64,000 bases of DNA from Mesorhizobium sp. ZC-5 (GTDB lineage Bacteria; Pseudomonadota; Alphaproteobacteria; Rhizobiales; Rhizobiaceae), in NCBI RefSeq assembly GCF_025753855.1, contig NZ_JAOWPT010000002.1, positions 806,001-870,000 of the forward strand. Direction: 5' to 3'. Under the pieces are notes generated by a model that had not been told where the DNA came from, did not search any database, and saw only the letters and a program-made list of their open reading frames with translations. This document shows positions 1-64,000 of this stretch, piece after piece (positions within the stretch are counted from its first letter, which is position 1; each line of letters begins with the position of its first letter). Position numbers and translations under genes: made by a program.

Positions 1-78
1 CTCGGCCGCTGCTTATACACGAAGCCGTCGCGCTGGGCAGAACTTTTGCGATACGCCGGCAGGCCGAGGCGCTACGCG

Positions 79-1092
79 TCAGCCCGAATTTGTGGCAAGC
101 CAGTTGTGCCAGGTCTTTTCGCTTCCGTGGAAGACGTTGAGGTCGATCTGGCCTTTCACGCCATGTGAGAGGCCGGACCCGGAGTACTGCCAGAACACCC
201 ACTTGCGGCCCGGATAGACCTTCGATGGATGCGCCGCGACCGAGCGCAGCCAGAACGGGTAGTCGAGGAACGCACCCTTCAGATTGTCGCGATAGAAATC
301 GGGAGCGGTGTAGATGATGGGGCGCTGGCCGTAGTGCCGCTCCAGCTTGTCCATGAAAACCTGCATTTTCTCCAGCACGCGCTCGCGTGAAGGGCGTTTC
401 CTGCAGCGCGACTCGCCATTCCATTCCACGTCGATGACGGGCGGTAGCGCGTTTTCGGCCTTCGGGACGTTGCGGATGAACCAGTCGGCCTGCTCGCCGG
501 CCGTGCGGCACCAGTAGAAGAAGTGATAGGCTCCCCGCCTCAGGCCGGCCTGGCCCGCGGCGCGCCAGTTTTTCTTGAACATCGGGTCGAGATGGTCGCC
601 GCCGTCGGTGGCCTTGATATAGGCGAAATTGGCCCCCTGGGTGCGAAGCCTGGCCCAGTCTATGTCGCCTTGCCAGCGCGAGACGTCGACGCCGTGGACC
701 GCAAGCTGCTTGGGTGAGGACTTGCCGAAGTTGATCGGCTTGGCGTCGCGAAAACGGCGGCTGTAGATTTCACCGGGGACGAAGGGCCGTGTGCGGACCG
801 AAGGCTTTTCCGGCGGCACCAATGCGATCGGCTCGACCTGCGGCGCCGTCTCGATTTCCGGAGCCACGACAGCCATCGCCTGCCGGCTGGGTATCTCCCG
901 CGGGGCGGCCAAGTCGCGCGTGACGGCGGCGCCAACCTCGACGGGAGGCACCGGCCCGTCTGGGACGCTGCCGATCGAACTCGTCACTTCCGTCGACGGG
1001 CGCTGGACCTGCAGAGCCTCTTCCAGGCCGGAACTTGAGGTGCAGCCGCTCAACGCGAGGCAGGCGAAAAGAAGGAAGGCTAGTGAACGCAT
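79..1092 (-). CDS. GH25-family lysozyme-like lipoprotein
   Basis: This 337-residue protein is a predicted lipoprotein with a C-terminal glycoside hydrolase family 25 domain, a family that cleaves the MurNAc-GlcNAc bond of peptidoglycan, so it should act in the envelope. A short hydrophobic signal ends in the lipobox LSGC (Cys17). A Pro/Val-rich linker runs to about residue 125, and the catalytic domain opens with VDVSRWQGDIDW at about 135-146, followed by YIKATDG, GAYHFF, VIDVEW and WQYSGSG. I start at the ATG at 1092 rather than the in-frame ATG at 1152 because only 1092 begins a proper lipoprotein signal. It is monocistronic as far as can be seen. The family call is firm; the physiological role (cell-wall remodelling or defence) is inference. 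Confidence 0.88.
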   Translation of the reverse strand: MRSLAFLLFACLALSGCTSSSGLEEALQVQRPSTEVTSSIGSVPDGPVPPVEVGAAVTRDLAAPREIPSRQAMAVVAPEIETAPQVEPIALVPPEKPSVRTRPFVPGEIYSRRFRDAKPINFGKSSPKQLAVHGVDVSRWQGDIDWARLRTQGANFAYIKATDGGDHLDPMFKKNWRAAGQAGLRRGAYHFFYWCRTAGEQADWFIRNVPKAENALPPVIDVEWNGESRCRKRPSRERVLEKMQVFMDKLERHYGQRPIIYTAPDFYRDNLKGAFLDYPFWLRSVAAHPSKVYPGRKWVFWQYSGSGLSHGVKGQIDLNVFHGSEKTWHNWLATNSG

Positions 1093-1361
1093 CTGAACCC
1101 GTACGCAGAACAAAGCGACCGCGGACAGATACCCAAATCCACCGGACCGCACCGGCCCGATTTACTAACGAGAAATTACCAACAAAGACTGAATCCGAAT
1201 CAAATTGGCACGACTGTCGGCGCCCACGCGAACGTATGATTGACGATCGGTTAACGAGGTCGGTTCAGGCCGCCGGCCGTTTCGCCAAGGTCCTTGACCA
1301 GGACGGGGCCAGGCGGCCGCCCTGTGGTCGATCCAGGCATCGGATGCAGGAATTGGCTGGA

Positions 1362-1790
1362 TCAGAACAGCCAGCCTGTGCCGGTGAGATAGCCGGCGGC
1401 GAAAGCGGCGAGCAATCCCGCTACCATGAATGCGGCAAGCCGGCGGGGCAAAGGGCCGGCAATGGTCCCGACAGGCTGCGAAGCCTTGCGGTTGGCTCCT
1501 ATCGGTCTGGTTTCCGCGGCTCGCCGCGACCAATCGCCGGTTTCGAAAGCCGGCCGCATCTGCGGCATGTCGGCGATCCGCGTGGCGATCGCATTCCACG
1601 ATGCGTCAGCAGTGTCTCCCGGCGGCACGGCTACGTCGAACATGTGCATGCGTTCGGCGATGTCGATTACCGCATCCCGAAAGTCCGGGTCTATCTCGAG
1701 GTCGCGTTCGGCGCGGTCGCGCTCTGCGTCGTCCATCAGGCCGAGCACATAATTGCCTGCGCGTGCAATGCGGTCCGGTTCCGTCGTCAT
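1362..1790 (-). CDS. Orphan anti-sigma-like membrane protein, truncated RskA type
   Basis: The 142-residue protein has an N-terminal segment (RAGNYVLGLMDDAERDRAERDL, about 10-31, split here for description as NYVLGLMD plus a charged helix) that resembles the N-terminal domain of RskA-type zinc-less anti-sigma factors. A single transmembrane helix follows at about 118-138. The protein stops right after that helix, so the usual periplasmic RskA domain is missing. No ECF sigma gene lies next to it. It would be expected to sit in the inner membrane with the N terminus in the cytoplasm. The anti-sigma role rests on the N-terminal pattern only; the partner sigma factor is unknown. A TATAAT hexamer on the minus strand (1817-1822) lies a short way upstream. 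Confidence 0.6.
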   Translation of the reverse strand: MTTEPDRIARAGNYVLGLMDDAERDRAERDLEIDPDFRDAVIDIAERMHMFDVAVPPGDTADASWNAIATRIADMPQMRPAFETGDWSRRAAETRPIGANRKASQPVGTIAGPLPRRLAAFMVAGLLAAFAAGYLTGTGWLF

Positions 1791-1867
1791 CCCAGCAAGC
1801 CACCCTGGCGCTTTGTATTATATTAGCGCCTCTGCAATAAAGAGTTAAGAGGGTCTGGCCGGCGGGT

Positions 1868-2077
1868 TCACCAGTGCGGCGGCTTGGTGATTGGGGTTTC
1901 CGGGGCGCTCTGCTCCTCCAGCGCCAGGAACCGCTCGGCCAGTGTATCGAGTTTCTTCTGCAGCCGTTCGATCGTCTTCCACTGCTCGGCGATCTGCGCG
2001 GAAAGTTCCTCGATGGTCTTTTCCTGTTCCGTATGGCGGATTTCCAGTGTCGTCAGCCGGTCGGCGGGCATGATCAT
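1868..2077 (-). CDS. slyX: SlyX family protein
   Basis: This is a 69-residue, mostly helical coiled-coil protein of the SlyX family, whose biochemical function is unknown. The N-terminal two thirds carry heptad-like repeats (LEIRHTEQEKTIEEL), and the protein ends in the family's typical PPHW/PPHY tail. Its ATG overlaps the TGA of the upstream thioesterase gene by four bases, so the two are almost certainly translationally coupled. An in-frame ATG two codons later (2071) is an alternative start. Length and C-terminal motif fit the family well. Confidence 0.85.
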   Translation of the reverse strand: MIMPADRLTTLEIRHTEQEKTIEELSAQIAEQWKTIERLQKKLDTLAERFLALEEQSAPETPITKPPHW

Positions 2078-2520
2078 GACTGGATCTCCTGCAAGGCGGC
2101 GCGCAGCCTGTCGTCGAGCGGTTTTGGCCGCCGCGTCGTCCGGTCGACATAGACATGCACGAAGAAACCTTCGGCGGCCGCCGCTTGCTCGTCGTTGCGG
2201 AACAGCCCGACTTCGTAGCGCACCGAGGATGAGCCGAGTTTCGCGACCCTGATGCCCGCAGTCACCACGTCCGGGAAGGCGAGTTCGCCGAAATACCGGC
2301 AGCCGGTTTCGACGACGAAGCCGATCTGCTCGCCCTTATGGATGTCGAGCGCGCCGTTTTCGATCAGCCAGCCGTTCACCGCCGTGTCGAACAGCGAATA
2401 ATGCACGACATTGTTCATGTGGCCGTAGCAGTCATTGTCCATCCAGCGGGTTGTGATGGTGCGGAAGGTCCTGTAGGCGTCGCGCGTCGCCGCGGATGGG
2501 TGATTTGTCTGGTTGGTCAT
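2074..2520 (-). CDS. Acyl-CoA thioesterase, 4HBT hotdog family
   Basis: This 148-residue single-domain hotdog protein belongs to the 4-hydroxybenzoyl-CoA thioesterase-like family, which hydrolyses acyl-CoA thioesters in the cytoplasm. The diagnostic stretch RWMDNDCYGHMNN lies near residue 30, with the Asp, the GH pair and the Asn of the family active-site helix. The remaining strands (VETGCRYFGELAFPD, GSSSVRYEVGLF) fit the fold. An in-frame ATG 66 bases upstream exists, but the N terminus it adds is Pro/Arg-rich and unlike the family, so I prefer 2520. The gene ends in a four-base overlap with slyX. The substrate cannot be told from sequence. Confidence 0.85.
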   Translation of the reverse strand: MTNQTNHPSAATRDAYRTFRTITTRWMDNDCYGHMNNVVHYSLFDTAVNGWLIENGALDIHKGEQIGFVVETGCRYFGELAFPDVVTAGIRVAKLGSSSVRYEVGLFRNDEQAAAAEGFFVHVYVDRTTRRPKPLDDRLRAALQEIQS

Positions 2521-2652
2521 GGCTTCGAAATTGACAAGCGGGCGGGGATTTGTCGAGAGTGGTCGCGCGGCCGGGCCGATTGGCAAGGGAACACCGGCAT
2601 GTTAAAAATTTGACCGAACGATAAAAATAAAATGGAGAGGTGGGGCCCGCGT

Positions 2653-4185
2653 ATGGCGGAAGCTGCAATCGAGCTCATCGGCATCAACAAGAGTTTCGGC
2701 GCGGTGCATGCCAATCGCGACATCCATCTGGAAATCCCGCGCGGCACCATCCACGGCATCATCGGCGAGAACGGCGCCGGCAAGTCGACGCTGATGTCGA
2801 TCCTCTACGGTTTCTACCAGGCCGACAGCGGCGAGATCCAGGTCGGCGGCAAGCCGACGCTGATCAAGACGCCCAACGACGCCATCGCGGTCGGCATCGG
2901 CATGGTGCATCAGCATTTCATGCTGGTGCAGAATTTCACGGTGATCGAGAACATCATCCTGGGCGCCGAGGGCGAGGCCTTGCTGAAGACCTCGATCGCC
3001 AAGGCGCGCTCCGAACTGGAGCGCCTGGAACGCGAATACGGCCTGGAGGTCGATCCCGACGCTGTCATCGAGGAACTGCCGGTCGGGCTGCAGCAGCGCG
3101 TGGAAATCCTCAAGGCGCTCTACCGCGGCGCCGAGATCCTGATCCTCGACGAGCCGACCGGCGTGCTGACACCGGCCGAGGCTGACCATCTGTTCCGCAT
3201 CCTCAAGCAGTTGAAGGAACAGGGCAAGACGATCGTTCTCATCACCCACAAGCTGCGCGAGATCATGGCGATCACCGACAACGTCTCGGTGATGCGCCAA
3301 GGCACCATGGTTGCCACCCGCAAGACCTCGGAGACCACCGTCGAGGAACTGGCCGAGCTGATGGTCGGCCGCCGCGTGCTGCTGCGCGTCGAGAAGGGCG
3401 AGACGAAGTCCGGTGGGTTCAAGCTGTCGGTCAAGAACCTGACCGTCAAGGATTCGCGCGGCGTCACCATGGTCGACGACGTCTCCTTCGACGTGCGTGC
3501 CGGCGAGATCGTCGGCATCGCCGGCGTTGCCGGCAACGGCCAGTCGGAACTGATCGAGGCCATATCGGGCGTTCGCCGCGCCGTGTCGGGCAGCGTCATG
3601 CTCGACGGCAAGCCGATCGACGTCGTCGGCGTGGCCGACCCTGGCGAACTGCGCGACCGCGGCCTGGCGCATGTGCCGGAAGACCGCCACCATGTCGGGC
3701 TGGTGCTCGCCTTCGAGGAGAACGAGAACTCGATCCTCGGTTATCACGACGACCCGAAATACCTTAAGGGCCCGTTCCTCGACATCGACGCGATCATGGC
3801 CGATGCCAAAGAGAAGATCGAAAAATACGATATCCGGCCGGGGAACCCGAAGCTGAAGACCGCCAATTTTTCCGGCGGCAACCAGCAGAAGATCGTGCTC
3901 GCCCGCGAGATGGAGCAGGATCCCGGCGTGCTGATCGTCGGCCAGCCGACGCGCGGCGTCGATGTCGGCGCCATCGAGTTCATCCACAAGCGGCTGATCG
4001 CCATGCGCGACGCAGGCAAGGCGGTGCTGTTGATCTCGGTCGAACTCGACGAGATACGCTCGCTTTCCGATCGCATCCTGGTGATGTTTGCCGGCCGCGT
4101 CGTCGGCGAACGCGGCCCCGACGCCACCGAGGGCGAGCTCGGCCTGCTGATGGCCGGCGTCGAGCACAAGGAGGCCGCGGAGTGA
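2653..4185 (+). CDS. Nucleoside/BMP-type ABC transporter, two-domain ATP-binding protein
   Basis: The 510-residue protein carries two ABC ATPase domains, as in the simple-sugar/nucleoside importer family (RbsA, YufO/NupO). The first half has Walker A GENGAGKST, the signature LPVGLQQRVEIL and Walker B ILILDEPTGVL. The second half has the degenerate Walker A GVAGNGQSE typical of this family, then NFSGGNQQKIVLAREM. It should energise uptake through the two permeases that follow. The gene overlaps the first permease by four bases. I choose the ATG at 2653, which has GGAGAGGTGG upstream, over the ATG at 2632. The adjacent cdd, PNP and deoA genes make nucleosides the likely substrate. No BMP-type substrate-binding gene lies in the cluster. 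Confidence 0.9.
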   Translation: MAEAAIELIGINKSFGAVHANRDIHLEIPRGTIHGIIGENGAGKSTLMSILYGFYQADSGEIQVGGKPTLIKTPNDAIAVGIGMVHQHFMLVQNFTVIENIILGAEGEALLKTSIAKARSELERLEREYGLEVDPDAVIEELPVGLQQRVEILKALYRGAEILILDEPTGVLTPAEADHLFRILKQLKEQGKTIVLITHKLREIMAITDNVSVMRQGTMVATRKTSETTVEELAELMVGRRVLLRVEKGETKSGGFKLSVKNLTVKDSRGVTMVDDVSFDVRAGEIVGIAGVAGNGQSELIEAISGVRRAVSGSVMLDGKPIDVVGVADPGELRDRGLAHVPEDRHHVGLVLAFEENENSILGYHDDPKYLKGPFLDIDAIMADAKEKIEKYDIRPGNPKLKTANFSGGNQQKIVLAREMEQDPGVLIVGQPTRGVDVGAIEFIHKRLIAMRDAGKAVLLISVELDEIRSLSDRILVMFAGRVVGERGPDATEGELGLLMAGVEHKEAAE

Positions 4186-5321
4186 GCACCCCCTACGCAA
4201 AACTGCCGGGCTGGGCCGACTACGGGCTGATCCCGCTCATCAATCTGCTGGTCGCCTTCATCATGGCCGGCCTGGTGGTGCTTCTGGTCGGAGAAAATCC
4301 GCTGCGTGCCGCCGTCATCCTGGTCGACGGCGCTTTCGGCAGCGGCCAGAACATAGCCTACACGCTCTACTACGCGACCAACTTCATCTTCACCGGCCTT
4401 GCCGTCGCGGTGGCGTTTCATGCTGGCCTCTTCAACATCGGCGGGGAGGGGCAGGCCTATATTGCCGGCCTCGGCGTCTCGCTGGTGGCGCTCGCCTTCG
4501 ACAGCGTGCTGCCGTGGTGGTTGACCTTTCCATTAGCAATCGCCGGCGCCGCTCTTGTCGGCGCGTTGTGGGCGCTGATTCCGGCCTATCTGCAGGCCAA
4601 GCGCGGCTCGCACATCGTCATCACTACCATCATGTTCAACTTCATCGCCGCCTCGGTGATGGTCTACATGCTGGTCAACGTGCTGAAGCCCGCTGCCGAG
4701 CAGGCCCCGCAGACCCGGCAGTTCCTCGATGGCGGCCAACTGCCGAAGCTCAATTTCATTCTGGAGGCGCTCGGCCTGTCGGTGCGTTCGGCGCCGCTCA
4801 ACATCTCCTTCCTGCTTGCGCTGGTGATGGCGGTGTTCGTCTGGGCGCTGATCTGGCGCACCAGGCTCGGCTACGAGATCCGCACCTTCGGCTTCAGCCC
4901 GAAGGCGGCGCGCTATGCCGGCATTTCGGAAAGCCGCATCACCATCATTGCCATGATGATCTCCGGCGGCCTTGCCGGCATGATGGCGCTCAATCCCATC
5001 ATGGGCGACCAGCACCACATGGCGCTCGACTTCGTCGCCGGCGCCGGCTTCGTCGGCATCGCGGTGGCGCTGATGGGCCGTTCGCACCCGATCGGCATCG
5101 TGCCCGCCGCGATCCTGTTCGGCATGCTCTACCAGGGCGGCGCCGAACTCGCCTTCGAGATGCCCAACATCAGCCGCGACATGATCGTCATCATCCAGGG
5201 ACTGGTCATCCTGTTCGCCGGGGCGCTCGAGCATATGTTCCGCCCGACAATCCAGACATTGTTTGCCTCGCTCAGCCCGCGCTCCATGGGGATCCCGGCC
5301 GCCAAGACCGGAGGCGCTTGA
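4182..5321 (+). CDS. Nucleoside/BMP-type ABC transporter permease 1
   Basis: This 379-residue integral membrane protein has about eight to ten hydrophobic segments and belongs to the branched-chain/simple-sugar permease superfamily. It shows the conserved GLFNIGGEGQ loop and SPKAARYAGIS segment characteristic of the YufP/NupP nucleoside permeases. Its ATG overlaps the ATPase gene stop by four bases, and its TGA is one base before the next permease ATG, so all three are co-translated. It forms the inner-membrane channel together with permease 2. Substrate assignment is inferred from the salvage enzymes downstream. Confidence 0.88.
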   Translation: MSTPYAKLPGWADYGLIPLINLLVAFIMAGLVVLLVGENPLRAAVILVDGAFGSGQNIAYTLYYATNFIFTGLAVAVAFHAGLFNIGGEGQAYIAGLGVSLVALAFDSVLPWWLTFPLAIAGAALVGALWALIPAYLQAKRGSHIVITTIMFNFIAASVMVYMLVNVLKPAAEQAPQTRQFLDGGQLPKLNFILEALGLSVRSAPLNISFLLALVMAVFVWALIWRTRLGYEIRTFGFSPKAARYAGISESRITIIAMMISGGLAGMMALNPIMGDQHHMALDFVAGAGFVGIAVALMGRSHPIGIVPAAILFGMLYQGGAELAFEMPNISRDMIVIIQGLVILFAGALEHMFRPTIQTLFASLSPRSMGIPAAKTGGA

Positions 5322-5322
5322 G

Positions 5323-6285
5323 ATGGATCTGCTCGTCCAGCTTCTCGATGCCACCATCCGCGTATCGGTGCCGTTGCTGCTTGCCTGCCTCGCCGGCCTC
5401 TATTCGGAGCGCGCCGGCATCTTCGACATCGGCCTCGAAGGTAAGATGCTGGCTGGCGCCTTTGCCGGCGCCTCGGCCGCTGCGGTCAGCGGCTCGGCAT
5501 GGGTGGGGCTTCTCGCCGCCGTGGCGATTGCCGTCTTGCTGGCGCTGGTGCACGGTTTCGCCTCCATCACCCATCGCGGCAACCAGATCGTTTCGGGCGT
5601 CGCCATCAATTTCATCGCCGCAGGCTCGACGATCATCCTTGGCCAGGCGTGGTTCCGCCAGGGCGGCCGTACCCCGGCCCTTTCCGGCGATGCGCGTTTC
5701 AGCGCCATCGAATTGCCCGGCGCCGAAGCGCTGCGCGATGTGCCGGTCATCGGCACCATCTATTCCGACCTCATCTCCGGCCATTCGCTGCTGGTCTACG
5801 TCGCCTTCCTGATGGTGCCGTTCACCTGGTGGGTGCTGTTCCGCACCCGCTTTGGCCTGCGGCTTCGCGCCGTCGGAGAAAACCCAGCCGCCGTCGACAC
5901 CGCCGGCATCTCGGTGACCTGGCTGCGCTATCGCGCCGTAATCTGTACCGGCATCCTGACCGGCCTTGCCGGGGCATACCTGTCGGTCGCCCAGAACGCG
6001 GGCTTCGTCAAGGACATGACCGCCGGCAAGGGGTATATCGCGCTCGCCGCCCTGATCTTTGCCAAGTGGAAACCGGTGCCGGCGATGTTCGCCTGCCTGT
6101 TGTTCGGCTTCCTCGACGCGGCTTCGATCCGCTTCCAGGGCATGCCGTGGCCGGTCATCGGCAAGGTGCCGGTGCAGCTGATCAACGCGCTGCCGTTCAT
6201 CCTGACCATCATCCTTCTCGCCGGTTTCATCGGCAAGGCGATCCCGCCGCGCGCCGGCGGCGTGCCTTACGTGAAGGAACGGTGA
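5323..6285 (+). CDS. Nucleoside/BMP-type ABC transporter permease 2
   Basis: The 320-residue protein is a multi-pass permease of the YufQ/NupQ type. The family loop is recognisable as AGIFDIGLEGKMLAGAF near the N terminus, with LRAVGENPAAVDTAGIS in the middle and GKGYIALAALIFAKW toward the end. The start at 5323 follows the preceding stop at once; an upstream in-frame ATG at 5263 lies inside the first permease gene and adds an unrelated N terminus. The stop codon is followed within five bases by a heptamer repeat array (6290-6404) that separates this gene from cdd. It pairs with permease 1 in the inner membrane. Confidence 0.88.
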   Translation: MDLLVQLLDATIRVSVPLLLACLAGLYSERAGIFDIGLEGKMLAGAFAGASAAAVSGSAWVGLLAAVAIAVLLALVHGFASITHRGNQIVSGVAINFIAAGSTIILGQAWFRQGGRTPALSGDARFSAIELPGAEALRDVPVIGTIYSDLISGHSLLVYVAFLMVPFTWWVLFRTRFGLRLRAVGENPAAVDTAGISVTWLRYRAVICTGILTGLAGAYLSVAQNAGFVKDMTAGKGYIALAALIFAKWKPVPAMFACLLFGFLDAASIRFQGMPWPVIGKVPVQLINALPFILTIILLAGFIGKAIPPRAGGVPYVKER

Positions 6286-6289
6286 GATG

Positions 6290-6404
6290 CGGCAGTCGGC
6301 AGTCGGCAGTCGGCAGTCGGATGAAGTTGTCCGTCTACGAAAACCGACGTTAACGAGACGTCGCTCGCATTTCCCGACTGCCGACTGCCGATTGCCGACT
6401 GCCG
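6290..6404. repeat. Heptamer tandem repeats in inverted arrangement (hairpin), copy 1
   Basis: The left arm at 6290-6320 holds four full copies of CGGCAGT plus CGG. The right arm at 6374-6404 holds CCG plus four copies of ACTGCCG, the exact reverse complement, with one base change (ATTGCCG at 6391-6397). The arms could form a stem of about 31 bp around a 53-bp loop. The element fills most of the gap between the second permease stop (6285) and the cdd start (6414), inside what reads as one operon. The structure is seen directly. A role in mRNA stability, partial termination or slippage is only inferred. Confidence 0.85.
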
Positions 6405-6413
6405 GAGTCCCCC

Positions 6414-6806
6414 ATGTCCCATGATCTCTTCCTCGCGGCTCGAGAGGCCATGGCGAAATCCTATGCGCCCTATTCGAAATTCCCGGTGGGTGCAGCGATC
6501 CGCACCGAGGACGGCCGTATTTTCACTGGCGCCAATATCGAAATTGCTTCCTACCCGGAAGGCTGGTGCGCCGAAACCACGGCTCTCGGCCACTACATCA
6601 TGGCCGGCGGCGGCAAGATCGCCGAGATCGCCGTCGTTGCCGAACGCATGGCGCGGATCACGCCCTGTGGCGGTTGCCGCCAGCGATTGGCCGAATTCGC
6701 GCGGCCTGAAGCCAGGCTGCATCTTTGCGACAATGACGGCATCGTCGAGACCGTCACCATGGGCGAGATGCTGCCCTACGGATTCCAGGGCGAGATGCTG
6801 AAATGA
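6414..6806 (+). CDS. cdd: Cytidine deaminase
   Basis: This 130-residue enzyme deaminates cytidine and deoxycytidine to uridine and deoxyuridine in the cytoplasm, using one zinc ion. The zinc/catalytic motifs are visible as WCAETTAL (Cys plus catalytic Glu) and TPCGGCRQ (two Cys), with YSKFPVGAAI and TGANIEIASYPEGWCAE in the expected order. Length fits the short tetrameric class. The ORF overlaps the next gene by four bases (ATGA). It lies just after the heptamer-repeat hairpin and belongs to the salvage block with PNP and deoA. Confidence 0.93.
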   Translation: MSHDLFLAAREAMAKSYAPYSKFPVGAAIRTEDGRIFTGANIEIASYPEGWCAETTALGHYIMAGGGKIAEIAVVAERMARITPCGGCRQRLAEFARPEARLHLCDNDGIVETVTMGEMLPYGFQGEMLK

Positions 6807-7609
6807 AGGAAGCAATCGATCATCTGGTCGAGCGGCTCGACGGATTGGCGCCCACGGTGGGCCTCGTGCTGGGTTCAGGCCTTGGCGGGCTCGTCGACGA
6901 GGTCGAGAACGCGGTGCGCATTTCCTACGCCGACCTGCCGGGTTTCCCGAAAAGCGGCGTCACCGGCCACGCGGGCGAAGTCGTCGCCGGACACTTTGCC
7001 GGCACGCCGGTGCTGATGCTGGCCGGTCGCGCCCATTATTACGAACATGGCAATGCCGCTGCCATGCGCCCGGTGATCGAGACCCTGGCGGGCATCGGCA
7101 TTACCCACCTGATCCTGACCAACGCCGCAGGCTCGCTGGAGGCAGACATGCCGCCCGGTTCGGTGATGCTGATCACCGACCATATCAATTTTTCAGGCTC
7201 GAACCCGCTGTTCGGCGAACCGACCGACCGCCGTTTCGTCGGCCTGACCGAGGCCTACGACGCCGGTATCCGTACCGCGATCGAGACGGCGGCAAGCGCC
7301 ACGGGGACTTCCCTGCACAAGGGCGTCTACATGTGGTTTTCCGGCCCGTCCTTCGAGACCCCGGCCGAGATCCGCATGGCGCGTGTCCTTGGCGCCAATG
7401 CCGTCGGCATGTCGACGGTGCCGGAAGTCATCCTGGCGCGCTTCTATGGGTTGCGCGTCGCCGCCTGTTCGGTGATCACCAACCTCGCCGCCGGCATGAC
7501 CGGCGGGGAGCTTTCGCACCAGGAAACCAAGGACATGGCGCCGCTTGGCGGCAGGCGACTGGCGACGATCCTGCGCGAGGTGCTCGGCAAGGGGCTGCTG
7601 GATGGGTAG
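6803..7609 (+). CDS. punA: Purine-nucleoside phosphorylase (trimeric PunA type)
   Basis: The 268-residue protein is a member of the trimeric, mammalian-like class of purine nucleoside phosphorylases, which split (deoxy)inosine and guanosine with phosphate. Recognisable segments are LGSGLGGLVD (phosphate loop), GRAHYYEHG, LTNAAGSL, ITDHINFSGSNP, the signature GPSFETPAEIRM and AVGMSTVPE. It starts inside the cdd stop codon (four-base overlap) and is followed by deoA 27 bases later. Together with cdd and deoA it gives a route from imported nucleosides to free bases and sugar phosphates. Confidence 0.9.
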   Translation: MKEAIDHLVERLDGLAPTVGLVLGSGLGGLVDEVENAVRISYADLPGFPKSGVTGHAGEVVAGHFAGTPVLMLAGRAHYYEHGNAAAMRPVIETLAGIGITHLILTNAAGSLEADMPPGSVMLITDHINFSGSNPLFGEPTDRRFVGLTEAYDAGIRTAIETAASATGTSLHKGVYMWFSGPSFETPAEIRMARVLGANAVGMSTVPEVILARFYGLRVAACSVITNLAAGMTGGELSHQETKDMAPLGGRRLATILREVLGKGLLDG

Positions 7610-7636
7610 CGTCGTGGCGAAAGGTGCCGGCTGACG

Positions 7637-8959
7637 ATGCTCCCCCAGGAGATCATCCGCCGCAAGCGTGACAGCCTGCCGCTGTCGGCGGAGGAGATCG
7701 GAACTTTCGTCCGCGGCATCACGTCCGGCGATGTCACCGAAGGCCAGATTTCGGCGCTCGCCATGGCGATCTTCTTCAATGGCATGAGCCGCGCCGAGGC
7801 GGTTGCGCTGACGCTAGCCATGCGCGATTCGGGCGACGTGCTCGATTGGTCGGAGCTTCCCGGGCCGGTCACCGACAAGCACTCGACCGGTGGCGTCGGC
7901 GACAATGTCTCGCTGATGCTGGCGCCGATCGTGGCTGCCTGTGGCGCCTACGTGCCGATGATCTCAGGCCGCGGCCTCGGCCACACCGGCGGCACGCTAG
8001 ACAAGATGGACTCCATACCGGGCTATGTCAGCCAGCCAGACAATGCGCTGTTTCGCAGGGCGGTGCTCGACGCGGGCTGCGCCATCATCGGCCAGACGGC
8101 CGATCTGGCGCCGGCCGACAAGCGTTTCTATGCGATCCGCGACGTCACCGCGACGGTCGAATCCGTGCCGCTGATAACCGCCTCGATCCTGTCCAAGAAA
8201 CTCGCCGCCGGCCTCAGTTCGTTGGTGCTGGACGTGAAGCTCGGCAACGGCGCCTTCATGGCGAGGAGCCGCGACGCCACCGAACTGGCGACCAGCCTGG
8301 TCGAGGTTGCCAACGGCGCGGGGCTGAACACGACCGCGTTGATCACCGGCATGAACGAGCCGCTGGCGTCCGCCGCCGGCAACGCGGTCGAGGTCAGGAA
8401 CGCCGTCGACTTCCTCACCGGCCGCTACCGGGACCGGCGCCTGCTCGCAGTCACCTTGGCGCTGGCCGCGGAGATGCTGCAGTCGACCGGCATTGCCGGC
8501 TCCAACCAGGAAGGCATTGCCCGTGCCACCGAGGTGCTGGAAAACGGCAAGGCGGCTGAAAATTTCGGCCGCATGGTTGCCGCCCTTGGCGGCCCGACGG
8601 ATTTCGTCGAGAACGCCGGAACCTATCTTGCGATCGCGCAGGAAGAACGGCCGGTCATCGCCGCCCGCCACGGCTTCGTCACCGGCATCGCAACGCGCGA
8701 GGTCGGCCTCGCCGTCGTCGCGCTCGGCGGTGGCCGCACCCGGCCCGACGATATGGTCGATCACGCGGTTGGCGTCACCAGGCTGCTGCCGGTCGGCGCC
8801 GAAGTTCGCCGCGGCGATGTGCTCGCACTGATCCATGCACGCACGCAGAACGATGCCGATGCTGCCGTCGCCGCGATACAGGCCGCCTACACGATCGGCC
8901 CCGCCCGCCCGTCGCCACAGAAATCGGTTGTCCGCAGGATTGGGTTGCGGGGTGCTTGA
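7637..8959 (+). CDS. deoA: Thymidine phosphorylase
   Basis: This 440-residue enzyme cleaves thymidine and deoxyuridine with phosphate to the free base and deoxyribose 1-phosphate. The pyrimidine nucleoside phosphorylase signature [20 protein letters not shown] starts near residue 113. The phosphate-binding KHSTGGVGD and the [16 protein letters not shown] segment are also present. Length and domain order (helical domain, alpha/beta domain, C-terminal barrel) match the family. It is the last plus-strand gene of the nucleoside operon; no deoC or deoB is seen in the window. Confidence 0.93.
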
Positions 8960-9551
8960 TCGCCCTCCCTTGAGAGGCAGACAGGCACGATTTCCTCAAG
9001 ACGCGCTTCGTCGTTGCCACGCTCCGGTTTTTGCCGGCCTGGCCATTGGGAGGCTGTCGTGCCTCCCGTGTGAAAAGTGTGGGGGAGGCGGTGCGCGCCT
9101 GCCGGACGGACCGACAGCGCTGTTTTCAGTAACGATGCCCGAAAGACGCGCACCGCCGGCGTTGCTGCCCCGCCCGGCTCGCCCTGTGCCCGAAGGCCGT
9201 AAGCTCACCGTGCCACGTGAGCCGGAACCTTGGAGCCCGATCCGGCAACACCTTGGTGCCGCCTGACCGTCCCCAACCTCGCACCCGGAGCGAGGCCAGT
9301 CCCGACGCCGCCGTTCTCCCTGGTCAACCCGGTGGCCACCCAGACCCCCACAGAGAACAACACGGTCATTATGCGGGAGGCGGCGAAGGGTGTGGATGGA
9401 CGATTTTTGCAAAAATCGTACAAGCCATTGAAATCATGGAGAAGAATCTTTGATTCTGTCAAGAAAGGTGGAGAAATGGGAAGAATCTTTCCACGTCTCC
9501 GCAGCGCGCGGACGCGATGTTCCGCTTCTCAAGAAGAGAGAGCCGACTGCA
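8960..9551. other. Gene-free intergenic stretch with several palindromes
   Basis: No convincing gene is seen in this 590-bp gap between deoA and the convergent protease gene. Short ORFs on both strands (for example 9217-9453 plus, 9205-9462 minus) have no recognisable motif or clear ribosome-binding site. The stretch holds several inverted repeats: GGGAGGC/GCCTCCC (9048-9054/9061-9067), GGCGGTGCGCG/CGCGCACCGCC (9087-9097/9147-9157), a perfect 20-bp palindrome at 9400-9419 and AGAATC/GATTCT (9443-9457). The right third is less GC-rich than its surroundings. It may be a decayed gene or a repeat-type element. Confidence 0.5.
9400..9419. repeat. Perfect 20-bp palindrome
   Basis: The arms ACGATTTTTG and CAAAAATCGT meet with no spacer, giving a perfect 20-bp dyad. 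It sits in a gene-free gap between the convergent ends of deoA and the aspartic-protease gene, so it is not an obvious promoter operator. It lacks a T-tract outside the stem and therefore is not a standard terminator. A protein-binding site or the relic of a mobile-element end is possible. Only the symmetry is certain. Confidence 0.6.
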
Positions 9552-10115
9552 TTACTGCACCAGAAGCAGTGCGCCGTTCTCGACGTGGAATTTCGACAGG
9601 CGGTTGAGGAAGCTCATGCCGACCAGCGTGCCGTCGAGCGCGGTGTCCTCCAGCACCGCGGCCTGGACATCCTCCACCATGATGCGGCCGATCTGGATGC
9701 GTTCGATGACGATGCCCGCGGCACGCGTGACGCCGTTCGCCGTCCGCACCTCGTATTTGAAGTCGTCCCTGTCGAGCGAAATGCCGATGCGGCGTGCCGT
9801 CGACCGGTTGATCGCGACCGTCGTGGCGCCCGTGTCGACCAGCGCTTCGACCGCGCGGCCGTTCAGCTTGAAATCCGCGACGAAATGGCCCCGTTCATCG
9901 GCCGACACCTTTACCTTCCTGCCGAGCAGCACTTCCGGCGCGGCTGGCACCGGCGTTGCGACAACCTTCAGCGTGGGCGCTGGTTCGGCCGCTTCGGTCG
10001 CGGCTTCCTCTGACGGGGCCAGCAGGCGGTGAAAAGCCTTGGGATCGGACTGGTAGGCCATCGGGATTGCCACCGATGCGGCGACAGCCATGCCGAGAAT
10101 AACAAAATTGCGCAT
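9552..10115 (-). CDS. Retropepsin-like aspartic protease (TIGR02281 type), membrane anchored
   Basis: This 187-residue protein has an N-terminal hydrophobic segment (about 2-20), an Ala/Pro-rich linker and a clan AA aspartic protease domain with the active-site motif ALVDTGATTVAI near residue 91. Later ILG-like strands (GTLVGMSFLNRLSKFHVENG) complete the retropepsin fold. Such proteins work as dimers, and here the domain should face the periplasm. Substrates of this bacterial family are largely unknown. I use the ATG at 10115; a GTG one codon upstream is possible. Confidence 0.85.
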   Translation of the reverse strand: MRNFVILGMAVAASVAIPMAYQSDPKAFHRLLAPSEEAATEAAEPAPTLKVVATPVPAAPEVLLGRKVKVSADERGHFVADFKLNGRAVEALVDTGATTVAINRSTARRIGISLDRDDFKYEVRTANGVTRAAGIVIERIQIGRIMVEDVQAAVLEDTALDGTLVGMSFLNRLSKFHVENGALLLVQ

Positions 10116-10241
10116 CACAGACCCGCCCTGGTAGCGGGCCGGATCGTAGCGCTTTGTCCTATCCGGCGGCTTAACGCGAACGTCCGGCGTAGTTCGGCGG
10201 GCCGAAACCGTGCTGTTGCGTTAACGAGCGGTGAACGGTCG

Positions 10242-10637
10242 TTATTTCGGCTCTGTGTCTTCGAAGTACGATTTGAGGTCGGCGGTTCGCGCCTCGATCA
10301 CCGCGGCCCGGCAGGTCGGATAGCTCAGCACCTCTCCCTCACGGCCAAAATAGCCGCCGGCGTAGAAGAGACAGGACTTTTCCTTGTAGGAATTCCAGGC
10401 ACGTTGCTCGTCGAGCAGGGCTTTGGAGGTCGCATCGTCGTCTATCTCGGAATGCACCTTCTTCCAGGTATCGTTGAGCGCCTTGTCCGCGCGCGCCATC
10501 CAATCGCCGCCACACTGGCCCCATGATGTATTGGAGCCGTCGCTGGCTTTCATGCATTTGTCGTAAGCGTCGTCGGCGTGGGCCGGCAGAACGGCGAACA
10601 ATCCGGCTGCCAGAACAAAGGGAACCATGATCTTCAT
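10242..10637 (-). CDS. Secreted DUF1311 / LprI-like protein
   Basis: The 131-residue protein has a signal peptide (IMVPFVLAAGLFAVLPAHA) and a mature domain with paired cysteines (YDKCMK, WGQCGGDWM, KSCLFYAG, YPTCRAAV) and the helix W(N)xYKEKSC typical of the DUF1311/LprI family, some members of which inhibit lysozymes. It should be periplasmic or secreted. A Shine-Dalgarno GGAG lies 8 bases before the ATG at 10637, which favours that start over the two upstream ATGs. An anti-lysozyme role is family-based inference. Confidence 0.8.
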   Translation of the reverse strand: MKIMVPFVLAAGLFAVLPAHADDAYDKCMKASDGSNTSWGQCGGDWMARADKALNDTWKKVHSEIDDDATSKALLDEQRAWNSYKEKSCLFYAGGYFGREGEVLSYPTCRAAVIEARTADLKSYFEDTEPK

Positions 10638-10706
10638 GAGCATTTCTCCATTCCCCGTCACGGCAACGCTAACGCGGGACGGGGAGACAGGCAACCCACA
10701 GGCGCA

Positions 10707-11336
10707 TCACTTGGTTCCGTACAACCGGTCGCCGGCGTCGCCGAGACCGGGCACGATGTAGCCCTTTTCATTGAGCTGCCTGTCGATCGCCGCCGTATAG
10801 ACCGGCACGTCGGGGTGGGCTTTCGTGAAGCGCTCGATGCCTTCGGGTGCCGCCAGCAGGCAGAGATAGCGCATGTTGGTGGCGCCGCGGCCCTTCAGCT
10901 TGTCGATCGCCGCGATCGCCGAATTGGCGGTTGCCAGCATCGGGTCGACGACGATCACCAGCCGGTCGGCAAGGTCGCTCGGCGCCTTGAAGAAATATTC
11001 CACCGCCTCCAGCGTCTCATGATCGCGATAGAGGCCGATATGGGCGACGCGCGCCGCCGGCACTAGGTCAAGCAATCCTTCCAGCAGGCCGTTGCCGGCA
11101 CGCAGCACCGAGGCGAAAACCAGCTTCTTGCCTTCCAGGATCGGCGCTTCCATGGTCTCGATCGGCGTTTCGATGGTCTTGGTGGTCAGTTCGAGATCAC
11201 GGGTAACCTCGTAGCCGAGCAGCAGCGAGATTTCGCGCAGCAGCCGCCGGAAGCTCGCCGTCGAGGTTTCCTTGTCGCGCATGATGGTGAGCTTGTGCTG
11301 GACAAGCGGATGGTCGACGACGGTCACGCCCTTCAT
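10707..11336 (-). CDS. upp: Uracil phosphoribosyltransferase
   Basis: This 209-residue enzyme makes UMP from uracil and PRPP in the cytoplasm. It begins with [20 protein letters not shown] and carries [15 protein letters not shown], the PRPP-binding motif [16 protein letters not shown] and the C-terminal [15 protein letters not shown], all diagnostic of Upp. An upstream in-frame ATG at 11396 adds 20 residues unlike the family, so I start at 11336. It lies downstream of add on the same strand and uses the uracil that nucleoside breakdown would release. Confidence 0.95.
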
Positions 11337-11437
11337 GATGTTGCTCCTGGAATTTTCTGCCGCTGGTTGGCCGCAATAGTAGCGGTTGCGCGGCAAGCTA
11401 GGAACGGCCTGCGTGCTGGAACCACAGCTTTGTCGGC

Positions 11438-12418
11438 TCAGCGTCCTTGCACCGGTCCGTTCAGCCGCGCCAGCAGCGAAGCCTTGGTCTTCCTGTCGAC
11501 GAAAGCCGCCTCGATCGCCGTGCGGGTGACGGCTGTCGCAGCCTTGTCGTCCATGCGGAAGTGCTCGCGCGCGATCTCGTATTCACGCTTCAGCGACGTC
11601 CAGAAATAAGGCGGGTCGTCCGAATTGAGCGTCACCTTGCAGCCGGCGTCCCTGAGTTTCACGAAGGGGTGGTTTTCAAAACTGTCGAACACGCTGAGCG
11701 CGATGTTGGAGCCGGGGCAGCATTCGAGCACGACGCCCTCGTCGGCGATGCGCCTGACCAGGTCGGGGTTCTCGATCGCCCGCACGCCGTGACCGATGCG
11801 CGACGGCCTTATGTGATCGAGCGCGCCCTGCACGCTTTCCCAGCCGCAGAGCTCTCCGGCATGGATGGTGATGCCGAGCCCCGCCTCGCGCGCGATCTCG
11901 AAGGCCCGCACATAATCTTCGAAGTTGCCCATCCGCTCGTCGCCGGCGACGCCGAAGCCGGTGACCAGCGGGTGTCCGCACTTTGCCGCGAAACGCGCCG
12001 ATGCCTCGATCGATTCGACCCCGATGTGGCGGACGCCGGTGACGATCATGCGGCTTTCGATGCCGGTCTTGGCCTTGGCGCGTTGCATGCCTTCGCCGAG
12101 CGCGTTGGTGTAGGCGGCGGGCGAGAGGCCTGCCTTCAAGGCATGGTCGGGCGACGTGAAGAATTCCGAATAGATGCAGCCGTCACGCGCAAGGCTGGTG
12201 AGATAGTGCTCGGACAGCCGCGCATAGTCCTCCTCGGTGCGGAAAAGGTCGGAAGCCGCGTCGTAGGCGGCCAGGAACGAGGTGAAATCGTGCCAGACGA
12301 AAGCACCGTCCTTGATGAAGGACGAGACGTCCTTGCCGTATTTCTGTGCCTGTCTGACGACGAGGTCCGGCGCTGCCGCACCCTCGATGTGGCAGTGCAA
12401 CTCCGCTTTCAAAACCAT
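11438..12418 (-). CDS. add: Adenosine deaminase
   Basis: This 326-residue metal-dependent deaminase converts adenosine (or possibly adenine) to inosine (hypoxanthine). Visible zinc and substrate motifs in order are ELHCHIEGA (two His), [11 protein letters not shown] (His plus catalytic Glu), RIGHGVRA (His) and [10 protein letters not shown] (Asp pair). Length fits the ADA/adenine-deaminase family. It is followed by upp about 100 bases downstream and lies close to the plus-strand nucleoside operon, so it extends that salvage function. Adenosine versus adenine specificity cannot be settled by eye. Confidence 0.9.
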
Positions 12419-12529
12419 TAAAGATCCTCGTCATGCGCATCTGGAGCGCGGCTCTTCACCGCGCCTTAAACAATAGCGCCGGCTATGCCGATCGGCTATG
12501 GTCCCGCCGAAATTAGGCAGGTCACAAGA

Positions 12530-13306
12530 ATGTCAGAACAGCGCACGACGGCCGCGGGCGGCATGGAAACGTCCTACGGCTACAGGCGGGTCGGCGCCGG
12601 CGACAAGCAGTCGCTGGTCAATGATGTCTTTCATCGCGTCGCCAATCGCTACGACCTGATGAATGACCTGATGTCGGGTGGCCTCCACCGCCTGTGGAAG
12701 GACGCGCTGGTCGCCTGGCTCAACCCGCCGAAGCGGGCGGGCTGGAAGGTGCTCGACGTTGCCGGCGGCACCGGCGACATCGCCTTCCGCATCATCGAGG
12801 CATCCGGCGGCCAGGCGCATGCCACGGTGCTCGACATCAACGGCTCCATGCTTGCCGTCGGCCGTGAGCGCGCCGAAAAGCAGGGGCTGGCGGCCGGCAC
12901 CGATTTCGTCGAGGCCAATGCGGAGGAACTGCCCTTCGCCGACGAGACATTCGACGCCTATACGATCGCCTTCGGCATCCGCAACGTGCCGCGCATCGAG
13001 GCAGCGCTTGCCGAGGCTTGTCGCGTGCTCAAGCCGGGTGGCCGTTTCCTCTGCCTCGAGTTTTCCGAGGTCGACATGCCGCTGCTCGACAAGGCCTATG
13101 AGGCCTGGTCGTTCAATGCCATCCCACGCATCGGCCAGGCGGTGACCGGCGACGGCGAGCCCTACGCCTATCTGGTGGAATCGATCCGCAAATTCCCCAA
13201 CCAGGAGAATTTCGCCGCGATGATCCGCGGTGCCGGGTTCGAGCGCGTCGCCTACAGAAACTATTCCGGCGGCATCGCCGCATTGCATTCGGGCTGGAAG
13301 CTTTGA
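12530..13306 (+). CDS. ubiE: Ubiquinone/menaquinone biosynthesis C-methyltransferase
   Basis: This 258-residue SAM-dependent methyltransferase performs the C-methylation step of ubiquinone synthesis. The UbiE pattern [28 protein letters not shown] (in part: SGGLHRLWK) is near residue 45. SAM motif I is [10 protein letters not shown], the post-I Asp is in VLDINGSML, and IAFGIRNV is typical of the family. The protein ends in [11 protein letters not shown], as UbiE does. An upstream ATG at 12485 is in frame but adds a non-conserved leader. ubiB follows 13 bases later. Confidence 0.95.
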
Positions 13307-13319
13307 GGGTCCTGACCGG

Positions 13320-14894
13320 ATGACCACCATAGGCGCCGGTTTCCGGCTGGTTCGCGCGGGCTGGGTGCTGGTTCGCGAAGGCGTGATCGCAGCGCTGCCC
13401 GGCGACCAGTTGCCGGGCGTGCCGCGGTTCGCCTGGCGCGTCGCCAGGCTTTTGGCGCGGCCGCGTTCGCGCCGCAGCGGCCGCTCCGAGCGGCTGGCCA
13501 ATGCCGTCGCCCGCCTCGGGCCGTCTTATGTGAAGCTCGGCCAGTTCCTGGCGACCAGGCCCGATGTCGTCGGCAACGACATCGCCGTCGACCTCGCCAT
13601 GCTCCAGGACAAGATGGAGACCTTTCCGAAGGAGGAAGCGGCAAAGCTGATCGAGGGCTCGCTCGGCCGCCCTGTAGGCGATCTCTACACCGAATTCGGC
13701 GACCCGGTCGCCGCCGCGTCGATCGCCCAGGTGCATCCGGCCGAAGTTTTGCGCGACGGCGTGCCCGCGAAGGTGGCGGTCAAGGTGATCCGGCCGGGTG
13801 TCCGCCGCCGCTTCCACCAGGATCTGCAGAGCTATTTTCTCGCCGCGCGGCTGCAGGAAAAGTATTTCCCGTCGACACGGCGGCTGCGTCCCGTCGAAGT
13901 GACCGAGACGCTGGCGCAGACCACCCGCATCGAGATGGACCTGCGGCTCGAGGCGGCGGCGCTTTCGATCCTCGCCGAAAATACTGCCGACGATCCGGGC
14001 TTTCGCGTCCCGCTGGTCGACTGGGAACGCACCGGCGGCGACGTGCTGACCATGGAGTGGATCGACGGCATCAAGATGTCGGATGTCGAGGCGCTGCGCG
14101 CTGCCGGCCACGATCTCAAGGCGATTGCCGCAAACCTCGTGCAGTCGTTCCTGCGCCATACGCTACGCGACGGCTTCTTCCATGCCGACATGCATCCCGG
14201 CAATCTGTTCGTCGATGCCGACGGCACCATCGTCGCGGTCGATCTCGGCATTTCCGGTAGGCTTGGCAAGAAGGAGCGGCGTTTTCTGGCCGAAATCCTC
14301 TACGGTTTCATAACCCGCGACTATACCCGCGTGGCCGAGGTGCATTTCGAGGCGGGTTATGTCCCCTCCAGGCACGATGTCTCGGCTTTCGCCCAGGCCA
14401 TCCGCGCCATTGGCGAGCCGATCCATGGCCAGCCGGCCGAGACCATCTCGATGGCGCGGCTTCTGACGCTGCTGTTCGAAGTGACCGAGCTTTTCGACAT
14501 GGAAACACGTACCGAACTGGTGCTGCTGCAGAAAACCATGGTTGTCGTCGAAGGCGTCGCCCGCACCCTGGATCCCGCCTTCAATATGTGGAAGACGGCC
14601 GAGCCGGTCGTCGGTGGCTGGATCGCCGGCAATCTCGGCCCGCGCGGCATGATGGCCGACGCCCGCGACGGCGTGCATGCGCTGATGGCGCTCGCCCGCC
14701 AGGCGCCCGATCTCGCCGCCCGTACCGAACGCCTGTCGCGCGAAATCGACGCGATGGCCGAACACGGCCTTCGTTTCGATCCCGAGACGGCGAAGGCGAT
14801 AGGCAAGGCCGAAGCACGACACACGCGCTCGGGCCGCATCGCGTTGTGGGTGATCGCACTGACGCTGATATGGATTGCGTGGCAGATTGGATGA
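13320..14894 (+). CDS. ubiB: UbiB-type atypical kinase for ubiquinone synthesis
   Basis: The 524-residue protein belongs to the ABC1/ADCK/UbiB family, needed for ubiquinone biosynthesis and attached to the inner membrane. It has the family KxGQ motif (YVKLGQFLATRPD), the Ala-rich nucleotide loop AAASIAQVH, the lysine strand VAVKVIRPG, and the HADMHPGNLFV catalytic segment followed by VAVDLGISGR (metal-binding Asp). A C-terminal hydrophobic helix (about 505-522) would anchor it. It sits between ubiE and the toxin-antitoxin pair. The start at 13320 is chosen because the upstream in-frame region lies within ubiE. Confidence 0.94.
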   Translation: MTTIGAGFRLVRAGWVLVREGVIAALPGDQLPGVPRFAWRVARLLARPRSRRSGRSERLANAVARLGPSYVKLGQFLATRPDVVGNDIAVDLAMLQDKMETFPKEEAAKLIEGSLGRPVGDLYTEFGDPVAAASIAQVHPAEVLRDGVPAKVAVKVIRPGVRRRFHQDLQSYFLAARLQEKYFPSTRRLRPVEVTETLAQTTRIEMDLRLEAAALSILAENTADDPGFRVPLVDWERTGGDVLTMEWIDGIKMSDVEALRAAGHDLKAIAANLVQSFLRHTLRDGFFHADMHPGNLFVDADGTIVAVDLGISGRLGKKERRFLAEILYGFITRDYTRVAEVHFEAGYVPSRHDVSAFAQAIRAIGEPIHGQPAETISMARLLTLLFEVTELFDMETRTELVLLQKTMVVVEGVARTLDPAFNMWKTAEPVVGGWIAGNLGPRGMMADARDGVHALMALARQAPDLAARTERLSREIDAMAEHGLRFDPETAKAIGKAEARHTRSGRIALWVIALTLIWIAWQIG

Positions 14895-14896
14895 TC

Positions 14897-14933
14897 TGCT
14901 AGCGTTGACTGCAATGCTAGCAATGCTTACATT
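14897..14933 (+). promoter_or_regulatory. Candidate promoter and autoregulatory operator of the toxin-antitoxin pair
   Basis: A TTGACT hexamer at 14905-14910 is separated by 17 bases from TACATT at 14928-14933, a plausible sigma-70 promoter. Two GCTAGC palindromes, at 14898-14903 and 14916-14921, lie 18 bases apart; the second is embedded in TGCTAGCA and sits between the -35 and -10. Paired palindromes over the promoter are the usual site for a FitA/VapB antitoxin. Occupancy by the antitoxin is inferred. Confidence 0.55.
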
Positions 14934-14956
14934 TATCCCAGATGGTGGAGACTGTC

Positions 14957-15247
14957 ATGGGCACTTTGACGATCAGGAACGTGGAAGACGATCTCAAACG
15001 CGACCTTCGCATACGGGCGGCTGAACTCGGCAAATCCATGGAGGAGGAGGCAAGGTCGATTATTCGTGTCGTCGTTCGCGAAGGGTTGAGCCTGAACGAC
15101 CTGGAAGGCCGAAAGATTCGACAGGGCGGAAGTGCCTGGGACATCGTCGCACGTCTTCGGGAAGAGTACGGGACTTTCGAACTGGAGGTACCCGAACGCC
15201 GCGACGTCGCGTCTACTATTTCCATATTTGACGATCTCCAAGACTGA
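14957..15247 (+). CDS. FitA/VapB-type antitoxin (ribbon-helix-helix)
   Basis: The 96-residue protein starts with a ribbon-helix-helix segment (MGTLTIRNVEDDLKRDLRIRA, described here as TLTIRNVEDDLKRDL then a helix with GKSMEEEARSI), the DNA-binding fold of FitA-like antitoxins. The acidic C-terminal part (about 60-96) would wrap the toxin. The ATG at 14957 has GGAG seven bases upstream and fits the family N terminus better than the ATG at 14942. The PIN-domain toxin gene follows after three bases. It should bind its own promoter and neutralise the toxin. Confidence 0.85.
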   Translation: MGTLTIRNVEDDLKRDLRIRAAELGKSMEEEARSIIRVVVREGLSLNDLEGRKIRQGGSAWDIVARLREEYGTFELEVPERRDVASTISIFDDLQD

Positions 15248-15250
15248 CCA

Positions 15251-15676
15251 ATGTATCTGGTCGATACGAACCTTGTCTCCGAAATCACGCGACCGGTTCC
15301 AGACGCCGGCGTTGTCGACTGGTTGAAAGCCACCGATCCAACGAAGATATTCCTGTCCGCGATCGTGATAGCCGAATTGCAACTTGGCCTGGAATTGCTG
15401 CCGGAAGGCCAGCGGCGGGATCAACTCACGGCAACCATCGACGGATTTGTCACGCAGGTGGCGGCAGCCAGAATCGTTGCATTCGGCGAAGTGGACGCGC
15501 GGCAGTTTGCCCGCATCGTGGCGCGACGACAGCACGCCGGCAGACCGATCAAGGAGTTGGACGCCCAGATTGCCGCGTCCGCCGCAACTCGTGGTTTTGC
15601 GGTCGTCACCAGAAACGTCGCGGATTTCGAGCATTGCGGGATCGACATCATAAATCCATGGAAAGTCCAGGCATGA
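15251..15676 (+). CDS. FitB/VapC-type PIN-domain toxin
   Basis: This 141-residue PIN-domain ribonuclease has the first acidic residue in MYLVDTNLVSE (Asp5), a Glu in SAIVIAELQLG, an Asp in KELDAQIAASA and a final acidic segment in VTRNVADFEHCGID. This is the full set of conserved acids for a metal-dependent RNase, so it looks intact. The GLELLPEGQRRDQL segment resembles the FitB subgroup. Its TGA overlaps the coaBC ATG by four bases, so the toxin is physically coupled to a housekeeping gene. RNA target unknown. Confidence 0.88.
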   Translation: MYLVDTNLVSEITRPVPDAGVVDWLKATDPTKIFLSAIVIAELQLGLELLPEGQRRDQLTATIDGFVTQVAAARIVAFGEVDARQFARIVARRQHAGRPIKELDAQIAASAATRGFAVVTRNVADFEHCGIDIINPWKVQA

Positions 15677-16890
15677 CCCTTTCCGGCAAGCGCATCCTGC
15701 TCATCATCGGCGGCGGCATCGCGGCCTATAAATGCCTCGACCTCATCCGCCGGCTACGCGAGCGGGGAGCGTTGGTGCGGTGCGTGATGACGGAGGCGGC
15801 GCAGCAATTTGTTACGCCGCTGTCGGTCGGTGCGCTGTCGGCCGATCACGTGTTTACCGCGCTTTTCGACCGGCACGCCGAACATGACGTCGGCCATATC
15901 CGCCTGTCGCGGGAAGCCGACCTGCTGGTCGTCGCGCCGTCGACCGCCGATCTGATGGCAAAACTCGCCGGCGGCCTCGCCAACGATCTCGCCTCGACCG
16001 TGCTGCTGGCCACCGACAAGCAGGTGTTGATGGCGCCGGCGATGAACCCGAGGATGTGGGCGCATCCCGCCACCCGCCGCAACCGCGCAACGCTGGAAAA
16101 GGACGGGATCCGTTTCATCGGCCCGGCGAAGGGCGAGATGGCGGAAAGCAACGAGGCCGGCGAAGGCCGCATGGCTGAACCGCTCGACATCGTGGCGGCC
16201 GTCGAAGGATTTTTCGACGCGGCGCCGAAACCCCTTTCGGGCCGCCGTATCATTGTCACCTCAGGCCCCACCCACGAGCCGATCGATCCGGTGCGTTACA
16301 TCGCCAACCGCTCTTCGGGCAAGCAGGGACACGCGATCGCGGCCGCCCTAGCGAGGCTCGGTGCCGATGTGCGGCTGGTGTCCGGACCGGTCGCCATTGC
16401 GGATCCGGGCGGGGTCTCCACCGTCCATGTCGAGAGCGCACGCCAGATGCAGGATGCGGTTACCCGACTGCTTCCCGCCGATGCCGCCGTCTTCGTTGCC
16501 GCTGTCGCCGACTGGCGCACCGAAAGTTCGGTGGGCGAAAAGATCAAGAAGGTGGCTGGCGAAGGCCCCCCGGCGCTGCAGATGGTCGAAAACCCGGATA
16601 TCCTCGCCGGCATCGGGCACCACCGGCAACGTCCATATCTGGTGGTCGGTTTTGCCGCCGAAACCCAGGACGTGCTGAAAAACGCCGAGGCGAAATTGAA
16701 GAAGAAGGGCGCGGATTTCATCGTCGCCAACGATGTCAGTCACGCCGGCGGGGTTATGGGGGGCGACCGCAATCGGGTCAAAATCGTCTCGAAATCAGGC
16801 GTCGACGAGTGGCCCGAAATGTCCAAGGACGCAGTTGCAGAACGGCTCGCGTTGCTGATCACCGAAAATTTGAAGACAGTGGAAGTCTAG
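15673..16890 (+). CDS. coaBC: Bifunctional phosphopantothenoylcysteine synthetase/decarboxylase
   Basis: The 405-residue enzyme carries out two steps of coenzyme A synthesis. The N-terminal CoaC flavoprotein domain shows GGGIAAYKCLDLIRRL, the catalytic His in VGHIRLSREADLLVVAPS and APAMNPRMW. The C-terminal CoaB domain has TSGPTHEPIDPVRYIANRSS (nucleotide loop), SSGKQG, AAVADWR and the lysine-rich KLKKKGADFIVAND. Starts upstream (15634, 15658) lie within the toxin gene; 15673 gives the conserved N terminus and the ATGA overlap. The gene completes a ubiE-ubiB-coaBC order interrupted by the toxin-antitoxin pair. Confidence 0.95.
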   Translation: MTLSGKRILLIIGGGIAAYKCLDLIRRLRERGALVRCVMTEAAQQFVTPLSVGALSADHVFTALFDRHAEHDVGHIRLSREADLLVVAPSTADLMAKLAGGLANDLASTVLLATDKQVLMAPAMNPRMWAHPATRRNRATLEKDGIRFIGPAKGEMAESNEAGEGRMAEPLDIVAAVEGFFDAAPKPLSGRRIIVTSGPTHEPIDPVRYIANRSSGKQGHAIAAALARLGADVRLVSGPVAIADPGGVSTVHVESARQMQDAVTRLLPADAAVFVAAVADWRTESSVGEKIKKVAGEGPPALQMVENPDILAGIGHHRQRPYLVVGFAAETQDVLKNAEAKLKKKGADFIVANDVSHAGGVMGGDRNRVKIVSKSGVDEWPEMSKDAVAERLALLITENLKTVEV

Positions 16891-16901
16891 TTTTCTACCT
16901 G

Positions 16902-16932
16902 GAGATGATGAAATTTATCTCATTTTTATTTT
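16902..16932 (+). terminator. Possible weak terminator after coaBC
   Basis: A short imperfect stem (GAGAT at 16902-16906 with ATCTC at 16917-16921) is followed by a T-rich run (TTTTTATTTTT). It lies 12 bases past the coaBC stop in a locally AT-rich patch. The stem is only five to seven base pairs, so termination would be weak. The call rests on position and the U-tract. Confidence 0.4.
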
Positions 16933-17079
16933 TGCTTACTCTACGGAAAGCGTTGGGCGTGGTATAGAGTTCGCAACAGGCGAGTCATTCTGTTTTTCGC
17001 TGCATGCCTTATTTTGGCCGACTGTTTGAGATCAGCCGGAAGCGAAAAATTGTTGCTTGAGTATTGAGGACGCTTTCTG

Positions 17080-17634
17080 ATGAACATCGCCCATTCGGCC
17101 GCGATCCCCGTTGTCGAGACGGAACGGGTCATTCTTCGCGGCCACAGGCTGGATGATTTCGATGCACACGCGGCCATGTGGGCAGACCCGGTGGTAACGC
17201 GCTTCCTCGGCGGCAAGCCCTTCACCCGCGAAGAGTCCTGGGCCCGCTATCTGCGCTATGCCGGGCTTTGGAGTGTACTCGGCTTCGGTTTCTGGGCGGT
17301 CGAGGACAGGACCACGCGCAGACTGATCGGCAGCGCCGGCTTCCATGAACTGCGGCGCGACATCGAGCCTTCACTCGAAGGCATCCCGGAAGCCGGCTGG
17401 GGGCTTGTATCGACGTCGCACGGCAAGGGCCTCGCCACGGAGGTGGTCGTCGCCATGCACCAATGGGGCGACGCGTTTTTCGACGGCGGCAAGACGGTTT
17501 GCATCATCGATCCAAAGAATATCGCCTCACGTCGCGTCGCCGAGAAATGCGGTTATCGCGAGGTCTTGAAGACGACCTACCGCGGCGAGCCGACCATCCT
17601 CTTCGAAAGGTTGGCCGGAGCCGCCACCGGCTGA
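17080..17634 (+). CDS. GNAT N-acetyltransferase (RimJ/RimL-like), tandem copy 1
   Basis: This 184-residue protein belongs to the RimJ/RimL-like branch of the GNAT superfamily (Acetyltransf_3 type), which transfers acetyl from acetyl-CoA. It starts VVETERVILRGHRLDDFDAH. The acetyl-CoA binding loop is around HGKGLATEVV, and the C-terminal NIASRRVAEKCGYREV is the family motif B. A close paralogue follows directly downstream. The substrate is unknown; small molecules or protein N termini are the known range for the family. Confidence 0.88.
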   Translation: MNIAHSAAIPVVETERVILRGHRLDDFDAHAAMWADPVVTRFLGGKPFTREESWARYLRYAGLWSVLGFGFWAVEDRTTRRLIGSAGFHELRRDIEPSLEGIPEAGWGLVSTSHGKGLATEVVVAMHQWGDAFFDGGKTVCIIDPKNIASRRVAEKCGYREVLKTTYRGEPTILFERLAGAATG

Positions 17635-17718
17635 GCCTACGTTCTTCTCACCTGTGGACTTTTCGCAATGCTGCCGGCCCGTGATAGGGCGGCGGCTGGT
17701 GTGACGAGGAGGATTGCA

Positions 17719-18258
17719 TTGGATACGTTTGGCCAATCGCCGCAGCCGGTCATCGAGACGCAGAGGCTCCGTCTCCGCCGCCACCGTATCGATGATTTCG
17801 AAGCGTTTGTGGCGCTATGGGCGACCCCCAAGGTCGTGCGCTTCATCACCGGCAAGCCCTCCACGCGCGAGGAAAGCTGGGGGCGATACCTGCGCACCGC
17901 CGGCTCGTGGAGTGTGCTTGGCTTCGGTTTCTTCGCCGTGGAGGAGAAGTCGACGGGCGCCTATCTCGGCGACGCCGGCTTTCACGATGCTAGGCGCGAC
18001 ATGCTTCCTTCCATCGAAGGGATACCGGAGGCGGGCTGGGTACTGAGCCCCTCCGTGCATGGAAAAGGGTTTGCCACCGAAATAGTCAAGGCATTGCACG
18101 CCTGGGGTGACAGTTACCTCCAGGCGGAAAAATCAGTGTGCATCATAAGCCCCGAAAACCTGGCCTCGATCCGAGTCGCCGAGAAATGCGGCTATGCCGA
18201 AGTGACCCGGACCACCTATCACGACGACACCGTGATCCTGTTCGAGCGGCACAGGTAG
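17719..18258 (+). CDS. GNAT N-acetyltransferase (RimJ/RimL-like), tandem copy 2
   Basis: The 179-residue product is a paralogue of the preceding GNAT, sharing blocks such as TREESW, RYLR, WSVLGFGF, EGIPEAGW, HGKG and VAEKCGY in the same order. I prefer the TTG at 17719: AGGAGGA lies five bases upstream and the alignment with copy 1 begins at this point. An ATG at 17668 is in frame but would add a non-homologous leader. Tandem duplication followed by divergence is the simplest reading. The catalytic loop (HGKGFATEIV) is kept, so both copies look active. Substrate unknown. Confidence 0.83.
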   Translation: MDTFGQSPQPVIETQRLRLRRHRIDDFEAFVALWATPKVVRFITGKPSTREESWGRYLRTAGSWSVLGFGFFAVEEKSTGAYLGDAGFHDARRDMLPSIEGIPEAGWVLSPSVHGKGFATEIVKALHAWGDSYLQAEKSVCIISPENLASIRVAEKCGYAEVTRTTYHDDTVILFERHR

Positions 18259-18300
18259 ATATCGGCCGCGTGGCCGGGCCTACGGGTGCGCCCGCGCGGA

Positions 18301-18960
18301 TCAATCCTTTGGTTGCTTGGCCTTACGGAGATAAGGCAGCACGCGCTCGAACTCGCCGAATTTCTCCTTGGCCTCGTCGTCCGGCACCGCGGCTGTGATG
18401 ATCACGTCCTCGCCCTGCTTCCAGTTGGCGGGCGTCGCCACCTTGTGTTTGGCGGTCAGCTGGATGGAATCGATGGCGCGCAGGATCTCGTCGAAGTTGC
18501 GGCCGGTCGTCATCGGATAGGTGAGGGTCAATTTCACCTTCTTGTCCGGCCCGACGACAAACACCGAGCGGACGGTCGCGTTGTCGGCGGGCGTGCGGCC
18601 TTCCGAACTGTCGCCGGCGCCGGCCGGCAGCATGTCGTAGAGCTTGGCGACCTTCAGGTCTTTGTCGCCGATCAGCGGGTATTCCACCGATTGGCCGGTC
18701 GCTGTCTTGATGTCGGCCTTCCATTTGTCATGGCTCTCGACCGGATCGACCGAAATGCCGATGATCTTGGCGTTGCGCTTCTTGAACTCTCCCGCAAGCC
18801 CTGCCATCGCGCCGAGTTCCGTCGTGCAGACCGGCGTGAAATTCTTCGGATGCGAAAACAGCACGGCATAGCTGTCGCCGATCCAGTCGTGAAAATTGAT
18901 GGTGCCTTGCGTCGTGTCGGCGGTGAAATCCGGCGCGGTGTCGTTGATGCGGATGCTCAT
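18301..18960 (-). CDS. 1-Cys peroxiredoxin (Prx6 type)
   Basis: The 219-residue protein reduces peroxides through one peroxidatic cysteine, Cys45 in HPKNFTPVCTTELG. The long C-terminal arm (TYPMTTGRNFDEILRAIDSIQLT) and the absence of a typical resolving Cys place it in the 1-Cys Prx6 subgroup. Conserved Thr42 and the downstream Arg of the active site are in place. It is cytoplasmic and monocistronic. The electron donor cannot be told from sequence. Confidence 0.92.
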   Translation of the reverse strand: MSIRINDTAPDFTADTTQGTINFHDWIGDSYAVLFSHPKNFTPVCTTELGAMAGLAGEFKKRNAKIIGISVDPVESHDKWKADIKTATGQSVEYPLIGDKDLKVAKLYDMLPAGAGDSSEGRTPADNATVRSVFVVGPDKKVKLTLTYPMTTGRNFDEILRAIDSIQLTAKHKVATPANWKQGEDVIITAAVPDDEAKEKFGEFERVLPYLRKAKQPKD

Positions 18961-19323
18961 TGGGGTCTCCCGGCTTTCCTGGTTTGGGAGCCATCATAGC
19001 GCAAAGACCGGCGGCTTCGGGAAGTCCAGTGACGATTTTTGGCAATAAAAAATGCAATTTGGCGAAACTGGCCTGCTTCGGGTCGTTTCTTGCGGCGTTT
19101 GCCGTCGGCGCAACATGCACGTTGCGGAAGATATTCAAAACGCGCCAAGGCCTACTCCTGAAAGTTGCCGGTCCGGGGTACCATTTTTGTCAGCATCGGC
19201 TAGATTTTGGCGAATTTCGAATGTGACCATATTGCGGCGCAGCACACCGAACCTACATGTGCGTCTCGCAAATTGCCTGTCGATCACTGCGATACGGACA
19301 TTCATCCCACGAGGGGAACCAAC
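18961..19323. other. Divergent intergenic region between peroxiredoxin and RND adaptor genes
   Basis: This 363-bp gap should hold the promoters of both divergent genes. No gene with a recognisable motif is seen; short ORFs here lack ribosome-binding sites. The part nearest the peroxiredoxin gene is AT-richer (around 19035-19065). A GAGGGGAA ribosome-binding site precedes the adaptor ATG at 19324. No TetR-type regulator gene, often found beside RND pumps, is present. Confidence 0.5.
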
Positions 19324-20517
19324 ATGAACGAGACGGTCAGCCGACTTGCGGTCACCCGCGGCAGCAGCCGGGGCATGAGCCTTCGAACCGGCCTGCTGGT
19401 GCTTTTCTGGGCTCTTGCCGCCACCTCTTCACACCATGCCTGGGCCCAGCAGCCGGAGCTGCCGGTCGTCTCCGCCGCCAAGCCGGTGGTGCGCGACATC
19501 GTCGAGGACGACGAATTCGTCGGCCGGTTCGAGGCTGTCGACGAAGTGGCGATCCGCTCGCGTGTCAGCGGTTACCTCGCCGAGGTCCATTTTCGCGACG
19601 GTGCCGTCGTCAACAAGGGCGACCTCTTGTTCACCATCGACCAGCGTCCCTACCAGGCGGCATATGACGCTGCCAAGTCGCAGGTCGACGTTGCCAGTAG
19701 CCTGACCCAGTTTGCTACGTCCCAGCTCGAACGTGCGGAATCCCTTGCCAGCTCCGGCAATCTCGCCGCCTCGGTGCTTGATGACCGCAGGCGTGAAAGC
19801 CTTTCGGCGCAGGCGCAACTGCAAGGCGCCAATGCCGCCCTTCGCAACGCCAGCCTCGACCTCGAGTTCACCGAGATACGGGCGCCGATTTCGGGCCGCA
19901 TCGGCCGCCGGCTAGTTTCGGCGGGCAATCTGGTGCAGCCGGATTCCACCTTGCTGACCACGGTCGTCGCCTGGGACCCGATCGATTTCTATTTCGACAT
20001 CGATGAGCGCACCTATTTCAGCTATGCGCGTGATGCCCGCGAGCGTGGCGGCACCATGCAGGAAGGCTCCAACAATCTCGACGTCGTCGTCCGCGTCGCC
20101 GACCGCAACGAGGCGGTGTTCAAAGGCAAGCTCGATTTCGCCGAGAACCGTCTCGACAACGCCAGCGGCACGATGCGCGTGCGGGCGAGGTTCGACAACA
20201 AGGACGGCGTCCTGCAGCCGGGCATGTTCGGCCGTATCAACGTCCCCGGATCGCTGCCGCATCGCGGCATCCTGGTTCCCGACGCCGCGATTGGCGCCGA
20301 CCAGGACCGTCGCATCGTCTTCGTGCTCGATGACACCGGTACGGTCTCGACCAAGCCCGTGCGCACCGGCCCCAATCTCGACGGCTACCGCGTCATCCGC
20401 GAAGGCCTGACCGGCGACGAAACCATCGTCGTCAACGGGCTGATGCGGGTGCGGCCCGGCGTCAAGGTGAAGGCTGAAATGGTGACCTTGCCTCCCAAGG
20501 CCGAAACGGCGGAATAA
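19324..20517 (+). CDS. RND efflux periplasmic adaptor (membrane fusion protein)
   Basis: The 397-residue protein is the periplasmic adaptor of a tripartite RND efflux pump (MexE/AcrA family). A signal sequence (about residues 20-42, ending AWAQ) precedes the lipoyl half motif RVSGYLAEVHFRDGAVVNKGDLLFTID, shown in part as GYLAEVHFRDG. A helical hairpin follows at about 110-170, then the second lipoyl half TEIRAPISGRIGRR and beta-barrel strands. I start at 19324 because of the GAGGGGAA site; the ORF is open upstream to 19207. The inner-membrane pump gene follows after four bases. No outer-membrane channel gene is adjacent, so a shared TolC-like protein is likely. Confidence 0.92.
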   Translation: MNETVSRLAVTRGSSRGMSLRTGLLVLFWALAATSSHHAWAQQPELPVVSAAKPVVRDIVEDDEFVGRFEAVDEVAIRSRVSGYLAEVHFRDGAVVNKGDLLFTIDQRPYQAAYDAAKSQVDVASSLTQFATSQLERAESLASSGNLAASVLDDRRRESLSAQAQLQGANAALRNASLDLEFTEIRAPISGRIGRRLVSAGNLVQPDSTLLTTVVAWDPIDFYFDIDERTYFSYARDARERGGTMQEGSNNLDVVVRVADRNEAVFKGKLDFAENRLDNASGTMRVRARFDNKDGVLQPGMFGRINVPGSLPHRGILVPDAAIGADQDRRIVFVLDDTGTVSTKPVRTGPNLDGYRVIREGLTGDETIVVNGLMRVRPGVKVKAEMVTLPPKAETAE

Positions 20518-20521
20518 TCCG

Positions 20522-23500
20522 ATGCGCTTCGCTCATTTCTTCGTCGACCGGCCGATCTTCGCCTCGGTCGTGTCCATCGTCGTGCTGATTGTCGGCGCCA
20601 TCGCCTACACCCAGCTTCCCGTCTCCCAGTATCCGGAGATCGCCCCGCCGACCATCGTCGTGCGCGCCGCCTATCCCGGCGCCGACGCCGAGACGGTCGC
20701 CGCCACCGTGGCGACGCCGATCGAGCAAGAGATCAACGGCGTCGAGAACATGCTCTATATGTCGTCCTATTCGTCGAACGACGGGGCGATGGCGCTGACG
20801 GTCACCTTCAGGCCGGGCACCGATCTCAACCAGGCGCAGGTGCTGGTGCAGAACAGGGTCGCGGTCGCCGAGCCGCGCTTGCCGGAGGATGTCCGCCGTC
20901 TCGGCGTCACTACGGCCAAGAGTTCGCCCGACCTGATGATGGTCATCCACATGCTGTCGCCGGACGACACCTACGACCAGCTCTATGTGTCCAACTACGC
21001 CCGTTCGCGGGTGCGCGACGTGCTCCTGCGCCTCGACGGCGTCGGCGACCTGATCATCTTCGGCGAGCGCGAATTCTCGCTGCGCATCTGGCTCGACCCG
21101 GAAAAGCTGTCGGCCTACGGCATGACCGCCGCCGACATCGTGCAGGCGCTGCGCGACCAGAACGTGCAGGTTTCCGGCGGTTCCGTCGGCGCGCCGCCGA
21201 TGAACAACGGTACCGCTTTCGAATATACGGTGACCACGCAAGGGCGCTTCGACGACGCGCGCGACTTCCGTTATGTCATCGTCAAATCGACCGAGGACGG
21301 CCGGCTGATCTCGCTGCAGGACGTCGCCCGCATCGAACTCGGCGCCAAGGACTACGTCACCAACTCCTATCTGGACGGCAAGCCGGCGGTGGCGCTTGGC
21401 ATCTTCCAGCGGCCGGGTTCCAACGCCCTTGCCTCGGCCGAGGAAATCCAGGCGACGATCGCCGAACTGTCGAAGGACTTCCCCAAAGGGCTGAGCTACG
21501 ACATCGTCTACAATCCGACTGAATTCATTCAGCAATCGATCAACGAGGTGTACAAGACGATCCTCGAAGCGATGGCGCTGGTCGTCATCGTCATCCTGAT
21601 CTTCCTGCAATCGTGGCGCACAGCGATCATCCCGATCGTCGCCATACCGGTCTCGCTGATCGGCACGCTCGCGGTCCTTTATGCATTCGGCTTCTCGCTG
21701 AACATGCTGACGCTGTTCGGCCTGGTGCTGGCGATCGGCATCGTCGTCGACGATGCCATCGTCGTGGTCGAGAACGTCGAACGCAACATCGCCGAGGGGC
21801 TCGATCCCAATCCGGCGGCGCACCGGACCATGGACGAGGTCGGCACCGCTGTCATGGCGATCTCGCTGGTGCTGATTTCCGTCTTCGTGCCGGCGGCGTT
21901 CATCCCCGGCATTACCGGGCAGTTCTACCTGCAGTTCGCCATCACCATCGCGGTGTCGACGGCGATCTCGGCGTTCATCTCCCTGACGCTGTCGCCGGCA
22001 CTTGCCGCGCTGCTGCTCAAGCCGCACCACGAGTCCCAGAAGGAGCCACGCACGGCCATAGGGCGGTTCGGGCGACGCATGGCCAATGGTTTCAACCGGG
22101 GCTTCGATCGCGTTTCGGAAGGTTATGGCCGGCTGGTCAAGGCGCTCGTCGGCTCGACGGCGGCGCTGCTGGCCATGCTCGCCGTCTTCGCCCTGCTGAT
22201 CTATGCGACAATCTTCATGGTGCAGACGGTACCGCGCGGCTTCATCCCGAGCATGGACCAGGGATATGCGATCGTCGTCGTGCAACTGCCCGACGGGTCG
22301 TCGCTCGAACGCACCGATGCCGTCATCCAGCGGGCGACGGAGATTGTCCGCGCGACGCCGGGCGTGCGCAATGCCGTGGCGTTCTCCGGCTTCTCCGGCG
22401 CCACCTTCACCAACGCCAGCAATGCCGGCGTGATCTTCGCCCCGTTCCAGCCGTTCGAGGAACGGCTCAAGAATGGCGAAACGGCCGACAAGATCATCGG
22501 CACGCTGTTCGGCAGCCTGCAAGGCATCCAGGAGGCCTTCATCATCGCGCTGCCGCCGCCGCCGGTGCCCGGCATCGGCAATTCCGGCGGCTTCAAGATG
22601 CAACTGCAAGAACGTAATAGCGCCGATATGCGGCAGATACTGGCGCTTGCCCAGCAACTGGCCGGGCAGGCGAACCAGACGCCTGGCCTGACCGGCGTGT
22701 TCACCACCTTCTCGGCGTCGAGCCCGCAATACTACCTTGCCATCGACCGCGACAAGGCACGCATCCTGAACGTCGCCATACCGGCGATCTTCGAAACGCT
22801 GTCGATGAATCTCGGCACCGCCTACGTCAACGACTTCAATGCGTTCGGCCGGGTCTACCAGGTGCGCGCGCAGGCCGATCAGGCCTTCCGCATCGACCGC
22901 GACGACATATTGAAGCTCAAGGTCAGGTCGCAGTCGGGCGAACTGGTGCCGCTGGGCACGCTGGTCGAAATCCAGGATTCGACTGGTCCGTCGCTGGTGC
23001 AACGCTACAACATGTACGTGTCGGTGCCGCTGCAGGGCAATGCAGCGCCCGGCGTCTCGACCGGCGACGCGTTGAAGAAGATGGAGGAACTCGCCAACAC
23101 GACGCTGCCCGACGGAACCTCCTTCGAATGGACGGAGCTTGCGTTGCAGGAGAGCCAGACCGGCAACCAGGCGGTCTTCATCTTCGGCCTGTCGGTGCTG
23201 TTCGTCTTCCTGGCGCTGGCGGCACAGTATGAAAGCTGGATCATGCCGTTCGCCATCGTGCTGATCGTGCCGCTCGGCGTGCTGGCGGCGATGATCGGCG
23301 TGTTCATGCGCGGGCTCGACAACAACATCCTGGTGCAGGTCGGCCTCATCGTGCTGATCGGCCTGGCGGCGAAGAACGCCATCCTGATCGTCGAGTTCGC
23401 CAGGCAAGCACAGGACCGGGGCCTGTCGCCGGTCGACGCCGCGGTGGAGGCTTGCCGCTTGCGCCTGCGGCCGATCCTGATGACGGCCTTCGCCTTCATC

Positions 23501-23698
23501 CTCGGCGTCGTGCCGCTGATGCTGGCTGAAGGTCCCGGCGCGGAAATGCGCCAGTCGCTCGGCACCACGGTGTTCTCCGGCATGCTCGGCGTCACCCTCG
23601 TCGGACTGGTGCTGACGCCGGTGTTCTATGTCGCGCTGCGGCGGCTGTTCCCGCTGCGGGTCAAGCAGCTTCCCGCCGAGGAAGTGCCGGCCGAATAA
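20522..23698 (+). CDS. RND multidrug efflux transporter, HAE1 family
   Basis: This 1058-residue inner-membrane proton/drug antiporter has the full MexF/AcrB-like architecture. It starts MRFAHFFVDRPIFASVVSI and has twelve expected transmembrane helices with two large periplasmic loops. Helix 4 carries the motif GIVVDDAIVVVENVERN, with the paired aspartates used in proton transfer. The C-terminal repeat shows LIGLAAKNAILIVEFARQAQ and LRLRPILMTAFAFILGV. It is translated together with the adaptor upstream and followed by a strong terminator. Substrates are not predictable by eye; solvents and antibiotics are the family range. Confidence 0.95.
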   Translation: MRFAHFFVDRPIFASVVSIVVLIVGAIAYTQLPVSQYPEIAPPTIVVRAAYPGADAETVAATVATPIEQEINGVENMLYMSSYSSNDGAMALTVTFRPGTDLNQAQVLVQNRVAVAEPRLPEDVRRLGVTTAKSSPDLMMVIHMLSPDDTYDQLYVSNYARSRVRDVLLRLDGVGDLIIFGEREFSLRIWLDPEKLSAYGMTAADIVQALRDQNVQVSGGSVGAPPMNNGTAFEYTVTTQGRFDDARDFRYVIVKSTEDGRLISLQDVARIELGAKDYVTNSYLDGKPAVALGIFQRPGSNALASAEEIQATIAELSKDFPKGLSYDIVYNPTEFIQQSINEVYKTILEAMALVVIVILIFLQSWRTAIIPIVAIPVSLIGTLAVLYAFGFSLNMLTLFGLVLAIGIVVDDAIVVVENVERNIAEGLDPNPAAHRTMDEVGTAVMAISLVLISVFVPAAFIPGITGQFYLQFAITIAVSTAISAFISLTLSPALAALLLKPHHESQKEPRTAIGRFGRRMANGFNRGFDRVSEGYGRLVKALVGSTAALLAMLAVFALLIYATIFMVQTVPRGFIPSMDQGYAIVVVQLPDGSSLERTDAVIQRATEIVRATPGVRNAVAFSGFSGATFTNASNAGVIFAPFQPFEERLKNGETADKIIGTLFGSLQGIQEAFIIALPPPPVPGIGNSGGFKMQLQERNSADMRQILALAQQLAGQANQTPGLTGVFTTFSASSPQYYLAIDRDKARILNVAIPAIFETLSMNLGTAYVNDFNAFGRVYQVRAQADQAFRIDRDDILKLKVRSQSGELVPLGTLVEIQDSTGPSLVQRYNMYVSVPLQGNAAPGVSTGDALKKMEELANTTLPDGTSFEWTELALQESQTGNQAVFIFGLSVLFVFLALAAQYESWIMPFAIVLIVPLGVLAAMIGVFMRGLDNNILVQVGLIVLIGLAAKNAILIVEFARQAQDRGLSPVDAAVEACRLRLRPILMTAFAFILGVVPLMLAEGPGAEMRQSLGTTVFSGMLGVTLVGLVLTPVFYVALRRLFPLRVKQLPAEEVPAE

Positions 23699-23718
23699 TC
23701 GGCGCGATCATTCACGAA

Positions 23719-23755
23719 AAAGAGCCGGGGCAAATCCTGCCCCGGCTCTTTCTTT
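23719..23755 (+). terminator. Rho-independent terminator after the RND operon
   Basis: A perfect 14-bp stem (AAAGAGCCGGGGCA with TGCCCCGGCTCTTT, 23719-23732 and 23738-23751) with a 5-base loop is followed by TCTTT. It lies 20 bases past the RND pump stop and before the convergent cyclase gene. The A-run on the left side means it could work on both strands. Confidence 0.9.
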
Positions 23756-23813
23756 GAATGACTGAATCCCTGACATTCGGGGTTCGGATCGGGGTCGCCC
23801 GGCGTGAACGCGG

Positions 23814-24962
23814 TCAGTAGGCGAACACCTGCTGCACGCCTTCGAAGCCCTTGAATTCGACTTCAGCGGTCAGCCTGGTCCCGCTGCCGAGATGTCCGGC
23901 GGCGAGGCCCGAGGCTACCCGCGAGCAGCCGAGCGTCGACGCTGCCTGCAGCAGCCGCGCGGCAAAGTTGACGGGCTGGCCGATCGCGGTGAAATCGAGC
24001 CGCCCGGAACCACCGACGTTGCCGAAATGGAAGCGTCCGGCATGCAGGGCGGAGCGGATTTTTGCATCGGCCGCCACAGTTGAAGCGGCAAGCATCGCCT
24101 CCCCGCTTCTGACGGCTTCCACAGCCCCGAGGACAGCCTTGGCGAGCCCGTCCTCGTCGGCATAGGGAAAGATCGCCAGGAAACCGTCGCCCAGGAATTT
24201 CAGGATCTCCCCGCCATTGGCCTCGACCGGCGGCACGACCAGGTCGAACACGGCATTCAGCATGGCAACGGCCTCAGGCCCGCTCATTGCGCCGGACACT
24301 CGCGTGAAGTCGACGACGTCGACGAACAATATCGCAGCCTCGATCTCTTCGCCGTCGCCGCGATGGATCTTGCCCTTGAGGATCTGGTCGCCGCTGTCGC
24401 GGCCGACATAGGCCGAGAGCAGATTCGCCGCGTTAAGGCGCAGGACATGGATTTCAGCGAGCCGCGCCAGCGGCGCGTTGATGCGCTGGAGTGCGGCGAC
24501 CGCCCGGTCGGAGAAGCCGTCCGGCGCCTTCGTCGCCCAGCTGACCGCGTCCGCTTCGCCCGTGGTGTAGATCACCGGCTGCATCAGATAGTCGGTAAAT
24601 CCTTCAGCCACGAGATCGCCGAACAGCTTGTATTCGTCCACCGTGTCAGGACCGAGCCTGCGGCGCAAAGGCTTCTGGCTCTCGCTGACGACCGGCACCG
24701 GATTGGCGGTGTATTCATCGGTCGCAAACAGCCCCAATTCGCCGAGCCGGGCAATGGCGCCCTCTTCGGGAGTCCAGCCGAAGCGCCAGCCCACCAGGTT
24801 CGGATCGAGGACGGTTGTGAACAAGGCGAAGCGGTCGACCGGCACACCGGCCGCGACCAGTTGGCGGCAGACGCCATCCGCCAGATCGTTGGCGCTGGCA
24901 CACGGCCGCGCGCCTTCGAGCATCCAGGCAAATAGCGCGTCGATTGCCGCTTCGTCGATCAT
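23814..24962 (-). CDS. Class III adenylate/guanylate cyclase
   Basis: The 382-residue protein has a C-terminal class III nucleotide cyclase domain (about 205-370). It includes the metal-binding Asp in LFVDVVDFTRVSG, the second segment LKFLGDGFLAIFP (with Asp), and the later VGGSGRLDFTAIGQPVNFAARL. The N-terminal 190 residues form a domain common in rhizobial cyclases but with no clear fold by eye. No transmembrane helix is seen, so it is likely cytoplasmic. It would make cAMP as a second messenger. Substrate-specifying residues were not checked, so ATP over GTP is by family frequency. Confidence 0.88.
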   Translation of the reverse strand: MIDEAAIDALFAWMLEGARPCASANDLADGVCRQLVAAGVPVDRFALFTTVLDPNLVGWRFGWTPEEGAIARLGELGLFATDEYTANPVPVVSESQKPLRRRLGPDTVDEYKLFGDLVAEGFTDYLMQPVIYTTGEADAVSWATKAPDGFSDRAVAALQRINAPLARLAEIHVLRLNAANLLSAYVGRDSGDQILKGKIHRGDGEEIEAAILFVDVVDFTRVSGAMSGPEAVAMLNAVFDLVVPPVEANGGEILKFLGDGFLAIFPYADEDGLAKAVLGAVEAVRSGEAMLAASTVAADAKIRSALHAGRFHFGNVGGSGRLDFTAIGQPVNFAARLLQAASTLGCSRVASGLAAGHLGSGTRLTAEVEFKGFEGVQQVFAY

Positions 24963-25001
24963 GGCGTGAAGCCTGCGCGATCAGCGTGCGGCAGGCAAGC
25001 C

Positions 25002-26591
25002 TCAGGCGGCTTCCCGCACTTGGTAATCCTTCACTGCGGTGAAGCGGATTGCCTTCCAGCGCTCGGCCTCGTAATTCAGCGAGAACTCATGCTGGGCGAG
25101 GAACACCGGATCGTTGTCGAGGTCGCGGGCGATGTCCCCGCGATGCGCCTCGATGAAGCGGTGGACTTCGGCGGGGCTGTCGGCGTCGATCCAGCGGCAG
25201 ACCGAAAAGCGCGCCATTTCGAAATCGACCGGCAGCGTGTATTCGACTGACAGCCGCTCCTTCAGCACGTCGAGCTGCAGCGCGCCGACCACGCCGACGA
25301 TCGCCGGAGAGCCGTCTTCGGGCGAGAACAGCTGCACGACGCCCTCCTCGGCCATCTGGTGCAGCGCTTCCTTCAGCTTTTTCGCCTTCATGGCGTCGCC
25401 GAGACGGACGCGGCGCAGGATTTCCGGCGCGAAGTTGGGGACGCCGCGAAACAGCAGCTCCTCGCCTTCGGTCAGCGTGTCGCCGATGCGCAATGTGCCG
25501 TGGTTGGGAATGCCGACGACATCGCCGGCATAGGCTTCGTCGGCGGTGATGCGCGAACGGGCGAAGAAGAACTGCGGCGCCGACAGGCTCATCGGCTTGC
25601 CGGTTCGCACCAGCTTGGCCTTCATGCCGCGCTTGAGCTCACCCGAGCAGACCCGCACGAAGGCGATGCGGTCGCGGTGGTTGGGGTCCATGTTGGCCTG
25701 GATCTTGAAGACGAAGGAGGTCATCTTCTCCTCCGTCGCCTCGACCTTGCGGGTGTCGGCTTCCTGCGCGCGCGGCGGCGGCCCGAAGGCGCCGAGCGCC
25801 TCGATCAGATCGCGCACGCCGTAATTGCGCAGCGCCGAACCGAAATAGACCGGCGTCATGTGGCCTTCGAGGAACGCTTCGCGGTCGAACGGGCGGCAGG
25901 CTTCGCGCGCCAGCTCCAGTTCCTCGATGAAGGCCTCGCGCTCGTTCTCGGGTAACAGCCCGGCAACGCGGTTGGAATCAGGCCCGTTGACGGGCGTCCG
26001 CTCCTTTTCCGCGTCGCCATGGCGGATGGCGTTCTGGGCCAGGTGATAGGTACCGGAGAATGTCTTGCCGCGGCCGATTGGCCAGGTGATCGGTGCGGTG
26101 TCGAGCGCCAGCTTCTGCTCGATCTCGTCCAGGATCTCGAATGTGTCGCGCGCCTCGCGGTCCATCTTGTTGACGAAGGTGATGATCGGGATATCGCGCA
26201 GCCGGCAGACCTCGAACAGCTTCAGCGTGCGCGGCTCGATGCCCTTCGCCCCGTCGATGACCATCACGGCCGAGTCCACCGCGGACAGCGTGCGGTAGGT
26301 GTCGTCGGCGAAGTCCTCGTGGCCGGGCGTGTCGAGCAGGTTGAAGACGTTGTCGCCATATTCGAAGGTCATCACCGAGGTGACCACCGAGATGCCGCGC
26401 TCGCGCTCGATCTTCATCCAGTCGGAACGTGTCTGGATGCGGTCCTTCTTGGCCTTTACCTCGCCGGCGAGCTGGATGGCGCCGCCGAACAAAAGCAGCT
26501 TTTCGGTCAGCGTCGTCTTGCCGGCGTCGGGGTGGGCGATGATCGCGAAGGTGCGGCGGCGCGCCACCGCCTGTTTTATCGTTTCAGCCAT
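25002..26591 (-). CDS. prfC: Peptide chain release factor 3
   Basis: This 529-residue translational GTPase helps recycle RF1/RF2 after termination. The G motifs are clear: AHPDAGKTTL (G1), the G2 Thr region ISVVTSVMTFEY, DTPGHEDF (G3) and NKMDRE (G4). The RF3-specific sequence GRGKTFSGTYHL and the C-terminal domain (LQLDVLKERLSVEY, LQLDVL being family-typical) separate it from EF-G. Length fits RF3. It is monocistronic with the ATG at 26591. Confidence 0.95.
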   Translation of the reverse strand: MAETIKQAVARRRTFAIIAHPDAGKTTLTEKLLLFGGAIQLAGEVKAKKDRIQTRSDWMKIERERGISVVTSVMTFEYGDNVFNLLDTPGHEDFADDTYRTLSAVDSAVMVIDGAKGIEPRTLKLFEVCRLRDIPIITFVNKMDREARDTFEILDEIEQKLALDTAPITWPIGRGKTFSGTYHLAQNAIRHGDAEKERTPVNGPDSNRVAGLLPENEREAFIEELELAREACRPFDREAFLEGHMTPVYFGSALRNYGVRDLIEALGAFGPPPRAQEADTRKVEATEEKMTSFVFKIQANMDPNHRDRIAFVRVCSGELKRGMKAKLVRTGKPMSLSAPQFFFARSRITADEAYAGDVVGIPNHGTLRIGDTLTEGEELLFRGVPNFAPEILRRVRLGDAMKAKKLKEALHQMAEEGVVQLFSPEDGSPAIVGVVGALQLDVLKERLSVEYTLPVDFEMARFSVCRWIDADSPAEVHRFIEAHRGDIARDLDNDPVFLAQHEFSLNYEAERWKAIRFTAVKDYQVREAA

Positions 26592-26675
26592 GTCAGGGGT
26601 ATCTCTCGAATGCGCCGGCTTATAGCGGCGGCAACCTCGTCTGTCGAATGGAAATGCTGGAGGTGTTTCGCACGC

Positions 26676-26709
26676 TTGACTCTATCATCAGTCCACACTA
26701 ATCATTAGT
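26676..26709 (+). promoter_or_regulatory. Promoter with overlapping palindrome upstream of the ArsR gene
   Basis: TTGACT at 26676-26681 and TAATCA at 26699-26704 are 17 bases apart. The 13-bp palindrome ACTAATCATTAGT (26697-26709) covers the -10 and ends one base before the ATG at 26711. That is a natural autoregulatory ArsR site. Transcription would start at or within a base or two of the ATG, so the mRNA may be leaderless. No Shine-Dalgarno is visible. Confidence 0.6.
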
Positions 26710-26710
26710 C

Positions 26711-27028
26711 ATGACTGCTGATAGCCCTCAACTCGCCGCCCTTGGCGATCCAACCCGCCGCACGATCTTCGGGCTGATAGCCGACCGTCCGCGCTCGGTC
26801 GTCGAGATTACGGGGCAGGTGTCCGTATCTCAGTCCGCCGTCTCCCAGCATCTGAAAATATTGCGCGAGTCCCGTCTCGTTCGCGCCGAGCCGAAGGGCG
26901 CCAGCAATGTCTACCACATCGATCCCGATGGGCTTGGCCAGATGCGCGCCTGGCTCGACCGATTCTGGGGCAAGACGCTAGCGGCCTACAAGGTGGCCGT
27001 CGAGCAGGCGCCGGAGGAACCAAGATGA
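26711..27028 (+). CDS. ArsR-family transcriptional repressor
   Basis: The 105-residue winged-helix regulator has the ArsR pattern LAALGDPTRRTIFGLI, the recognition helix VSVSQSAVSQHLKILRES and the wing VRAEPKGASNVYHIDPDGL. No cysteine metal site is seen, so it belongs to the non-metal ArsR group usually paired with AHSA1/SRPBCC genes. Its stop overlaps the ATG of such a gene by four bases. It probably represses its own two-gene operon through the palindrome over the promoter. The inducer is unknown. Confidence 0.9.
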   Translation: MTADSPQLAALGDPTRRTIFGLIADRPRSVVEITGQVSVSQSAVSQHLKILRESRLVRAEPKGASNVYHIDPDGLGQMRAWLDRFWGKTLAAYKVAVEQAPEEPR

Positions 27029-27510
27029 CCACCCATATGCCGGTTGCGTCCGTGAAGCAGTCCATCGTGGTCGAGGCCCCGATCGAGCGCGCATTCAAGG
27101 TCTTCACCGAGGATTTCGGCAGTTTCAAGCCACGCGAGCACAACCTGCTCCCCGTCGAGATCGCCGAGACCGTGTTCGAGCCGCGGGTCGGCGGTTCCAT
27201 CTATGATCGCGGCGTTGACGGGAGCGAGTGCCGCTGGGCGCGCGTGCTGGCCTACGAGCCGCCCAATCGGGTGCTGCTCAGTTGGGACATCTCGCCACGA
27301 TGGCAGATCGAAACCGACCCCGACAAGACCAGCGAGTGGGAGGTCCGGTTCACCGCCGAAACGGCGAACCGGACTCGCGTCGAGCTCGAGCATCGGAAGC
27401 TGGAACGCCACGGCGATGGCTGGGAAAGCGAGCGCGACGGTGTTGCCGGCGATCAGGGCTGGCCGCTTTATCTCAAACGCTTCGCCGACCTGTTGACCCG
27501 CCAGGGCTGA
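27025..27510 (+). CDS. SRPBCC (AHSA1-like) domain protein
   Basis: This 161-residue protein has a START-like/AHSA1 fold, indicated by IVVEAPIERAFKVFTEDFG at the N terminus, FEPRVGGSIYDRGVDG, WARVLAYEPPNRVLLSWDIS and the C-terminal helix GDQGWPLYLKRFADLL. Such proteins bind hydrophobic ligands. It is translationally coupled to the ArsR gene, a very common pairing, which suggests that it binds or processes the signal seen by the repressor. The ligand is unknown. Confidence 0.87.
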   Translation: MTTHMPVASVKQSIVVEAPIERAFKVFTEDFGSFKPREHNLLPVEIAETVFEPRVGGSIYDRGVDGSECRWARVLAYEPPNRVLLSWDISPRWQIETDPDKTSEWEVRFTAETANRTRVELEHRKLERHGDGWESERDGVAGDQGWPLYLKRFADLLTRQG

Positions 27511-27602
27511 CGGTTGCAAGGTTGGCACGCTTGAGACGGAAACAGATCACCCGCTGAGATTGCCCCGTCCGTTGTCGTCGCGACCCATGAGCGGAGATCA
27601 GT

Positions 27603-28016
27603 ATGGAAGCCTATACCCTCAGCATCATCGGCGTGCTCGTGCTCTGTCTCTTGTCCATCGTTTTGGCGATCCATTCGGGATCGTCCAAAGGCCGTGCCGG
27701 AAAGCTCTCCGGCCCGGTAGTGCCCGCCGATGACGAGAACCTGCTCTACCGCATCGACCGCGTGCACATGAACTCCGTGGAGGCACTGGCGCCCTTCGTC
27801 GTACCGGCGGTGCTGGCAATGATGGTGGGCGTCGGGCCGACCACGCTGGCAGTGCTGGTATGGGCCTACACAGCGATCCGGCTGATGCACATGGTGATCT
27901 ATCTGCGCGGTGGCAACGCGGCCAAGGGCGGTAGTATCAGAACCATTCTCTACGTCTCAGGGGCGCTGGTTACTGTAATTCTTATCTTCGTGACTGGCTG
28001 GGCAGCCATCTACTGA
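27603..28016 (+). CDS. MAPEG family membrane protein
   Basis: The 137-residue protein has four hydrophobic helices (about 6-22, 58-78, 80-100 and 113-135) and fits the MAPEG superfamily, which includes glutathione-dependent membrane enzymes. The segment DRVHMNSVEALAPFVVPAVLAMM corresponds to the conserved second-helix region with Asn and Glu; AIRLMHMVIYLRG matches the family RxxH/Y motif. It is monocistronic and convergent with the repair gene that follows. Glutathione dependence is inferred from the family. Confidence 0.85.
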   Translation: MEAYTLSIIGVLVLCLLSIVLAIHSGSSKGRAGKLSGPVVPADDENLLYRIDRVHMNSVEALAPFVVPAVLAMMVGVGPTTLAVLVWAYTAIRLMHMVIYLRGGNAAKGGSIRTILYVSGALVTVILIFVTGWAAIY

Positions 28017-28075
28017 GCACCGACACGCCGGGGCTCGCTGGCTGGCGACACCGAGGTGAAGGCAATTCTTTGACG

Positions 28076-29182
28076 CTATGATTTCAACTCAAACCCGCCG
28101 TCCACCAGAACCTCGCCATTGACGATCAGCTCGACGCGGTGAAACCCGGCATTGTGCTTGCGCGTGGTGAAGTCGCGGATGGTCTGGCTGATCGACAGAT
28201 CGGTGCGGCCTCGCGGTTCAAGCGCGATCTCCTTCAGCTTGAACACCTTGCGCGATGCCGCGCCGCTTTTCTTGACGTAGTGGATGGCGTAGTCGACGAC
28301 CAGTTTTTGCGACGTCTCGCCGGTGGACACGATGCCCGCCTTGAGGGTGAGCCTATCGCCCAGATCGAGCGCCGCCGGCGTCACCGAAAATGCTTCGACG
28401 GTCACCTGGGCCTTGCCGGTGGTGCCGATCAGCGCCAGCGCCCGCGGTTCGCCTTTCTTGATGAGGGTCCTAAGCGCATGGCGCACGATCCAGGCGGTGT
28501 GCTTGTCGTCCATGTCCCATGCAGATACCCGCTCGATCGCCCGGTCGGGATGGTCCTTGGTGATGTCGTTGAGGTGGTTGGCGACCGATTTGCGCACGTA
28601 AAGGCTCGGGTCGCCCTTCAGCGCTTCGAGGATAGGTGCGGTGGGCGAGGGATCGGCAATCAGGTTCTTGAGGTTGAACGACCACGGCAGCCGCGGCCGC
28701 GAACCTTCGCTGGCCAGCCGGCGCACGTGCTCGTTTTCGTCCTCGGCCCAGCCGCGCATCACACCGAGCGTGCGGTCGAAATCGCGCGCCAGGAAAGGCC
28801 GGATGGCGAATTCCGCCGAACCGAAACGCGTGAAGAACGCCAGCGCCTGCATCGAGCGGTCGAAATGGTCCTGCCCGTAGAGCGCCACATATTCCGGCAG
28901 CGTGATCGACGCGAAGCCGTGGTTGATGCGCGGCGCCAGCGCCGAAAGGATGTCGACTGCCTTGCCGAAGTCCGCCGGCAATGTCGCGTGCAGGCTGGTC
29001 GCCGTCTGCCGCATGCGCTGCATGATGCCGAGCGCATCGAGATTGTCGGTGGCGAGCGCCATGAAGCGCCCGGCATCGAAGGCCGGCGCGAGGGCGGCCG
29101 TTTCGGCCGCGATGTGGGCGAGCCGCGTCCGGTCGAAGATTTCCTTCAGTGCCGGTGCGGCTTGCGCCGAACTGTCCGCCAT
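28076..29182 (-). CDS. AlkC-like DNA alkylation repair protein (HEAT repeats plus Ig-like domain)
   Basis: The 368-residue protein has an AlkD/AlkC-type array of helical HEAT-like repeats to about residue 255, including DENEHVRRLASEGSRPRLPW and YVRKSVANHLNDITKDHPD, the conserved DNA-facing region. A beta-rich C-terminal domain (about 270-368, KLVVDYAIHYVKKSG) follows, as in AlkC, which has an Ig-like domain. AlkC enzymes excise N3-alkylpurines without flipping the base. The catalytic Asp/Glu were not mapped. It is monocistronic and cytoplasmic. Confidence 0.85.
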   Translation of the reverse strand: MADSSAQAAPALKEIFDRTRLAHIAAETAALAPAFDAGRFMALATDNLDALGIMQRMRQTATSLHATLPADFGKAVDILSALAPRINHGFASITLPEYVALYGQDHFDRSMQALAFFTRFGSAEFAIRPFLARDFDRTLGVMRGWAEDENEHVRRLASEGSRPRLPWSFNLKNLIADPSPTAPILEALKGDPSLYVRKSVANHLNDITKDHPDRAIERVSAWDMDDKHTAWIVRHALRTLIKKGEPRALALIGTTGKAQVTVEAFSVTPAALDLGDRLTLKAGIVSTGETSQKLVVDYAIHYVKKSGAASRKVFKLKEIALEPRGRTDLSISQTIRDFTTRKHNAGFHRVELIVNGEVLVDGGFELKS

Positions 29183-29282
29183 CGGGGTTCCTGGGTTAGA
29201 ATCACATGGTCGGATTTATACAGGATGCCCGCAGCCAAAACTGTCAGGAACCGCTTACGGCGACGTCGCGAAGTTCAAAAAA

Positions 29283-30014
29283 TCAGTCGAACTTGCAAGG
29301 CCATGTTGCCGGGACAGCCAATCCGGCCGGCAGCTTCGTCTGGTCGTTGCCGCAGGCCAGTTCGATCTGCCATTGCTCGAGCCCGGTCGCCGCGCTGAGG
29401 TCAAGCCCCTCGATCCTGGTCAGGAAAAGGAAGGCGCCGGCAAAGTCGAGAGGACCTTCGAAACTGGCGCCGCTGAAATCGGCGCGCGAGAGATTGGCCA
29501 GCGGGAACCTACTGCCGGTTATCACCGCCTTGCCGAAATTGGCCCGGGCGAGTTCGGCCTTTTCGAAATCGGCGCCGGTCAGTTGCGCGGCGCTGAAATC
29601 GGCGCGCTGCAGTTCGGCGCTGGCGAACGAGGCGCCTTCGGCCGCAATGCCGGCAAAGCTTGTACGGTAGGCCTCGATCCTGGCGAAATTGGCCTTGCCC
29701 GCCTTGGCGCCGGCAAGCGAGGAACGCACCAGGACTGCCTTTTCAAGGTTTGCGCCTTCGAGATTGGTGTTCCGCAGATCCGTCCCGCTGAAATTGGTGC
29801 CGGAAAGGTTGGCCCCGCTGAAATCGCTGCCGCCCAGCATCAGGTTGTTCTTGCTGCATTCCTGCCAGTCGACGCCGGCAGCGGCATAGGCGTCGCAATC
29901 GGACGCGAGGGCCGGCCCGGCCGTGAGTGCCAGCAGCGCCGCGATGGCGATCGAAGCGCCGGCGGCGCGGGTTCTTCCCCGGAAAGACCGGAATACGGAA
30001 TTGTCCATGGTCAT
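29283..30014 (-). CDS. Secreted pentapeptide-repeat protein
   Basis: The 243-residue protein has a signal peptide ending near ALAS and then a run of A(D/N)LXX pentapeptides from about residue 60 to 190 (for example SDFSGANLSGTNFSGTDL). Such repeats fold into a right-handed quadrilateral beta helix. The C terminus contains two Cys (ELACGN, WPCKFD). It is likely periplasmic. Function is unknown; cytoplasmic relatives mimic DNA, but the export signal argues against that here. The ATG at 30014 or 30008 is likelier than the one at 30032. Confidence 0.85.
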   Translation of the reverse strand: MTMDNSVFRSFRGRTRAAGASIAIAALLALTAGPALASDCDAYAAAGVDWQECSKNNLMLGGSDFSGANLSGTNFSGTDLRNTNLEGANLEKAVLVRSSLAGAKAGKANFARIEAYRTSFAGIAAEGASFASAELQRADFSAAQLTGADFEKAELARANFGKAVITGSRFPLANLSRADFSGASFEGPLDFAGAFLFLTRIEGLDLSAATGLEQWQIELACGNDQTKLPAGLAVPATWPCKFD

Positions 30015-30133
30015 GCATCCTCGTTGCCGCAACAGGCATCGCTTGCTGCGGGGATATGTAGAGCCACACGCGCCTTCGGTATAGACTTTTTACCATCACG
30101 CTTTTGTAGGAGGCGTCCGAAAGCGGCCCGATG

Positions 30134-30934
30134 TCAGCCTGCCAGGGCAAGCTTTGCAGCTTCCGGCGCAAACAGCCGGATCGTGACGGCGTCGCGTGTC
30201 ATCGCGACGAAGCTGCCGGGCGGCACCGCTTGCCATGCCGCGCCCTCCCGGTCGAGCGGTTCGGAAACCAGGCAGCGGCCCGCCGAGCCACAGAACTCCG
30301 CCGTATAGAGCGTCGGCGCGAAGGCGTCGGTGGCATAACGGATGCCGTACAGCGTTTCGCCGTCGGTGAGGGCGGCGGTCAGGCGCAACGATGGTTCGAT
30401 GCCGGCACGCTCCGATGCGGCGATCACCCGGGCTGTGGCGCGGGAAGCCGCCCCGTATGGATCGGCGGCAAGGCCCTCTTCCAGCATGAGCAGGAAGAAA
30501 AGCTCGGAATCGGTGGTGCCTTGGCGTTCGTCATACAACGTGTCGCCGATCGAGTTTTCCAGCGTGCGGCGGATCTTTTCGAAACCGCCGATCTGGCCGT
30601 TGTGCATGAACGCCCAGCGGCCGGATACGAAGGGATGGCAGTTGGCGCGGCTGGTGGCGCCGCCGGTCGATGCGCGCACATGCGCGAGGAACAGGCTGGA
30701 CCTGATCTGCCGGCACAGGCTCTTCAAATTGGGATCCGACCATGCCGGCAGGATGTCGCGGTAGAGGCCGGGCTCGGGCCGGTCGCCGTACCAGGCGATG
30801 CCGAAACCGTCGCCATTGGTCGGCGACTTCGCTTCAAGCGCGTGGTGGCTCTGGGCGATCAGCGAATGGCATGGCGCGGTGACGACGTCTTCGAGGAATA
30901 CGTCCTGCCCCAGATAAGCCGCCCACCGGCACAT
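30134..30934 (-). CDS. Class II glutamine amidotransferase (YafJ/EgtC-like)
   Basis: The 266-residue protein begins MCRWAAYLG, so the catalytic N-terminal nucleophile Cys2 is exposed after Met removal. Further class II amidotransferase motifs are SPTNGDGFGIAWYG, RASTGGATSRANCHPF, WAFMHNGQIGGF and TTDSELFFLLML. It has no synthetase domain and resembles YafJ/EgtC-like stand-alone amidotransferases. It starts six bases beyond a DUF6356 gene on the same strand, so the two are likely co-transcribed. Substrate unknown; EgtC-type Glu-peptide hydrolysis is one option. Confidence 0.88.
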   Translation of the reverse strand: MCRWAAYLGQDVFLEDVVTAPCHSLIAQSHHALEAKSPTNGDGFGIAWYGDRPEPGLYRDILPAWSDPNLKSLCRQIRSSLFLAHVRASTGGATSRANCHPFVSGRWAFMHNGQIGGFEKIRRTLENSIGDTLYDERQGTTDSELFFLLMLEEGLAADPYGAASRATARVIAASERAGIEPSLRLTAALTDGETLYGIRYATDAFAPTLYTAEFCGSAGRCLVSEPLDREGAAWQAVPPGSFVAMTRDAVTIRLFAPEAAKLALAG

Positions 30935-30940
30935 TGGCTT

Positions 30941-31159
30941 CTATCTACCTCTGTTATGCGTCCGTTCGTAGAGTTCGCGGACGATCCTGCTGGCGGTAGT
31001 TTCGAACAGAAACGGCAATAAAGCGTGAATGAGGGCGGCACCCGCCGCCATGAACAGGCGCGAGGAGAACCAGGCGGCAAAAGCCATGTGGCCGAAATAG
31101 GTCTCGTCGACCGAGGCCGGATGCTCGGTGAACAGTTTCGCGATGCGGGTGGTGGCCAT
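30941..31159 (-). CDS. Small DUF6356-like membrane-associated protein
   Basis: This 72-residue protein contains HPASVDETYFGHMAFAAWF, a hydrophobic stretch (about 28-50) and HALLPFLFETTASRIV, matching my recollection of the DUF6356 family. One amphipathic or transmembrane helix is likely. It lies immediately upstream of the class II amidotransferase, with a six-base gap, and is divergent from the AsnC-type regulator. No function is known for the family. Confidence 0.75.
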   Translation of the reverse strand: MATTRIAKLFTEHPASVDETYFGHMAFAAWFSSRLFMAAGAALIHALLPFLFETTASRIVRELYERTHNRGR

Positions 31160-31231
31160 GGGTGTCCCTCCTCGGATGATTCGCCCGGACCTGCCGTCCA
31201 GTATGGGTATGATGCACCGAAAGACCGGTTC

Positions 31232-31284
31232 ATTGGTCCCAATCTGTCCTTGCCAATGGCAACAAATTGGGACATTTATCCCAA
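31232..31284. promoter_or_regulatory. Cluster of palindromes between DUF6356 and AsnC-type genes
   Basis: Three symmetric elements lie in 53 bp right before the regulator ATG (31285): ATTGG/CCAAT with a 2-bp spacer (31232-31243), TTGCCAATGGCAA (31250-31262), and TTGGGA/TCCCAA with a 6-bp spacer (31267-31284). In addition GTCCCAAT at 31236-31243 and ATTGGGAC at 31266-31273 pair with each other over 22 bp. Spaced palindromes like these are typical of Lrp/AsnC octamer binding, so autoregulation and control of the divergent pair are likely. Confidence 0.6.
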
Positions 31285-31755
31285 ATGAGTGGCGAAATCG
31301 ATACGATTGACCGAAGAATCCTCGCGGAGCTGCAGCGCGACGGCACGCTCTCGGTCGATCACCTGTCCGAACGGGTCGGCCTGTCGCGCAATGCCTGCTG
31401 GCGGCGGGTGAAGATCCTGGAGGAAAACGGCGTCATCACCGGCCGCGTGGCGCTGGTCGATGCGGAAAAGCTCGGCCTTGGCCTGTCGGTGTTCATCATC
31501 GTGCGCACCTCCAGCCACGATCCCGAATGGCTGGCGAAGTTCCGCGGCGCCGTCATCGCCTTTCCGGAGATCACTGGCGTCTACCGCATGTCCGGCGACC
31601 TCGACTACGTGCTGCGGGCCCGTGTTGCCGACGTGAAGGCCTATGACAGGCTCTACCAGCGCCTGATCGCCAAGGTGCCGCTGTCGGACGTTTCCGCCTC
31701 GTTCGTCATGGAGGAGATCAAGGAAACGACGGTGGTGCCGGTGGAACTGCGCTGA
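31285..31755 (+). CDS. Lrp/AsnC-family transcriptional regulator
   Basis: The 156-residue protein has the N-terminal AsnC HTH (IDTIDRRILAELQRDGTLSVD, then LSERVGLSRNACWRRVKILEE) and a C-terminal RAM effector domain (VYRMSGDLDYVLRARVADVKAYDRLYQRLI, in part SGDLDYVLR). ATG 31285 is preferred over 31267 because the latter lies inside the operator palindrome. It is divergent from the DUF6356-amidotransferase pair. An amino acid is the usual effector for the family; which one is unknown. Confidence 0.92.
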   Translation: MSGEIDTIDRRILAELQRDGTLSVDHLSERVGLSRNACWRRVKILEENGVITGRVALVDAEKLGLGLSVFIIVRTSSHDPEWLAKFRGAVIAFPEITGVYRMSGDLDYVLRARVADVKAYDRLYQRLIAKVPLSDVSASFVMEEIKETTVVPVELR

Positions 31756-31825
31756 GCCTGCCACCGCCGGTTGCTCTTTAGCCGCCCGGTGCTATCCTTG
31801 ATGAACTCTGGACAGGCGATTGCTC

Positions 31826-32503
31826 ATGAAAACTGTGTTTCGCCATGTGGTGTTGCCGTGGATGGTTGCCGCCATAATCCCGGCGCCGGCGTTCGCCGGG
31901 GACAAGTCCGAGGCGCTATACGAGATCACGCTCGACATCGACAAGGACGGCAAGAGCGATCGGGCCGTGCTGGTGCTCGTCGGCCCCGGCCGCACCGATT
32001 TCAACCCCTTGACCCAGGAGCGCTACGGGCTGAGCGAGGAGGAGAACGTCGACCTCCACATCTATCTGGGCACCGGCGACGACAAGCTCGATCTGTCGCG
32101 CGCGCCGACCTTCATGAAGAAGGCGATTATCGATCGTGATGAAACCAACTGGGTCCAGCCGCTCGAAAAGAACGACGATGGGTCGCTTGTCCTCACCTCC
32201 GTTTATGGCTGGGGTGCCCGCAAATCATGGGGCGAGAGCCTGACGATCGTCCATCGTGGCGGCGATTTTCTGGTCGGCGGCTATGCAAAGGACTGGGAGT
32301 GGGCCAACGAAGTCCGCAAGGCAGACGGAACGTTGGACGTTGAGACGGCCATTGGCGGCTGCGACATCGACTTCCTGACCGGCAAAGCGGTCGCGTCGCA
32401 AGGGCTGGACGAGGAGGAAACCCCGATCGAAGGCAAATTCACGCCGGTGAAGTTTGCGGACTGGCCGGCTGGAAAGCTGCCCGAGGCCTGTGAGGTGCAG
32501 TGA
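31826..32503 (+). CDS. Secreted protein of unknown function
   Basis: The 225-residue protein has a signal peptide (about 1-25, ending AFAG) and a mature part beginning with a repeat-like Asp-rich segment ITLDIDKDGKSDRAVL, which looks like an EF-hand-type calcium loop or FG-GAP-like motif. The middle has VLTSVYGWGARKSWGESLTIVHRG, with features of a VCBS/FG-GAP-like beta structure. It should be periplasmic. I do not recognise the family. The ATG at 31826 is preferred to a TTG at 31820. No co-directional partner lies close by. Confidence 0.75.
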   Translation: MKTVFRHVVLPWMVAAIIPAPAFAGDKSEALYEITLDIDKDGKSDRAVLVLVGPGRTDFNPLTQERYGLSEEENVDLHIYLGTGDDKLDLSRAPTFMKKAIIDRDETNWVQPLEKNDDGSLVLTSVYGWGARKSWGESLTIVHRGGDFLVGGYAKDWEWANEVRKADGTLDVETAIGGCDIDFLTGKAVASQGLDEEETPIEGKFTPVKFADWPAGKLPEACEVQ

Positions 32504-32611
32504 CGTTTGCGCCGCCGTACATGGCGCGCGGGAACCATGCTGAAAGAATCCCGTTGAAAGAACCGGCTGCCAATTGACCGCGCCGGCCGCAGCCTAGATA
32601 GGATCGTCGCC

Positions 32612-33100
32612 ATGCGACTCGCTCCGTCCTACACTTCGCCCGTTTCCGAACCGGCCGTCGGTTTCGTCCGCCTGCCGCACGGCGAGGACCTGCCTTTGCC
32701 GGCCTATGAGACGGCGGGTGCGGCGGGCATGGATCTGCGGGCGGCGGTCGCCGATGACCGCCCGATCCTGATCCTGCCGGGCAAGCGTGCACTGGTGCCG
32801 ACCGGCCTCGTGCTTGAAATCCCGGAGGGTTTCGAAGGCCAGGTCCGTCCGCGCTCCGGTCTCGCGTTCAAACACGGCATCACCTGTCTCAACACGCCGG
32901 GTACCATCGACAGCGACTATCGCGGCGAGGTGAAGGTGCTGCTGATCAATCTCGGCGACGAGGATTTTGCCGTCATCCGCGGCATGCGCATAGCCCAGAT
33001 CGTCTTTGCCGCGGTCAGCCGCATGGCGACCGATGAGCGCAGCCTCGCCGGCGCCACCGCGCGCGGCGCTGGCGGGTTCGGTTCCACCGGCACCGCCTGA
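32612..33100 (+). CDS. dut: dUTP diphosphatase
   Basis: This 162-residue trimeric enzyme hydrolyses dUTP to dUMP and PPi, keeping uracil out of DNA. All family motifs are present in order: AGMDLRAAV (motif I), [12 protein letters not shown] (II), [17 protein letters not shown] (III), [12 protein letters not shown] (IV) and the C-terminal [10 protein letters not shown] (V). In many proteobacteria dut sits next to coaBC; here it lies about 15.7 kb away from it. It appears monocistronic. Confidence 0.95.
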
Positions 33101-33245
33101 TGGCGCCGCTGCCGGCGGCGTCCTGTTCGATGATGTGCGGCAATTGTCAGGAGTGATCGGTCTGGACCAACCCACGAGGTTTGCAGCGCCCCATACGCGC
33201 CGTTAGGCTCATTCCATCTTCACTCCCATTAACGAGGGCCGTCCG

Positions 33246-34043
33246 ATGGACAAGGGCAAGATTTTCCGCGACCTTCACGCCTCCACCTTCATCATTCCCA
33301 ATCCGTGGGACATCGGCACCGCCAGGCTGCTGGAATCCTCGGGCTTCAAGGCGCTCGCCACCACCAGCGCCGGTTATGCCTTTTCGCGCGGACTGCCGGA
33401 TGGCGGCGTCGGTTTCGAGGCGATGATCCAGCATTGCCGTGAACTGGCGGGCGCAGTCGGCGTGCCGGTCTCGGCCGATCTGGAAAAGGGCAAGGGCGAC
33501 AGCCCGGCCAGCGCCGGCGAGACGATCTTCGCCGCGGAAGCGGCCGGCCTTGCCGGTTGCTCGATCGAAGACCACACCGGCGATCCCGACAAGCCGATCT
33601 ACGAGTTCTCGCATGCGGTCGAGCGCGTCGCGGCGGCGGTCGAAGCCGCGCGCGCCCTGAAGCGCGACTTCGTCTTCACCGCCCGGGCCGAGAACTTCCT
33701 CTGGAACCGCCCTGATCTCGACGACACGATCAAGCGGTTGCAGGCCTTCGAAAAGGCCGGCGCCGACGTGCTCTACGCGCCGGGCCTCACCGACGTCGAG
33801 ACGGTGCGCACGATCTGTTCGGCCGTATCGAAGCCGGTCAACGTGCTGGTGGTGCCGGGTTTTACGCTGGCAAACCTTGCCGAAGCCGGCGCCAAGCGCA
33901 TTTCGCTCGGCTCCAAGCTGACCACCTACGCTTTCGGCATGCTGCAGAAGGCATCGCAGGAGATGCTGGAGAAGGGCACGTTCGACTTCGCTCGCGACGG
34001 CATGCCGTTCGCAAAGCTCCAGGGCATGTTCACGAAAGCCTGA
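33246..34043 (+). CDS. Isocitrate lyase/PEP mutase superfamily protein
   Basis: The 265-residue protein is a TIM-barrel member of the ICL/PEP-mutase superfamily. Visible are IIPNPWDIGTARLLE, LATTSAGYAFSRGLPDG, the metal-binding VSADLEKGKGD, GCSIEDHTGD and FTARAENFLW. The catalytic Cys of true isocitrate lyases (KKCGH) is absent, so it more likely cleaves or hydrolyses another 2-oxo or phosphono acid, such as oxaloacetate. The gene is followed by the proline racemase-like gene about 90 bases later. Exact substrate unknown. Confidence 0.86.
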   Translation: MDKGKIFRDLHASTFIIPNPWDIGTARLLESSGFKALATTSAGYAFSRGLPDGGVGFEAMIQHCRELAGAVGVPVSADLEKGKGDSPASAGETIFAAEAAGLAGCSIEDHTGDPDKPIYEFSHAVERVAAAVEAARALKRDFVFTARAENFLWNRPDLDDTIKRLQAFEKAGADVLYAPGLTDVETVRTICSAVSKPVNVLVVPGFTLANLAEAGAKRISLGSKLTTYAFGMLQKASQEMLEKGTFDFARDGMPFAKLQGMFTKA

Positions 34044-34134
34044 CACGCCAAGCGGAAGCGGTGCAGACGCGCCGCTTCTGCTTGACAATTTTGCGCGCTG
34101 CCTGTGCATTCCGGCTCCATTGGAGAAGGCCGCG

Positions 34135-35139
34135 ATGCAAGCACTTTCCGTCATCGACATGCATACCGGCGGCGAACCGGTCAGGATCGTCACCGCCGGC
34201 TATCCGGCTGTTCCCCCGGGCACCATCCTCGAAAAACGCGCCTGGGTGCGCGACAACCTCGACCATCTGCGCAGAATCCTGATGTTCGAGCCGCGCGGCC
34301 ACTACGATATGTACGGTGCGCTTCTCGTCGAACCTGACCTGCCGGGCGCCGACCTTGCCGTTCTGTTCATGCACAATGAGGGTTATTCGACCATGTGCGG
34401 CCACGCCGTGATCGCGCTTGGCCGCTACGCCGTCGATCAGGGCATCGTGGTGGCAAAGGAACCGCTGACAACGGTCAACATCGAATGCCCGTGCGGCATG
34501 GTCGTCGCCTCAGTTGAAGTGACGAAAGGCAAGGCAGGTGCCGTTTCGTTCGAAAGCATGCCGGCGTTCCTGTTTGCGCGCAACGCGGAAACCGATCTTG
34601 CCGGATATGGCGCCGTCGCCTTCGACGTCGCCTATGGCGGCGCCTTCTACGCGCTTGCCGACTGCCGCCAGTTCGGCCTCGAATTCGGCCGCGACAGGGC
34701 GCGTGATTTCGTCGACGCCGCCACCGCGCTGACCGAAAAGCTCAAGGCGGAACTACCGCTGTCGCACCCGGATTCCGCCGACCTGGCCTTTCTCTATGGC
34801 ACCATTCTCGACGATGGCGGCGATGGTTCGGACGGCCTGCCGACGAAAAACGTCTGCGTCTTCGCAGACGCCGAGGTCGACCGCTCGCCGACCGGTTCAG
34901 GCGTCACCGCGCGGCTTGCGGCCATGCACGCCAAGGGTCTGGTCGCGGAAGGCGAGACGCGGCTTTTCGAGAGTATCGTCGGCTCGCAATTCACCGGCCA
35001 GGTGGCGCGCCAGGCCAAGCTCGCGGACGGCAACCCCGCCATTGTCGCCCGCGTCGGCGGCCGCGCCTTCTACTCCGGCAAAGCTGAGTTCCGGGTCGAA
35101 AGCGACGATCCGCTCGGCGGCGGGTTTCTGGTGCGATAG
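34135..35139 (+). CDS. Proline racemase family protein, probable trans-3-hydroxy-L-proline dehydratase
   Basis: The 334-residue protein belongs to the proline/hydroxyproline racemase family (DMHTGGEPVRI, GHYDMYGALL). The first catalytic residue is Cys88 in YSTMCGHAV. At the second site, which is Cys in racemases (DRSPCGTG), this protein has DRSPTGSG with Thr. That change is the known mark of trans-3-hydroxy-L-proline dehydratases, so dehydration rather than racemisation is predicted. The ATG at 34135 has GGAGAAGG upstream and is preferred to 34120. A LysE-type exporter follows about 110 bases later. Confidence 0.82.
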   Translation: MQALSVIDMHTGGEPVRIVTAGYPAVPPGTILEKRAWVRDNLDHLRRILMFEPRGHYDMYGALLVEPDLPGADLAVLFMHNEGYSTMCGHAVIALGRYAVDQGIVVAKEPLTTVNIECPCGMVVASVEVTKGKAGAVSFESMPAFLFARNAETDLAGYGAVAFDVAYGGAFYALADCRQFGLEFGRDRARDFVDAATALTEKLKAELPLSHPDSADLAFLYGTILDDGGDGSDGLPTKNVCVFADAEVDRSPTGSGVTARLAAMHAKGLVAEGETRLFESIVGSQFTGQVARQAKLADGNPAIVARVGGRAFYSGKAEFRVESDDPLGGGFLVR

Positions 35140-35250
35140 ATCCTTCTGGCAGCGCCATCGATCAAAATCGTTGATGGTTCGCATCGCAAAATCGAACTCC
35201 TCACCGCGGCCCAACTGGGATACAAGGCCGTCCGTTCGGAGTTTTCACCC

Positions 35251-35799
35251 ATGACCCTTGCCGGTTTCATCACCTACAGCGGCGCGCTGGCGCTGGCCGC
35301 GGCGATTCCAGGACCTGGCGTCACCGCGCTTGTCGCCCGCGCACTCGGCTCCGGCTTCCGCTCGTCGCTGTTCATGGCGCTTGGGCTGGTGGTCGGCGAC
35401 CTGACCTATCTCACGGCTGTCGTGCTCGGCCTTGCCTTCGTCGCGCAGACCTTCGGCATGGTGTTCCTGGTCATCAAATGGCTGGGCGTCGCCTATCTCG
35501 CCTGGCTGGCCTGGAGCTTCTGGAACTCCGGCATCACCGCCGAGACGGTCGAGGCGAAGAAAGGCAAGGGCGGCGCGATCTCCAGCTTCCTCGCCGGCCT
35601 TACCGTTACGCTCGGCAACCCGAAGACCATGATCTTCTATCTGGCGCTGACCCCGACGCTGGTCGACCTGCGCACCATTACCATGGCCGACTACGGCATC
35701 CTCGCGCTCTGCACCATCGTCGTGCTGCTCGTCGTCCTGGTGCCGTATCTGGCGCTGGCGGCCAAGGCGCGCTGGTTCCTGCAGACGCCGCGCGCCTGA
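35251..35799 (+). CDS. LysE/RhtB-family amino acid exporter
   Basis: This 182-residue inner-membrane protein has about five hydrophobic helices and the LysE/RhtB N-terminal signature AIPGPGVTALVARALGSGFR, seen as PGPGVTALVARAL. The family's second motif KWLGVAYLAWLAW is also present. Such proteins export amino acids and derivatives. The protein ends earlier than the usual 200-210 residues, at KARWFLQTPRA, so the last helix may be short. It lies downstream of the hydroxyproline dehydratase-like gene. Confidence 0.86.
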   Translation: MTLAGFITYSGALALAAAIPGPGVTALVARALGSGFRSSLFMALGLVVGDLTYLTAVVLGLAFVAQTFGMVFLVIKWLGVAYLAWLAWSFWNSGITAETVEAKKGKGGAISSFLAGLTVTLGNPKTMIFYLALTPTLVDLRTITMADYGILALCTIVVLLVVLVPYLALAAKARWFLQTPRA

Positions 35800-35951
35800 A
35801 GGCACTGAACCGCACCGCGGCGGCTTTCATGGCCGGTGCGGCCGCCGCCATCGCCGCGCGGCAGTAGGTGGCAATAGGCTTCGTATTGAAGACTGGCTGA
35901 AGCCGTTGCAAGGTACTACCTCGGTGTCGGCCTCGCGCAATGGGAGTAGAC

Positions 35952-36830
35952 ATGAAGCGCATCGTCGCCGGCGTTCTCGACATCGCCTATCTGGAGACAG
36001 GTCCCGAAGACGGGCCACCGGTCATCCTGCTTCACGGTTTTCCCTACGACGTCCATGCTTACACTGCGGCTTCGGAAATTCTTGCTGCTGCCGGCCGGCG
36101 TTGCATCGTCCCGTTCCTGCGTGGATATGGACCGACGCGGTTTCTCGACCCGGCGACGCCACGTTCCGGCCAGCAGGCGGCGCTGGCTGCCGACTTGCTC
36201 GCGCTCATGGACGCCTTGGCCATCTCCAGCGCCGTGCTTGCCGGTTACGATTGGGGCGGCCGGGCGGCTTGCATCGTCGCGGCACTCTGGCCGCAGCGGG
36301 CGCATGGGCTGGTGAGTTCCGGCAGTGGCTACAACATCCAGAACATTCCGCAAGCGGGGAATCCTGCCGCGCCGGAGGATGAACACCGTTTCTGGTATCA
36401 ATATTATTTCCACTCCGAGCGTGGCCGCGCCGGGCTGGCACAGAACCGCGGCGACCTCTGCCGTCTCCTCTGGAAGCTCTGGTCGCCGACATGGGCGTTC
36501 GATGAGGAAACCTTTGCGCGCACCGCCGCGTCGTTCGACAATCCCGATTTCGTCGACGTGGTCATCCATTCATACCGCCATCGCTTTGGCGGCATACCGG
36601 GCGATCCAATGCTCGACGCGATCGAAAAGCAGCTCGAGGCACAGCCCGACATTGTCGTTCCCAGCATCGTGCTGCAAGGCGCGGACGATGGCGTCGACCC
36701 GCCGTTGGAACCGGACACCGATGCAGTGCACTTCACAAAATACGAAAAGCGCACCGTCGCCGGCGTCGGCCACAACATCCCTCAAGAGGCGCCAGAAGCT
36801 TTCGCCGATGCCGTCCTTGCGCTTGCGTGA
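35952..36830 (+). CDS. Alpha/beta hydrolase, epoxide hydrolase-like
   Basis: The 292-residue enzyme has the oxyanion loop LLHGFPYD, the FLRGYGPTRF segment and a nucleophile elbow GYDWGG with Asp100. An Asp nucleophile followed by WGG is the mark of epoxide hydrolases and haloalkane dehalogenases rather than esterases. The base His lies in VAGVGHNIPQEAPE near the C terminus and an acid in QGADDGVDPP. The ATG at 35952 has GGAG five bases upstream. Substrate unknown. It is probably monocistronic. Confidence 0.85.
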   Translation: MKRIVAGVLDIAYLETGPEDGPPVILLHGFPYDVHAYTAASEILAAAGRRCIVPFLRGYGPTRFLDPATPRSGQQAALAADLLALMDALAISSAVLAGYDWGGRAACIVAALWPQRAHGLVSSGSGYNIQNIPQAGNPAAPEDEHRFWYQYYFHSERGRAGLAQNRGDLCRLLWKLWSPTWAFDEETFARTAASFDNPDFVDVVIHSYRHRFGGIPGDPMLDAIEKQLEAQPDIVVPSIVLQGADDGVDPPLEPDTDAVHFTKYEKRTVAGVGHNIPQEAPEAFADAVLALA

Positions 36831-36899
36831 CCGCCCGCAGCCTGTTTTCTTCCGGCGGCGCTGTATGCTAACTGGCAGGCAGCATCAGGGAGTGAAGCG

Positions 36900-37865
36900 A
36901 TGAGCACATCCAAGCCGGGTCGCGGCCGCATCTACAATTCGATCACGGAGACCATCGGCGATACGCCGTTGGTGCGGCTCGACAAGTTTGCGCGCGAAAA
37001 GGGCATCGTCGCCAACCTTATGGCCAAGCTCGAATTCTTCAATCCCATCGCCTCGGTGAAGGACCGCATCGGCGTCGCCATGATCGAAGCGCTGGAAGCC
37101 TCGGGCCGCATCAAGCCGGGCAAGACGACGCTGGTCGAGCCGACCTCGGGCAACACCGGCATCGCGCTGGCCTTCGCCGCTGCGGCCAAGGGCTACAAGC
37201 TGATCCTCACGATGCCGGAGACCATGTCGGTCGAGCGCCGCAAGATGTTGCTGCTGCTCGGCGCCGAACTGGTGCTGACCGAGGGCGCCAAGGGCATGAA
37301 GGGCGCCATCGCCAAGGCCGAGGAACTGGTCTCGACACTGCCCGACGCGATCATCCCGCAGCAGTTCGAGAACCCGGCCAATCCGGAAATCCATCGCCGC
37401 ACCACCGCCGAGGAGATCTGGAACGATACGCAGGGCAAGGTCGACATCTTCGTCTCGGGCATCGGCACCGGCGGCACCATCACCGGCGCCGGCCAGGTGC
37501 TGAAAAGCCGTAATCCGGATATCCAGATCATCGCGGTGGAACCGGAGGCCTCGCCCATCCTGTCGGGCGGCCAGCCGGGACCGCACAAAATCCAGGGCAT
37601 CGGCGCCGGCTTCGCCCCGAAGATCCTCGACACCTCGATCTACAATGAGATCGTCACCGTCTCCAACGACGATTCCTTCGCCAATGCCCGTCTCGTCGCC
37701 CGACTGGAAGGGGTCCCGGTCGGCATCTCGTCAGGTGCAGCCTTGCAGGCCGCGGCCGTCGTCGGTGCGCGGCCGGAAAATGCCGGCAAGAACCTCGTTG
37801 TCATCATCCCGTCCTTTGCAGAGCGCTATCTGTCGACCGCGCTGTTCGAAGGGCTCGGCGGGTAA
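36900..37865 (+). CDS. cysK: Cysteine synthase A (O-acetylserine sulfhydrylase)
   Basis: This 321-residue PLP enzyme makes L-cysteine from O-acetylserine and sulfide. The PLP lysine is in [11 protein letters not shown], the substrate loop is [19 protein letters not shown] (in part TSGNTGIAL), the phosphate-binding glycines are in [11 protein letters not shown], and [12 protein letters not shown] and [11 protein letters not shown] complete the family pattern. Length is typical for CysK. It is convergent with the M20 hydrolase gene 12 bases away. Confidence 0.95.
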
Positions 37866-37877
37866 CCGCTTTCCGGC

Positions 37878-39041
37878 TCAGGCCTGTGGCAGGCGCTGGC
37901 GCGCGATCGCCACGTGGAAGCGGGTGCCATGCACCAGCGCGGCGTCGTTGAAGTCGAACTCGGGATTGTGCAGCGGTGGCGAATTCTCGCCATTGCCGAT
38001 GAAGGCGAAGCAGCCGGGCACATGGTCGAGGAACCGCGCGAAATCCTCCGACGCCGTCATCGGCTCGCGTTCCGCCTTGATCGCCTCCGGCTCGAACACC
38101 GTCGCCGCCGCCGCGAGCGCTGCCCGCGTCGCCTCGGCGTCGTTGACCAGCGGCACGAATTCGCGCGTGTAGGTCATCTCGACATCGCAATTATAGGTGC
38201 GCGCGGTGCCCTCGGCGATGACACGCATTTCGCGCTCGATTGCGGCGCTGACCTCCGGCCTGAAACTGCGCGCATCGCCAAGCACGCGAGCGAACCCCGG
38301 CAATGCGTTGCGGGTGCCGTCGGTCAACAGCTCGGTCACAGAGACCACCGCTATGTCGGCGGGCGAAAGCCGCCGCGACACGATCGTCTGCAGGTTGACG
38401 ACGAACGCTGCCGCAGCGATCAGCACCTCGCGGCCCTCATGCGGGCGCGACGCGTGGCCGCCGACACCGCGAAAGGCGACCTCGAAATTGTCCTCGGCCG
38501 ACATGATCGGCCCGGGTCGGGTCTCGAACTGCCCGACCGGCACCCCCGGCATGTTGTGCAGGCCGTAGATCTCGTCGAAGGGAAAGCGCCGCATCAGCCC
38601 GTCCTCGAGCATCGCCAGCGCTCCCTTGCCCCACTCCTCCGCCGGCTGGAAGATGAACCGCACGGTGCCGTCGAAACCGCCTTCGGCGGCAAGCAGCTTG
38701 GCGGCGCCCAGCAGCATCGCCGTGTGCCCGTCATGGCCGCAGGCATGCATCACGCCGGAGTTCAACGAACGATAGGCCGGCGTGCCCTGCTCAGTGATGC
38801 GCAGCGCGTCCATGTCGGCGCGCAGTGCAATGGCGCGGTTGCCCGATCCGCGCCGCAGCGTGCCGACCACGCCCGTCCCGCCGACGCCTTCGGCGATCTC
38901 GTCCAGCCCGAACTCGCGCAGCTTCTGCGCCACGAAGGCACTCGTGCGGCTTTCCTCGAAGCCGAATTCCGGATGTGCGTGCAGGTCATGCCGCCAAGCG
39001 GTCATTTCACGGACGAGCGCGTCCTGGTCGAGGCTGCTCAC
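37878..39041 (-). CDS. M20-family metallo-amidohydrolase (hippurate hydrolase-like)
   Basis: The 387-residue protein belongs to the M20D amidohydrolases, which cleave N-acyl amino acids using two metals. The metal-binding motif MHACGHDGHTAMLLG is near residue 100, with FQPAEEWGKGA (catalytic Glu) and the late SEDFARFLDHVPGCF. A dimerisation domain (about 190-300, GGHASRPHEG) separates the halves. No signal peptide is seen. Substrate unknown; hippurate, N-acetyl amino acids or indole-3-acetyl-amino acids are family options. Confidence 0.9.
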   Translation of the reverse strand: MSSLDQDALVREMTAWRHDLHAHPEFGFEESRTSAFVAQKLREFGLDEIAEGVGGTGVVGTLRRGSGNRAIALRADMDALRITEQGTPAYRSLNSGVMHACGHDGHTAMLLGAAKLLAAEGGFDGTVRFIFQPAEEWGKGALAMLEDGLMRRFPFDEIYGLHNMPGVPVGQFETRPGPIMSAEDNFEVAFRGVGGHASRPHEGREVLIAAAAFVVNLQTIVSRRLSPADIAVVSVTELLTDGTRNALPGFARVLGDARSFRPEVSAAIEREMRVIAEGTARTYNCDVEMTYTREFVPLVNDAEATRAALAAAATVFEPEAIKAEREPMTASEDFARFLDHVPGCFAFIGNGENSPPLHNPEFDFNDAALVHGTRFHVAIARQRLPQA

Positions 39042-39137
39042 GGTGTCTCCCTTCCGGAATGGGTCCGCCAGCTTCCCGCCGGGTGGCGTTTCCGTCGAGA
39101 GCCGCAGGCGACTTCCTGTTGGACCATGAGGCCGGCC

Positions 39138-40388
39138 TCAGGACAACAGGCCGAGGGCGGCACGGCGCTGCTTCAGGAACCGCCGCACGGCGGGATCGCG
39201 TTCCAGGCCGATCGACCGCTCATAGGCCGCATCGGCAGCCGCCGTATCGCCCAGCCGGGCCGACAGATCCGCACGGGCTGCCCAGTAGGGCTGGTAGTCG
39301 GCCAGCCGCGGATCGCCGGCGATGGCATCGAGTTCCCGCAAACCCTTCTCGGCGCCCTCGGCCTCGGCGATCGCCACGGCCCGATTGATGGCCACCACGG
39401 GCGAACCTGAAATCGCCGATAGCGCCTCGTAAAGCATGGCGATGGCGGCCCAGTCGGTTTGGCCGCAGAGCCGCCGCGCGACATGCGCCGACTGAACGGC
39501 CGCTTCGAGCTGGTAGCGGCCAACACCTTCCAGCGAACTCGCCCTGCCCAGCAACGCTTCCGCCTCGCCAATCAACGCCGCATCCCAGAGCTTTGTGTCC
39601 TGGTCCGCCAGCGGTACATAGTCGCCCGTCGCGTTGCGCCGGGCGCCTCGCCTCGCCTCGGCAAACAGCATCAGCGCCAGAAGGCCGAGCGCTTCCGGCT
39701 CGTCCGGCATCAGCGATGCCACCAGCCTCCCGAGCCAGATGCCCTCTGTCGCAAGGTTGCGCCGCCGGGTCTCCGTTCCGGCCGGATCGGTCCAGCCTTC
39801 CGCGAAGGCGGCGTAGATCGCTTCCAGCACGGCACCGAGCCGTTCGCCGAGGTCGGCGCGTTCGGGAATGCGGAAAGGAATGCCGGTATCGCGGATGCGG
39901 GCCTTGGCGCGCACCAGCCGCTGTCCCATGGTGGCCGGCGCCACCAGGAAGGCCGAGGCAATCGTCGCCGCATCGAAGCCGAGGATGGTCTGCAGCATCA
40001 GCGGTGCCCGCACGCCGGCGTCGATGGCGGGATGCGCGCAGGCAAACATCAGGCTGAGCCGTTCGTCGGGTAGTGTTTCGCTGTCCATTGCCGCTGCAGC
40101 CTCTTCCGCCATCAGCCTGAGCTGCGGTGCGGCTTCCGCGCTCGTGCGCAGACGGCGACCCGCATCGATGCCGCGCCGGCGCGCCGCGGTCAGCAGCCAG
40201 GCTTCCGGATGTCGCGGAACGCCGGTTTTTGGCCATGTGGCGAGCGCCGCCGCGAAGGCTTCGGACAAGGCATCCTCGGCGCCGGCGACGTCACGCGTGC
40301 GCGCCGCGAGAAAGGCGATCAGCTTGCCGTAGCTCTGGCGGGCGGTGGCCTCGGCCGCCGCCCGCGCCAGATCGTCCGAGGGCTGCAT
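39138..40388 (-). CDS. ECF42-type RNA polymerase sigma factor with C-terminal TPR-like extension
   Basis: The 416-residue protein starts with ECF region 2 (KLIAFLAARTRDVAGAEDALSEAFAAAL) and region 4 (FLVAPATMGQRLVRAKARIRD) and continues with a long C-terminal helical extension of about 200 residues that resembles TPR repeats (QLEAAVQSAHVARRL, LRELDAIAGDPRLADYQPYWAARADL in part). This is the COG4941/ECF42 arrangement. No anti-sigma factor is adjacent; in this group the extension is thought to do the control. It follows the YCII gene by six bases and shares its promoter. Confidence 0.9.
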   Translation of the reverse strand: MQPSDDLARAAAEATARQSYGKLIAFLAARTRDVAGAEDALSEAFAAALATWPKTGVPRHPEAWLLTAARRRGIDAGRRLRTSAEAAPQLRLMAEEAAAAMDSETLPDERLSLMFACAHPAIDAGVRAPLMLQTILGFDAATIASAFLVAPATMGQRLVRAKARIRDTGIPFRIPERADLGERLGAVLEAIYAAFAEGWTDPAGTETRRRNLATEGIWLGRLVASLMPDEPEALGLLALMLFAEARRGARRNATGDYVPLADQDTKLWDAALIGEAEALLGRASSLEGVGRYQLEAAVQSAHVARRLCGQTDWAAIAMLYEALSAISGSPVVAINRAVAIAEAEGAEKGLRELDAIAGDPRLADYQPYWAARADLSARLGDTAAADAAYERSIGLERDPAVRRFLKQRRAALGLLS

Positions 40389-40394
40389 TCCTGC

Positions 40395-40748
40395 CTACAT
40401 TTCCGTCGGCCAGATCGGCCGCACTTCCATCGTGCCGGTGCTGGCGGCCGGACAGCGTGCGGCCCAGGCGATCGCGGCGTCCATATCGGGCGCTTCGATC
40501 AGGTAATAGCCACCGAGTTGCTCCTTGGTGTCGGCATAGGGACCGTCGAGCACGTTGGTCTTGCCGTCGGACACGCGCACCGAAGTCGCCAGTTGCGTCG
40601 GTTTCAGCCTTTCGCCGCCGAGCCAGACGCCGGCCTTCTTCATCGCCTGCGTATACGCGGCATAGCCCGCCGACATCTGGGTGATTGCCTCCTTCGGCAC
40701 CGGCGTCGTGGTGGTCTCGGTGCCGTAGATCAAGAGCATGTACTGCAT
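40395..40748 (-). CDS. YCII-related (DGPF) protein partnered with the ECF42 sigma factor
   Basis: This 117-residue protein has the YCII/DGPF fold, with MQYMLLIYG at the start and NVLDGPYADTKEQLGGYYLIEAPD holding the DGPF-like DGPY motif, then MDAAIAWAARCP and MEVRPIWP. YCII-type genes are standard partners of ECF42 sigma factors. The ATG at 40748 is preferred; upstream ATGs at 40760 and 40808 add non-conserved residues. A matching ECF42 promoter lies upstream. The biochemical role of these proteins is unknown. Confidence 0.88.
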   Translation of the reverse strand: MQYMLLIYGTETTTTPVPKEAITQMSAGYAAYTQAMKKAGVWLGGERLKPTQLATSVRVSDGKTNVLDGPYADTKEQLGGYYLIEAPDMDAAIAWAARCPAASTGTMEVRPIWPTEM

Positions 40749-40795
40749 GGTCGTCTCCATCGCTTGGTCGGCCGCTTGCTGCGTGCCGGACGAAT

Positions 40796-40822
40796 GTCGC
40801 GCGAGCATGCCGCAATTCGACA
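40796..40822 (-). promoter_or_regulatory. ECF42-type promoter upstream of the YCII-sigma pair
   Basis: On the minus strand TGTCGA (40817-40822) is followed after 17 bases by CGAC (40796-40799). This agrees with the published ECF42 motif (TGTCGA at -35, CGA/TC at -10, from memory). It lies about 50 bases upstream of the YCII ATG. Autoregulation by the sigma factor in the same operon is the natural inference. Confidence 0.6.
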
Positions 40823-40992
40823 GGCCGTCGAAAAATCTTTTACCCGGCCGGAGCCTTCCGCAAGCCCTTGCATAAATCCTTTGTCTAGTCGAAACGATTG
40901 CGGGTTGGCATTTGACGCCTGCCGACTAAACTCGCGCGGCTCGCCGCAGGTGGGGTCGGCGCGGCAAAGAGTTCTCAGGGAGGAAATACGGA

Positions 40993-41952
40993 ATGTTCAA
41001 TTTCAAGTCGAAAATTCTTGCCGCGGGCGCGATGGCGCTGTCGCTGAGCCTGGGCAGTGCCCCGGCCGTGGCGCAGGAGTTCATCAATGTGCTGACCGGC
41101 GGCACCTCGGGCGTCTACTACCCGCTCGGCGTCGCGCTGTCGGAAATCTACGGCAAGGGTATCGAAGGCGCGCGCACCCAGGTGCAGGCGACCAAGGCTT
41201 CGGTCGAAAACCTCAATCTCCTGCAGCAGGGCAAGGGCGAAATCGCCTTCGCTCTCGGCGATTCGGTGCAGGAGGCGTGGAAGGGCAACACCGAGGCCGG
41301 TTTCCCCGGCAAGCTGGACAAGCTGCGCGGCATTGCCGCAATTTACCCCAACTACATCCAGATCGTTGCCAGCCAGGAGTCCGGCATCAAGACCCTCGCG
41401 GACCTGAAGGGCAAGAGCCTGTCGGTCGGCGCGCCGGCCTCCGGGACCGAGCTCAACGCGCGCGCCATCTTCGCCGCCGCCGGCATGAAGTACGAGGATC
41501 TCGGCAAGATCGAGTACCTGCCTTTCGCGGAGTCTGTCGAGCTCATCAAGAACCGCCAGCTTGACGCGACCCTGCAGTCGGCCGGCCTTGGCGTCGCCTC
41601 GATCCGCGACCTGGCGACATCGCTCAAGATCAACGTTGTCGCGGTGCCCGCGGCCGACGTCGAGAAGATCGGCTCGCCCTATGTTTCGGTCGTCATCCCC
41701 GCAAACACCTATGACGGCCAGGCCGAGGACGTCCAGACCGCCGCGGTCGGCAATTTCCTGATCACCCACGACGGCGTTTCCGAAGAAGCAGCCTACCAGA
41801 TGACCAAGTTGCTGTTCGAAAACCTGCCGGCACTTGCGGCCGCCCACGCGGCGGCCAAGGCGATCGACCCGGCCAAGGCACTCGACGGCATGCCGATCCC
41901 GCTGCATCCGGGCGCCGAGCGGTACTACAAGGAAGCCGGCATTCTGAAATAG
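40993..41952 (+). CDS. TAXI-family TRAP transporter solute-binding protein
   Basis: This 319-residue periplasmic binding protein has a signal peptide (about 1-25, ending AVAQ) and the TAXI pattern INVLTGGTSGVYYPLGVALSEI just after it. Further family segments are TQVQATKASVENLNLLQQGKGEIAFALGDSV (in part SVENLNLLQ) and GKSLSVGAPASGTELNARAIF. It delivers its ligand to the fused TRAP permease encoded next. The ligand is unknown; carboxylates or amino acids are known for the family. It should be an abundant periplasmic protein, and a good AGGGAGGAAA ribosome-binding site precedes the ATG. Confidence 0.92.
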   Translation: MFNFKSKILAAGAMALSLSLGSAPAVAQEFINVLTGGTSGVYYPLGVALSEIYGKGIEGARTQVQATKASVENLNLLQQGKGEIAFALGDSVQEAWKGNTEAGFPGKLDKLRGIAAIYPNYIQIVASQESGIKTLADLKGKSLSVGAPASGTELNARAIFAAAGMKYEDLGKIEYLPFAESVELIKNRQLDATLQSAGLGVASIRDLATSLKINVVAVPAADVEKIGSPYVSVVIPANTYDGQAEDVQTAAVGNFLITHDGVSEEAAYQMTKLLFENLPALAAAHAAAKAIDPAKALDGMPIPLHPGAERYYKEAGILK

Positions 41953-42049
41953 GCGGATTTCCACCTCTTTCACAGGTTGAACCCGTCATGCGCCCCCTCT
42001 TGCCCAACGGCCAGAGGGGGAATTGAATCGAGAAAGGCTTGCTTTTCGA

Positions 42050-44158
42050 ATGACCGCCACCGACTTGCAATCCGCTTCTTCCCCCGCGCCGTCAGACGAA
42101 ATTCCGACTGAAGGTCTGCCGCCGGGCTGGGGCGATGGTTTTGCGGGTCGTGCGGCGTTCTCGATCGCCGTCGCGTTCTCCGCCTTCCAGCTCTACACCG
42201 CCGCCTACGGCAACCTGCCGAGCCAGGTGGTGCGGGCCATGCATGTCGGATTCCTGCTGCTGCTCGGATTCGCACTGATCGCCAATCTAAAGACGTCCTC
42301 GGCGGCAGCGAAAACCTGGTTCTGGGCCCTTGGCGTGCTGGGCTTTCTCACCGGCGTCTACAACTGGGTCTTCTACGAGGCGCTCCTGCGCCGCACCGGG
42401 TTTCTGACGACGCCCGACATCGTCGTCGGCACCATCGTTATCCTGCTTGTCTTCGAGGGTGCGCGCCGTTTGATGGGCCTGCCGCTGACAATCATCGCCG
42501 GCATCTTCCTTGCCTACTGTTTTTTCGGCAACCATCTGCCGCCGCCCTTCATCCATCGCGGCTACGATTTCGTCCAGATCATCGAGACGTTCGCCTACGG
42601 CACCGAAGGCATCTACGGCACGCCGATCTACGTGTCCGCTGCCTATATCTTCATCTTCGTGGTGTTCGCCGCCTTTCTCGAAAAGGCCGGCATGATCGCG
42701 TTGTTCAACGATTTCGCGCTGGGCCTTGTAGGGTCCTGGCGCGGCGGTCCGGCGCAGGTCTGCGTGCTGTCGTCGGCGCTGATGGGCACCATTTCCGGGT
42801 CCGGCGTTGCCAATGTCGTGGCGAGCGGCCAGTTCACCATCCCGCTGATGAAGAAGTTCGGCTTCCGTTCGGCCTTCGCCGGCGGCGTCGAGGCGACGTC
42901 GTCGATGGGCGGCCAGATCATGCCGCCGGTGATGGGCGCTGTCGCCTTCATTATGGCCGAGACGCTCAACGTGCCCTATGCCGACATCGTCAAGGCGGCG
43001 ATCATTCCCGCCTTGCTCTATTTCGGCGCCTGCTTCTGGCAGGTCCATCTCGAGGCCGGCAAGGCCAACCTGCGCGGCATGGACAAAGCAACGCTGCCCA
43101 ACCCGTGGGAGGCTGTGCGCCTGCACTGGCCGCTGGTGCTGCCCCTGGCGGCGCTCGTCTATCTGCTGTTTGCCGGCTATACGCCGATCTTCGCCGGCAC
43201 CATGGGCCTGGCGCTGACCATCGTTCTGATCCTCGGTACGCCGCTCGCCGCGCTCATCGGCCCGCTGGCGTTCCGCATCGTGTTCTGGATCGCGCTCGGC
43301 CTCGCCGCGGCATCGTTCGTGGAATACGGTGTCGACATCCTTGGCCTTGTCATCATCGCGCTGGTTATCGCATGCGCCATGTTCAAGGGCGGTCGCGAAA
43401 CCATCCGGATCTGCATCGACTCCCTGGCCGAAGGCGCTAAGAATGCGCTGCCGGTCGGCATTGCCTGCGCGATCGTCGGCATCGTCATCGGCACGTTGAC
43501 GCTCACCGGCATCGCTTCCACCTTCATCGGCTTCATCATCTCGATCGGCGAGAACAATCTGTTCCTGTCGCTGGTGCTCACCATGCTCACCTGCCTGGTG
43601 CTGGGCATGGGCATCCCTACGATCCCCAACTACATCATCACCTCGTCGCTCGCCGGCCCGGCGTTGCTCGACCTCGGCGTGCCGCTGATCGTCAGCCACA
43701 TGTTCGTATTCTACTTCGGCATCATGGCCGACCTGACGCCGCCGGTGGCGCTGGCCGCTTTCGCCGCCGCGCCCATGGCCAAGGAAAGCGGGCTGAAGAT
43801 CGGCATTCAGGCGTCCAAGCTCGCCATCGCGGGCTTCGTCGTGCCGTTCATGGCCGTCTACACGCCGGCCCTGATGCTGCAGGATGCCGGCCCGATGGCG
43901 GCTGCCTACGGTTATCCGGTTGAGGTGGTCTATATCGTGCTGAAGGCCTGCCTCGGCATCGTCCTGTGGGGGGCGGCGGTCGTCGGCTTCCTGTTCGCCC
44001 GCATGGCGTTGTGGGAGCGCATCATTGCTTTCGCCGCGGGCGTGCTCCTGGTCATGGCCCTGCCGCTGACAGATGAGGCCGGCTTCGCGCTCGCGGTTCT
44101 GTGGATCGGCTTCCACTGGTGGAAGTCGCGGGCGACTGCTCCGTTGGCGCAAGGATGA
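42050..44158 (+). CDS. TRAP transporter fused large/small permease (TAXI system)
   Basis: The 702-residue inner-membrane protein fuses the 4-TM small (DctQ-like) and 12-TM large (DctM-like) subunits, as is normal for TAXI-type TRAP systems. DctM landmarks include SSALMGTISGSGVANVVASGQF, FGFRSAFAGGVEATSSMGGQIMPP (in part SSMGGQIMPPVMGA), MGIPTIPNYIITSSL and DLTPPVALAAFAAAPMA. It is sodium-driven by family. The ATG at 42050 is chosen over 42023; both leave the first TM helix intact. It lies between the binding protein and a DUF1850 gene. Confidence 0.93.
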   Translation: MTATDLQSASSPAPSDEIPTEGLPPGWGDGFAGRAAFSIAVAFSAFQLYTAAYGNLPSQVVRAMHVGFLLLLGFALIANLKTSSAAAKTWFWALGVLGFLTGVYNWVFYEALLRRTGFLTTPDIVVGTIVILLVFEGARRLMGLPLTIIAGIFLAYCFFGNHLPPPFIHRGYDFVQIIETFAYGTEGIYGTPIYVSAAYIFIFVVFAAFLEKAGMIALFNDFALGLVGSWRGGPAQVCVLSSALMGTISGSGVANVVASGQFTIPLMKKFGFRSAFAGGVEATSSMGGQIMPPVMGAVAFIMAETLNVPYADIVKAAIIPALLYFGACFWQVHLEAGKANLRGMDKATLPNPWEAVRLHWPLVLPLAALVYLLFAGYTPIFAGTMGLALTIVLILGTPLAALIGPLAFRIVFWIALGLAAASFVEYGVDILGLVIIALVIACAMFKGGRETIRICIDSLAEGAKNALPVGIACAIVGIVIGTLTLTGIASTFIGFIISIGENNLFLSLVLTMLTCLVLGMGIPTIPNYIITSSLAGPALLDLGVPLIVSHMFVFYFGIMADLTPPVALAAFAAAPMAKESGLKIGIQASKLAIAGFVVPFMAVYTPALMLQDAGPMAAAYGYPVEVVYIVLKACLGIVLWGAAVVGFLFARMALWERIIAFAAGVLLVMALPLTDEAGFALAVLWIGFHWWKSRATAPLAQG

Positions 44159-44173
44159 AGCGCTCGTCCTACG

Positions 44174-44318
44174 CAGGCCGCCCCCTCCAGCGCCTTCGGC
44201 GGTCCCCCTCCCCCGCATCGCAGGGGAGGATCGGCTGCGGTGCCGTTGCTGCGACCTGGATCCTCCCCCGTTCACGGGGGAGGGGGACCACGCGAAGCGT
44301 GGTGGAGGGGGCGGCCTG
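44174..44318. repeat. Mosaic palindromic intergenic element (REP/RIME-like)
   Basis: This 145-bp element has 16-bp perfect outer inverted repeats (44174-44189 with 44303-44318), 15-bp perfect inner repeats (44201-44215 with 44275-44289) and two small local hairpins (CGCC-TTC-GGCG at 44191-44201; CCACGC-GAA-GCGTGG at 44288-44302). It lies between the TRAP permease stop (44158) and the DUF1850 ATG (44319). The C- and G-rich arms resemble dispersed intergenic repeats common in rhizobia. Symmetry is seen directly; the family link is from memory. Confidence 0.85.
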
Positions 44319-44681
44319 ATGCCGCTCTGCATTCTTGCCGCCGGCAAGACGACCGTGCTTGCGGCAGCCGCGTTCACGCTGTCGTGGACGCATTCGGTCG
44401 AGAAGACCCGCTGGGAGGAGGATTGGCGCATCACGCCGGCCGGTCTTCAAATAGTCGAGGCACGCGTCAAGGGTTCGGGAGCCGGCATGGAGCCACCCGA
44501 GGATGCAGTGCTCAGGGACGGTTGGTGGACCTATGTGCCCAAAATCCCGCCGCGCCCGTCGCTGACGCTTGCCGCGTCCGGCGCCACCGGAGCCGGCTGG
44601 TCGGTCTGCGGCGGCGGATCCTGCGTCACCGTCGGCGAGGAATCCTCCGATCCGGTCGTGCTGCGCGCCTGCGACGGCTGA
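44319..44681 (+). CDS. DUF1850 protein of the TAXI TRAP cluster
   Basis: This 120-residue protein is a DUF1850 member, recognised by FTLSWTHSVEKTRWEEDW and VKGSGAGMEPPEDAVLRDGWW. DUF1850 genes commonly accompany TAXI-type TRAP transporters, as here. Its ATG follows directly after the outer inverted repeat of the palindromic element, and the only Shine-Dalgarno-like run (GGAGGGGG, 44304-44311) is part of that repeat. The C-terminal 50 codons overlap the convergent DUF4166 gene on the other strand. A short N-terminal hydrophobic stretch suggests membrane or periplasmic location. Function unknown. Confidence 0.83.
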   Translation: MPLCILAAGKTTVLAAAAFTLSWTHSVEKTRWEEDWRITPAGLQIVEARVKGSGAGMEPPEDAVLRDGWWTYVPKIPPRPSLTLAASGATGAGWSVCGGGSCVTVGEESSDPVVLRACDG

Positions 44682-46345
44682 CCGTTGCCGGGCTCCAGCC
44701 AGCCGCGATAACGCACCACGCGGCCGATCCCCGGCATCGATATCGCCACATCGAAATTGAACCGTCCTTTCGCGTCGACGAACTCGACGGTTTCGCTTTT
44801 CGGCATCAGCCAACGTGGCATCGGAACGCCAAGCGCCGTCCAGCTTTCGACCGGCCAGAATACCTTGCCCTCGTGGGCGTTGATCCGCAGCATGAAGCTG
44901 AACGGCCCGAACCGTTCGCGCAGCACGCCTGCCGCGTCGCCGTCGCGGCGCGACAGATGCGAAACGAAGCGGCGGCGGCCGAAGCACCGCGTCCAGCGCT
45001 CGCCTGCGACGGTTCTTTCCTTGGTCACCTCGACGGCCACGGCATTGGCAGCCGGCGGAAACCCGAACAGCGCCCCCACCAGCTGCGATAAAAAGCCCTG
45101 ACCGCGTTCGACCGATGCCGTGCCTGCGAAATGATCGATGTCGTGGATTTCGGCCAATCGCCGCCAGGCTTCGGGCAGGCGGCCGAAATCCTGAACCAGC
45201 ACCCGTTCCATCAGTGGCGGCGCGGCGGTCTCCTCCTGTCCGCAGTGGATGGCGAACGGCGAAAATCCGGCCTCGATCTCCGCCAGGCTCAGCACGCCGA
45301 CGGCTGGTGCCGCACCCGGCGCGATGCCGGAATTGCCGCCCAGCAGACGCCTCGCCAGCAGGAAGGCCGGAGTCGGCGGGATTTCCGGGCCGTCGCCGGC
45401 TTCCGCGATGACTGTCCATGACCGCTCGACGGCGCGCCCTTCCTGGTCGCGGCCCGCGGCGATCACCACCATGCCGCCGCGATCGGAGCCGAAGGGTTCC
45501 AGCCGGTCGGCGATCCATTTCAGCAAGGGCGCCAGTCCGCCGACGGAGCGTGCCAGGCCGAACCGCACCGGCCACGACAGCAGCCACAGCCCTATATGCA
45601 TGATTTTAAGCTCCAGTCCGGCATGGAACTGCACCGAGCGTGCCTTGTAGCGCTCGGGAAAGATCAGGAGGTCCGGAGCGCCGATCGGGCTCGCCAGCCG
45701 CGCGCTCACCGGAGCCGCGCCATGGACCGACAGCGTCAATCGTTTGATGTCGCCCCAGGCTGGTTCACTCATCCATCGTCCGCCGCGCCAGATGTTGAGT
45801 GGCCGGCCGACCTGCGCGACGATGCCGCGAACCACAGAAAGGCCGCGCGGCGCCCGGTTGCCGGGCAGGATCGTCGAGTCCACGCTGCTCACTGAGACGA
45901 GCGGCCGGACCAGTTCGTCGAGTGCTGCGGCGGAAATCGCCGGTATGCTGCTCGCTCCGGAGAGTACCGACAGGCCGGCGGTCCGCGCCACGGCGTCGAG
46001 TTCGCCGATGCCCGCGACGAAAGACGCGTCGTCGGCAAGGTCGATGTAGTGCGCGCCGGCCGCGATCGCCGCCTTGGCAACGCGGTAGGGGTCGTCGCCA
46101 TAATTCTGAAATGGCCCAGCCGCATCGACGACGATCGCCGGCTTCAGGCCCGTGAGCGCTTCAACCAAGCCGGCATCGCGGTCCAGCCGCAAAGGTGTGC
46201 CGCCGAATTTCCGGCAATGCGCCTCGGCGCGTTGCTGTGAGCGTCCGGCCACCAGCACCTCGGCTGCCGTCTCGCGTACCAGCCGGCGCGCCAGCCTGCC
46301 GCCGAACACGCCATAGCCGCCAAGGATCAGGACGCGCTCAGCCAA
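44531..46345 (-). CDS. Saccharopine dehydrogenase-like NADP-binding protein with DUF4166 domain
   Basis: The 604-residue protein starts with a Rossmann nucleotide-binding motif (VLILGGYGVFGGRLARRL) of the saccharopine dehydrogenase-like family, followed by a middle region with VVDAAGPFQNYG. The C-terminal DUF4166 domain runs from about residue 390 to 555 and ends near VRYRGWLEP. Beyond that, about 50 residues of Ser/Pro/Thr-rich tail look unconserved and are encoded antisense to DUF1850. It overlaps the upstream DCC gene by eight bases. The reaction is unknown; relatives act on lipids or amino acids. Confidence 0.82.
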   Translation of the reverse strand: MAERVLILGGYGVFGGRLARRLVRETAAEVLVAGRSQQRAEAHCRKFGGTPLRLDRDAGLVEALTGLKPAIVVDAAGPFQNYGDDPYRVAKAAIAAGAHYIDLADDASFVAGIGELDAVARTAGLSVLSGASSIPAISAAALDELVRPLVSVSSVDSTILPGNRAPRGLSVVRGIVAQVGRPLNIWRGGRWMSEPAWGDIKRLTLSVHGAAPVSARLASPIGAPDLLIFPERYKARSVQFHAGLELKIMHIGLWLLSWPVRFGLARSVGGLAPLLKWIADRLEPFGSDRGGMVVIAAGRDQEGRAVERSWTVIAEAGDGPEIPPTPAFLLARRLLGGNSGIAPGAAPAVGVLSLAEIEAGFSPFAIHCGQEETAAPPLMERVLVQDFGRLPEAWRRLAEIHDIDHFAGTASVERGQGFLSQLVGALFGFPPAANAVAVEVTKERTVAGERWTRCFGRRRFVSHLSRRDGDAAGVLRERFGPFSFMLRINAHEGKVFWPVESWTALGVPMPRWLMPKSETVEFVDAKGRFNFDVAISMPGIGRVVRYRGWLEPGNGQPSQARSTTGSEDSSPTVTQDPPPQTDQPAPVAPDAASVSDGRGGILGT

Positions 46346-46802
46346 TGATGCGCTCGCGCAGTTCGCGGGCCGGAATTTCGCAGCGGTCCTTCTGGCCGAA
46401 CCAGGCGTAGCGGTTGTTGGCGATCCACGCGTAGAGCCGGTCGCGCGCCCGGCGCGGCAGCAATCTGATCAGCCGCGCCGCCCGCCATGGCCAGCCGAGC
46501 GCGTCGCACACGGCAAGCAGGCTGTCCATCCGCGTGAAGGCAACGCCGTCGATGATGACCAGATTGGTTTCGTAGAAGTCCGTCCGCAGCCCGTGACGGC
46601 GGTACAGTGCCTGGCCGAGCGGCGATTGGGCGGTGGCGAAACGGAAGTGTTTTTCGCGGTCGAGCCGCACCACCAGGCGCGCGAAGCCGGAGCAAAGCAC
46701 GCAGACGCCGTCGAAAACGATGAGCGGGTGGCTGCCGTCGAGATCCCTCGGGATCCGGCTGTCGGCGTCGCGAGTGGTGGCTTTATGATCCTGGCCGCTC
46801 AT
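46338..46802 (-). CDS. DCC-family thiol-disulfide oxidoreductase-like protein
   Basis: The 154-residue protein has the hallmark DxxCxxC motif as FDGVCVLCSGF near residue 32, and fits the YuxK/DCC family (thioredoxin-like). FRFATAQSPLGQALYRRHGL and the C-terminal YAWIANNRYAWFGQKDRCEIP are family-typical. It is cytoplasmic and short. The stop overlaps the start of the DUF4166 gene by eight bases, so the two are co-translated. The start at 46802 is preferred over an in-frame ATG at 46853. The redox partner is unknown. Confidence 0.87.
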   Translation of the reverse strand: MSGQDHKATTRDADSRIPRDLDGSHPLIVFDGVCVLCSGFARLVVRLDREKHFRFATAQSPLGQALYRRHGLRTDFYETNLVIIDGVAFTRMDSLLAVCDALGWPWRAARLIRLLPRRARDRLYAWIANNRYAWFGQKDRCEIPARELRERIIG

Positions 46803-46943
46803 GTGCCGCAGATTAGCGGCTCCAGGGCCGGCAAACGAGCCGCATCTTGTCACAGCAGGATGCGCGAATGCGGGCGGTTGTTCAGCTAACGCCGTTTGCG
46901 GCGGATACGCGTCCGCGTCGGCGCGAACGCGTCTGTCGTCACG

Positions 46944-47099
46944 TCAGTGAAACGTGGCCGGTGTTTCGAACGACCCCCTGTGGCGGCGCGCGTAAGCCGG
47001 GCCAGGCCCGCGCATGTAGTGCCGCTCCGGGCGGTAGGTCGGCGCGACGAACTCGCGCAACGCCGATGCATAGAATGTGATCTGATTCCAGAATGTCAT
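46944..47099 (-). CDS. Possible small basic protein
   Basis: This 51-residue ORF begins MTFWNQITFYASALREF and is rich in Arg, Tyr and aromatic residues (TYRPERHY, GPAYARRH). A weak purine-rich GGGAAA lies just upstream of the ATG. I recognise no family. It stands alone between longer genes. The aromatic start and plausible composition argue for a real small protein, but the evidence is thin. Confidence 0.35.
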   Translation of the reverse strand: MTFWNQITFYASALREFVAPTYRPERHYMRGPGPAYARRHRGSFETPATFH

Positions 47100-47366
47100 T
47101 TTCCCAGTCCCTGTCCCTTCGGATGTCCCTTCCGAATGTGGGCGTACCATAGCGACGAGGAGTGAATACTCCGTGAACGCGATGTTAATCTTTCCCCAAA
47201 AGTCCTTGAAACCATGTCCGAAATCGGGCTGATTCGCGGTCTTTCGATGCCCCCGCTCATCTCTTTTCCGATTGTGGCTTTTCGGCCACATTCCCGTCAG
47301 CCGGCAGTGGCTCGGGCAGCGGACTGGATCACGCCGAATGCGAATTTCCGCGCCGCGGGTTTTTCT

Positions 47367-47391
47367 GGAACCGTGGCCGCGCGGACACGTT
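47367..47391 (+). promoter_or_regulatory. EcfG (general stress) promoter upstream of DUF892 gene
   Basis: GGAAC at 47367-47371 is followed after exactly 16 bases by CGTT at 47388-47391. This is the textbook sigma-EcfG promoter of alphaproteobacteria. It lies about 75 bases before the DUF892 start codon, and YciE/YciF-like genes are typical members of the general stress regulon. The motif is seen directly; sigma dependence is inferred. Confidence 0.7.
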
Positions 47392-47467
47392 GGTTGGGCA
47401 AGGTGGAGCTACACGCCGGCCACGGCGGCAATGACGTCGCCGCGCATCATCAGGAAGGACGAGAATC

Positions 47468-47974
47468 ATGGGCTTCTTTTCGAAGGACATCAAATCTTTG
47501 GACGATCTCTTCGTGCACACGCTGCGCGATATCTATTACGCCGAGATGGAGATCAAGAAGGCGCTGCCCGACATGATCGACAAGGCGACGAACCCGGAAT
47601 TGCGGAAGGGTTTCGAATTGCATCTGAAGCAGACCGAGGGCCACATCGATCGTGTCGAGGAGGTATTCGAGATGCACGGCGTCAAGGCCAAGGCTGTCAA
47701 CTGCCCGGCGATCGACGGCATTCTCGAGGAGGCCAAAGAGGTTGTCGGCGAGGTCGATGACAAGCAGGTGCTTGATTCCGCGCTGATCGCTGCCGCACAG
47801 GCGGTCGAGCACTACGAGATCACCCGCTACGGCACGCTGATCGAGTGGGCGAAACAACTCGGCCGCGACGACTGCGCGGCGGTTCTCAAGCAGAACCTCG
47901 ACGAGGAAAAGGCGACCGACAAGAAGCTGACGGTGCTTGCGGAGAGCAAGATCAACCTGCAGGCCGCCGAATAA
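47468..47974 (+). CDS. DUF892 (YciE/YciF-type) ferritin-like protein
   Basis: This 168-residue all-helical protein has the DUF892 pattern: DIKSLDDLFVHTLRDIYYAEMEIKKALP at the start, LRKGFELHLKQTEGHIDRVEEVFE with ExxxH-type residues, and AAAQAVEHYEITRYGTLIEWA. The fold is ferritin-like and binds a di-metal centre. It is cytoplasmic and stress-related, which fits the EcfG promoter upstream. A strong terminator follows. It is monocistronic. Confidence 0.92.
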   Translation: MGFFSKDIKSLDDLFVHTLRDIYYAEMEIKKALPDMIDKATNPELRKGFELHLKQTEGHIDRVEEVFEMHGVKAKAVNCPAIDGILEEAKEVVGEVDDKQVLDSALIAAAQAVEHYEITRYGTLIEWAKQLGRDDCAAVLKQNLDEEKATDKKLTVLAESKINLQAAE

Positions 47975-47992
47975 TTTTCGCATTGATCGACC

Positions 47993-48020
47993 AAAAACCC
48001 GCGCTCCGGCGTGGGTTTTT
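47993..48020 (+). terminator. Rho-independent terminator after DUF892 gene
   Basis: AAAAACCC (47993-48000) pairs with GGGTTTTT (48013-48020), extended inward by four more pairs (one G-U) around the loop TCCG. It lies 19 bases past the DUF892 stop. The T-run makes it a standard terminator for the plus strand. The opposite A-run suggests it may also end the convergent ArsR gene. Confidence 0.85.
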
Positions 48021-48035
48021 CGTGCCGCCCGCCCG

Positions 48036-48722
48036 TCAGGCCGCTGGCAGGAAAGCCTTGGCGAAAGCTTGCTTGCCTTTCGGCGAAAAGATCACCGCGC
48101 GGCTTTCGGCATCGCGCCGCGCCCATTTCTCGGCAAGGATCTTGTCGTAGATGGCAGCGCCAAGCGTGCCGGCGAGATGCGAACGCCGCACACTCCAGTC
48201 GAGGCAGGCGCGGCATACCGGCCGGCGGTTCGTCGTCAGTCCTTCCGCGTCGATGCCCACCGCCTCGAAATAGCGCGGCCCTGCCTTGCCGATCCGGATG
48301 CTGTCGCCGGACTTCACCAGGATGTCCCGGGCCAGGAAGCCGTCGAGCATCGCCACCGCATGGTCGCCGGCGAGATGGTCGTAGCAGATCCGTGCTTCGC
48401 GCATGGTCGCTTCGCGCGGACCGGGCCGGGCGCGTTTCGGGCCGACCGAAGCGGCGACACCCATGATCGCTTCCAGCATGCCGGCGATCTGCGGGCTGGC
48501 CAGCCCGTAATAGCGGTGGCGGCCTTGTGCCGCGAGGCTGAGCAGGCCGCCCTCCATCAGCTTGGCGAGATGCGAACTCGCCGTCTGCACGGTCACGCCC
48601 GCCTCCAGTGCCAGCTCGCTCGCCGTCAGCGCGCCGCCGGCCATCAGCGCCGTCAGCATGTTGGCGCGGGCGGGGTCGCCGACCAGATTGGCTATTCTCG
48701 CAATGTCGGGTCCGTCTTTCAT
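48036..48722 (-). CDS. ArsR-type winged-helix regulator with extended C-terminal domain
   Basis: The 228-residue regulator has an N-terminal ArsR wHTH (IANLVGDPARANMLTALM, then VTVQTASSHLAKLMEGGLL) and a long C-terminal region with ICYDHLAGDHAVAMLDG and RPVCRACLDWSVRRSHLAG. The Cys/His spacing in YDHLAGDH and CRACLDWS could hold a metal, though that is not shown. Divergent from a NIPSNAP gene, which it may control; this pairing is seen elsewhere. The effector is unknown. Confidence 0.87.
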   Translation of the reverse strand: MKDGPDIARIANLVGDPARANMLTALMAGGALTASELALEAGVTVQTASSHLAKLMEGGLLSLAAQGRHRYYGLASPQIAGMLEAIMGVAASVGPKRARPGPREATMREARICYDHLAGDHAVAMLDGFLARDILVKSGDSIRIGKAGPRYFEAVGIDAEGLTTNRRPVCRACLDWSVRRSHLAGTLGAAIYDKILAEKWARRDAESRAVIFSPKGKQAFAKAFLPAA

Positions 48723-48887
48723 AGTTCGATCCTCATCGAAGCATTATCGGCAGACAATTACTATTCTGGCGGCAGTTCAAGGAGACGGCGCCAGGCTCCT
48801 GACATGCATCTGTCTAGCGCGTCCGCCTCCTCGGATGTTTCGATCGGGATCGAACCGTCCCGTCTTTCAAGAACAAAGGAGACGACC

Positions 48888-49220
48888 TTGGCCATCACCT
48901 GCTTCATCCGCTACCGGATCGACCCGTTCAAGAAGCCGGAGTTCGAGCGCTATGCCCGCACCTGGGGGCAGGCGATACCGGCCTGCGGCGCCGACCTGAT
49001 CGGCTATTTCGCGCCGCATGAAGGCTCCGCGACCACTGCCTACGGCGTCTACACCGTCGACAGCCTCGCCGCCTACGAGGCCTACCGGGAACGTCTGAGG
49101 GACCACCCGCTCGGCCGGGAAAACTATGAATTCTCGAAGCGCGAAAAATTCATCCTGAAGGAGGATCGCATCTTCCTGAAGCTGGCATCCGGCCCCCACG
49201 CGCCTTTGATCCGGTCGTGA
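48888..49220 (+). CDS. NIPSNAP-family protein with TTG start
   Basis: The 110-residue protein starts at a TTG codon and reads (M)AITCFIRYRIDPFKKPEFERYA, with later GADLIGYFAPHEG and AYEAYRERLRDHPLG, the usual NIPSNAP pattern (dimeric alpha/beta barrel). A clear AAAGGAGA ribosome-binding site lies five bases upstream of the TTG at 48888, and no other start fits. The reading frame is open far upstream but without a motif. It is divergent from the ArsR-type regulator, which probably represses it. Function unknown. Confidence 0.85.
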   Translation: MAITCFIRYRIDPFKKPEFERYARTWGQAIPACGADLIGYFAPHEGSATTAYGVYTVDSLAAYEAYRERLRDHPLGRENYEFSKREKFILKEDRIFLKLASGPHAPLIRS

Positions 49221-49233
49221 TCGCTGGAACGGG

Positions 49234-50214
49234 TCAGGCATTGCCAATCAGCACGCCCGCGCCGAACACCAGCGCTCCGCCGAGCACCACCTGGAAGGCA
49301 GCGCGCCAGAACGGCGTTTCCATGTAGCGGTTCTGGATCCAGGCGATCGCCCACAACTCGACGAAGACGATCGCCGCCGCCAGCCCGGTCGCGGTCCAGA
49401 AATGCGGGATGAGATAAGGCAGCGCGTGGCCGAGCCCGCCGACCGTCGTCATGATGCCGGTGGTGAAGCCGCGCTTGACGGGCGAGCCGCGCCCGGAGAG
49501 CTTGCCGTCGTCGGAAGCCACTTCGGTGAAACCCATCGAGATGCCGGCACCGATCGAGGCGGCGAGGCCGACGAGAAAAGTCTGCCAGGTGTCGTGCGTG
49601 GCAAATGCGGCGGCGAAGATCGGCGCCAGCGTCGACACCGAGCCGTCCATCAGTCCGGCCAGTCCCGGCTGCACGTAGGTCAGGATGAACTGCCTCTTTT
49701 CACTCAGCCGCTCCTCCTGCCGCACATTGTCCGGCACGAATTTCTGCTCCAGCCGGTGGGCGAGCGATTCATGGCTCTGCTCGGCCGCGGCGAGGTCGCC
49801 AAGCAGCTTGCGTGTCGATGCATCGCCGGTCCGCTTGGCGGCTTCTTCGTAGAAGCGCTGCGCCTGCCGTTCCATCGCCTCGGCCTGGTTGCGCACATGG
49901 TCGATGCCGAGCGGCCGCACCAGCCAGTCGGGCTTGCGGTCAAAGTAGCCGCGCACATGCTCGCGGCGGATCAGCGGGATGCGTTCGCCGAACCGCGCGC
50001 GATGCAATTCGATCAGCGCCGCGCGATGCCCGTCCTCCTCGTCCGCCATCGCGTCGAAGACCTTCGCCGATTGCGGAAAGCCGTCGCGCAGTCCGTCCGC
50101 GTAGGCACGGTAGATGCGGCCGTCGTCCTCCTCCGACGAGATGGCGAGGGCGAGGATTTCCTGTTCCGACAGGGAATCGAAGGCGCGGCGGCCGCCGAAG
50201 AAGCGCGAAAGCAT
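49234..50214 (-). CDS. mbfA: Membrane-bound ferritin MbfA (ferritin-like plus VIT1/CCC1 domain)
   Basis: The 326-residue protein couples an N-terminal ferritin-like domain (about 15-170, with metal-ligand pairs in ALAISSEEDDGRIYRAYADG, MADEEDGHRAAL, RFYEEAAKRTGD and AEQSHESLAHR) to a C-terminal VIT1/CCC1-like membrane domain of about five helices. This is the MbfA architecture, known from Bradyrhizobium and Agrobacterium as an iron exporter that protects against iron and peroxide stress. A perfect ICE palindrome lies 14 bases upstream, so control by the iron regulator Irr is expected. Confidence 0.93.
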   Translation of the reverse strand: MLSRFFGGRRAFDSLSEQEILALAISSEEDDGRIYRAYADGLRDGFPQSAKVFDAMADEEDGHRAALIELHRARFGERIPLIRREHVRGYFDRKPDWLVRPLGIDHVRNQAEAMERQAQRFYEEAAKRTGDASTRKLLGDLAAAEQSHESLAHRLEQKFVPDNVRQEERLSEKRQFILTYVQPGLAGLMDGSVSTLAPIFAAAFATHDTWQTFLVGLAASIGAGISMGFTEVASDDGKLSGRGSPVKRGFTTGIMTTVGGLGHALPYLIPHFWTATGLAAAIVFVELWAIAWIQNRYMETPFWRAAFQVVLGGALVFGAGVLIGNA

Positions 50215-50227
50215 GGCAGTGATCCAG

Positions 50228-50244
50228 TTTAGAATTATTCTAAA
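50228..50244 (-). promoter_or_regulatory. Irr-binding ICE box upstream of mbfA
   Basis: TTTAGAA and TTCTAAA form a perfect inverted repeat with a 3-bp spacer (17 bp in all). This matches the iron control element bound by Irr in rhizobia. It lies just upstream of the mbfA start, where Irr binding would repress the gene when iron is low. The match is seen directly; Irr control follows from published mbfA work. Confidence 0.88.
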
Positions 50245-50380
50245 CTAAGGATTCGGTGCCGAAGCGTCAATGCGGCAAGGGGGGCTACCCATCCAGCATT
50301 GTTTCCCGGACAAAATAGCGCTTGCCTCCTGGCCGCGCGCGCGCCTAACCAGAGGAAAGAGTTTTTCACGAGGCCCTGTC

Positions 50381-51370
50381 ATGCCCGACGCCAGCCAATC
50401 GCTCCCCGGAATTGAGGATGTCCGCGCCGCGGCGGCGCGGCTTCGCGGACTGATCGTCGACACGAAACTGGTCGAGTCGCCCGCCCTCAACGAAAAATTC
50501 GGCGGCCGCATCCTGTTCAAGCCGGAAATCCTGCAGCGCACCGGTTCCTTCAAGTTCCGCGGCGCCTACAACAAGATTTCCTCGATACCCGCCGAACAGC
50601 GCAGCCGTGGCGTCGTTGCCTATTCCTCGGGCAATCATGCGCAGGGGGTGGCGGCGTCGGCGGCGATGTTCGGCGTCAAGGCGGTCATCGCGATGCCGTC
50701 CGACGCGCCGGCGATCAAGGTGGACAATGTCCGGCGCATGGGCGCCGAAGTCATCCTCTTCGATCGGTTCGGCGAGGATCGCGCGACTGTTGTGAAGCCT
50801 TACAGGGATCGCGGCATGGTGCTGGTGCCGCCGTTCGACGATCCGGCTATCATCGCCGGGCAGGGCACCATCGGTCTGGAACTCGTCGCCGAAGCGAAAA
50901 GCCTCGGCGTGCATCTCGACGCGGTCATTATCCCCTGCGGTGGCGGCGGGCTTTCCAGCGGCATTTCGCTCGCCGTGAAGGCCGGCTCGCCGGATACCGA
51001 TGTGTGGGTCGCCGAGCCCGAGAACTTCGACGACACCCGCCGCTCGCTGGAGAGCGGGTCGCGGGTGGCGAATGAAGCGGGTCATCGCTCCATCTGCGAC
51101 GCCATCCTGACCGCCGAACCGGGGGAACTGACCTTCCAGATCAACCGCAGGACGCTGGCCGGCGGCATCGCCGTTTCCGACAAGGCGACCGCTGCCGCCA
51201 TGCGCGACGCAGCGGCCTATCTCAAGCTGGTGGTGGAGCCGGGCGGCGCGGTGGCCTTCGCCGCGCTGAGTTCGGGCGAGATCGATCTGGCCGGTAAATG
51301 CGTGGCCGTCGTTCTGTCCGGCGGCAACGCCGATCTCGGCGCATACGCCGAGATCATCTCTTCTCACTGA
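50381..51370 (+). CDS. Threonine/serine dehydratase (PLP fold type II)
   Basis: This 329-residue enzyme has the PLP lysine motif GSFKFRGAYNK, the SSGNHAQGVAASAAMFG substrate loop, the glycine-rich PCGGGGLSSGIS and the C-terminal VVLSGGNADLGAY. It lacks the ACT-like regulatory domain of biosynthetic IlvA, so it is of the short catabolic or serine-racemase-like type. Either L-threonine/serine deamination or racemisation is possible. The ATG at 50381 is chosen over 50270, which would include the intergenic region. Confidence 0.9.
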   Translation: MPDASQSLPGIEDVRAAAARLRGLIVDTKLVESPALNEKFGGRILFKPEILQRTGSFKFRGAYNKISSIPAEQRSRGVVAYSSGNHAQGVAASAAMFGVKAVIAMPSDAPAIKVDNVRRMGAEVILFDRFGEDRATVVKPYRDRGMVLVPPFDDPAIIAGQGTIGLELVAEAKSLGVHLDAVIIPCGGGGLSSGISLAVKAGSPDTDVWVAEPENFDDTRRSLESGSRVANEAGHRSICDAILTAEPGELTFQINRRTLAGGIAVSDKATAAAMRDAAAYLKLVVEPGGAVAFAALSSGEIDLAGKCVAVVLSGGNADLGAYAEIISSH

Positions 51371-51428
51371 AGCGTGTCACCACGCGTAACGTCTTAACGC
51401 GCGGTGACAATGGCTCGGTCGAAGCGGC

Positions 51429-51842
51429 TTAGTTGTAGACCGGGCAGCCGCGCTCGCGACCGAAGACGACGGAAACCCTGTCGCCACCACGTGCGCGTCC
51501 GCGCACCTCGATGGTGCGGCGGCCGGCTGAAACGACGCGCGCACGGCGAATGCCCATCCGCTCCGCCTTGTCTAGCGCGCGGTCCTCGCTGCACCCACGC
51601 CGCCGATAAACAGCTGTTCTCTCTTCGTCGAAGTCGTCGTCATAGCGGTCTCGCTCGTAGCGGTCGCGACGGTAGCAATCCTCGAAATCGGGGTTGCATC
51701 GATCCCGGGTTCTGACACGCGCGCCGTCGGGCCCGATCTGGAGTTCGAGGGTATCCTGCGCCAGCGACGGGGCGGCAAAAAGCGGCATGCCGGTTACGCC
51801 CATGGCCAGCGCAAGGGCGGAGTTGATCAGGAAATTGCGCAT
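51429..51842 (-). CDS. Small secreted protein of unknown function
   Basis: The 137-residue protein has a signal peptide (about 1-29, ending SLAQ), an acidic and Arg-rich central stretch (CNPDFEDCYRRDRYERDRYDDD in part, with paired Cys) and a C-terminal half with SEDRALDKAERMGIRRARVV and a final Cys. It resembles a class of small periplasmic proteins common in rhizobia but I cannot name it. Upstream, GAAAC and CGTT lie 16 bases apart on the minus strand (51866-51890), one base off an EcfG promoter, so stress control is possible. Confidence 0.7.
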   Translation of the reverse strand: MRNFLINSALALAMGVTGMPLFAAPSLAQDTLELQIGPDGARVRTRDRCNPDFEDCYRRDRYERDRYDDDFDEERTAVYRRRGCSEDRALDKAERMGIRRARVVSAGRRTIEVRGRARGGDRVSVVFGRERGCPVYN

Positions 51843-52031
51843 AACAATCCTCCATTCGGGAACACAACGATTTGAGAGGCCCCGGGTTTCAAGAGACCGT
51901 GTCGTTTCTTGGGCAGGGCGGGATCAGCCGGGCTTGCGTGCCCGGCACGATCCTGTGGCGCGAGATGGCTTCCTGGAAGGATCCATGTTCGAACAATGGG
52001 TTAGCCGGTGACAGCCCGAAAGAAAAATTGT

Positions 52032-52859
52032 CTACTCCGGCTGTCCGTTGCCGGAGAGTATTTGTGCGGCGCCGCGCATTCCGTTGCGGAATGCTTCGTC
52101 GAAGCCGACACCGCGCACCTGCCACTCATGGTTTTTGCCTTCGGCAGCCATCCACCAGTCGGCGATCCAGCCCTTCGCCTCATCGCTCCATGTCAGCCTG
52201 CCGGCAAGGGCGAGATTTCCGCCATTGTTTCGCGCTTCCGCATCGAGGCCGGGGAGATCGGTTGCATCCTGGATCATGCTTTTTGCCGTGTTTTGCACCG
52301 GCAGGGCTATCACCATGCCGGCTCTCTCCGCCGCGGCGGCCAGCGAAACGCGCATATCGGCCTCGCCGCGATCATCGCCTGCGCGAACAAGCCTGAATGC
52401 GGTTCCTTTTCGCGGCGTGACATCGAGGAAAACGACGACGGGCGGCCGCTGCGACAGCCACGGCTCCCGGCCAAGCTTCTCCAGCACCGCATCGGTCTTG
52501 ACCTGGTCGAAATCGACGGTGAGGTCGTGCGGCCGGTCGTAGGAACCTTGCTCGTCGTGGATCGGCACGCCGCTCATCCGGTCGCGATACTGGTAACCGG
52601 CGACCAGATCCCCGGCCTTTGCGGCGATCTCGGCGACTTTCGGATCGCCGATCAGGCGCGGGTCGCCCGACAGCTTGACCAGCACGTCCTCCAGGCAGAT
52701 CGCGAAGCCGGCCTTCCTGTTCGCTTCTCCTTGCCCGCTGACCACCACCTGCGCGCGGTACAGATGGTCGATGCGTGCCGCATGTGCGGTGCCGAGGCCG
52801 AAAAGCAGCAACAGCACGATCTGGACGATCGGCCGGAAAAGCCTGGAATTCTGGATCAC
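52032..52859 (-). CDS. DUF2066-containing secreted protein
   Basis: The 275-residue protein has a signal peptide (IVQIVLLLLFGLGTAHA) and a DUF2066 domain marked by DHLYRAQVVVSGQGEANRKAGF, LEDVLVKLSGDPRL and the later VVFLDVTPRKGTAF. It should be periplasmic. I take the GTG at 52859, which has AAAGGG a few bases upstream, over the GTG at 52898, which adds 13 residues before the signal. It follows the ABC permease gene closely on the same strand and may be part of that operon. Function unknown. Confidence 0.78.
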   Translation of the reverse strand: MIQNSRLFRPIVQIVLLLLFGLGTAHAARIDHLYRAQVVVSGQGEANRKAGFAICLEDVLVKLSGDPRLIGDPKVAEIAAKAGDLVAGYQYRDRMSGVPIHDEQGSYDRPHDLTVDFDQVKTDAVLEKLGREPWLSQRPPVVVFLDVTPRKGTAFRLVRAGDDRGEADMRVSLAAAAERAGMVIALPVQNTAKSMIQDATDLPGLDAEARNNGGNLALAGRLTWSDEAKGWIADWWMAAEGKNHEWQVRGVGFDEAFRNGMRGAAQILSGNGQPE

Positions 52860-52915
52860 ACCGTACCCTTTCGACTGGCCGCTGGAAGCTATCAGCACGA
52901 CAGGCTACCGGGAAG

Positions 52916-54052
52916 CTAATCCAGTGTGCGCCTGAACCGCAGCAGCGCCAGGCCCGCAAACAACGCCACGAACAGCACCAGCCAGCCGATTTCCACGGCA
53001 ACCGCGGAAAATTCCGCGCCCTTCAGCATCACGGCCCGGATGATGCGCAGGAAATGTGTCAGCGGCAGGATTTCACCGAAGATTTGCGCCCAGCCCGGCA
53101 TACCGCGGTAGGGGAACATGAAACCCGACAGCAGGATCGACGGCAGGAAGAAGAAGAAGGTGAGTTGCAACGCCTGCATCTGGGTGCGTGCCATAGTCGA
53201 GATCGTGTAGCCGAGCAGCACGAGCGCCAGCACGAAGATCAGGATCGCCGACAAAAGCAACGACAGCGAACCGGTGAACGGCACGGCGAACAGACCCTTC
53301 GCCGCGACCAGCACGACCGCCACCTGCACCGCGCCGACCACGAGGTAGGGCAGCACCTTGCCCATCATGATCTCCAGAGGGCTGGCCGGCATGGCGAGCA
53401 GGTTCTCCATCGTGCCGCGCTCGGTTTCCCGCGTCAGCGCGATCGAGGTCATCATCACCATCGTCATCTGCAGGATGACGCCGAGCAGGCCGGGCACGAT
53501 GTTGTATTGCGAAATGCCCTCCGGGTTGTAGCGGCGGTGCACGACCACCTGCAACTGGCTCTTGGCCGCCTCGGCCGCCGCCTGCTGCATGCCTTGTTCG
53601 CGCAGCAGCGCCTGGCTCGCGACCGTTCCCAGCGTCGACACGGCGCCGCTGGAGGCCGAAGGGTCGGTTGCGTCGGCTTCGATCAGGATCTGCGGGTTGT
53701 CGCCGCGTTCCACGCGGCGGGCGAAATCGGAAGGTATGGTCACCACGAAGGCGACGGTGCCGTTGGCCATCAGTTTTTCGGCTTCCTCGGCGCTCACCGC
53801 CACGTGGTCGAAACGGTAGTAGTCGGTCATCTGCAGCGCCGACACGATGGCGCGCGTGTAGTGGTCGTTGCTGGTGGCGACGAGCGCCGCCGGCAGGCTC
53901 TTCGGGTCGCTGTTGATGGCATAGCCGAACAGCAGCAATTGCATCAGCGGCACCCCCAGCATCATGGCGAAGGTGATGCGGTCGCGCCGCATCTGGATAA
54001 ATTCCTTCATCAGGAGCGCGCCGAGCCGGGCAAAGGAAAACACCGTGTTCAT
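52916..54052 (-). CDS. ABC-2 type transporter permease (YbhS/YbhR-like)
   Basis: The 378-residue permease starts MNTVFSFARLGALLMKEFIQMRRDRIT and has one N-terminal helix, a large extracytoplasmic domain (about 50-170) and five C-terminal helices, as in YbhS/YbhR. The ABC-2 motif TERGTMENLLAMPASPLEIMMGK (in part RGTMENLLAMP) is clear. Its ATG overlaps the ATPase stop by four bases. The long open frame upstream to 54820 is antisense-like extension over the ATPase gene and not real. It likely works as a homodimer with the ATPase next to it. Confidence 0.9.
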   Translation of the reverse strand: MNTVFSFARLGALLMKEFIQMRRDRITFAMMLGVPLMQLLLFGYAINSDPKSLPAALVATSNDHYTRAIVSALQMTDYYRFDHVAVSAEEAEKLMANGTVAFVVTIPSDFARRVERGDNPQILIEADATDPSASSGAVSTLGTVASQALLREQGMQQAAAEAAKSQLQVVVHRRYNPEGISQYNIVPGLLGVILQMTMVMMTSIALTRETERGTMENLLAMPASPLEIMMGKVLPYLVVGAVQVAVVLVAAKGLFAVPFTGSLSLLLSAILIFVLALVLLGYTISTMARTQMQALQLTFFFFLPSILLSGFMFPYRGMPGWAQIFGEILPLTHFLRIIRAVMLKGAEFSAVAVEIGWLVLFVALFAGLALLRFRRTLD

Positions 54053-54966
54053 GCCATGTTGTCCTTCGAGCCGGCCATGAACTGGATGAAGACGTCCTCC
54101 AGGCTGGTTTCGCCGGGCTGCACGGTGATGTCCTTGCGTTTCTTCAGTTCTGCCAGCGAGGCGGTCAGGGCCTTCTTGTCCGAGCCGACCACATGCAAGG
54201 TGGTGCCGAACGGCGCCACCTGCTCGACGCCGGGCTTGCCCTCCAGTTCGTCGGCGATCTCGTTCAGCTTCGGGCCGCTGATCACGAAGGTGGTCAGCCC
54301 GGCGTTCCTGATCACCTCGTCGACGGTCCCGGACGCCAGCATCTTGCCGTAGGAGATGTAGCTGATGCGGTGGCAGCGCTCCGCCTCGTCCATGTAGTGG
54401 GTCGACACCAGCACCGTCAGCCCGCCGCGTGCCAGCCGGTGGATCTCGTCCCAGAACTCGCGCCGCGCCTTGGGGTCGACGCCTGCCGTCGGCTCGTCGA
54501 GCAGCAGCAGTTTCGGCTTGTGCATGATGCAGGCGGCGAGCGCCAGCCGCTGCTTCCAGCCGCCCGAAAGCGTACCGGCAAGCTGGTCCTTGCGCGTCGT
54601 CAGGCCGAGTTCCTCCAGGGTGCGTGCGACATGCTCGCCAACCGGCTTCAGCCGGTAGAGGCGCGCCACGAATTCGAGGTTCTCCTCGATCGTCAGATCC
54701 TCGTAGAACGAGAACTTCTGCGTCATGTAGCCGACTTCGCGCTTGATCTTCAGGCTCTCGGTGCGAAGGTTGTAGCCCAGCACCTCGCCGTCGCCCTCGT
54801 CGGGTGTCAGAAGCCCGCACATGATGCGGATCGTCGTCGTCTTGCCGGAGCCGTTCGGCCCGAGGAAACCGACGATCTCGCCCTCGGCGACCGTCATCGT
54901 CACATGGTCGACGACAGTTTTGGTGCCGAAACGCTTCACCAGGTTTTTGACGTCGATCGCGTTCAT
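54049..54966 (-). CDS. ABC exporter ATP-binding protein (YbhF-like, single domain)
   Basis: The 305-residue ATPase has Walker A GPNGSGKTTT, the Q-loop GYMTQKFSFYEDLT, the signature LSGGWKQRLALAAC, Walker B LLLLDEPTAGVDP and the H-loop VSTHYMDEAERC. It has one ABC domain, in contrast to E. coli YbhF, which has two. The ATG at 54966 starts the conserved MNAIDVKNLVKRFG; the upstream in-frame ATG at 55068 lies in the heptamer-repeat region. It is placed between the HlyD-like gene and the permease in one operon. Confidence 0.93.
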   Translation of the reverse strand: MNAIDVKNLVKRFGTKTVVDHVTMTVAEGEIVGFLGPNGSGKTTTIRIMCGLLTPDEGDGEVLGYNLRTESLKIKREVGYMTQKFSFYEDLTIEENLEFVARLYRLKPVGEHVARTLEELGLTTRKDQLAGTLSGGWKQRLALAACIMHKPKLLLLDEPTAGVDPKARREFWDEIHRLARGGLTVLVSTHYMDEAERCHRISYISYGKMLASGTVDEVIRNAGLTTFVISGPKLNEIADELEGKPGVEQVAPFGTTLHVVGSDKKALTASLAELKKRKDITVQPGETSLEDVFIQFMAGSKDNMA

Positions 54967-54986
54967 GACGCTGCGCCTTCGGCTCG

Positions 54987-55099
54987 CGAGTGAGTAGTGA
55001 GTAGTGAATAGTGAATAGGGGAGGATGCCGTTGACATGTCGTTCGTCCGGTACATAGCCACTACTCACTACTCACTACTCACTACTCACTACTCACTAC
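54987..55099. repeat. Heptamer tandem repeats in inverted arrangement (hairpin), copy 2
   Basis: The left arm (54987-55018) reads CGAGTGA, GTAGTGA, GTAGTGA, ATAGTGA and a partial unit. The right arm (55058-55099) holds CCACTAC and five exact copies of TCACTAC, the reverse complement of GTAGTGA. About 40 bp separate the arms. The element lies between the HlyD-like gene and the ATPase gene of one operon and includes the stop codon of the HlyD-like gene. Its layout matches the element at 6290-6404 while the unit sequence differs. Confidence 0.85.
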
Positions 55100-56038
55100 T
55101 GCCAAATCCACATCCACGATCTGCCCCGGCTGCAGTGGCGTCGCGTCGCCTTCCGGTCGCGCCTCGACGAGGTAGACGAGCTTCTGGCGCGTCTCCAGCG
55201 AGTAGATCACCGGCGGCGTGAACTCGGGATCTGGCGAAACATAGCTGACCCGCGCTGTCAGGCCCGGAGGGCAGCCGTCGCAGCGCACGTCGAGCAGCGC
55301 CCCGACCTTCACCGCCGAGAAGCTGGCTTCCGGTACATAGACCTTCAGCTTCACCGCGCCGTCTGGCAGCATCGAGATCACGGGCGCGGACGGACCGGCG
55401 ATATCGCCGGGATCGCGGATGACGTCGTCGATACGGCCGGGCGAGGGCGCCGTGAGCACCCGCTTGGAAAGCTGCCATTCCGCCTTTTCGAGCGCGGCCT
55501 TCGCCTGCTCGACCTGGTTTTCGGCCGCCTTGATGGTTTCGGCGCGCGCCGGCAGCCGGGCCACGGCAAGGTTTGCTTTCGCCTGGCCGACAGAAGCATC
55601 CGCCTGTTCGGCGGCGGTCGCCGCTTTGTCGTATTCGGCCTGGGTCGACGTTCCCTTGATGAGCAGATCGTTTAGCCGGCTCTGCACGCGGTCGGCCTCG
55701 GTCTTCTGTGCCATCGCCGATTTCAGCGCCGCCTCCAGCACCGCGATCTCTTCCGGGCGCTTGCCGATCTTCAGGTCGGCGAGTTGCGCCTCTGCCTGCG
55801 CCACCGCCGATTTCGCCTGGGCGACGGCAATCCGCGCGTCGGCCGTCTCCAGCGTCACCAACGGCTGGCCGGCTTCGACGCGATCACCGCGCCGCACCGA
55901 TACGGTTTCGACCTGTGCCACCTCGATCGGCGCCAGAAGCACATATTCGCCCTCGACATAACCCACGGCCAGCGGCGCGGCGGGTCCGCAGGCCGAAAAC
56001 AGCCAGGCGGCGAACGGGATGGCGCAGAACATGCTCAT
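55082..56038 (-). CDS. HlyD-family membrane fusion protein (YbhG-like), probable lipoprotein
   Basis: The 318-residue adaptor starts MSMFCAIPFAAWLFSACGPAAP, a short signal with a lipobox-like SAC (Cys17). The biotinyl-lipoyl half YVLLAPIEVAQVETVSVRRGDRV (in part), a long coiled-coil hairpin (about 75-190, many Ala/Glu/Lys) and beta-barrel strands follow. It bridges the ABC-2 pump to an outer-membrane channel. The last residues AVVSSE and the stop codon are encoded by the heptamer repeat array (55082-55099). Its start overlaps the TetR gene stop by four bases. Confidence 0.88.
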   Translation of the reverse strand: MSMFCAIPFAAWLFSACGPAAPLAVGYVEGEYVLLAPIEVAQVETVSVRRGDRVEAGQPLVTLETADARIAVAQAKSAVAQAEAQLADLKIGKRPEEIAVLEAALKSAMAQKTEADRVQSRLNDLLIKGTSTQAEYDKAATAAEQADASVGQAKANLAVARLPARAETIKAAENQVEQAKAALEKAEWQLSKRVLTAPSPGRIDDVIRDPGDIAGPSAPVISMLPDGAVKLKVYVPEASFSAVKVGALLDVRCDGCPPGLTARVSYVSPDPEFTPPVIYSLETRQKLVYLVEARPEGDATPLQPGQIVDVDLAVVSSE

Positions 56039-56733
56039 GATGGTTGGCCCTTCCGGCCTTCGAGAACCGCGACGAGGTTGCTTCTGGCGACATCGAGAAT
56101 GTCCGACGCCTGTTGCGGACCGATCTCGGTCCAGCCCATGCGTCGCCGCACCGCTTCGCGGCCGATACGGAAATAGACGACCTGTCCGATCAGTGTGAAC
56201 ACGGTGAGTTTGGTGCGGTCGCTTTCGGCCGGCTCGCCCGTCGCCTGCTCCCACAGCATGCAGAGGCGCTTGTGCACTGGCTCGAACACGCCGCTGTAGA
56301 TGCGGTCGAGCGCTGCTGTCGGCTGCGAGAGTTCGCGCAACACGAACTGGACAACCTCGCCCGCCTCGGGCGAAGCCACGATGAAGGTGATCATCCGCTC
56401 CAGTGCGCCGATGAGTTGTGCCCGCGCGGCGTCCGGCTCGAGCCGCGCCGGAATTGTCGCGTCGAGATTGCCCATCGCCTGGCCGGCGATCGCCTGGATG
56501 GTCTGCACGATGTGGTCGGCAGCGGCGAGCCGCAGTCCGTCCTTGCCCCGGAAATGATAAGCGATGCTGCCGATGTTGGCATTGGCGAGCGCCGCGATGT
56601 CGCGCGTCGAGGTGCCGTCGAACCCCTTGGATCCGAACAGCGTCAGGGCCGCGCGGATCAGTGCGAGGCGGGTCATGTCCGCCGAGGACGGCGGGGTCTG
56701 GACGGTGGGCGCGGGATCGAGTTTCTTGATCAT
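56035..56733 (-). CDS. TetR-family regulator (CecR/YbiH-like)
   Basis: The 232-residue repressor has an N-terminal TetR HTH (RLALIRAALTLFGSKGFDGTST, then RDIAALANANIGSIAYHFRGKDGL) and a C-terminal ligand domain that looks like the CecR/CerR type. Its gene order with the HlyD-like, ATPase and permease genes matches E. coli cecR-ybhGFSR, where CecR senses antibiotics such as chloramphenicol and cefoperazone. The ATG at 56733 is chosen over 56769. A perfect palindrome lies just upstream. Confidence 0.92.
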   Translation of the reverse strand: MIKKLDPAPTVQTPPSSADMTRLALIRAALTLFGSKGFDGTSTRDIAALANANIGSIAYHFRGKDGLRLAAADHIVQTIQAIAGQAMGNLDATIPARLEPDAARAQLIGALERMITFIVASPEAGEVVQFVLRELSQPTAALDRIYSGVFEPVHKRLCMLWEQATGEPAESDRTKLTVFTLIGQVVYFRIGREAVRRRMGWTEIGPQQASDILDVARSNLVAVLEGRKGQPS

Positions 56734-56742
56734 GAGACGGTA

Positions 56743-56764
56743 TTTAATCAATCGAATGATTAAA
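56743..56764. promoter_or_regulatory. TetR operator palindrome between divergent operons
   Basis: TTTAATCA (56743-56750) and TGATTAAA (56757-56764) form a perfect 8-bp inverted repeat with a 6-bp spacer. It lies 10 bases upstream of the TetR ATG and about 50 bases upstream of the CYTH gene. It is the probable binding site of the TetR regulator for autorepression, and could also affect the divergent CYTH-CHAD operon. Confidence 0.75.
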
Positions 56765-56813
56765 GTCAAGTGATGCCTTGCCCTGCCGTCAAGCCTGCGC
56801 TTTATTCACGCCC

Positions 56814-57287
56814 ATGGCCAAGGAAGTGGAACGCAAGTTTCTGGTGGAGGGAGATGGCTGGCGCAGCCTTTCGGAGGCGGCGGTTCCGATCCGGCAATTC
56901 TATCTCGCCGCAAACACCGGCCGTTCGGTGCGGGTGCGGGTGAACGACGGCAGATCGGCCGTGCTGACGCTGAAGTTCGGCAGCCATGGACGGGAACGCG
57001 ACGAGTTCGAATATCCGATCCCCCTCGAGGACGCGGAAGAACTGGTCGAGTTCGCGGTTGGCCGCGTCATCGAGAAGACCCGCCACCACATCAGGCACGG
57101 CGGCTATCTCTACGAGGTCGATGTTTTCGGGGGCGCTCTGGCGGGCCTGGTCATCGCCGAACTCGAAACGCCGGACACCGTGCCGTACGCCGCACTGCCG
57201 GCCTGGCTCGGTCGCGAGGTGACCGGCAACAGCGCCTTCTACAATGCCTCGCTCGCGCGTCATGGCCTGCCGGTGGCGGCTGCATGA
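56814..57287 (+). CDS. CYTH-domain protein (triphosphate tunnel metalloenzyme)
   Basis: The 157-residue protein begins MAKEVERKFLVEGDGW with the ExExK-type signature of CYTH/triphosphate tunnel enzymes. Basic and acidic strands follow (SVRVRVNDG, LTLKFG, DEFEYPIP, EKTRHHIRHGGYLYEVDVF). Such enzymes hydrolyse inorganic triphosphate or, rarely, cyclise ATP. The gene's TGA overlaps the CHAD gene ATG by four bases, the common CYTH-CHAD pairing. The ATG at 56814 gives the family start; 56778 would extend it. Confidence 0.9.
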   Translation: MAKEVERKFLVEGDGWRSLSEAAVPIRQFYLAANTGRSVRVRVNDGRSAVLTLKFGSHGRERDEFEYPIPLEDAEELVEFAVGRVIEKTRHHIRHGGYLYEVDVFGGALAGLVIAELETPDTVPYAALPAWLGREVTGNSAFYNASLARHGLPVAAA

Positions 57288-58225
57288 ACTACCGCATCGA
57301 TCCCCACCTGCCGCTCACCGGAGAAATCCGCCGTATCGCGGGCGGCCGCATCGGCAAGGCGGTCGACAGCCTCGAAACCTCCCGCACCACGCCCGAGAAG
57401 GGCCTGCACGACGCCCGCAAGCGCTTCAAGGAATTGCGCGCGCTCTTTCGGCTTGTGCGTTCCGGCGACCGTGCTTTCTCCCGCAAGGAGGGAATTCGCT
57501 ACCGCGACATCGCTCGTACCATAGCCGGCGCCCGCGAGGCGACCGCCCTGATCGAAACCCTCGACCGGCTGGTCAAGGAATTCCCGAAGGCCTGTTCCGC
57601 GGGCGAACTCGACGGTATCCGGGCTGCCCTTGAGGCGCGTCGCGAGCGCATCGCCCACGACCGCGCCGACCTCGGCCCCGTCATCGACACTGCGATCGCC
57701 GCGTGCGGCAGTGGCCGCATCGCGCTCGCTGGCATCGCCTTGCCCGACGACCCGCAACTGCCGGCCGATGTGCTTGCCGACGGCGCCCGCAAGACCATGC
57801 GCCACGCGGCTCGGGCTCTCGGCACGGCTGCGAAGCGCGGCAAGCCGGACGATTTCCACACTCTGCGCAAGGCGGTGAAGGCCCACTGGATGCATCTGTC
57901 TTTGTTGCGCGGGGTCTGGCCGCGCCCTCTGAAATCACGCCGCAAGGCGGTCGAGACGCTCGCCGAGCGTCTGGGTGATCTCAACGATATTTTTGTCATG
58001 CGCGCCTTGATCGAGGCGGAAGGCAAGGCGCTCGGCGGCAAGAAGGCAATCGCCCTGATGCGGCGGCTGCTCAAACGCAGCGAAAGGCCGTTGCGCAAGG
58101 ATTGCCTCAAGGAAGCGGGGAAACTGTTCCGCGAAAAGCGCAAGCCGACCGTCAGGAAGATCGTCGGCAATTACCGGGCGGATGCCGATACCGGGAAGGC
58201 GAAGCCGGCCAATGTCCCAGCCTGA
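57284..58225 (+). CDS. CHAD-domain protein
   Basis: This 313-residue all-helical protein has conserved histidines and basic residues typical of CHAD domains: LHDARKRFKELRALFRLVR near residue 45 and FHTLRKAVKAHWMHLSLLRG in the second half, each with the H-R/K pairs that bind polyphosphate. LGDLNDIFVMRALI also fits. It is translated with the CYTH gene, so binding or hydrolysis of inorganic polyphosphate is a fair guess. It overlaps the YiiX-like gene by 14 bases. Confidence 0.9.
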   Translation: MNYRIDPHLPLTGEIRRIAGGRIGKAVDSLETSRTTPEKGLHDARKRFKELRALFRLVRSGDRAFSRKEGIRYRDIARTIAGAREATALIETLDRLVKEFPKACSAGELDGIRAALEARRERIAHDRADLGPVIDTAIAACGSGRIALAGIALPDDPQLPADVLADGARKTMRHAARALGTAAKRGKPDDFHTLRKAVKAHWMHLSLLRGVWPRPLKSRRKAVETLAERLGDLNDIFVMRALIEAEGKALGGKKAIALMRRLLKRSERPLRKDCLKEAGKLFREKRKPTVRKIVGNYRADADTGKAKPANVPA

Positions 58226-59057
58226 CGACACGCCCCTCGACCGTTTCGGCCGATGGATCGCAGGCCGACTGAAGACGGAATCGTCAGGCTACGAACCCTA
58301 TACGCCGTCCGATCCGGTCACCTTGCGCCGCGCGCTGGAGCCGGGCGATATCCTGCTGATCGAGGGCAACCAGCGGGTTTCCGCGGTCATCAAATATCTC
58401 ACGCAGTCGACCTGGTCGCATGCCGCTCTCTATGTCGGCGATGCCTTGCCGGAACCCGATGACGGCTCGGAGCACCCCCGGCTCATCGAGGTCAATCTCG
58501 GCGAGGGGTGCATCGCCGTGCCGTTGTCGAAATACCGCACCTACAACACCCGCATCTGCCGGGCACGAGGCCTGACCCCTGAGGACCGCTCGGCGGTGGT
58601 CGACTTCATGATAGGCAGGCTCGGTCTGAAATACGACATGAAGAACATCTTCGACATGCTGCGCTATTTCTTTCCCGCGCCGCCGATCCCGGTGCGCTGG
58701 CGCCGTCGCCTGATCGCCTTCGGCTCCGGCGATCCGACCCGCTCGATCTGCTCGACGCTGATCGCCGAAGCCTACGAGGGCATCCGCTATCCGATCCTGC
58801 CCGAGATCACCCGCGCGCCCGGCCGTGCCTCGGCGCAATCCCACTATTCACGGCAGGAGATCCTGCACATCCGCCATCATTCGCTCTACACGCCGCGCGA
58901 TTTCGACCTGTCGCCCTATTTCGAGATCGTCAAGCCGACGCTGCAGTACGGCTTCGACTACAAGACGCTCATCTGGAGTGCCGGCGCCGATGAACCGGCG
59001 AACGCGCCGGCGCCGGAGCCCGTACCGATCACGGTGGAAAAGCCACACGCCGGCTGA
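58212..59057 (+). CDS. YiiX/NlpC-P60-like (permuted papain fold) hydrolase
   Basis: The 281-residue protein has GDILLIEGNQRVSAVIKYLTQSTWSHAALYVGD, seen as STWSHAALYVGD with the catalytic His, and the Cys in TRSICSTLIAEAY, which appear in swapped order relative to classical NlpC/P60, as in YiiX/YaeF-like proteins. YiiX proteins cleave amide or ester bonds of small ligands. No signal peptide is seen. The start at 58212 lies 14 bases inside the CHAD gene. It is the third gene of the CYTH-CHAD operon. Confidence 0.85.
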   Translation: MSQPDDTPLDRFGRWIAGRLKTESSGYEPYTPSDPVTLRRALEPGDILLIEGNQRVSAVIKYLTQSTWSHAALYVGDALPEPDDGSEHPRLIEVNLGEGCIAVPLSKYRTYNTRICRARGLTPEDRSAVVDFMIGRLGLKYDMKNIFDMLRYFFPAPPIPVRWRRRLIAFGSGDPTRSICSTLIAEAYEGIRYPILPEITRAPGRASAQSHYSRQEILHIRHHSLYTPRDFDLSPYFEIVKPTLQYGFDYKTLIWSAGADEPANAPAPEPVPITVEKPHAG

Positions 59058-59145
59058 CCGGTTTTCGGGACCTTTGCTTTCAGTGACGTCCGGCTCCAGC
59101 GGCTCGCCTCCGGGTGAATGCCAACATAGCCTCGTTAAAAAATCG

Positions 59146-59158
59146 ATTGAGAACGATA
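59146..59158 (+). promoter_or_regulatory. Second Fur-like half site upstream of the multicopper oxidase gene
   Basis: ATTGAGAACGATA at 59146-59158 resembles the TGAGAATGAT core read on the opposite strand in the adjacent box (59175-59195). It lies about 17 bases upstream of that box. The pair may form a double metalloregulator site. Confidence is low because no experimental consensus was compared. Confidence 0.35.
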
Positions 59159-59174
59159 CCGTCTTGGCGCATAC

Positions 59175-59195
59175 TGCAAATCATTCTCATTTGCA
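59175..59195. promoter_or_regulatory. Fur/Mur-like palindrome upstream of the multicopper oxidase-ZIP operon
   Basis: TGCAAAT and ATTTGCA are perfect 7-bp arms with the 7-bp spacer CATTCTC. The minus-strand core matches the 19-bp Escherichia coli Fur box at 13 of 19 positions by eye, and TGCAAAT arms resemble rhizobial Mur-responsive sites. It lies 11 bases before the multicopper oxidase ATG. Binding by Fur, Mur or Zur cannot be separated from sequence. Confidence 0.6.
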
Positions 59196-59205
59196 GGAAG
59201 TAGCC

Positions 59206-60330
59206 ATGGGTGATATTTCAATCTGGCTGCGGGACCGGATCAGTCGGCGCGGCCTGCTTTCGGGAGGCCTTGCCGCGGCAGGTGGAACCACCATTTGCGC
59301 GACGAGTGTCGCGCTTGGACAATCGACGCATGGGCAGCACAAGGCGGCAGCTGCGGGGCCTCCCCCTGATCATGCTGGTGCTCACGGCGCCATGATCACC
59401 GTCGGCGAGGTGGATGACGCCCGGAACGGCTTCGACCCCTCCGTGCTTTTGACCGAATGGGACATTGGGACGGTCTCCCGGCTGCCGGACGGGCGTACGC
59501 TGCGCACCTTCGAGGTCACCGCCGAAGACAAGGAGATCGAGATTGCGCCGGGCATCATGTTCCCGGCCTGGACCTACAACGGGCGGGTCCCCGGGCCGTC
59601 ACTGCGAGCGACGGAAGGCGACCACCTCAGGATCGTATTCAAGAATTCCGGCTCGCACCCGCATTCCATGCATTTCCACGGCATCCATGCCGCGCGCATG
59701 GATGGGGTTCCCGGGGCAGGGCTGATCGATCCTGGCGACGAGTTCGTCTATGAGTTCGATGCGAGGCCGTTCGGCTGCCACCTCTACCACTGCCACGCGC
59801 TGCCGCTGAAGCGGCACATCCACAAGGGGATGTATGGCGCGTTCGTCATCGACCCGGATCCTGCCCGGCATCCGGATCAGGCCGAAATTGCCCGCTCCCG
59901 CCTTTTTGGCACGCTGGAGAATGCCGGCTGGCAGGAATTCGTGATGGTGATGAACGCCTTCGACACGAACTTCGACAACGAGAACGAGGTCTACGCCGTC
60001 AACACGGTCGCGCATGCGTTCATGAAGCGTCCGATCAAGATTGTCCGCGACAGGCCCGTCCGCATCTACCTCGTCAACGTCGTCGAGTTCGATCCGATCA
60101 ATTCATTCCATCTGCACGCCAATTTTTTCGACTATTACGAGCAGGGAACCACGCTTGTTCCGACGTTGAGGACCGTGGACCTGATCACCCAGGTGCAGGC
60201 GCAGCGCGGCATCCTCGAATTCACTTACAGGGACCATGAGACCGGTCTTTACATGTTTCACCCTCACCAGTCGGAATTCACCGAACTGGGTTGGGCCGGG
60301 ATGTTCGATGTGGTGGAGGCCGTCGCATGA
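59206..60330 (+). CDS. Two-domain multicopper oxidase, Tat-exported
   Basis: The 374-residue protein has a Tat signal (SRRGLLSGGLAAAGG, residues about 13-27) and two cupredoxin domains. Copper ligands are HPHSMHFHGIH and GCHLYHCHALPLKRHIHKGM (with HCH and the later His and Met) in domain 1, and NSFHLHANFFDYY and LYMFHPHQSEF in domain 2. The type 1 Cys lies in domain 1, while domain 2 has HPH where a Cys would be. That suggests a two-domain laccase-like or NirK-like form. It should act in the periplasm, for example oxidising metal ions. A ZIP transporter gene overlaps by four bases. Confidence 0.88.
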   Translation: MGDISIWLRDRISRRGLLSGGLAAAGGTTICATSVALGQSTHGQHKAAAAGPPPDHAGAHGAMITVGEVDDARNGFDPSVLLTEWDIGTVSRLPDGRTLRTFEVTAEDKEIEIAPGIMFPAWTYNGRVPGPSLRATEGDHLRIVFKNSGSHPHSMHFHGIHAARMDGVPGAGLIDPGDEFVYEFDARPFGCHLYHCHALPLKRHIHKGMYGAFVIDPDPARHPDQAEIARSRLFGTLENAGWQEFVMVMNAFDTNFDNENEVYAVNTVAHAFMKRPIKIVRDRPVRIYLVNVVEFDPINSFHLHANFFDYYEQGTTLVPTLRTVDLITQVQAQRGILEFTYRDHETGLYMFHPHQSEFTELGWAGMFDVVEAVA

Positions 60331-61541
60331 ACGACACGCCGAATCCCGTCGCCGAGGCTGGCCGGATGGCACTCGTCGGAGCGCAAAAGTCGCCATGGAA
60401 CCTGTTGTGGCTGGTGCTCCCGCTTGCTGTCCTGGCGCTGGCGATCGCCTGGCTGCTGGCCACCAATCCCTTGCGGAGTTTCAACAATGGCGCTCCGCCG
60501 GTCGAGAACCTCACCTTCGAGCGGACAATCCTCGCTGCTGACGGCATCAGTGTCCTCGTCCGCGCCGGTGGCTCCGAGCCGCTGACTGTCGCCCAGGTTC
60601 AAGTCGACGATGCCTATTGGCAGTTCACGCAGGATCCGCCCGGTCCGATTGCCCGTGGCGCAACGGCCTGGATTCGGTTGCCTTTTCCCTGGGTCGTCGG
60701 CGAAGCGCATGCGATCAGGATCGTCACCAATACGGGAGCCACCTTCGATCACGAGATCGCGGTTGCCGTATCCACGCCGACGCACGGGGCAGGCGACCTG
60801 TTTCACCAGGGCCTGCTCGGAGTTTTCGTCGGCATTGTCCCCGTCGCGATCGGGCTGATGTTCTATCCCGCGCTTCGTGGCGTCGGCCAAAGTGGGATGA
60901 ATTTTCTCCTGGCATTGACCGTCGGCTTGCTCGCCTACCTGTTGGTCGATGCGCTGGAAGACGCGCTCGAGCTGGCCGGCGAGGCTGCGGCACTTTTCCA
61001 GGGTCATGTCATGGTGGTGCTGGCGGCAGCGGCCACCTTCCTCCTTCTGATCGCTGTCGGCCGCCGCCATGGCGCACCGGCTGGCCTGGCCCTGGCGACC
61101 TTCATCGCGCTTGGCATCGGCCTGCACAATCTCGGCGAAGGGTTGGCCATCGGCGCGGCGTTCGCCTCCGGCGCCGCGGGCCTCGGTACCTTCCTCGTTG
61201 TCGGCTTCACCTTGCACAACATCACCGAAGGCATCGGCATCGCCGCGCCGATCCTGAAAAAGCGCCCGCCGCTTCTGGCCTTCGTTGGTCTCGCTTTGCT
61301 CGCCGGCGGTCCCGCCGTCATCGGCCTGTGGATCGGCAGCCTTGCTTTCGCCCCGCAATGGTCAGCCCTGGCGCTGGCGATCGGGGCCGGCGCCATATTG
61401 CAGGTCATTGTCGAGGTGAGCATGCTTCTCATCCGCTCGAACGGAGCGGGATCCCGGGCACTCGTCGAACCGGCGGCGATGGCGGGGTTCGCAGCCGGTA
61501 TCGGGTTCATGTTCCTGACGGCGATGCTGGTGAAGATATGA
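60327..61541 (+). CDS. ZIP-family metal transporter with N-terminal extracytoplasmic domain
   Basis: The 404-residue protein has an N-terminal helix (about 24-44), a soluble segment of about 90 residues (NGAPPVENLTFERTIL to STPTHGAG) and a seven- to eight-helix ZIP core. The metal site is visible as LHNLGEGLAIGA in helix 4 and LHNITEGIGIAAP in helix 5. The N-terminal segment looks like a beta-rich extracytoplasmic domain, not usual for ZIP proteins. Its ATG overlaps the multicopper oxidase stop by four bases, so oxidation and uptake (or detection) of a metal may be linked. Metal unknown (Fe, Mn, Zn or Cu). Confidence 0.86.
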   Translation: MNDTPNPVAEAGRMALVGAQKSPWNLLWLVLPLAVLALAIAWLLATNPLRSFNNGAPPVENLTFERTILAADGISVLVRAGGSEPLTVAQVQVDDAYWQFTQDPPGPIARGATAWIRLPFPWVVGEAHAIRIVTNTGATFDHEIAVAVSTPTHGAGDLFHQGLLGVFVGIVPVAIGLMFYPALRGVGQSGMNFLLALTVGLLAYLLVDALEDALELAGEAAALFQGHVMVVLAAAATFLLLIAVGRRHGAPAGLALATFIALGIGLHNLGEGLAIGAAFASGAAGLGTFLVVGFTLHNITEGIGIAAPILKKRPPLLAFVGLALLAGGPAVIGLWIGSLAFAPQWSALALAIGAGAILQVIVEVSMLLIRSNGAGSRALVEPAAMAGFAAGIGFMFLTAMLVKI

Positions 61542-61559
61542 AGCGGTGGCGATTGGCCG

Positions 61560-62465
61560 TTAACCCTTGGGCGATAGGCCAATTCCTGAAAGCTTGTCCG
61601 GGTTGCGCACGATGTAGATGCCGTTGATGGCGCCGTGCTCGTCGAGCGCAAAACTCATCGTCTGCTCGATCTTTCCATCGACGACCAGCACCAGTCCCGG
61701 TTCTCCATTGACGCTGACCGGCTGGAACCGCGTCCGCTCCGGTGGCTGGAACTTCTGTGCGATGACGACGAGGAAGCCGGCGACCATGTCGAACCCCGAC
61801 AGCACGTCGCGGGCAGCCGGCACCTTGCCGCCGCCATCGGAGATGAATTCGACGTCGGCGGCCAGAATTTGCTTCAGCGGCTCGATGCTGCCTGTCCGCG
61901 CCGTCTCGGTGAAGCCGGCGACATAACGGCTGACATCGCTTTCCGTCGGGTGGAAGCGCGGATTGGCCTGCTGCAGCGTCTTGCGTGCCCGCGACGCCAG
62001 CTGGCGGCATGCCGCCGGCGACCGTTTCAGCGTCTCCGCGATCTCCTCGAAAGGCACGTCGTAGAGGTCGTGCAGGAACAGCGCCGCGCGCTCCAGCGGC
62101 GACAGCAGTTCCAGCGCCCGCATGATGCCGAACGAGATGTCCAGAGCGGCGTCGCCGGCTTCCGGATCGGTGGTGCCGGCCTGCGCTACGATCGGTTCCG
62201 GCAGCCATGGCCCGACATAGGTCTCGCGCCGCCGCGAGGCCGATTTCAGCCGGTCGAGGCAGAGATTGGTGACGATGCGCGACAGGTAGCGGCCGGCATC
62301 GTCCGGTGCCTCCGCATCAGCAAAGCGCAGCCAGGCGTCCTGCACGGCGTCTTCCGCTTCACTCACCGAACCGAGATAGCGATAGGCGAGCCGGACCAGC
62401 CGCTTGCGTTCGCCGAGATAGGCGGCGAGCCGCTGCTCTTTCATTTGGTCGGTAGCTTCAGGCAT
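61560..62465 (-). CDS. ECF41-type sigma factor (SigJ-like) with SnoaL-like C-terminal domain
   Basis: The 301-residue protein has ECF region 2 (RLVRLAYRYLGSVSEAEDAVQDAWLRF) and region 4 (LYDVPFEEIAETLKRSPAACRQLASRARK, in part), then the WLPEP linker motif, and a C-terminal SnoaL-like domain with DGGGK and NPDKL, all marks of the ECF41 group. That domain takes the place of an anti-sigma factor. ECF41 genes usually lie next to a carboxymuconolactone decarboxylase, oxidoreductase or epimerase gene, but none is seen here. Its own matching promoter lies upstream. Confidence 0.93.
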   Translation of the reverse strand: MPEATDQMKEQRLAAYLGERKRLVRLAYRYLGSVSEAEDAVQDAWLRFADAEAPDDAGRYLSRIVTNLCLDRLKSASRRRETYVGPWLPEPIVAQAGTTDPEAGDAALDISFGIMRALELLSPLERAALFLHDLYDVPFEEIAETLKRSPAACRQLASRARKTLQQANPRFHPTESDVSRYVAGFTETARTGSIEPLKQILAADVEFISDGGGKVPAARDVLSGFDMVAGFLVVIAQKFQPPERTRFQPVSVNGEPGLVLVVDGKIEQTMSFALDEHGAINGIYIVRNPDKLSGIGLSPKG

Positions 62466-62541
62466 GTTTCACAACACTTTCTCGATCGCCGCGCGTCCAT
62501 GCCACAGGGCGTGGTCGCATGAGATCACCTCTTTGCCTCTC

Positions 62542-62568
62542 GACGAGATGGCAGGTGGAAGTGTGACA
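62542..62568 (-). promoter_or_regulatory. ECF41 promoter upstream of the sigma gene
   Basis: On the minus strand TGTCACA (62562-62568) is followed after exactly 16 bases by CGTC (62542-62545). This matches the published ECF41 target motif (TGTCACA-n15/16-CGTC, from memory). The sigma gene starts about 77 bases downstream, and no other gene lies between. Autoregulation is therefore likely. Confidence 0.75.
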
Positions 62569-62599
62569 TCGGCTTGCGCTCTTTCCGTGGCAAGCGGTT

Positions 62600-64000
62600 T
62601 CAGTGTTCCCGTTTGCCGAGTTGCGCCAGCGCGTCCTTGACGGAGGATGCATAGGTGACCAGCGGCCGTTTCACCCCGTGGTTGATGAGCGTGCGCCTGA
62701 CCTGCGGCGAGGCGCCGGTGATGATGAAGCGCACCCCGCTGCGCTGCGCCTTGCGCGCCGCTCCCTCCAGCACGTTCGCCGCCGTCGAATCGAGGAAGGG
62801 CACCGCGGAGCAGTCGAGGATGAAGTTCCTGCGCTGGTCGGCGATGCGGTCGAGCACGGTGCCGACCGTCGAGGCGGCGCCGAAGAAGAAGGCGCCGGAG
62901 ATGCGGTAGACCACGGTCTCGGCGTTGCCGGCCTGGTCCGGATCGTAGGCTGTGCGTCCGCCGTTTTCCGTATCCGCGACGTCTTCCCCGACCAGCGGCA
63001 CGTCGGTCTCCACTGCGATCGATTTTGCCATGCGGTCGATGAACAGCACCGAACCGAGTGCGAAGCCGACGACGATGCCTTCGGTCAGGTCGCGGAAGAC
63101 CACCAGCCCGAAGGTGACGAGCAGCACCACCGCGTCGCCGCGCGACGATCTGAGCAGCGACGCGAAGGCGTTCTTCTCCACCATGTTCCACGCCACGACG
63201 GCCAGCACGCCGGCCAGTGCCGCCAGCGGGATGTAGCTCGCCAGCGGCGCAGCTATCAGCATGAACAGAAGCAGGAACAGCGCGTGCAGCATGCCTGATA
63301 CTGGCCCGTGCGCGCCCGCCCGCACATTGGTCGCGGTGCGCGCTATGGTGCCCGTGACGCAGATGCCGCCGAACACCGCCGAGCCGATATTGGCGAAGCC
63401 TTGCGCGACCAGCTCGCAATTGGAGCGGTGGCGGCGCCCGGTCATGCCGTCGGCGACCACCGCCGAGAGCAGCGATTCGATTGCACCGAGCAGCGCGAAC
63501 GCGATGGCGTCGGGCAGCACCGCCTCGGCCATCTCCAGGCTGAAAGCGGGCAGCGCAGGGGCCGGCAGGATGCGCGGAATGCCGCCGTAGCGCGTGCCGA
63601 TCGTCTCGACCGGCAAGGTCAGCAGCGCCGTGGCCAGCGCAGCCGCCCCGACCGCGATCAGCATACCCGGCCAGCTCGGCCTGATGTGCTTCAGCCCGAT
63701 GATGATGCCTATCGTCAGCGCTGCGACCAGGACTGCCGATGGATTGACGCTGCCTGCCGCACTCGCCAGCGCGTCGAGCTTGGGCAGCAGTTCGCCGGGC
63801 TCTTTGCCGGTCAGGGTCAGACCGAACAGCTCCTTGATCTGGCTGGCGAAGATGATGACGGCGATGCCGGCGGTGAAGCCGACGGTCACCGGATAGGGGA
63901 TGAATTTGATGTAGGTGCCGACCCTCAGATACCCGATAGCGACCAGGAATATGCCGGCCATCATCGTGGCGAGAAGCAGCCCGTCGATGCCGTGACGTTC
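62600..64000 (-). CDS. SulP-family anion transporter with STAS domain (partial, runs past window end)
   Basis: The visible part is at least 466 residues and the frame is still open at 64000, so the N terminus lies outside the window. The membrane portion shows FIPYPVTVGFTAGIAVIIFASQIKELFGL, seen as PYPVTVGFTAGIA, and SSRGDAVVLLVTFGLVVFRDLTEGIVVG, typical of SulP. The C-terminal STAS domain (VVYRISGAFFFGAAS to RTLINHGVK) has FILDCSAVPFLDSTAANVLEG with the STAS core serine. SulP members move sulfate, bicarbonate or dicarboxylates; substrate unknown. The STAS domain would be cytoplasmic. Confidence 0.92.
   Translation of the reverse strand, partial: ERHGIDGLLLATMMAGIFLVAIGYLRVGTYIKFIPYPVTVGFTAGIAVIIFASQIKELFGLTLTGKEPGELLPKLDALASAAGSVNPSAVLVAALTIGIIIGLKHIRPSWPGMLIAVGAAALATALLTLPVETIGTRYGGIPRILPAPALPAFSLEMAEAVLPDAIAFALLGAIESLLSAVVADGMTGRRHRSNCELVAQGFANIGSAVFGGICVTGTIARTATNVRAGAHGPVSGMLHALFLLLFMLIAAPLASYIPLAALAGVLAVVAWNMVEKNAFASLLRSSRGDAVVLLVTFGLVVFRDLTEGIVVGFALGSVLFIDRMAKSIAVETDVPLVGEDVADTENGGRTAYDPDQAGNAETVVYRISGAFFFGAASTVGTVLDRIADQRRNFILDCSAVPFLDSTAANVLEGAARKAQRSGVRFIITGASPQVRRTLINHGVKRPLVTYASSVKDALAQLGKREH

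Follow-up and report, generated by a model that had tools for sequence, protein, structure and literature searches.

The gap between an ABC transporter permease gene and the cytidine deaminase gene cdd holds a long inverted repeat built of tandem heptamers, which raises the question of what such a structure is and how it came to lie there. The locus was studied within a window of 64,000 nucleotides, this being the whole stretch of DNA analysed (G000:C2:806001-870000), from a 6.34-Mb draft genome that we here call the source genome (G000), which to judge from its relatives is probably a Rhizobiaceae-like alphaproteobacterium, and that was compared with two congeners, G147 and G059. The features at the locus, named hairpin 1, are as follows.

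5263–6285, plus strand: ABC transporter permease gene (BPD_transp_2), upstream of hairpin 1
6290–6320, no strand: 5′ arm of hairpin 1, CGGCAGT × 4.4, 100% match
6321–6373, no strand: loop of hairpin 1, 53 bp
6374–6404, no strand: 3′ arm of hairpin 1, inverse heptamers × 4.4, with one variant unit
6414–6806, plus strand: cytidine deaminase gene (cdd), downstream of hairpin 1

The repeat coordinates and the predicted fold confirmed the preliminary description of this locus, in which four CGGCAGT units and four inverse units with one mismatch, 53 bp apart, form a stem of 31 bp (RNA MFE −84 kcal/mol, z −11.7 versus shuffles). The permease stop codon lies 4 bp ahead of the hairpin and cdd starts 9 bp past it. 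By eye, a GAAAT/ATTTC motif was often seen at the inner end of an arm in hairpin loops of the source genome, for example at window positions 6366–6373, in G000:C8:26518-26696 and in G000:C9:222251-222336.

An ordinary intrinsic terminator with an unusual stem is one conceivable reading, and another hairpin of the source genome (C6:110132-110208) does have a loop with a terminator-like palindrome followed by T's. However, the letters following the 3′ arm of hairpin 1 are GGAGTCCCCC, with no T run, and the stem is built of tandem units and far longer than that of a terminator. A terminator was thus rejected for hairpin 1 because of the missing T run, as the preliminary description had anticipated, and for the hairpins as a whole we find this reading hardly credible.

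A second locus of like plan had been proposed in the window, and it was indeed found as inverted heptamer arms (54989–55018 and 55059–55100) with a spacer of 40 bp, here named hairpin 2.

54049–54966, minus strand: ABC-transporter ATPase-like gene, so named from its sequence, with the start taken at an internal ATG; it follows hairpin 2 in the minus-strand direction
54989–55018, no strand: 5′ arm of hairpin 2, AGTGAGT with GAATAGT variants
55019–55058, no strand: loop of hairpin 2, 40 bp
55059–55100, no strand: 3′ arm of hairpin 2, CACTACT × 6
55082–56254, minus strand: HlyD-like protein gene, likewise named from its sequence; it precedes hairpin 2 in the minus-strand direction

The fold of hairpin 2 gave z-scores of −6.8 and −7.6 versus shuffles, one for each strand. 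The claim that the two loci have different units held in that the units do differ, but both can be written as forms of a single loose motif, NRRYAGT, and are thus not unrelated. The HlyD-like open reading frame has its stop codon within the heptad arm at 55059–55100, so that its last residues are encoded by the repeat.

Inverted heptamer arrays were found in the window beyond chance. The window has two inverted period-7 pairs and none at any other period from 4 to 12, and each of 100 dinucleotide shuffles of the window gave zero inverted period-7 pairs, whereby a chance repeat was ruled out. Within 244 kb of the same contig (C2) there were three period-7 pairs and none at periods 5, 6 or 8–11, with only the two pairs of the window remaining at a stricter score. 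A degenerate three-unit pattern, RRYRGTNRRYRGTNRRYRGT, for which the reversed pattern served as control, matched 50 times in the source genome against 0 for the control and 43 times against 11 in G147; in G059 there was no excess, with 10 matches against 12.

Using a fixed detector on the examined stretches, we found nine hairpins in the source genome and eight in G147, in agreement with the proposal of a recurring hairpin class having a unit that varies by locus. To the nine should be added a pair at C5:418357-418829 that carries a gene of the S23 family. The first arm was more than half purine in all 17 detected hairpins, many arms start within about 20 nt of the end of a gene, and the arm copy number at the loci of the source genome ranged from 2 to about 12 units. 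The hairpins were mostly in operon-type gaps, again as proposed, with co-directional neighbours for six of nine in the source genome (three convergent) and for five of eight in G147 (two convergent, one divergent), as assigned by a heuristic based on ORFs, which for hairpin 2 plainly put the neighbour in the wrong place. Co-directional gaps and very stable stems could also be expected of host RNA-processing or message-stabilising signals selected in operon gaps. We hold that explanation to be very improbable, since presence, unit and loop change at one gap between congeners, and 27 of 31 loci upstream of cdd, counting the source genome and its relatives, have no such pair.

Hairpin 1 was absent from both congeners searched (G147 and G059). 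Between aligned flanks, 126 bp in the source genome stand against 8 bp in G147; the gap in G059 measures 18 bp. Judged from these alignments, hairpin 1 is a clean insertion relative to the two congeners; no target-site duplication was evident in that comparison, in which the short gaps are not alignable base by base. Hairpin 2 has a counterpart in G147 with another unit and an unrelated loop. At this site, as well as at C8:26 and C4:115, the units differ between the source genome and G147 and no homology of the loops was seen (p 0.15, 0.21 and 0.72 at the three sites), whereas at C3:67.6 both unit and loop are conserved (loop homology p 0.001). At two further shared sites, on C13, the units were seen by eye to differ. 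Because the loops gave no sign of homology at the three tested sites with differing units and are homologous at the one tested same-unit site, replacement of the whole hairpin is the more likely process, and the hairpins seem to turn over in this way. An in-place change of unit between hairpin 2 and its G147 counterpart was rejected from the same comparison of loops. It is from presence and absence together with whole-hairpin replacement that we infer the hairpins to be mobile. As a separate observation, the source-genome hairpin at G000:C3:67599-67708 is matched in G147 by two hairpins lying about 2.7 kb apart (G147:C8:134611-137467), as though a segment could be exchanged at hairpins.

The S23-bearing pair lies outside the window on another contig (C5). 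Its arms are 395 bp apart, and these enclose a gene for a four-helix-bundle protein that is the only match to PF05635 (23S_rRNA_IVP; S23, Avd-like) in the source genome. Its inverted arms are of the GAGTAGT type, the heptamer of hairpin 2. The unit of hairpin 1 (GGCAGT) does not match them, which speaks against hairpin 1 belonging to an S23-based family. No ORF of S23 length was present in the hairpin 1 loop (6321–6373).

We found PF05635 in 62 of 199 genomes of the family. Inverted period-7 arrays spanned the gene, at a first threshold, in 20 of 31 loci (30 from the family plus the one in the source genome), and spanning inverted pairs of period 7 or 8 were seen in 26 of the 30 family loci using a laxer score. 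Among plasmids, the S23 protein matched 21 records, 20 of which were cyanobacterial. At all 12 plasmid loci examined, 7- or 8-mer arrays flanked the gene on both sides, being inverted at ten as scored by the detector and at one more (L095) by eye; L094, with arrays in one direction, and L101, with both orientations, count against an S23-based family. A scan of named genomes gave 80 best S23 loci from many phyla, which are best matches rather than random samples. Inverted 7- or 8-mer arrays spanned the gene in 59 of these (51 of period 7 and 8 of period 8), while 18 armless loci and three having period-6 pairs only speak against the association. Counting those of the 80 with full flanks, 55 of 75 were positive, with no pairs at periods 5 and 9–12 and three at period 6. 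Anchors shifted by 800–1000 bp at the named loci gave 0, 1, 0 and 0 positives of 73–74; in the smaller sets the shifted anchors gave 0–1 of 28–30 for the family and 0–2 of 12 for plasmids, which we counted as contrary evidence. Spanning pairs were found at none of 30 control cdd loci and in 2 of 1600 shuffled flanks. Arms were also found at 22 of 34 S23 loci in IMG/VR, some of these being near-copies, and S23 gave no match in an annotated phage collection.

Pooling 121 S23 loci, with two at contig ends (L073 and L082) left out, 95 had arms. The left and right units of a locus had a mean distance of 0.87, versus 2.88 for permuted partners (n = 85), and the first arm was more than half purine in 90 of the 95. 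A grouping of the S23 loci with 8-mer arrays in one clade, which takes a single change on the tree, had weak support (54/74) and was not adopted. A 50-kb Gemmatirosa stretch also had inverted pairs of period 9 and of period 10, a further point against the S23-based reading. The possibility that armless S23 loci are intervening sequences (IVSs) of rRNA genes was rejected, with 18 of 18 armless and two of three period-6 loci being rRNA-negative in Rfam; rRNA was likewise found in none of 40 of the best 80 named loci analysed with Rfam. Five Bacteroidota loci (L187, L188, L193, L206 and L212) have S23 genes without detectable arms, and these are possibly genes that have lost the element form.

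These results bear upon the idea of the preliminary description that the hairpins are made by slippage plus inversion. In such a local origin, slippage would expand a heptamer and a template switch at replication would copy the array in inverted form, with no mobile element taking part. Template switching in hairpins is established, the arm copy number varies between the loci of the source genome and the two arms of one locus are more alike than arms of other loci. Still, 7 and 8 are the only periods seen repeatedly around S23 genes, the purine-rich polarity is kept as given above, the arms flank the S23 gene far beyond chance, and where units differ at a shared site the loops were different as well in all three cases tested. 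We therefore do not favour slippage plus inversion, given also the clean insertion of hairpin 1, and regard a local origin as improbable. Slippage within arms is likely because copy number varies, but it need not be the source of the hairpins.

A direct view of how hairpins and S23 genes relate was obtained from the gap between glnA and ordL in 30 chosen genomes, six of which were picked for carrying S23 there. Full S23 elements were present in ten of the 30 (all by tblastn, eight with detected inverted arms) and S23 remnants in two (G098, between arms, by tblastn; G007, by eye). Seven had a bare hairpin (G000, G059, G064, G070 and G147 by the detector, G030 and G031 by eye), one had an arm stub and ten had something else or a short gap. 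Thus, on these comparisons, what occupies this one gap varies by genome from a full element through a remnant to a bare hairpin, and at the level of sequence no other evidence speaks as well for bare hairpins and S23 elements being one family. By eye, G080 and G060 were seen to have toxin-antitoxin-like pairs in the same gap (L237–L266), and G086 a REP-like palindrome; the gap is as such a reused insertion site. The cdd gap would appear to be reused too, because three of the 30 other loci upstream of cdd (L109, L111 and L128), in three more distant relatives, have an inverted pair with another unit.

We could also compare the S23 protein with the arm unit at a single host site. Clustering by flanking ORFs placed 33 of 47 alphaproteobacterial S23 loci in the gap between nuoC and nuoD, with NuoD found in all 33 and S23 co-directional with nuoD in all 33, and 12 canonical units occurred among the 32 period-7 loci there. 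For these 32, distances between S23 proteins were correlated with those between units (r 0.43, p 0.0002; partial r 0.43) and weakly with those between NuoD proteins (r 0.18, p 0.007), and NuoD and unit showed no correlation (r 0.05, p 0.26). The correlation between S23 and unit was 0.38 over all period-7 loci (n = 80), 0.48 in the family (n = 21) and 0.25 for named loci among the best 80 (n = 51). As read from these distances, S23 and unit co-vary at one site independently of host phylogeny, and S23 travels with its arms, to a fair degree uncoupled from the host. The co-variation agrees with S23 recognising the unit but does not prove this, since it could reflect co-travel.

Units outside the resident element were compared in a similar manner. 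GTGAATG was found in 6 of 6 genomes with a matching resident element versus 12 of 32 others; for AGCGAAT the counts were 5 of 7 versus 11 of 31, and for AGTGAGT 2 of 5 versus 3 of 33. Hairpin units tracked the unit of the resident S23 element with a permutation p of 0.0005 in 18 genomes, a value based on overlapping match counts and uncorrected for phylogeny. Counting against a family defined by S23, the PF05635-negative genome G008 had 46 GTGAATG matches and G160 had 53 AGCGAAT matches without a matching S23. On the Nostoc edaphicum plasmid L353, an S23 element with AGGGAAC arms (28580–29049) lies about 15 kb from an S23-less AGGGAAC inverted pair (44527–44697). Another Nostoc stretch had no inverted pair.

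Taken as a whole, the sequences support a common family in that S23 genes are armed, S23-less hairpins with like units coexist with them and hairpin 1 occupies a gap of which congeners have a short version. We consider it probable that the hairpins of the window are S23-less members, non-autonomous or decayed, of a family of small elements found across bacteria. A competing view is that the hairpins are mobile or spreading with S23 as a mere rider in heptad hairpins that already existed, movement depending on a different agent, for example a reverse transcriptase or a Y1 (RAYT-like) transposase. Hairpins do outnumber S23 genes (nine detected versus one in the source genome), some genomes are rich in units without a matching S23, and S23 resembles Avd, which is an accessory protein. 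Set against this are the co-variation of S23 with the unit at one host site and the fact that most sampled S23 genes sit in such hairpins, and we look upon the rider view as rather unlikely, albeit one to be reckoned with.

Several known systems resemble parts of the proposed family. Some IVSs, such as those of Salmonella, are not known to carry an S23 ORF. In an S23-bearing 23S rRNA IVS, according to the passages of PMC4990558 that describe it, an S23p ORF lies within a 28-bp terminal inverted-repeat stem excised by RNase III, tandem heptamers of varying number are found in the 5′ arm upstream of that ORF, and one strain has a large deletion in it; those passages give the S23/IVP proteins no known function. 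The structure of an S23/IVP protein has been solved (2GSC). The S23 elements studied here share with this IVS an S23-family ORF within a terminal inverted-repeat stem, the tandem heptamers and a sporadic occurrence. The window hairpins likewise have terminal inverted repeats with long stems, as described above for both, and tandem heptamers in the arms. They lack an S23 ORF between the arms, however, having loops of 53 and 40 bp, although the C5 element of the source genome has one. Whereas IVSs lie in rRNA genes, the window hairpins are located between protein genes, and they were therefore not filed as IVSs.

The short tandemly repeated repetitive (STRR) heptamers of cyanobacteria also lie in tandem between genes and are described as direct repeats; the cyanobacterial plasmid S23 genes found here are flanked by heptamer arrays. 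REPIN-RAYT systems combine many short palindromic units with one or a few coding copies, and REPINs are described in the relevant part of PMC8049555. RAYT is a tyrosine transposase, which S23 is not, and instead of REP sequences the arms found here consist of heptads in tandem. Tandem GGGAATC heptamers of Xanthomonas, as given in the section of PMC4692102 concerning them, occur in convergent pairs, mostly intergenic, with 70 and 75 cases in two genomes; that section mentions no S23 link, and the unit is other than those of the window. The exact Xanthomonas heptamer pattern was found in none of 398 Pseudomonadota genomes. S23 is distantly homologous to Avd (bAvd E 2e-5, PHROG Avd E 2.1e-5), as is also noted in the pertinent part of PMC10053308, and the S23 protein of the family locus L087 scored 25.5 bits against bAvd, below the Pfam cut-off of 40. 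From this distant relation to Avd, a nucleic-acid-binding role of S23 on its own arms is a natural guess.

A full element would accordingly comprise a purine-rich tandem array of 7- or 8-mers, a gene for S23/IVP as an Avd-related four-helix bundle, and the inverse array. It may be co-transcribed with the operon whose gap hosts it, whereupon the long double-stranded stem could be cut by RNase III, as reported for the S23-bearing 23S rRNA IVS. Such cutting should keep the neighbouring messages usable, so that insertion just past a stop codon would be tolerated. An S23 oligomer might recognise the heptad arrays in either RNA or DNA form, and S23 would presumably be required in cis or in trans for spread, a role comparable to the one proposed for RAYT proteins with REPINs; slippage would thereafter alter the copy number of the arms. 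More tentatively, and with somewhat less than even confidence, we propose a bacteria-wide class of mobile element without a recognisable transposase, in which an S23 (Avd-like) oligomer reads a tandem code of 7–8 nt in its own stem-loop arms, transfers or copies the element to gaps directly behind stop codons and sustains S23-less hairpins in trans; the S23 rRNA IVSs, the cyanobacterial and xanthomonad heptamers and the window hairpins would then be forms of one thing.

Inverted heptamer pairs (PMC4692102) and heptamers in an IVS (PMC4990558) are already in print, as far as the cited parts of these papers go. Among the top-ranked results of the open-access literature searched, no link between S23 and flanking heptads was found beyond the IVS paper, and new in relation to that literature are the general association of S23 with heptads, the S23-less population alongside, the same-site series and the co-variation of S23 with the unit. 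Intergenic heptamer repeats of several phyla have so far been without a source, and the finding of S23 and heptads together, with unit and protein co-varying, offers a testable hypothesis for both. It may tie together several unexplained bacterial repeats and hints at a type of mobile element lacking a recognisable transposase.

There is also a warning in these results, in that S23 genes inside CRISPR-Cas, nuo or conjugation operons may be riders and not parts of those systems. The 23S rRNA IVP is named among CRISPR-linked domains in a legend of PMC10910872, and such links of S23 to CRISPR-Cas may reflect riders. On three of the cyanobacterial plasmids, S23 genes with arrays on both sides were located inside CRISPR-Cas operons (L095, 1495–1863; L100, 1489–1845; L101, 1501–1860), twice between cas6 and cas4 and once between cas10 and cmr3.
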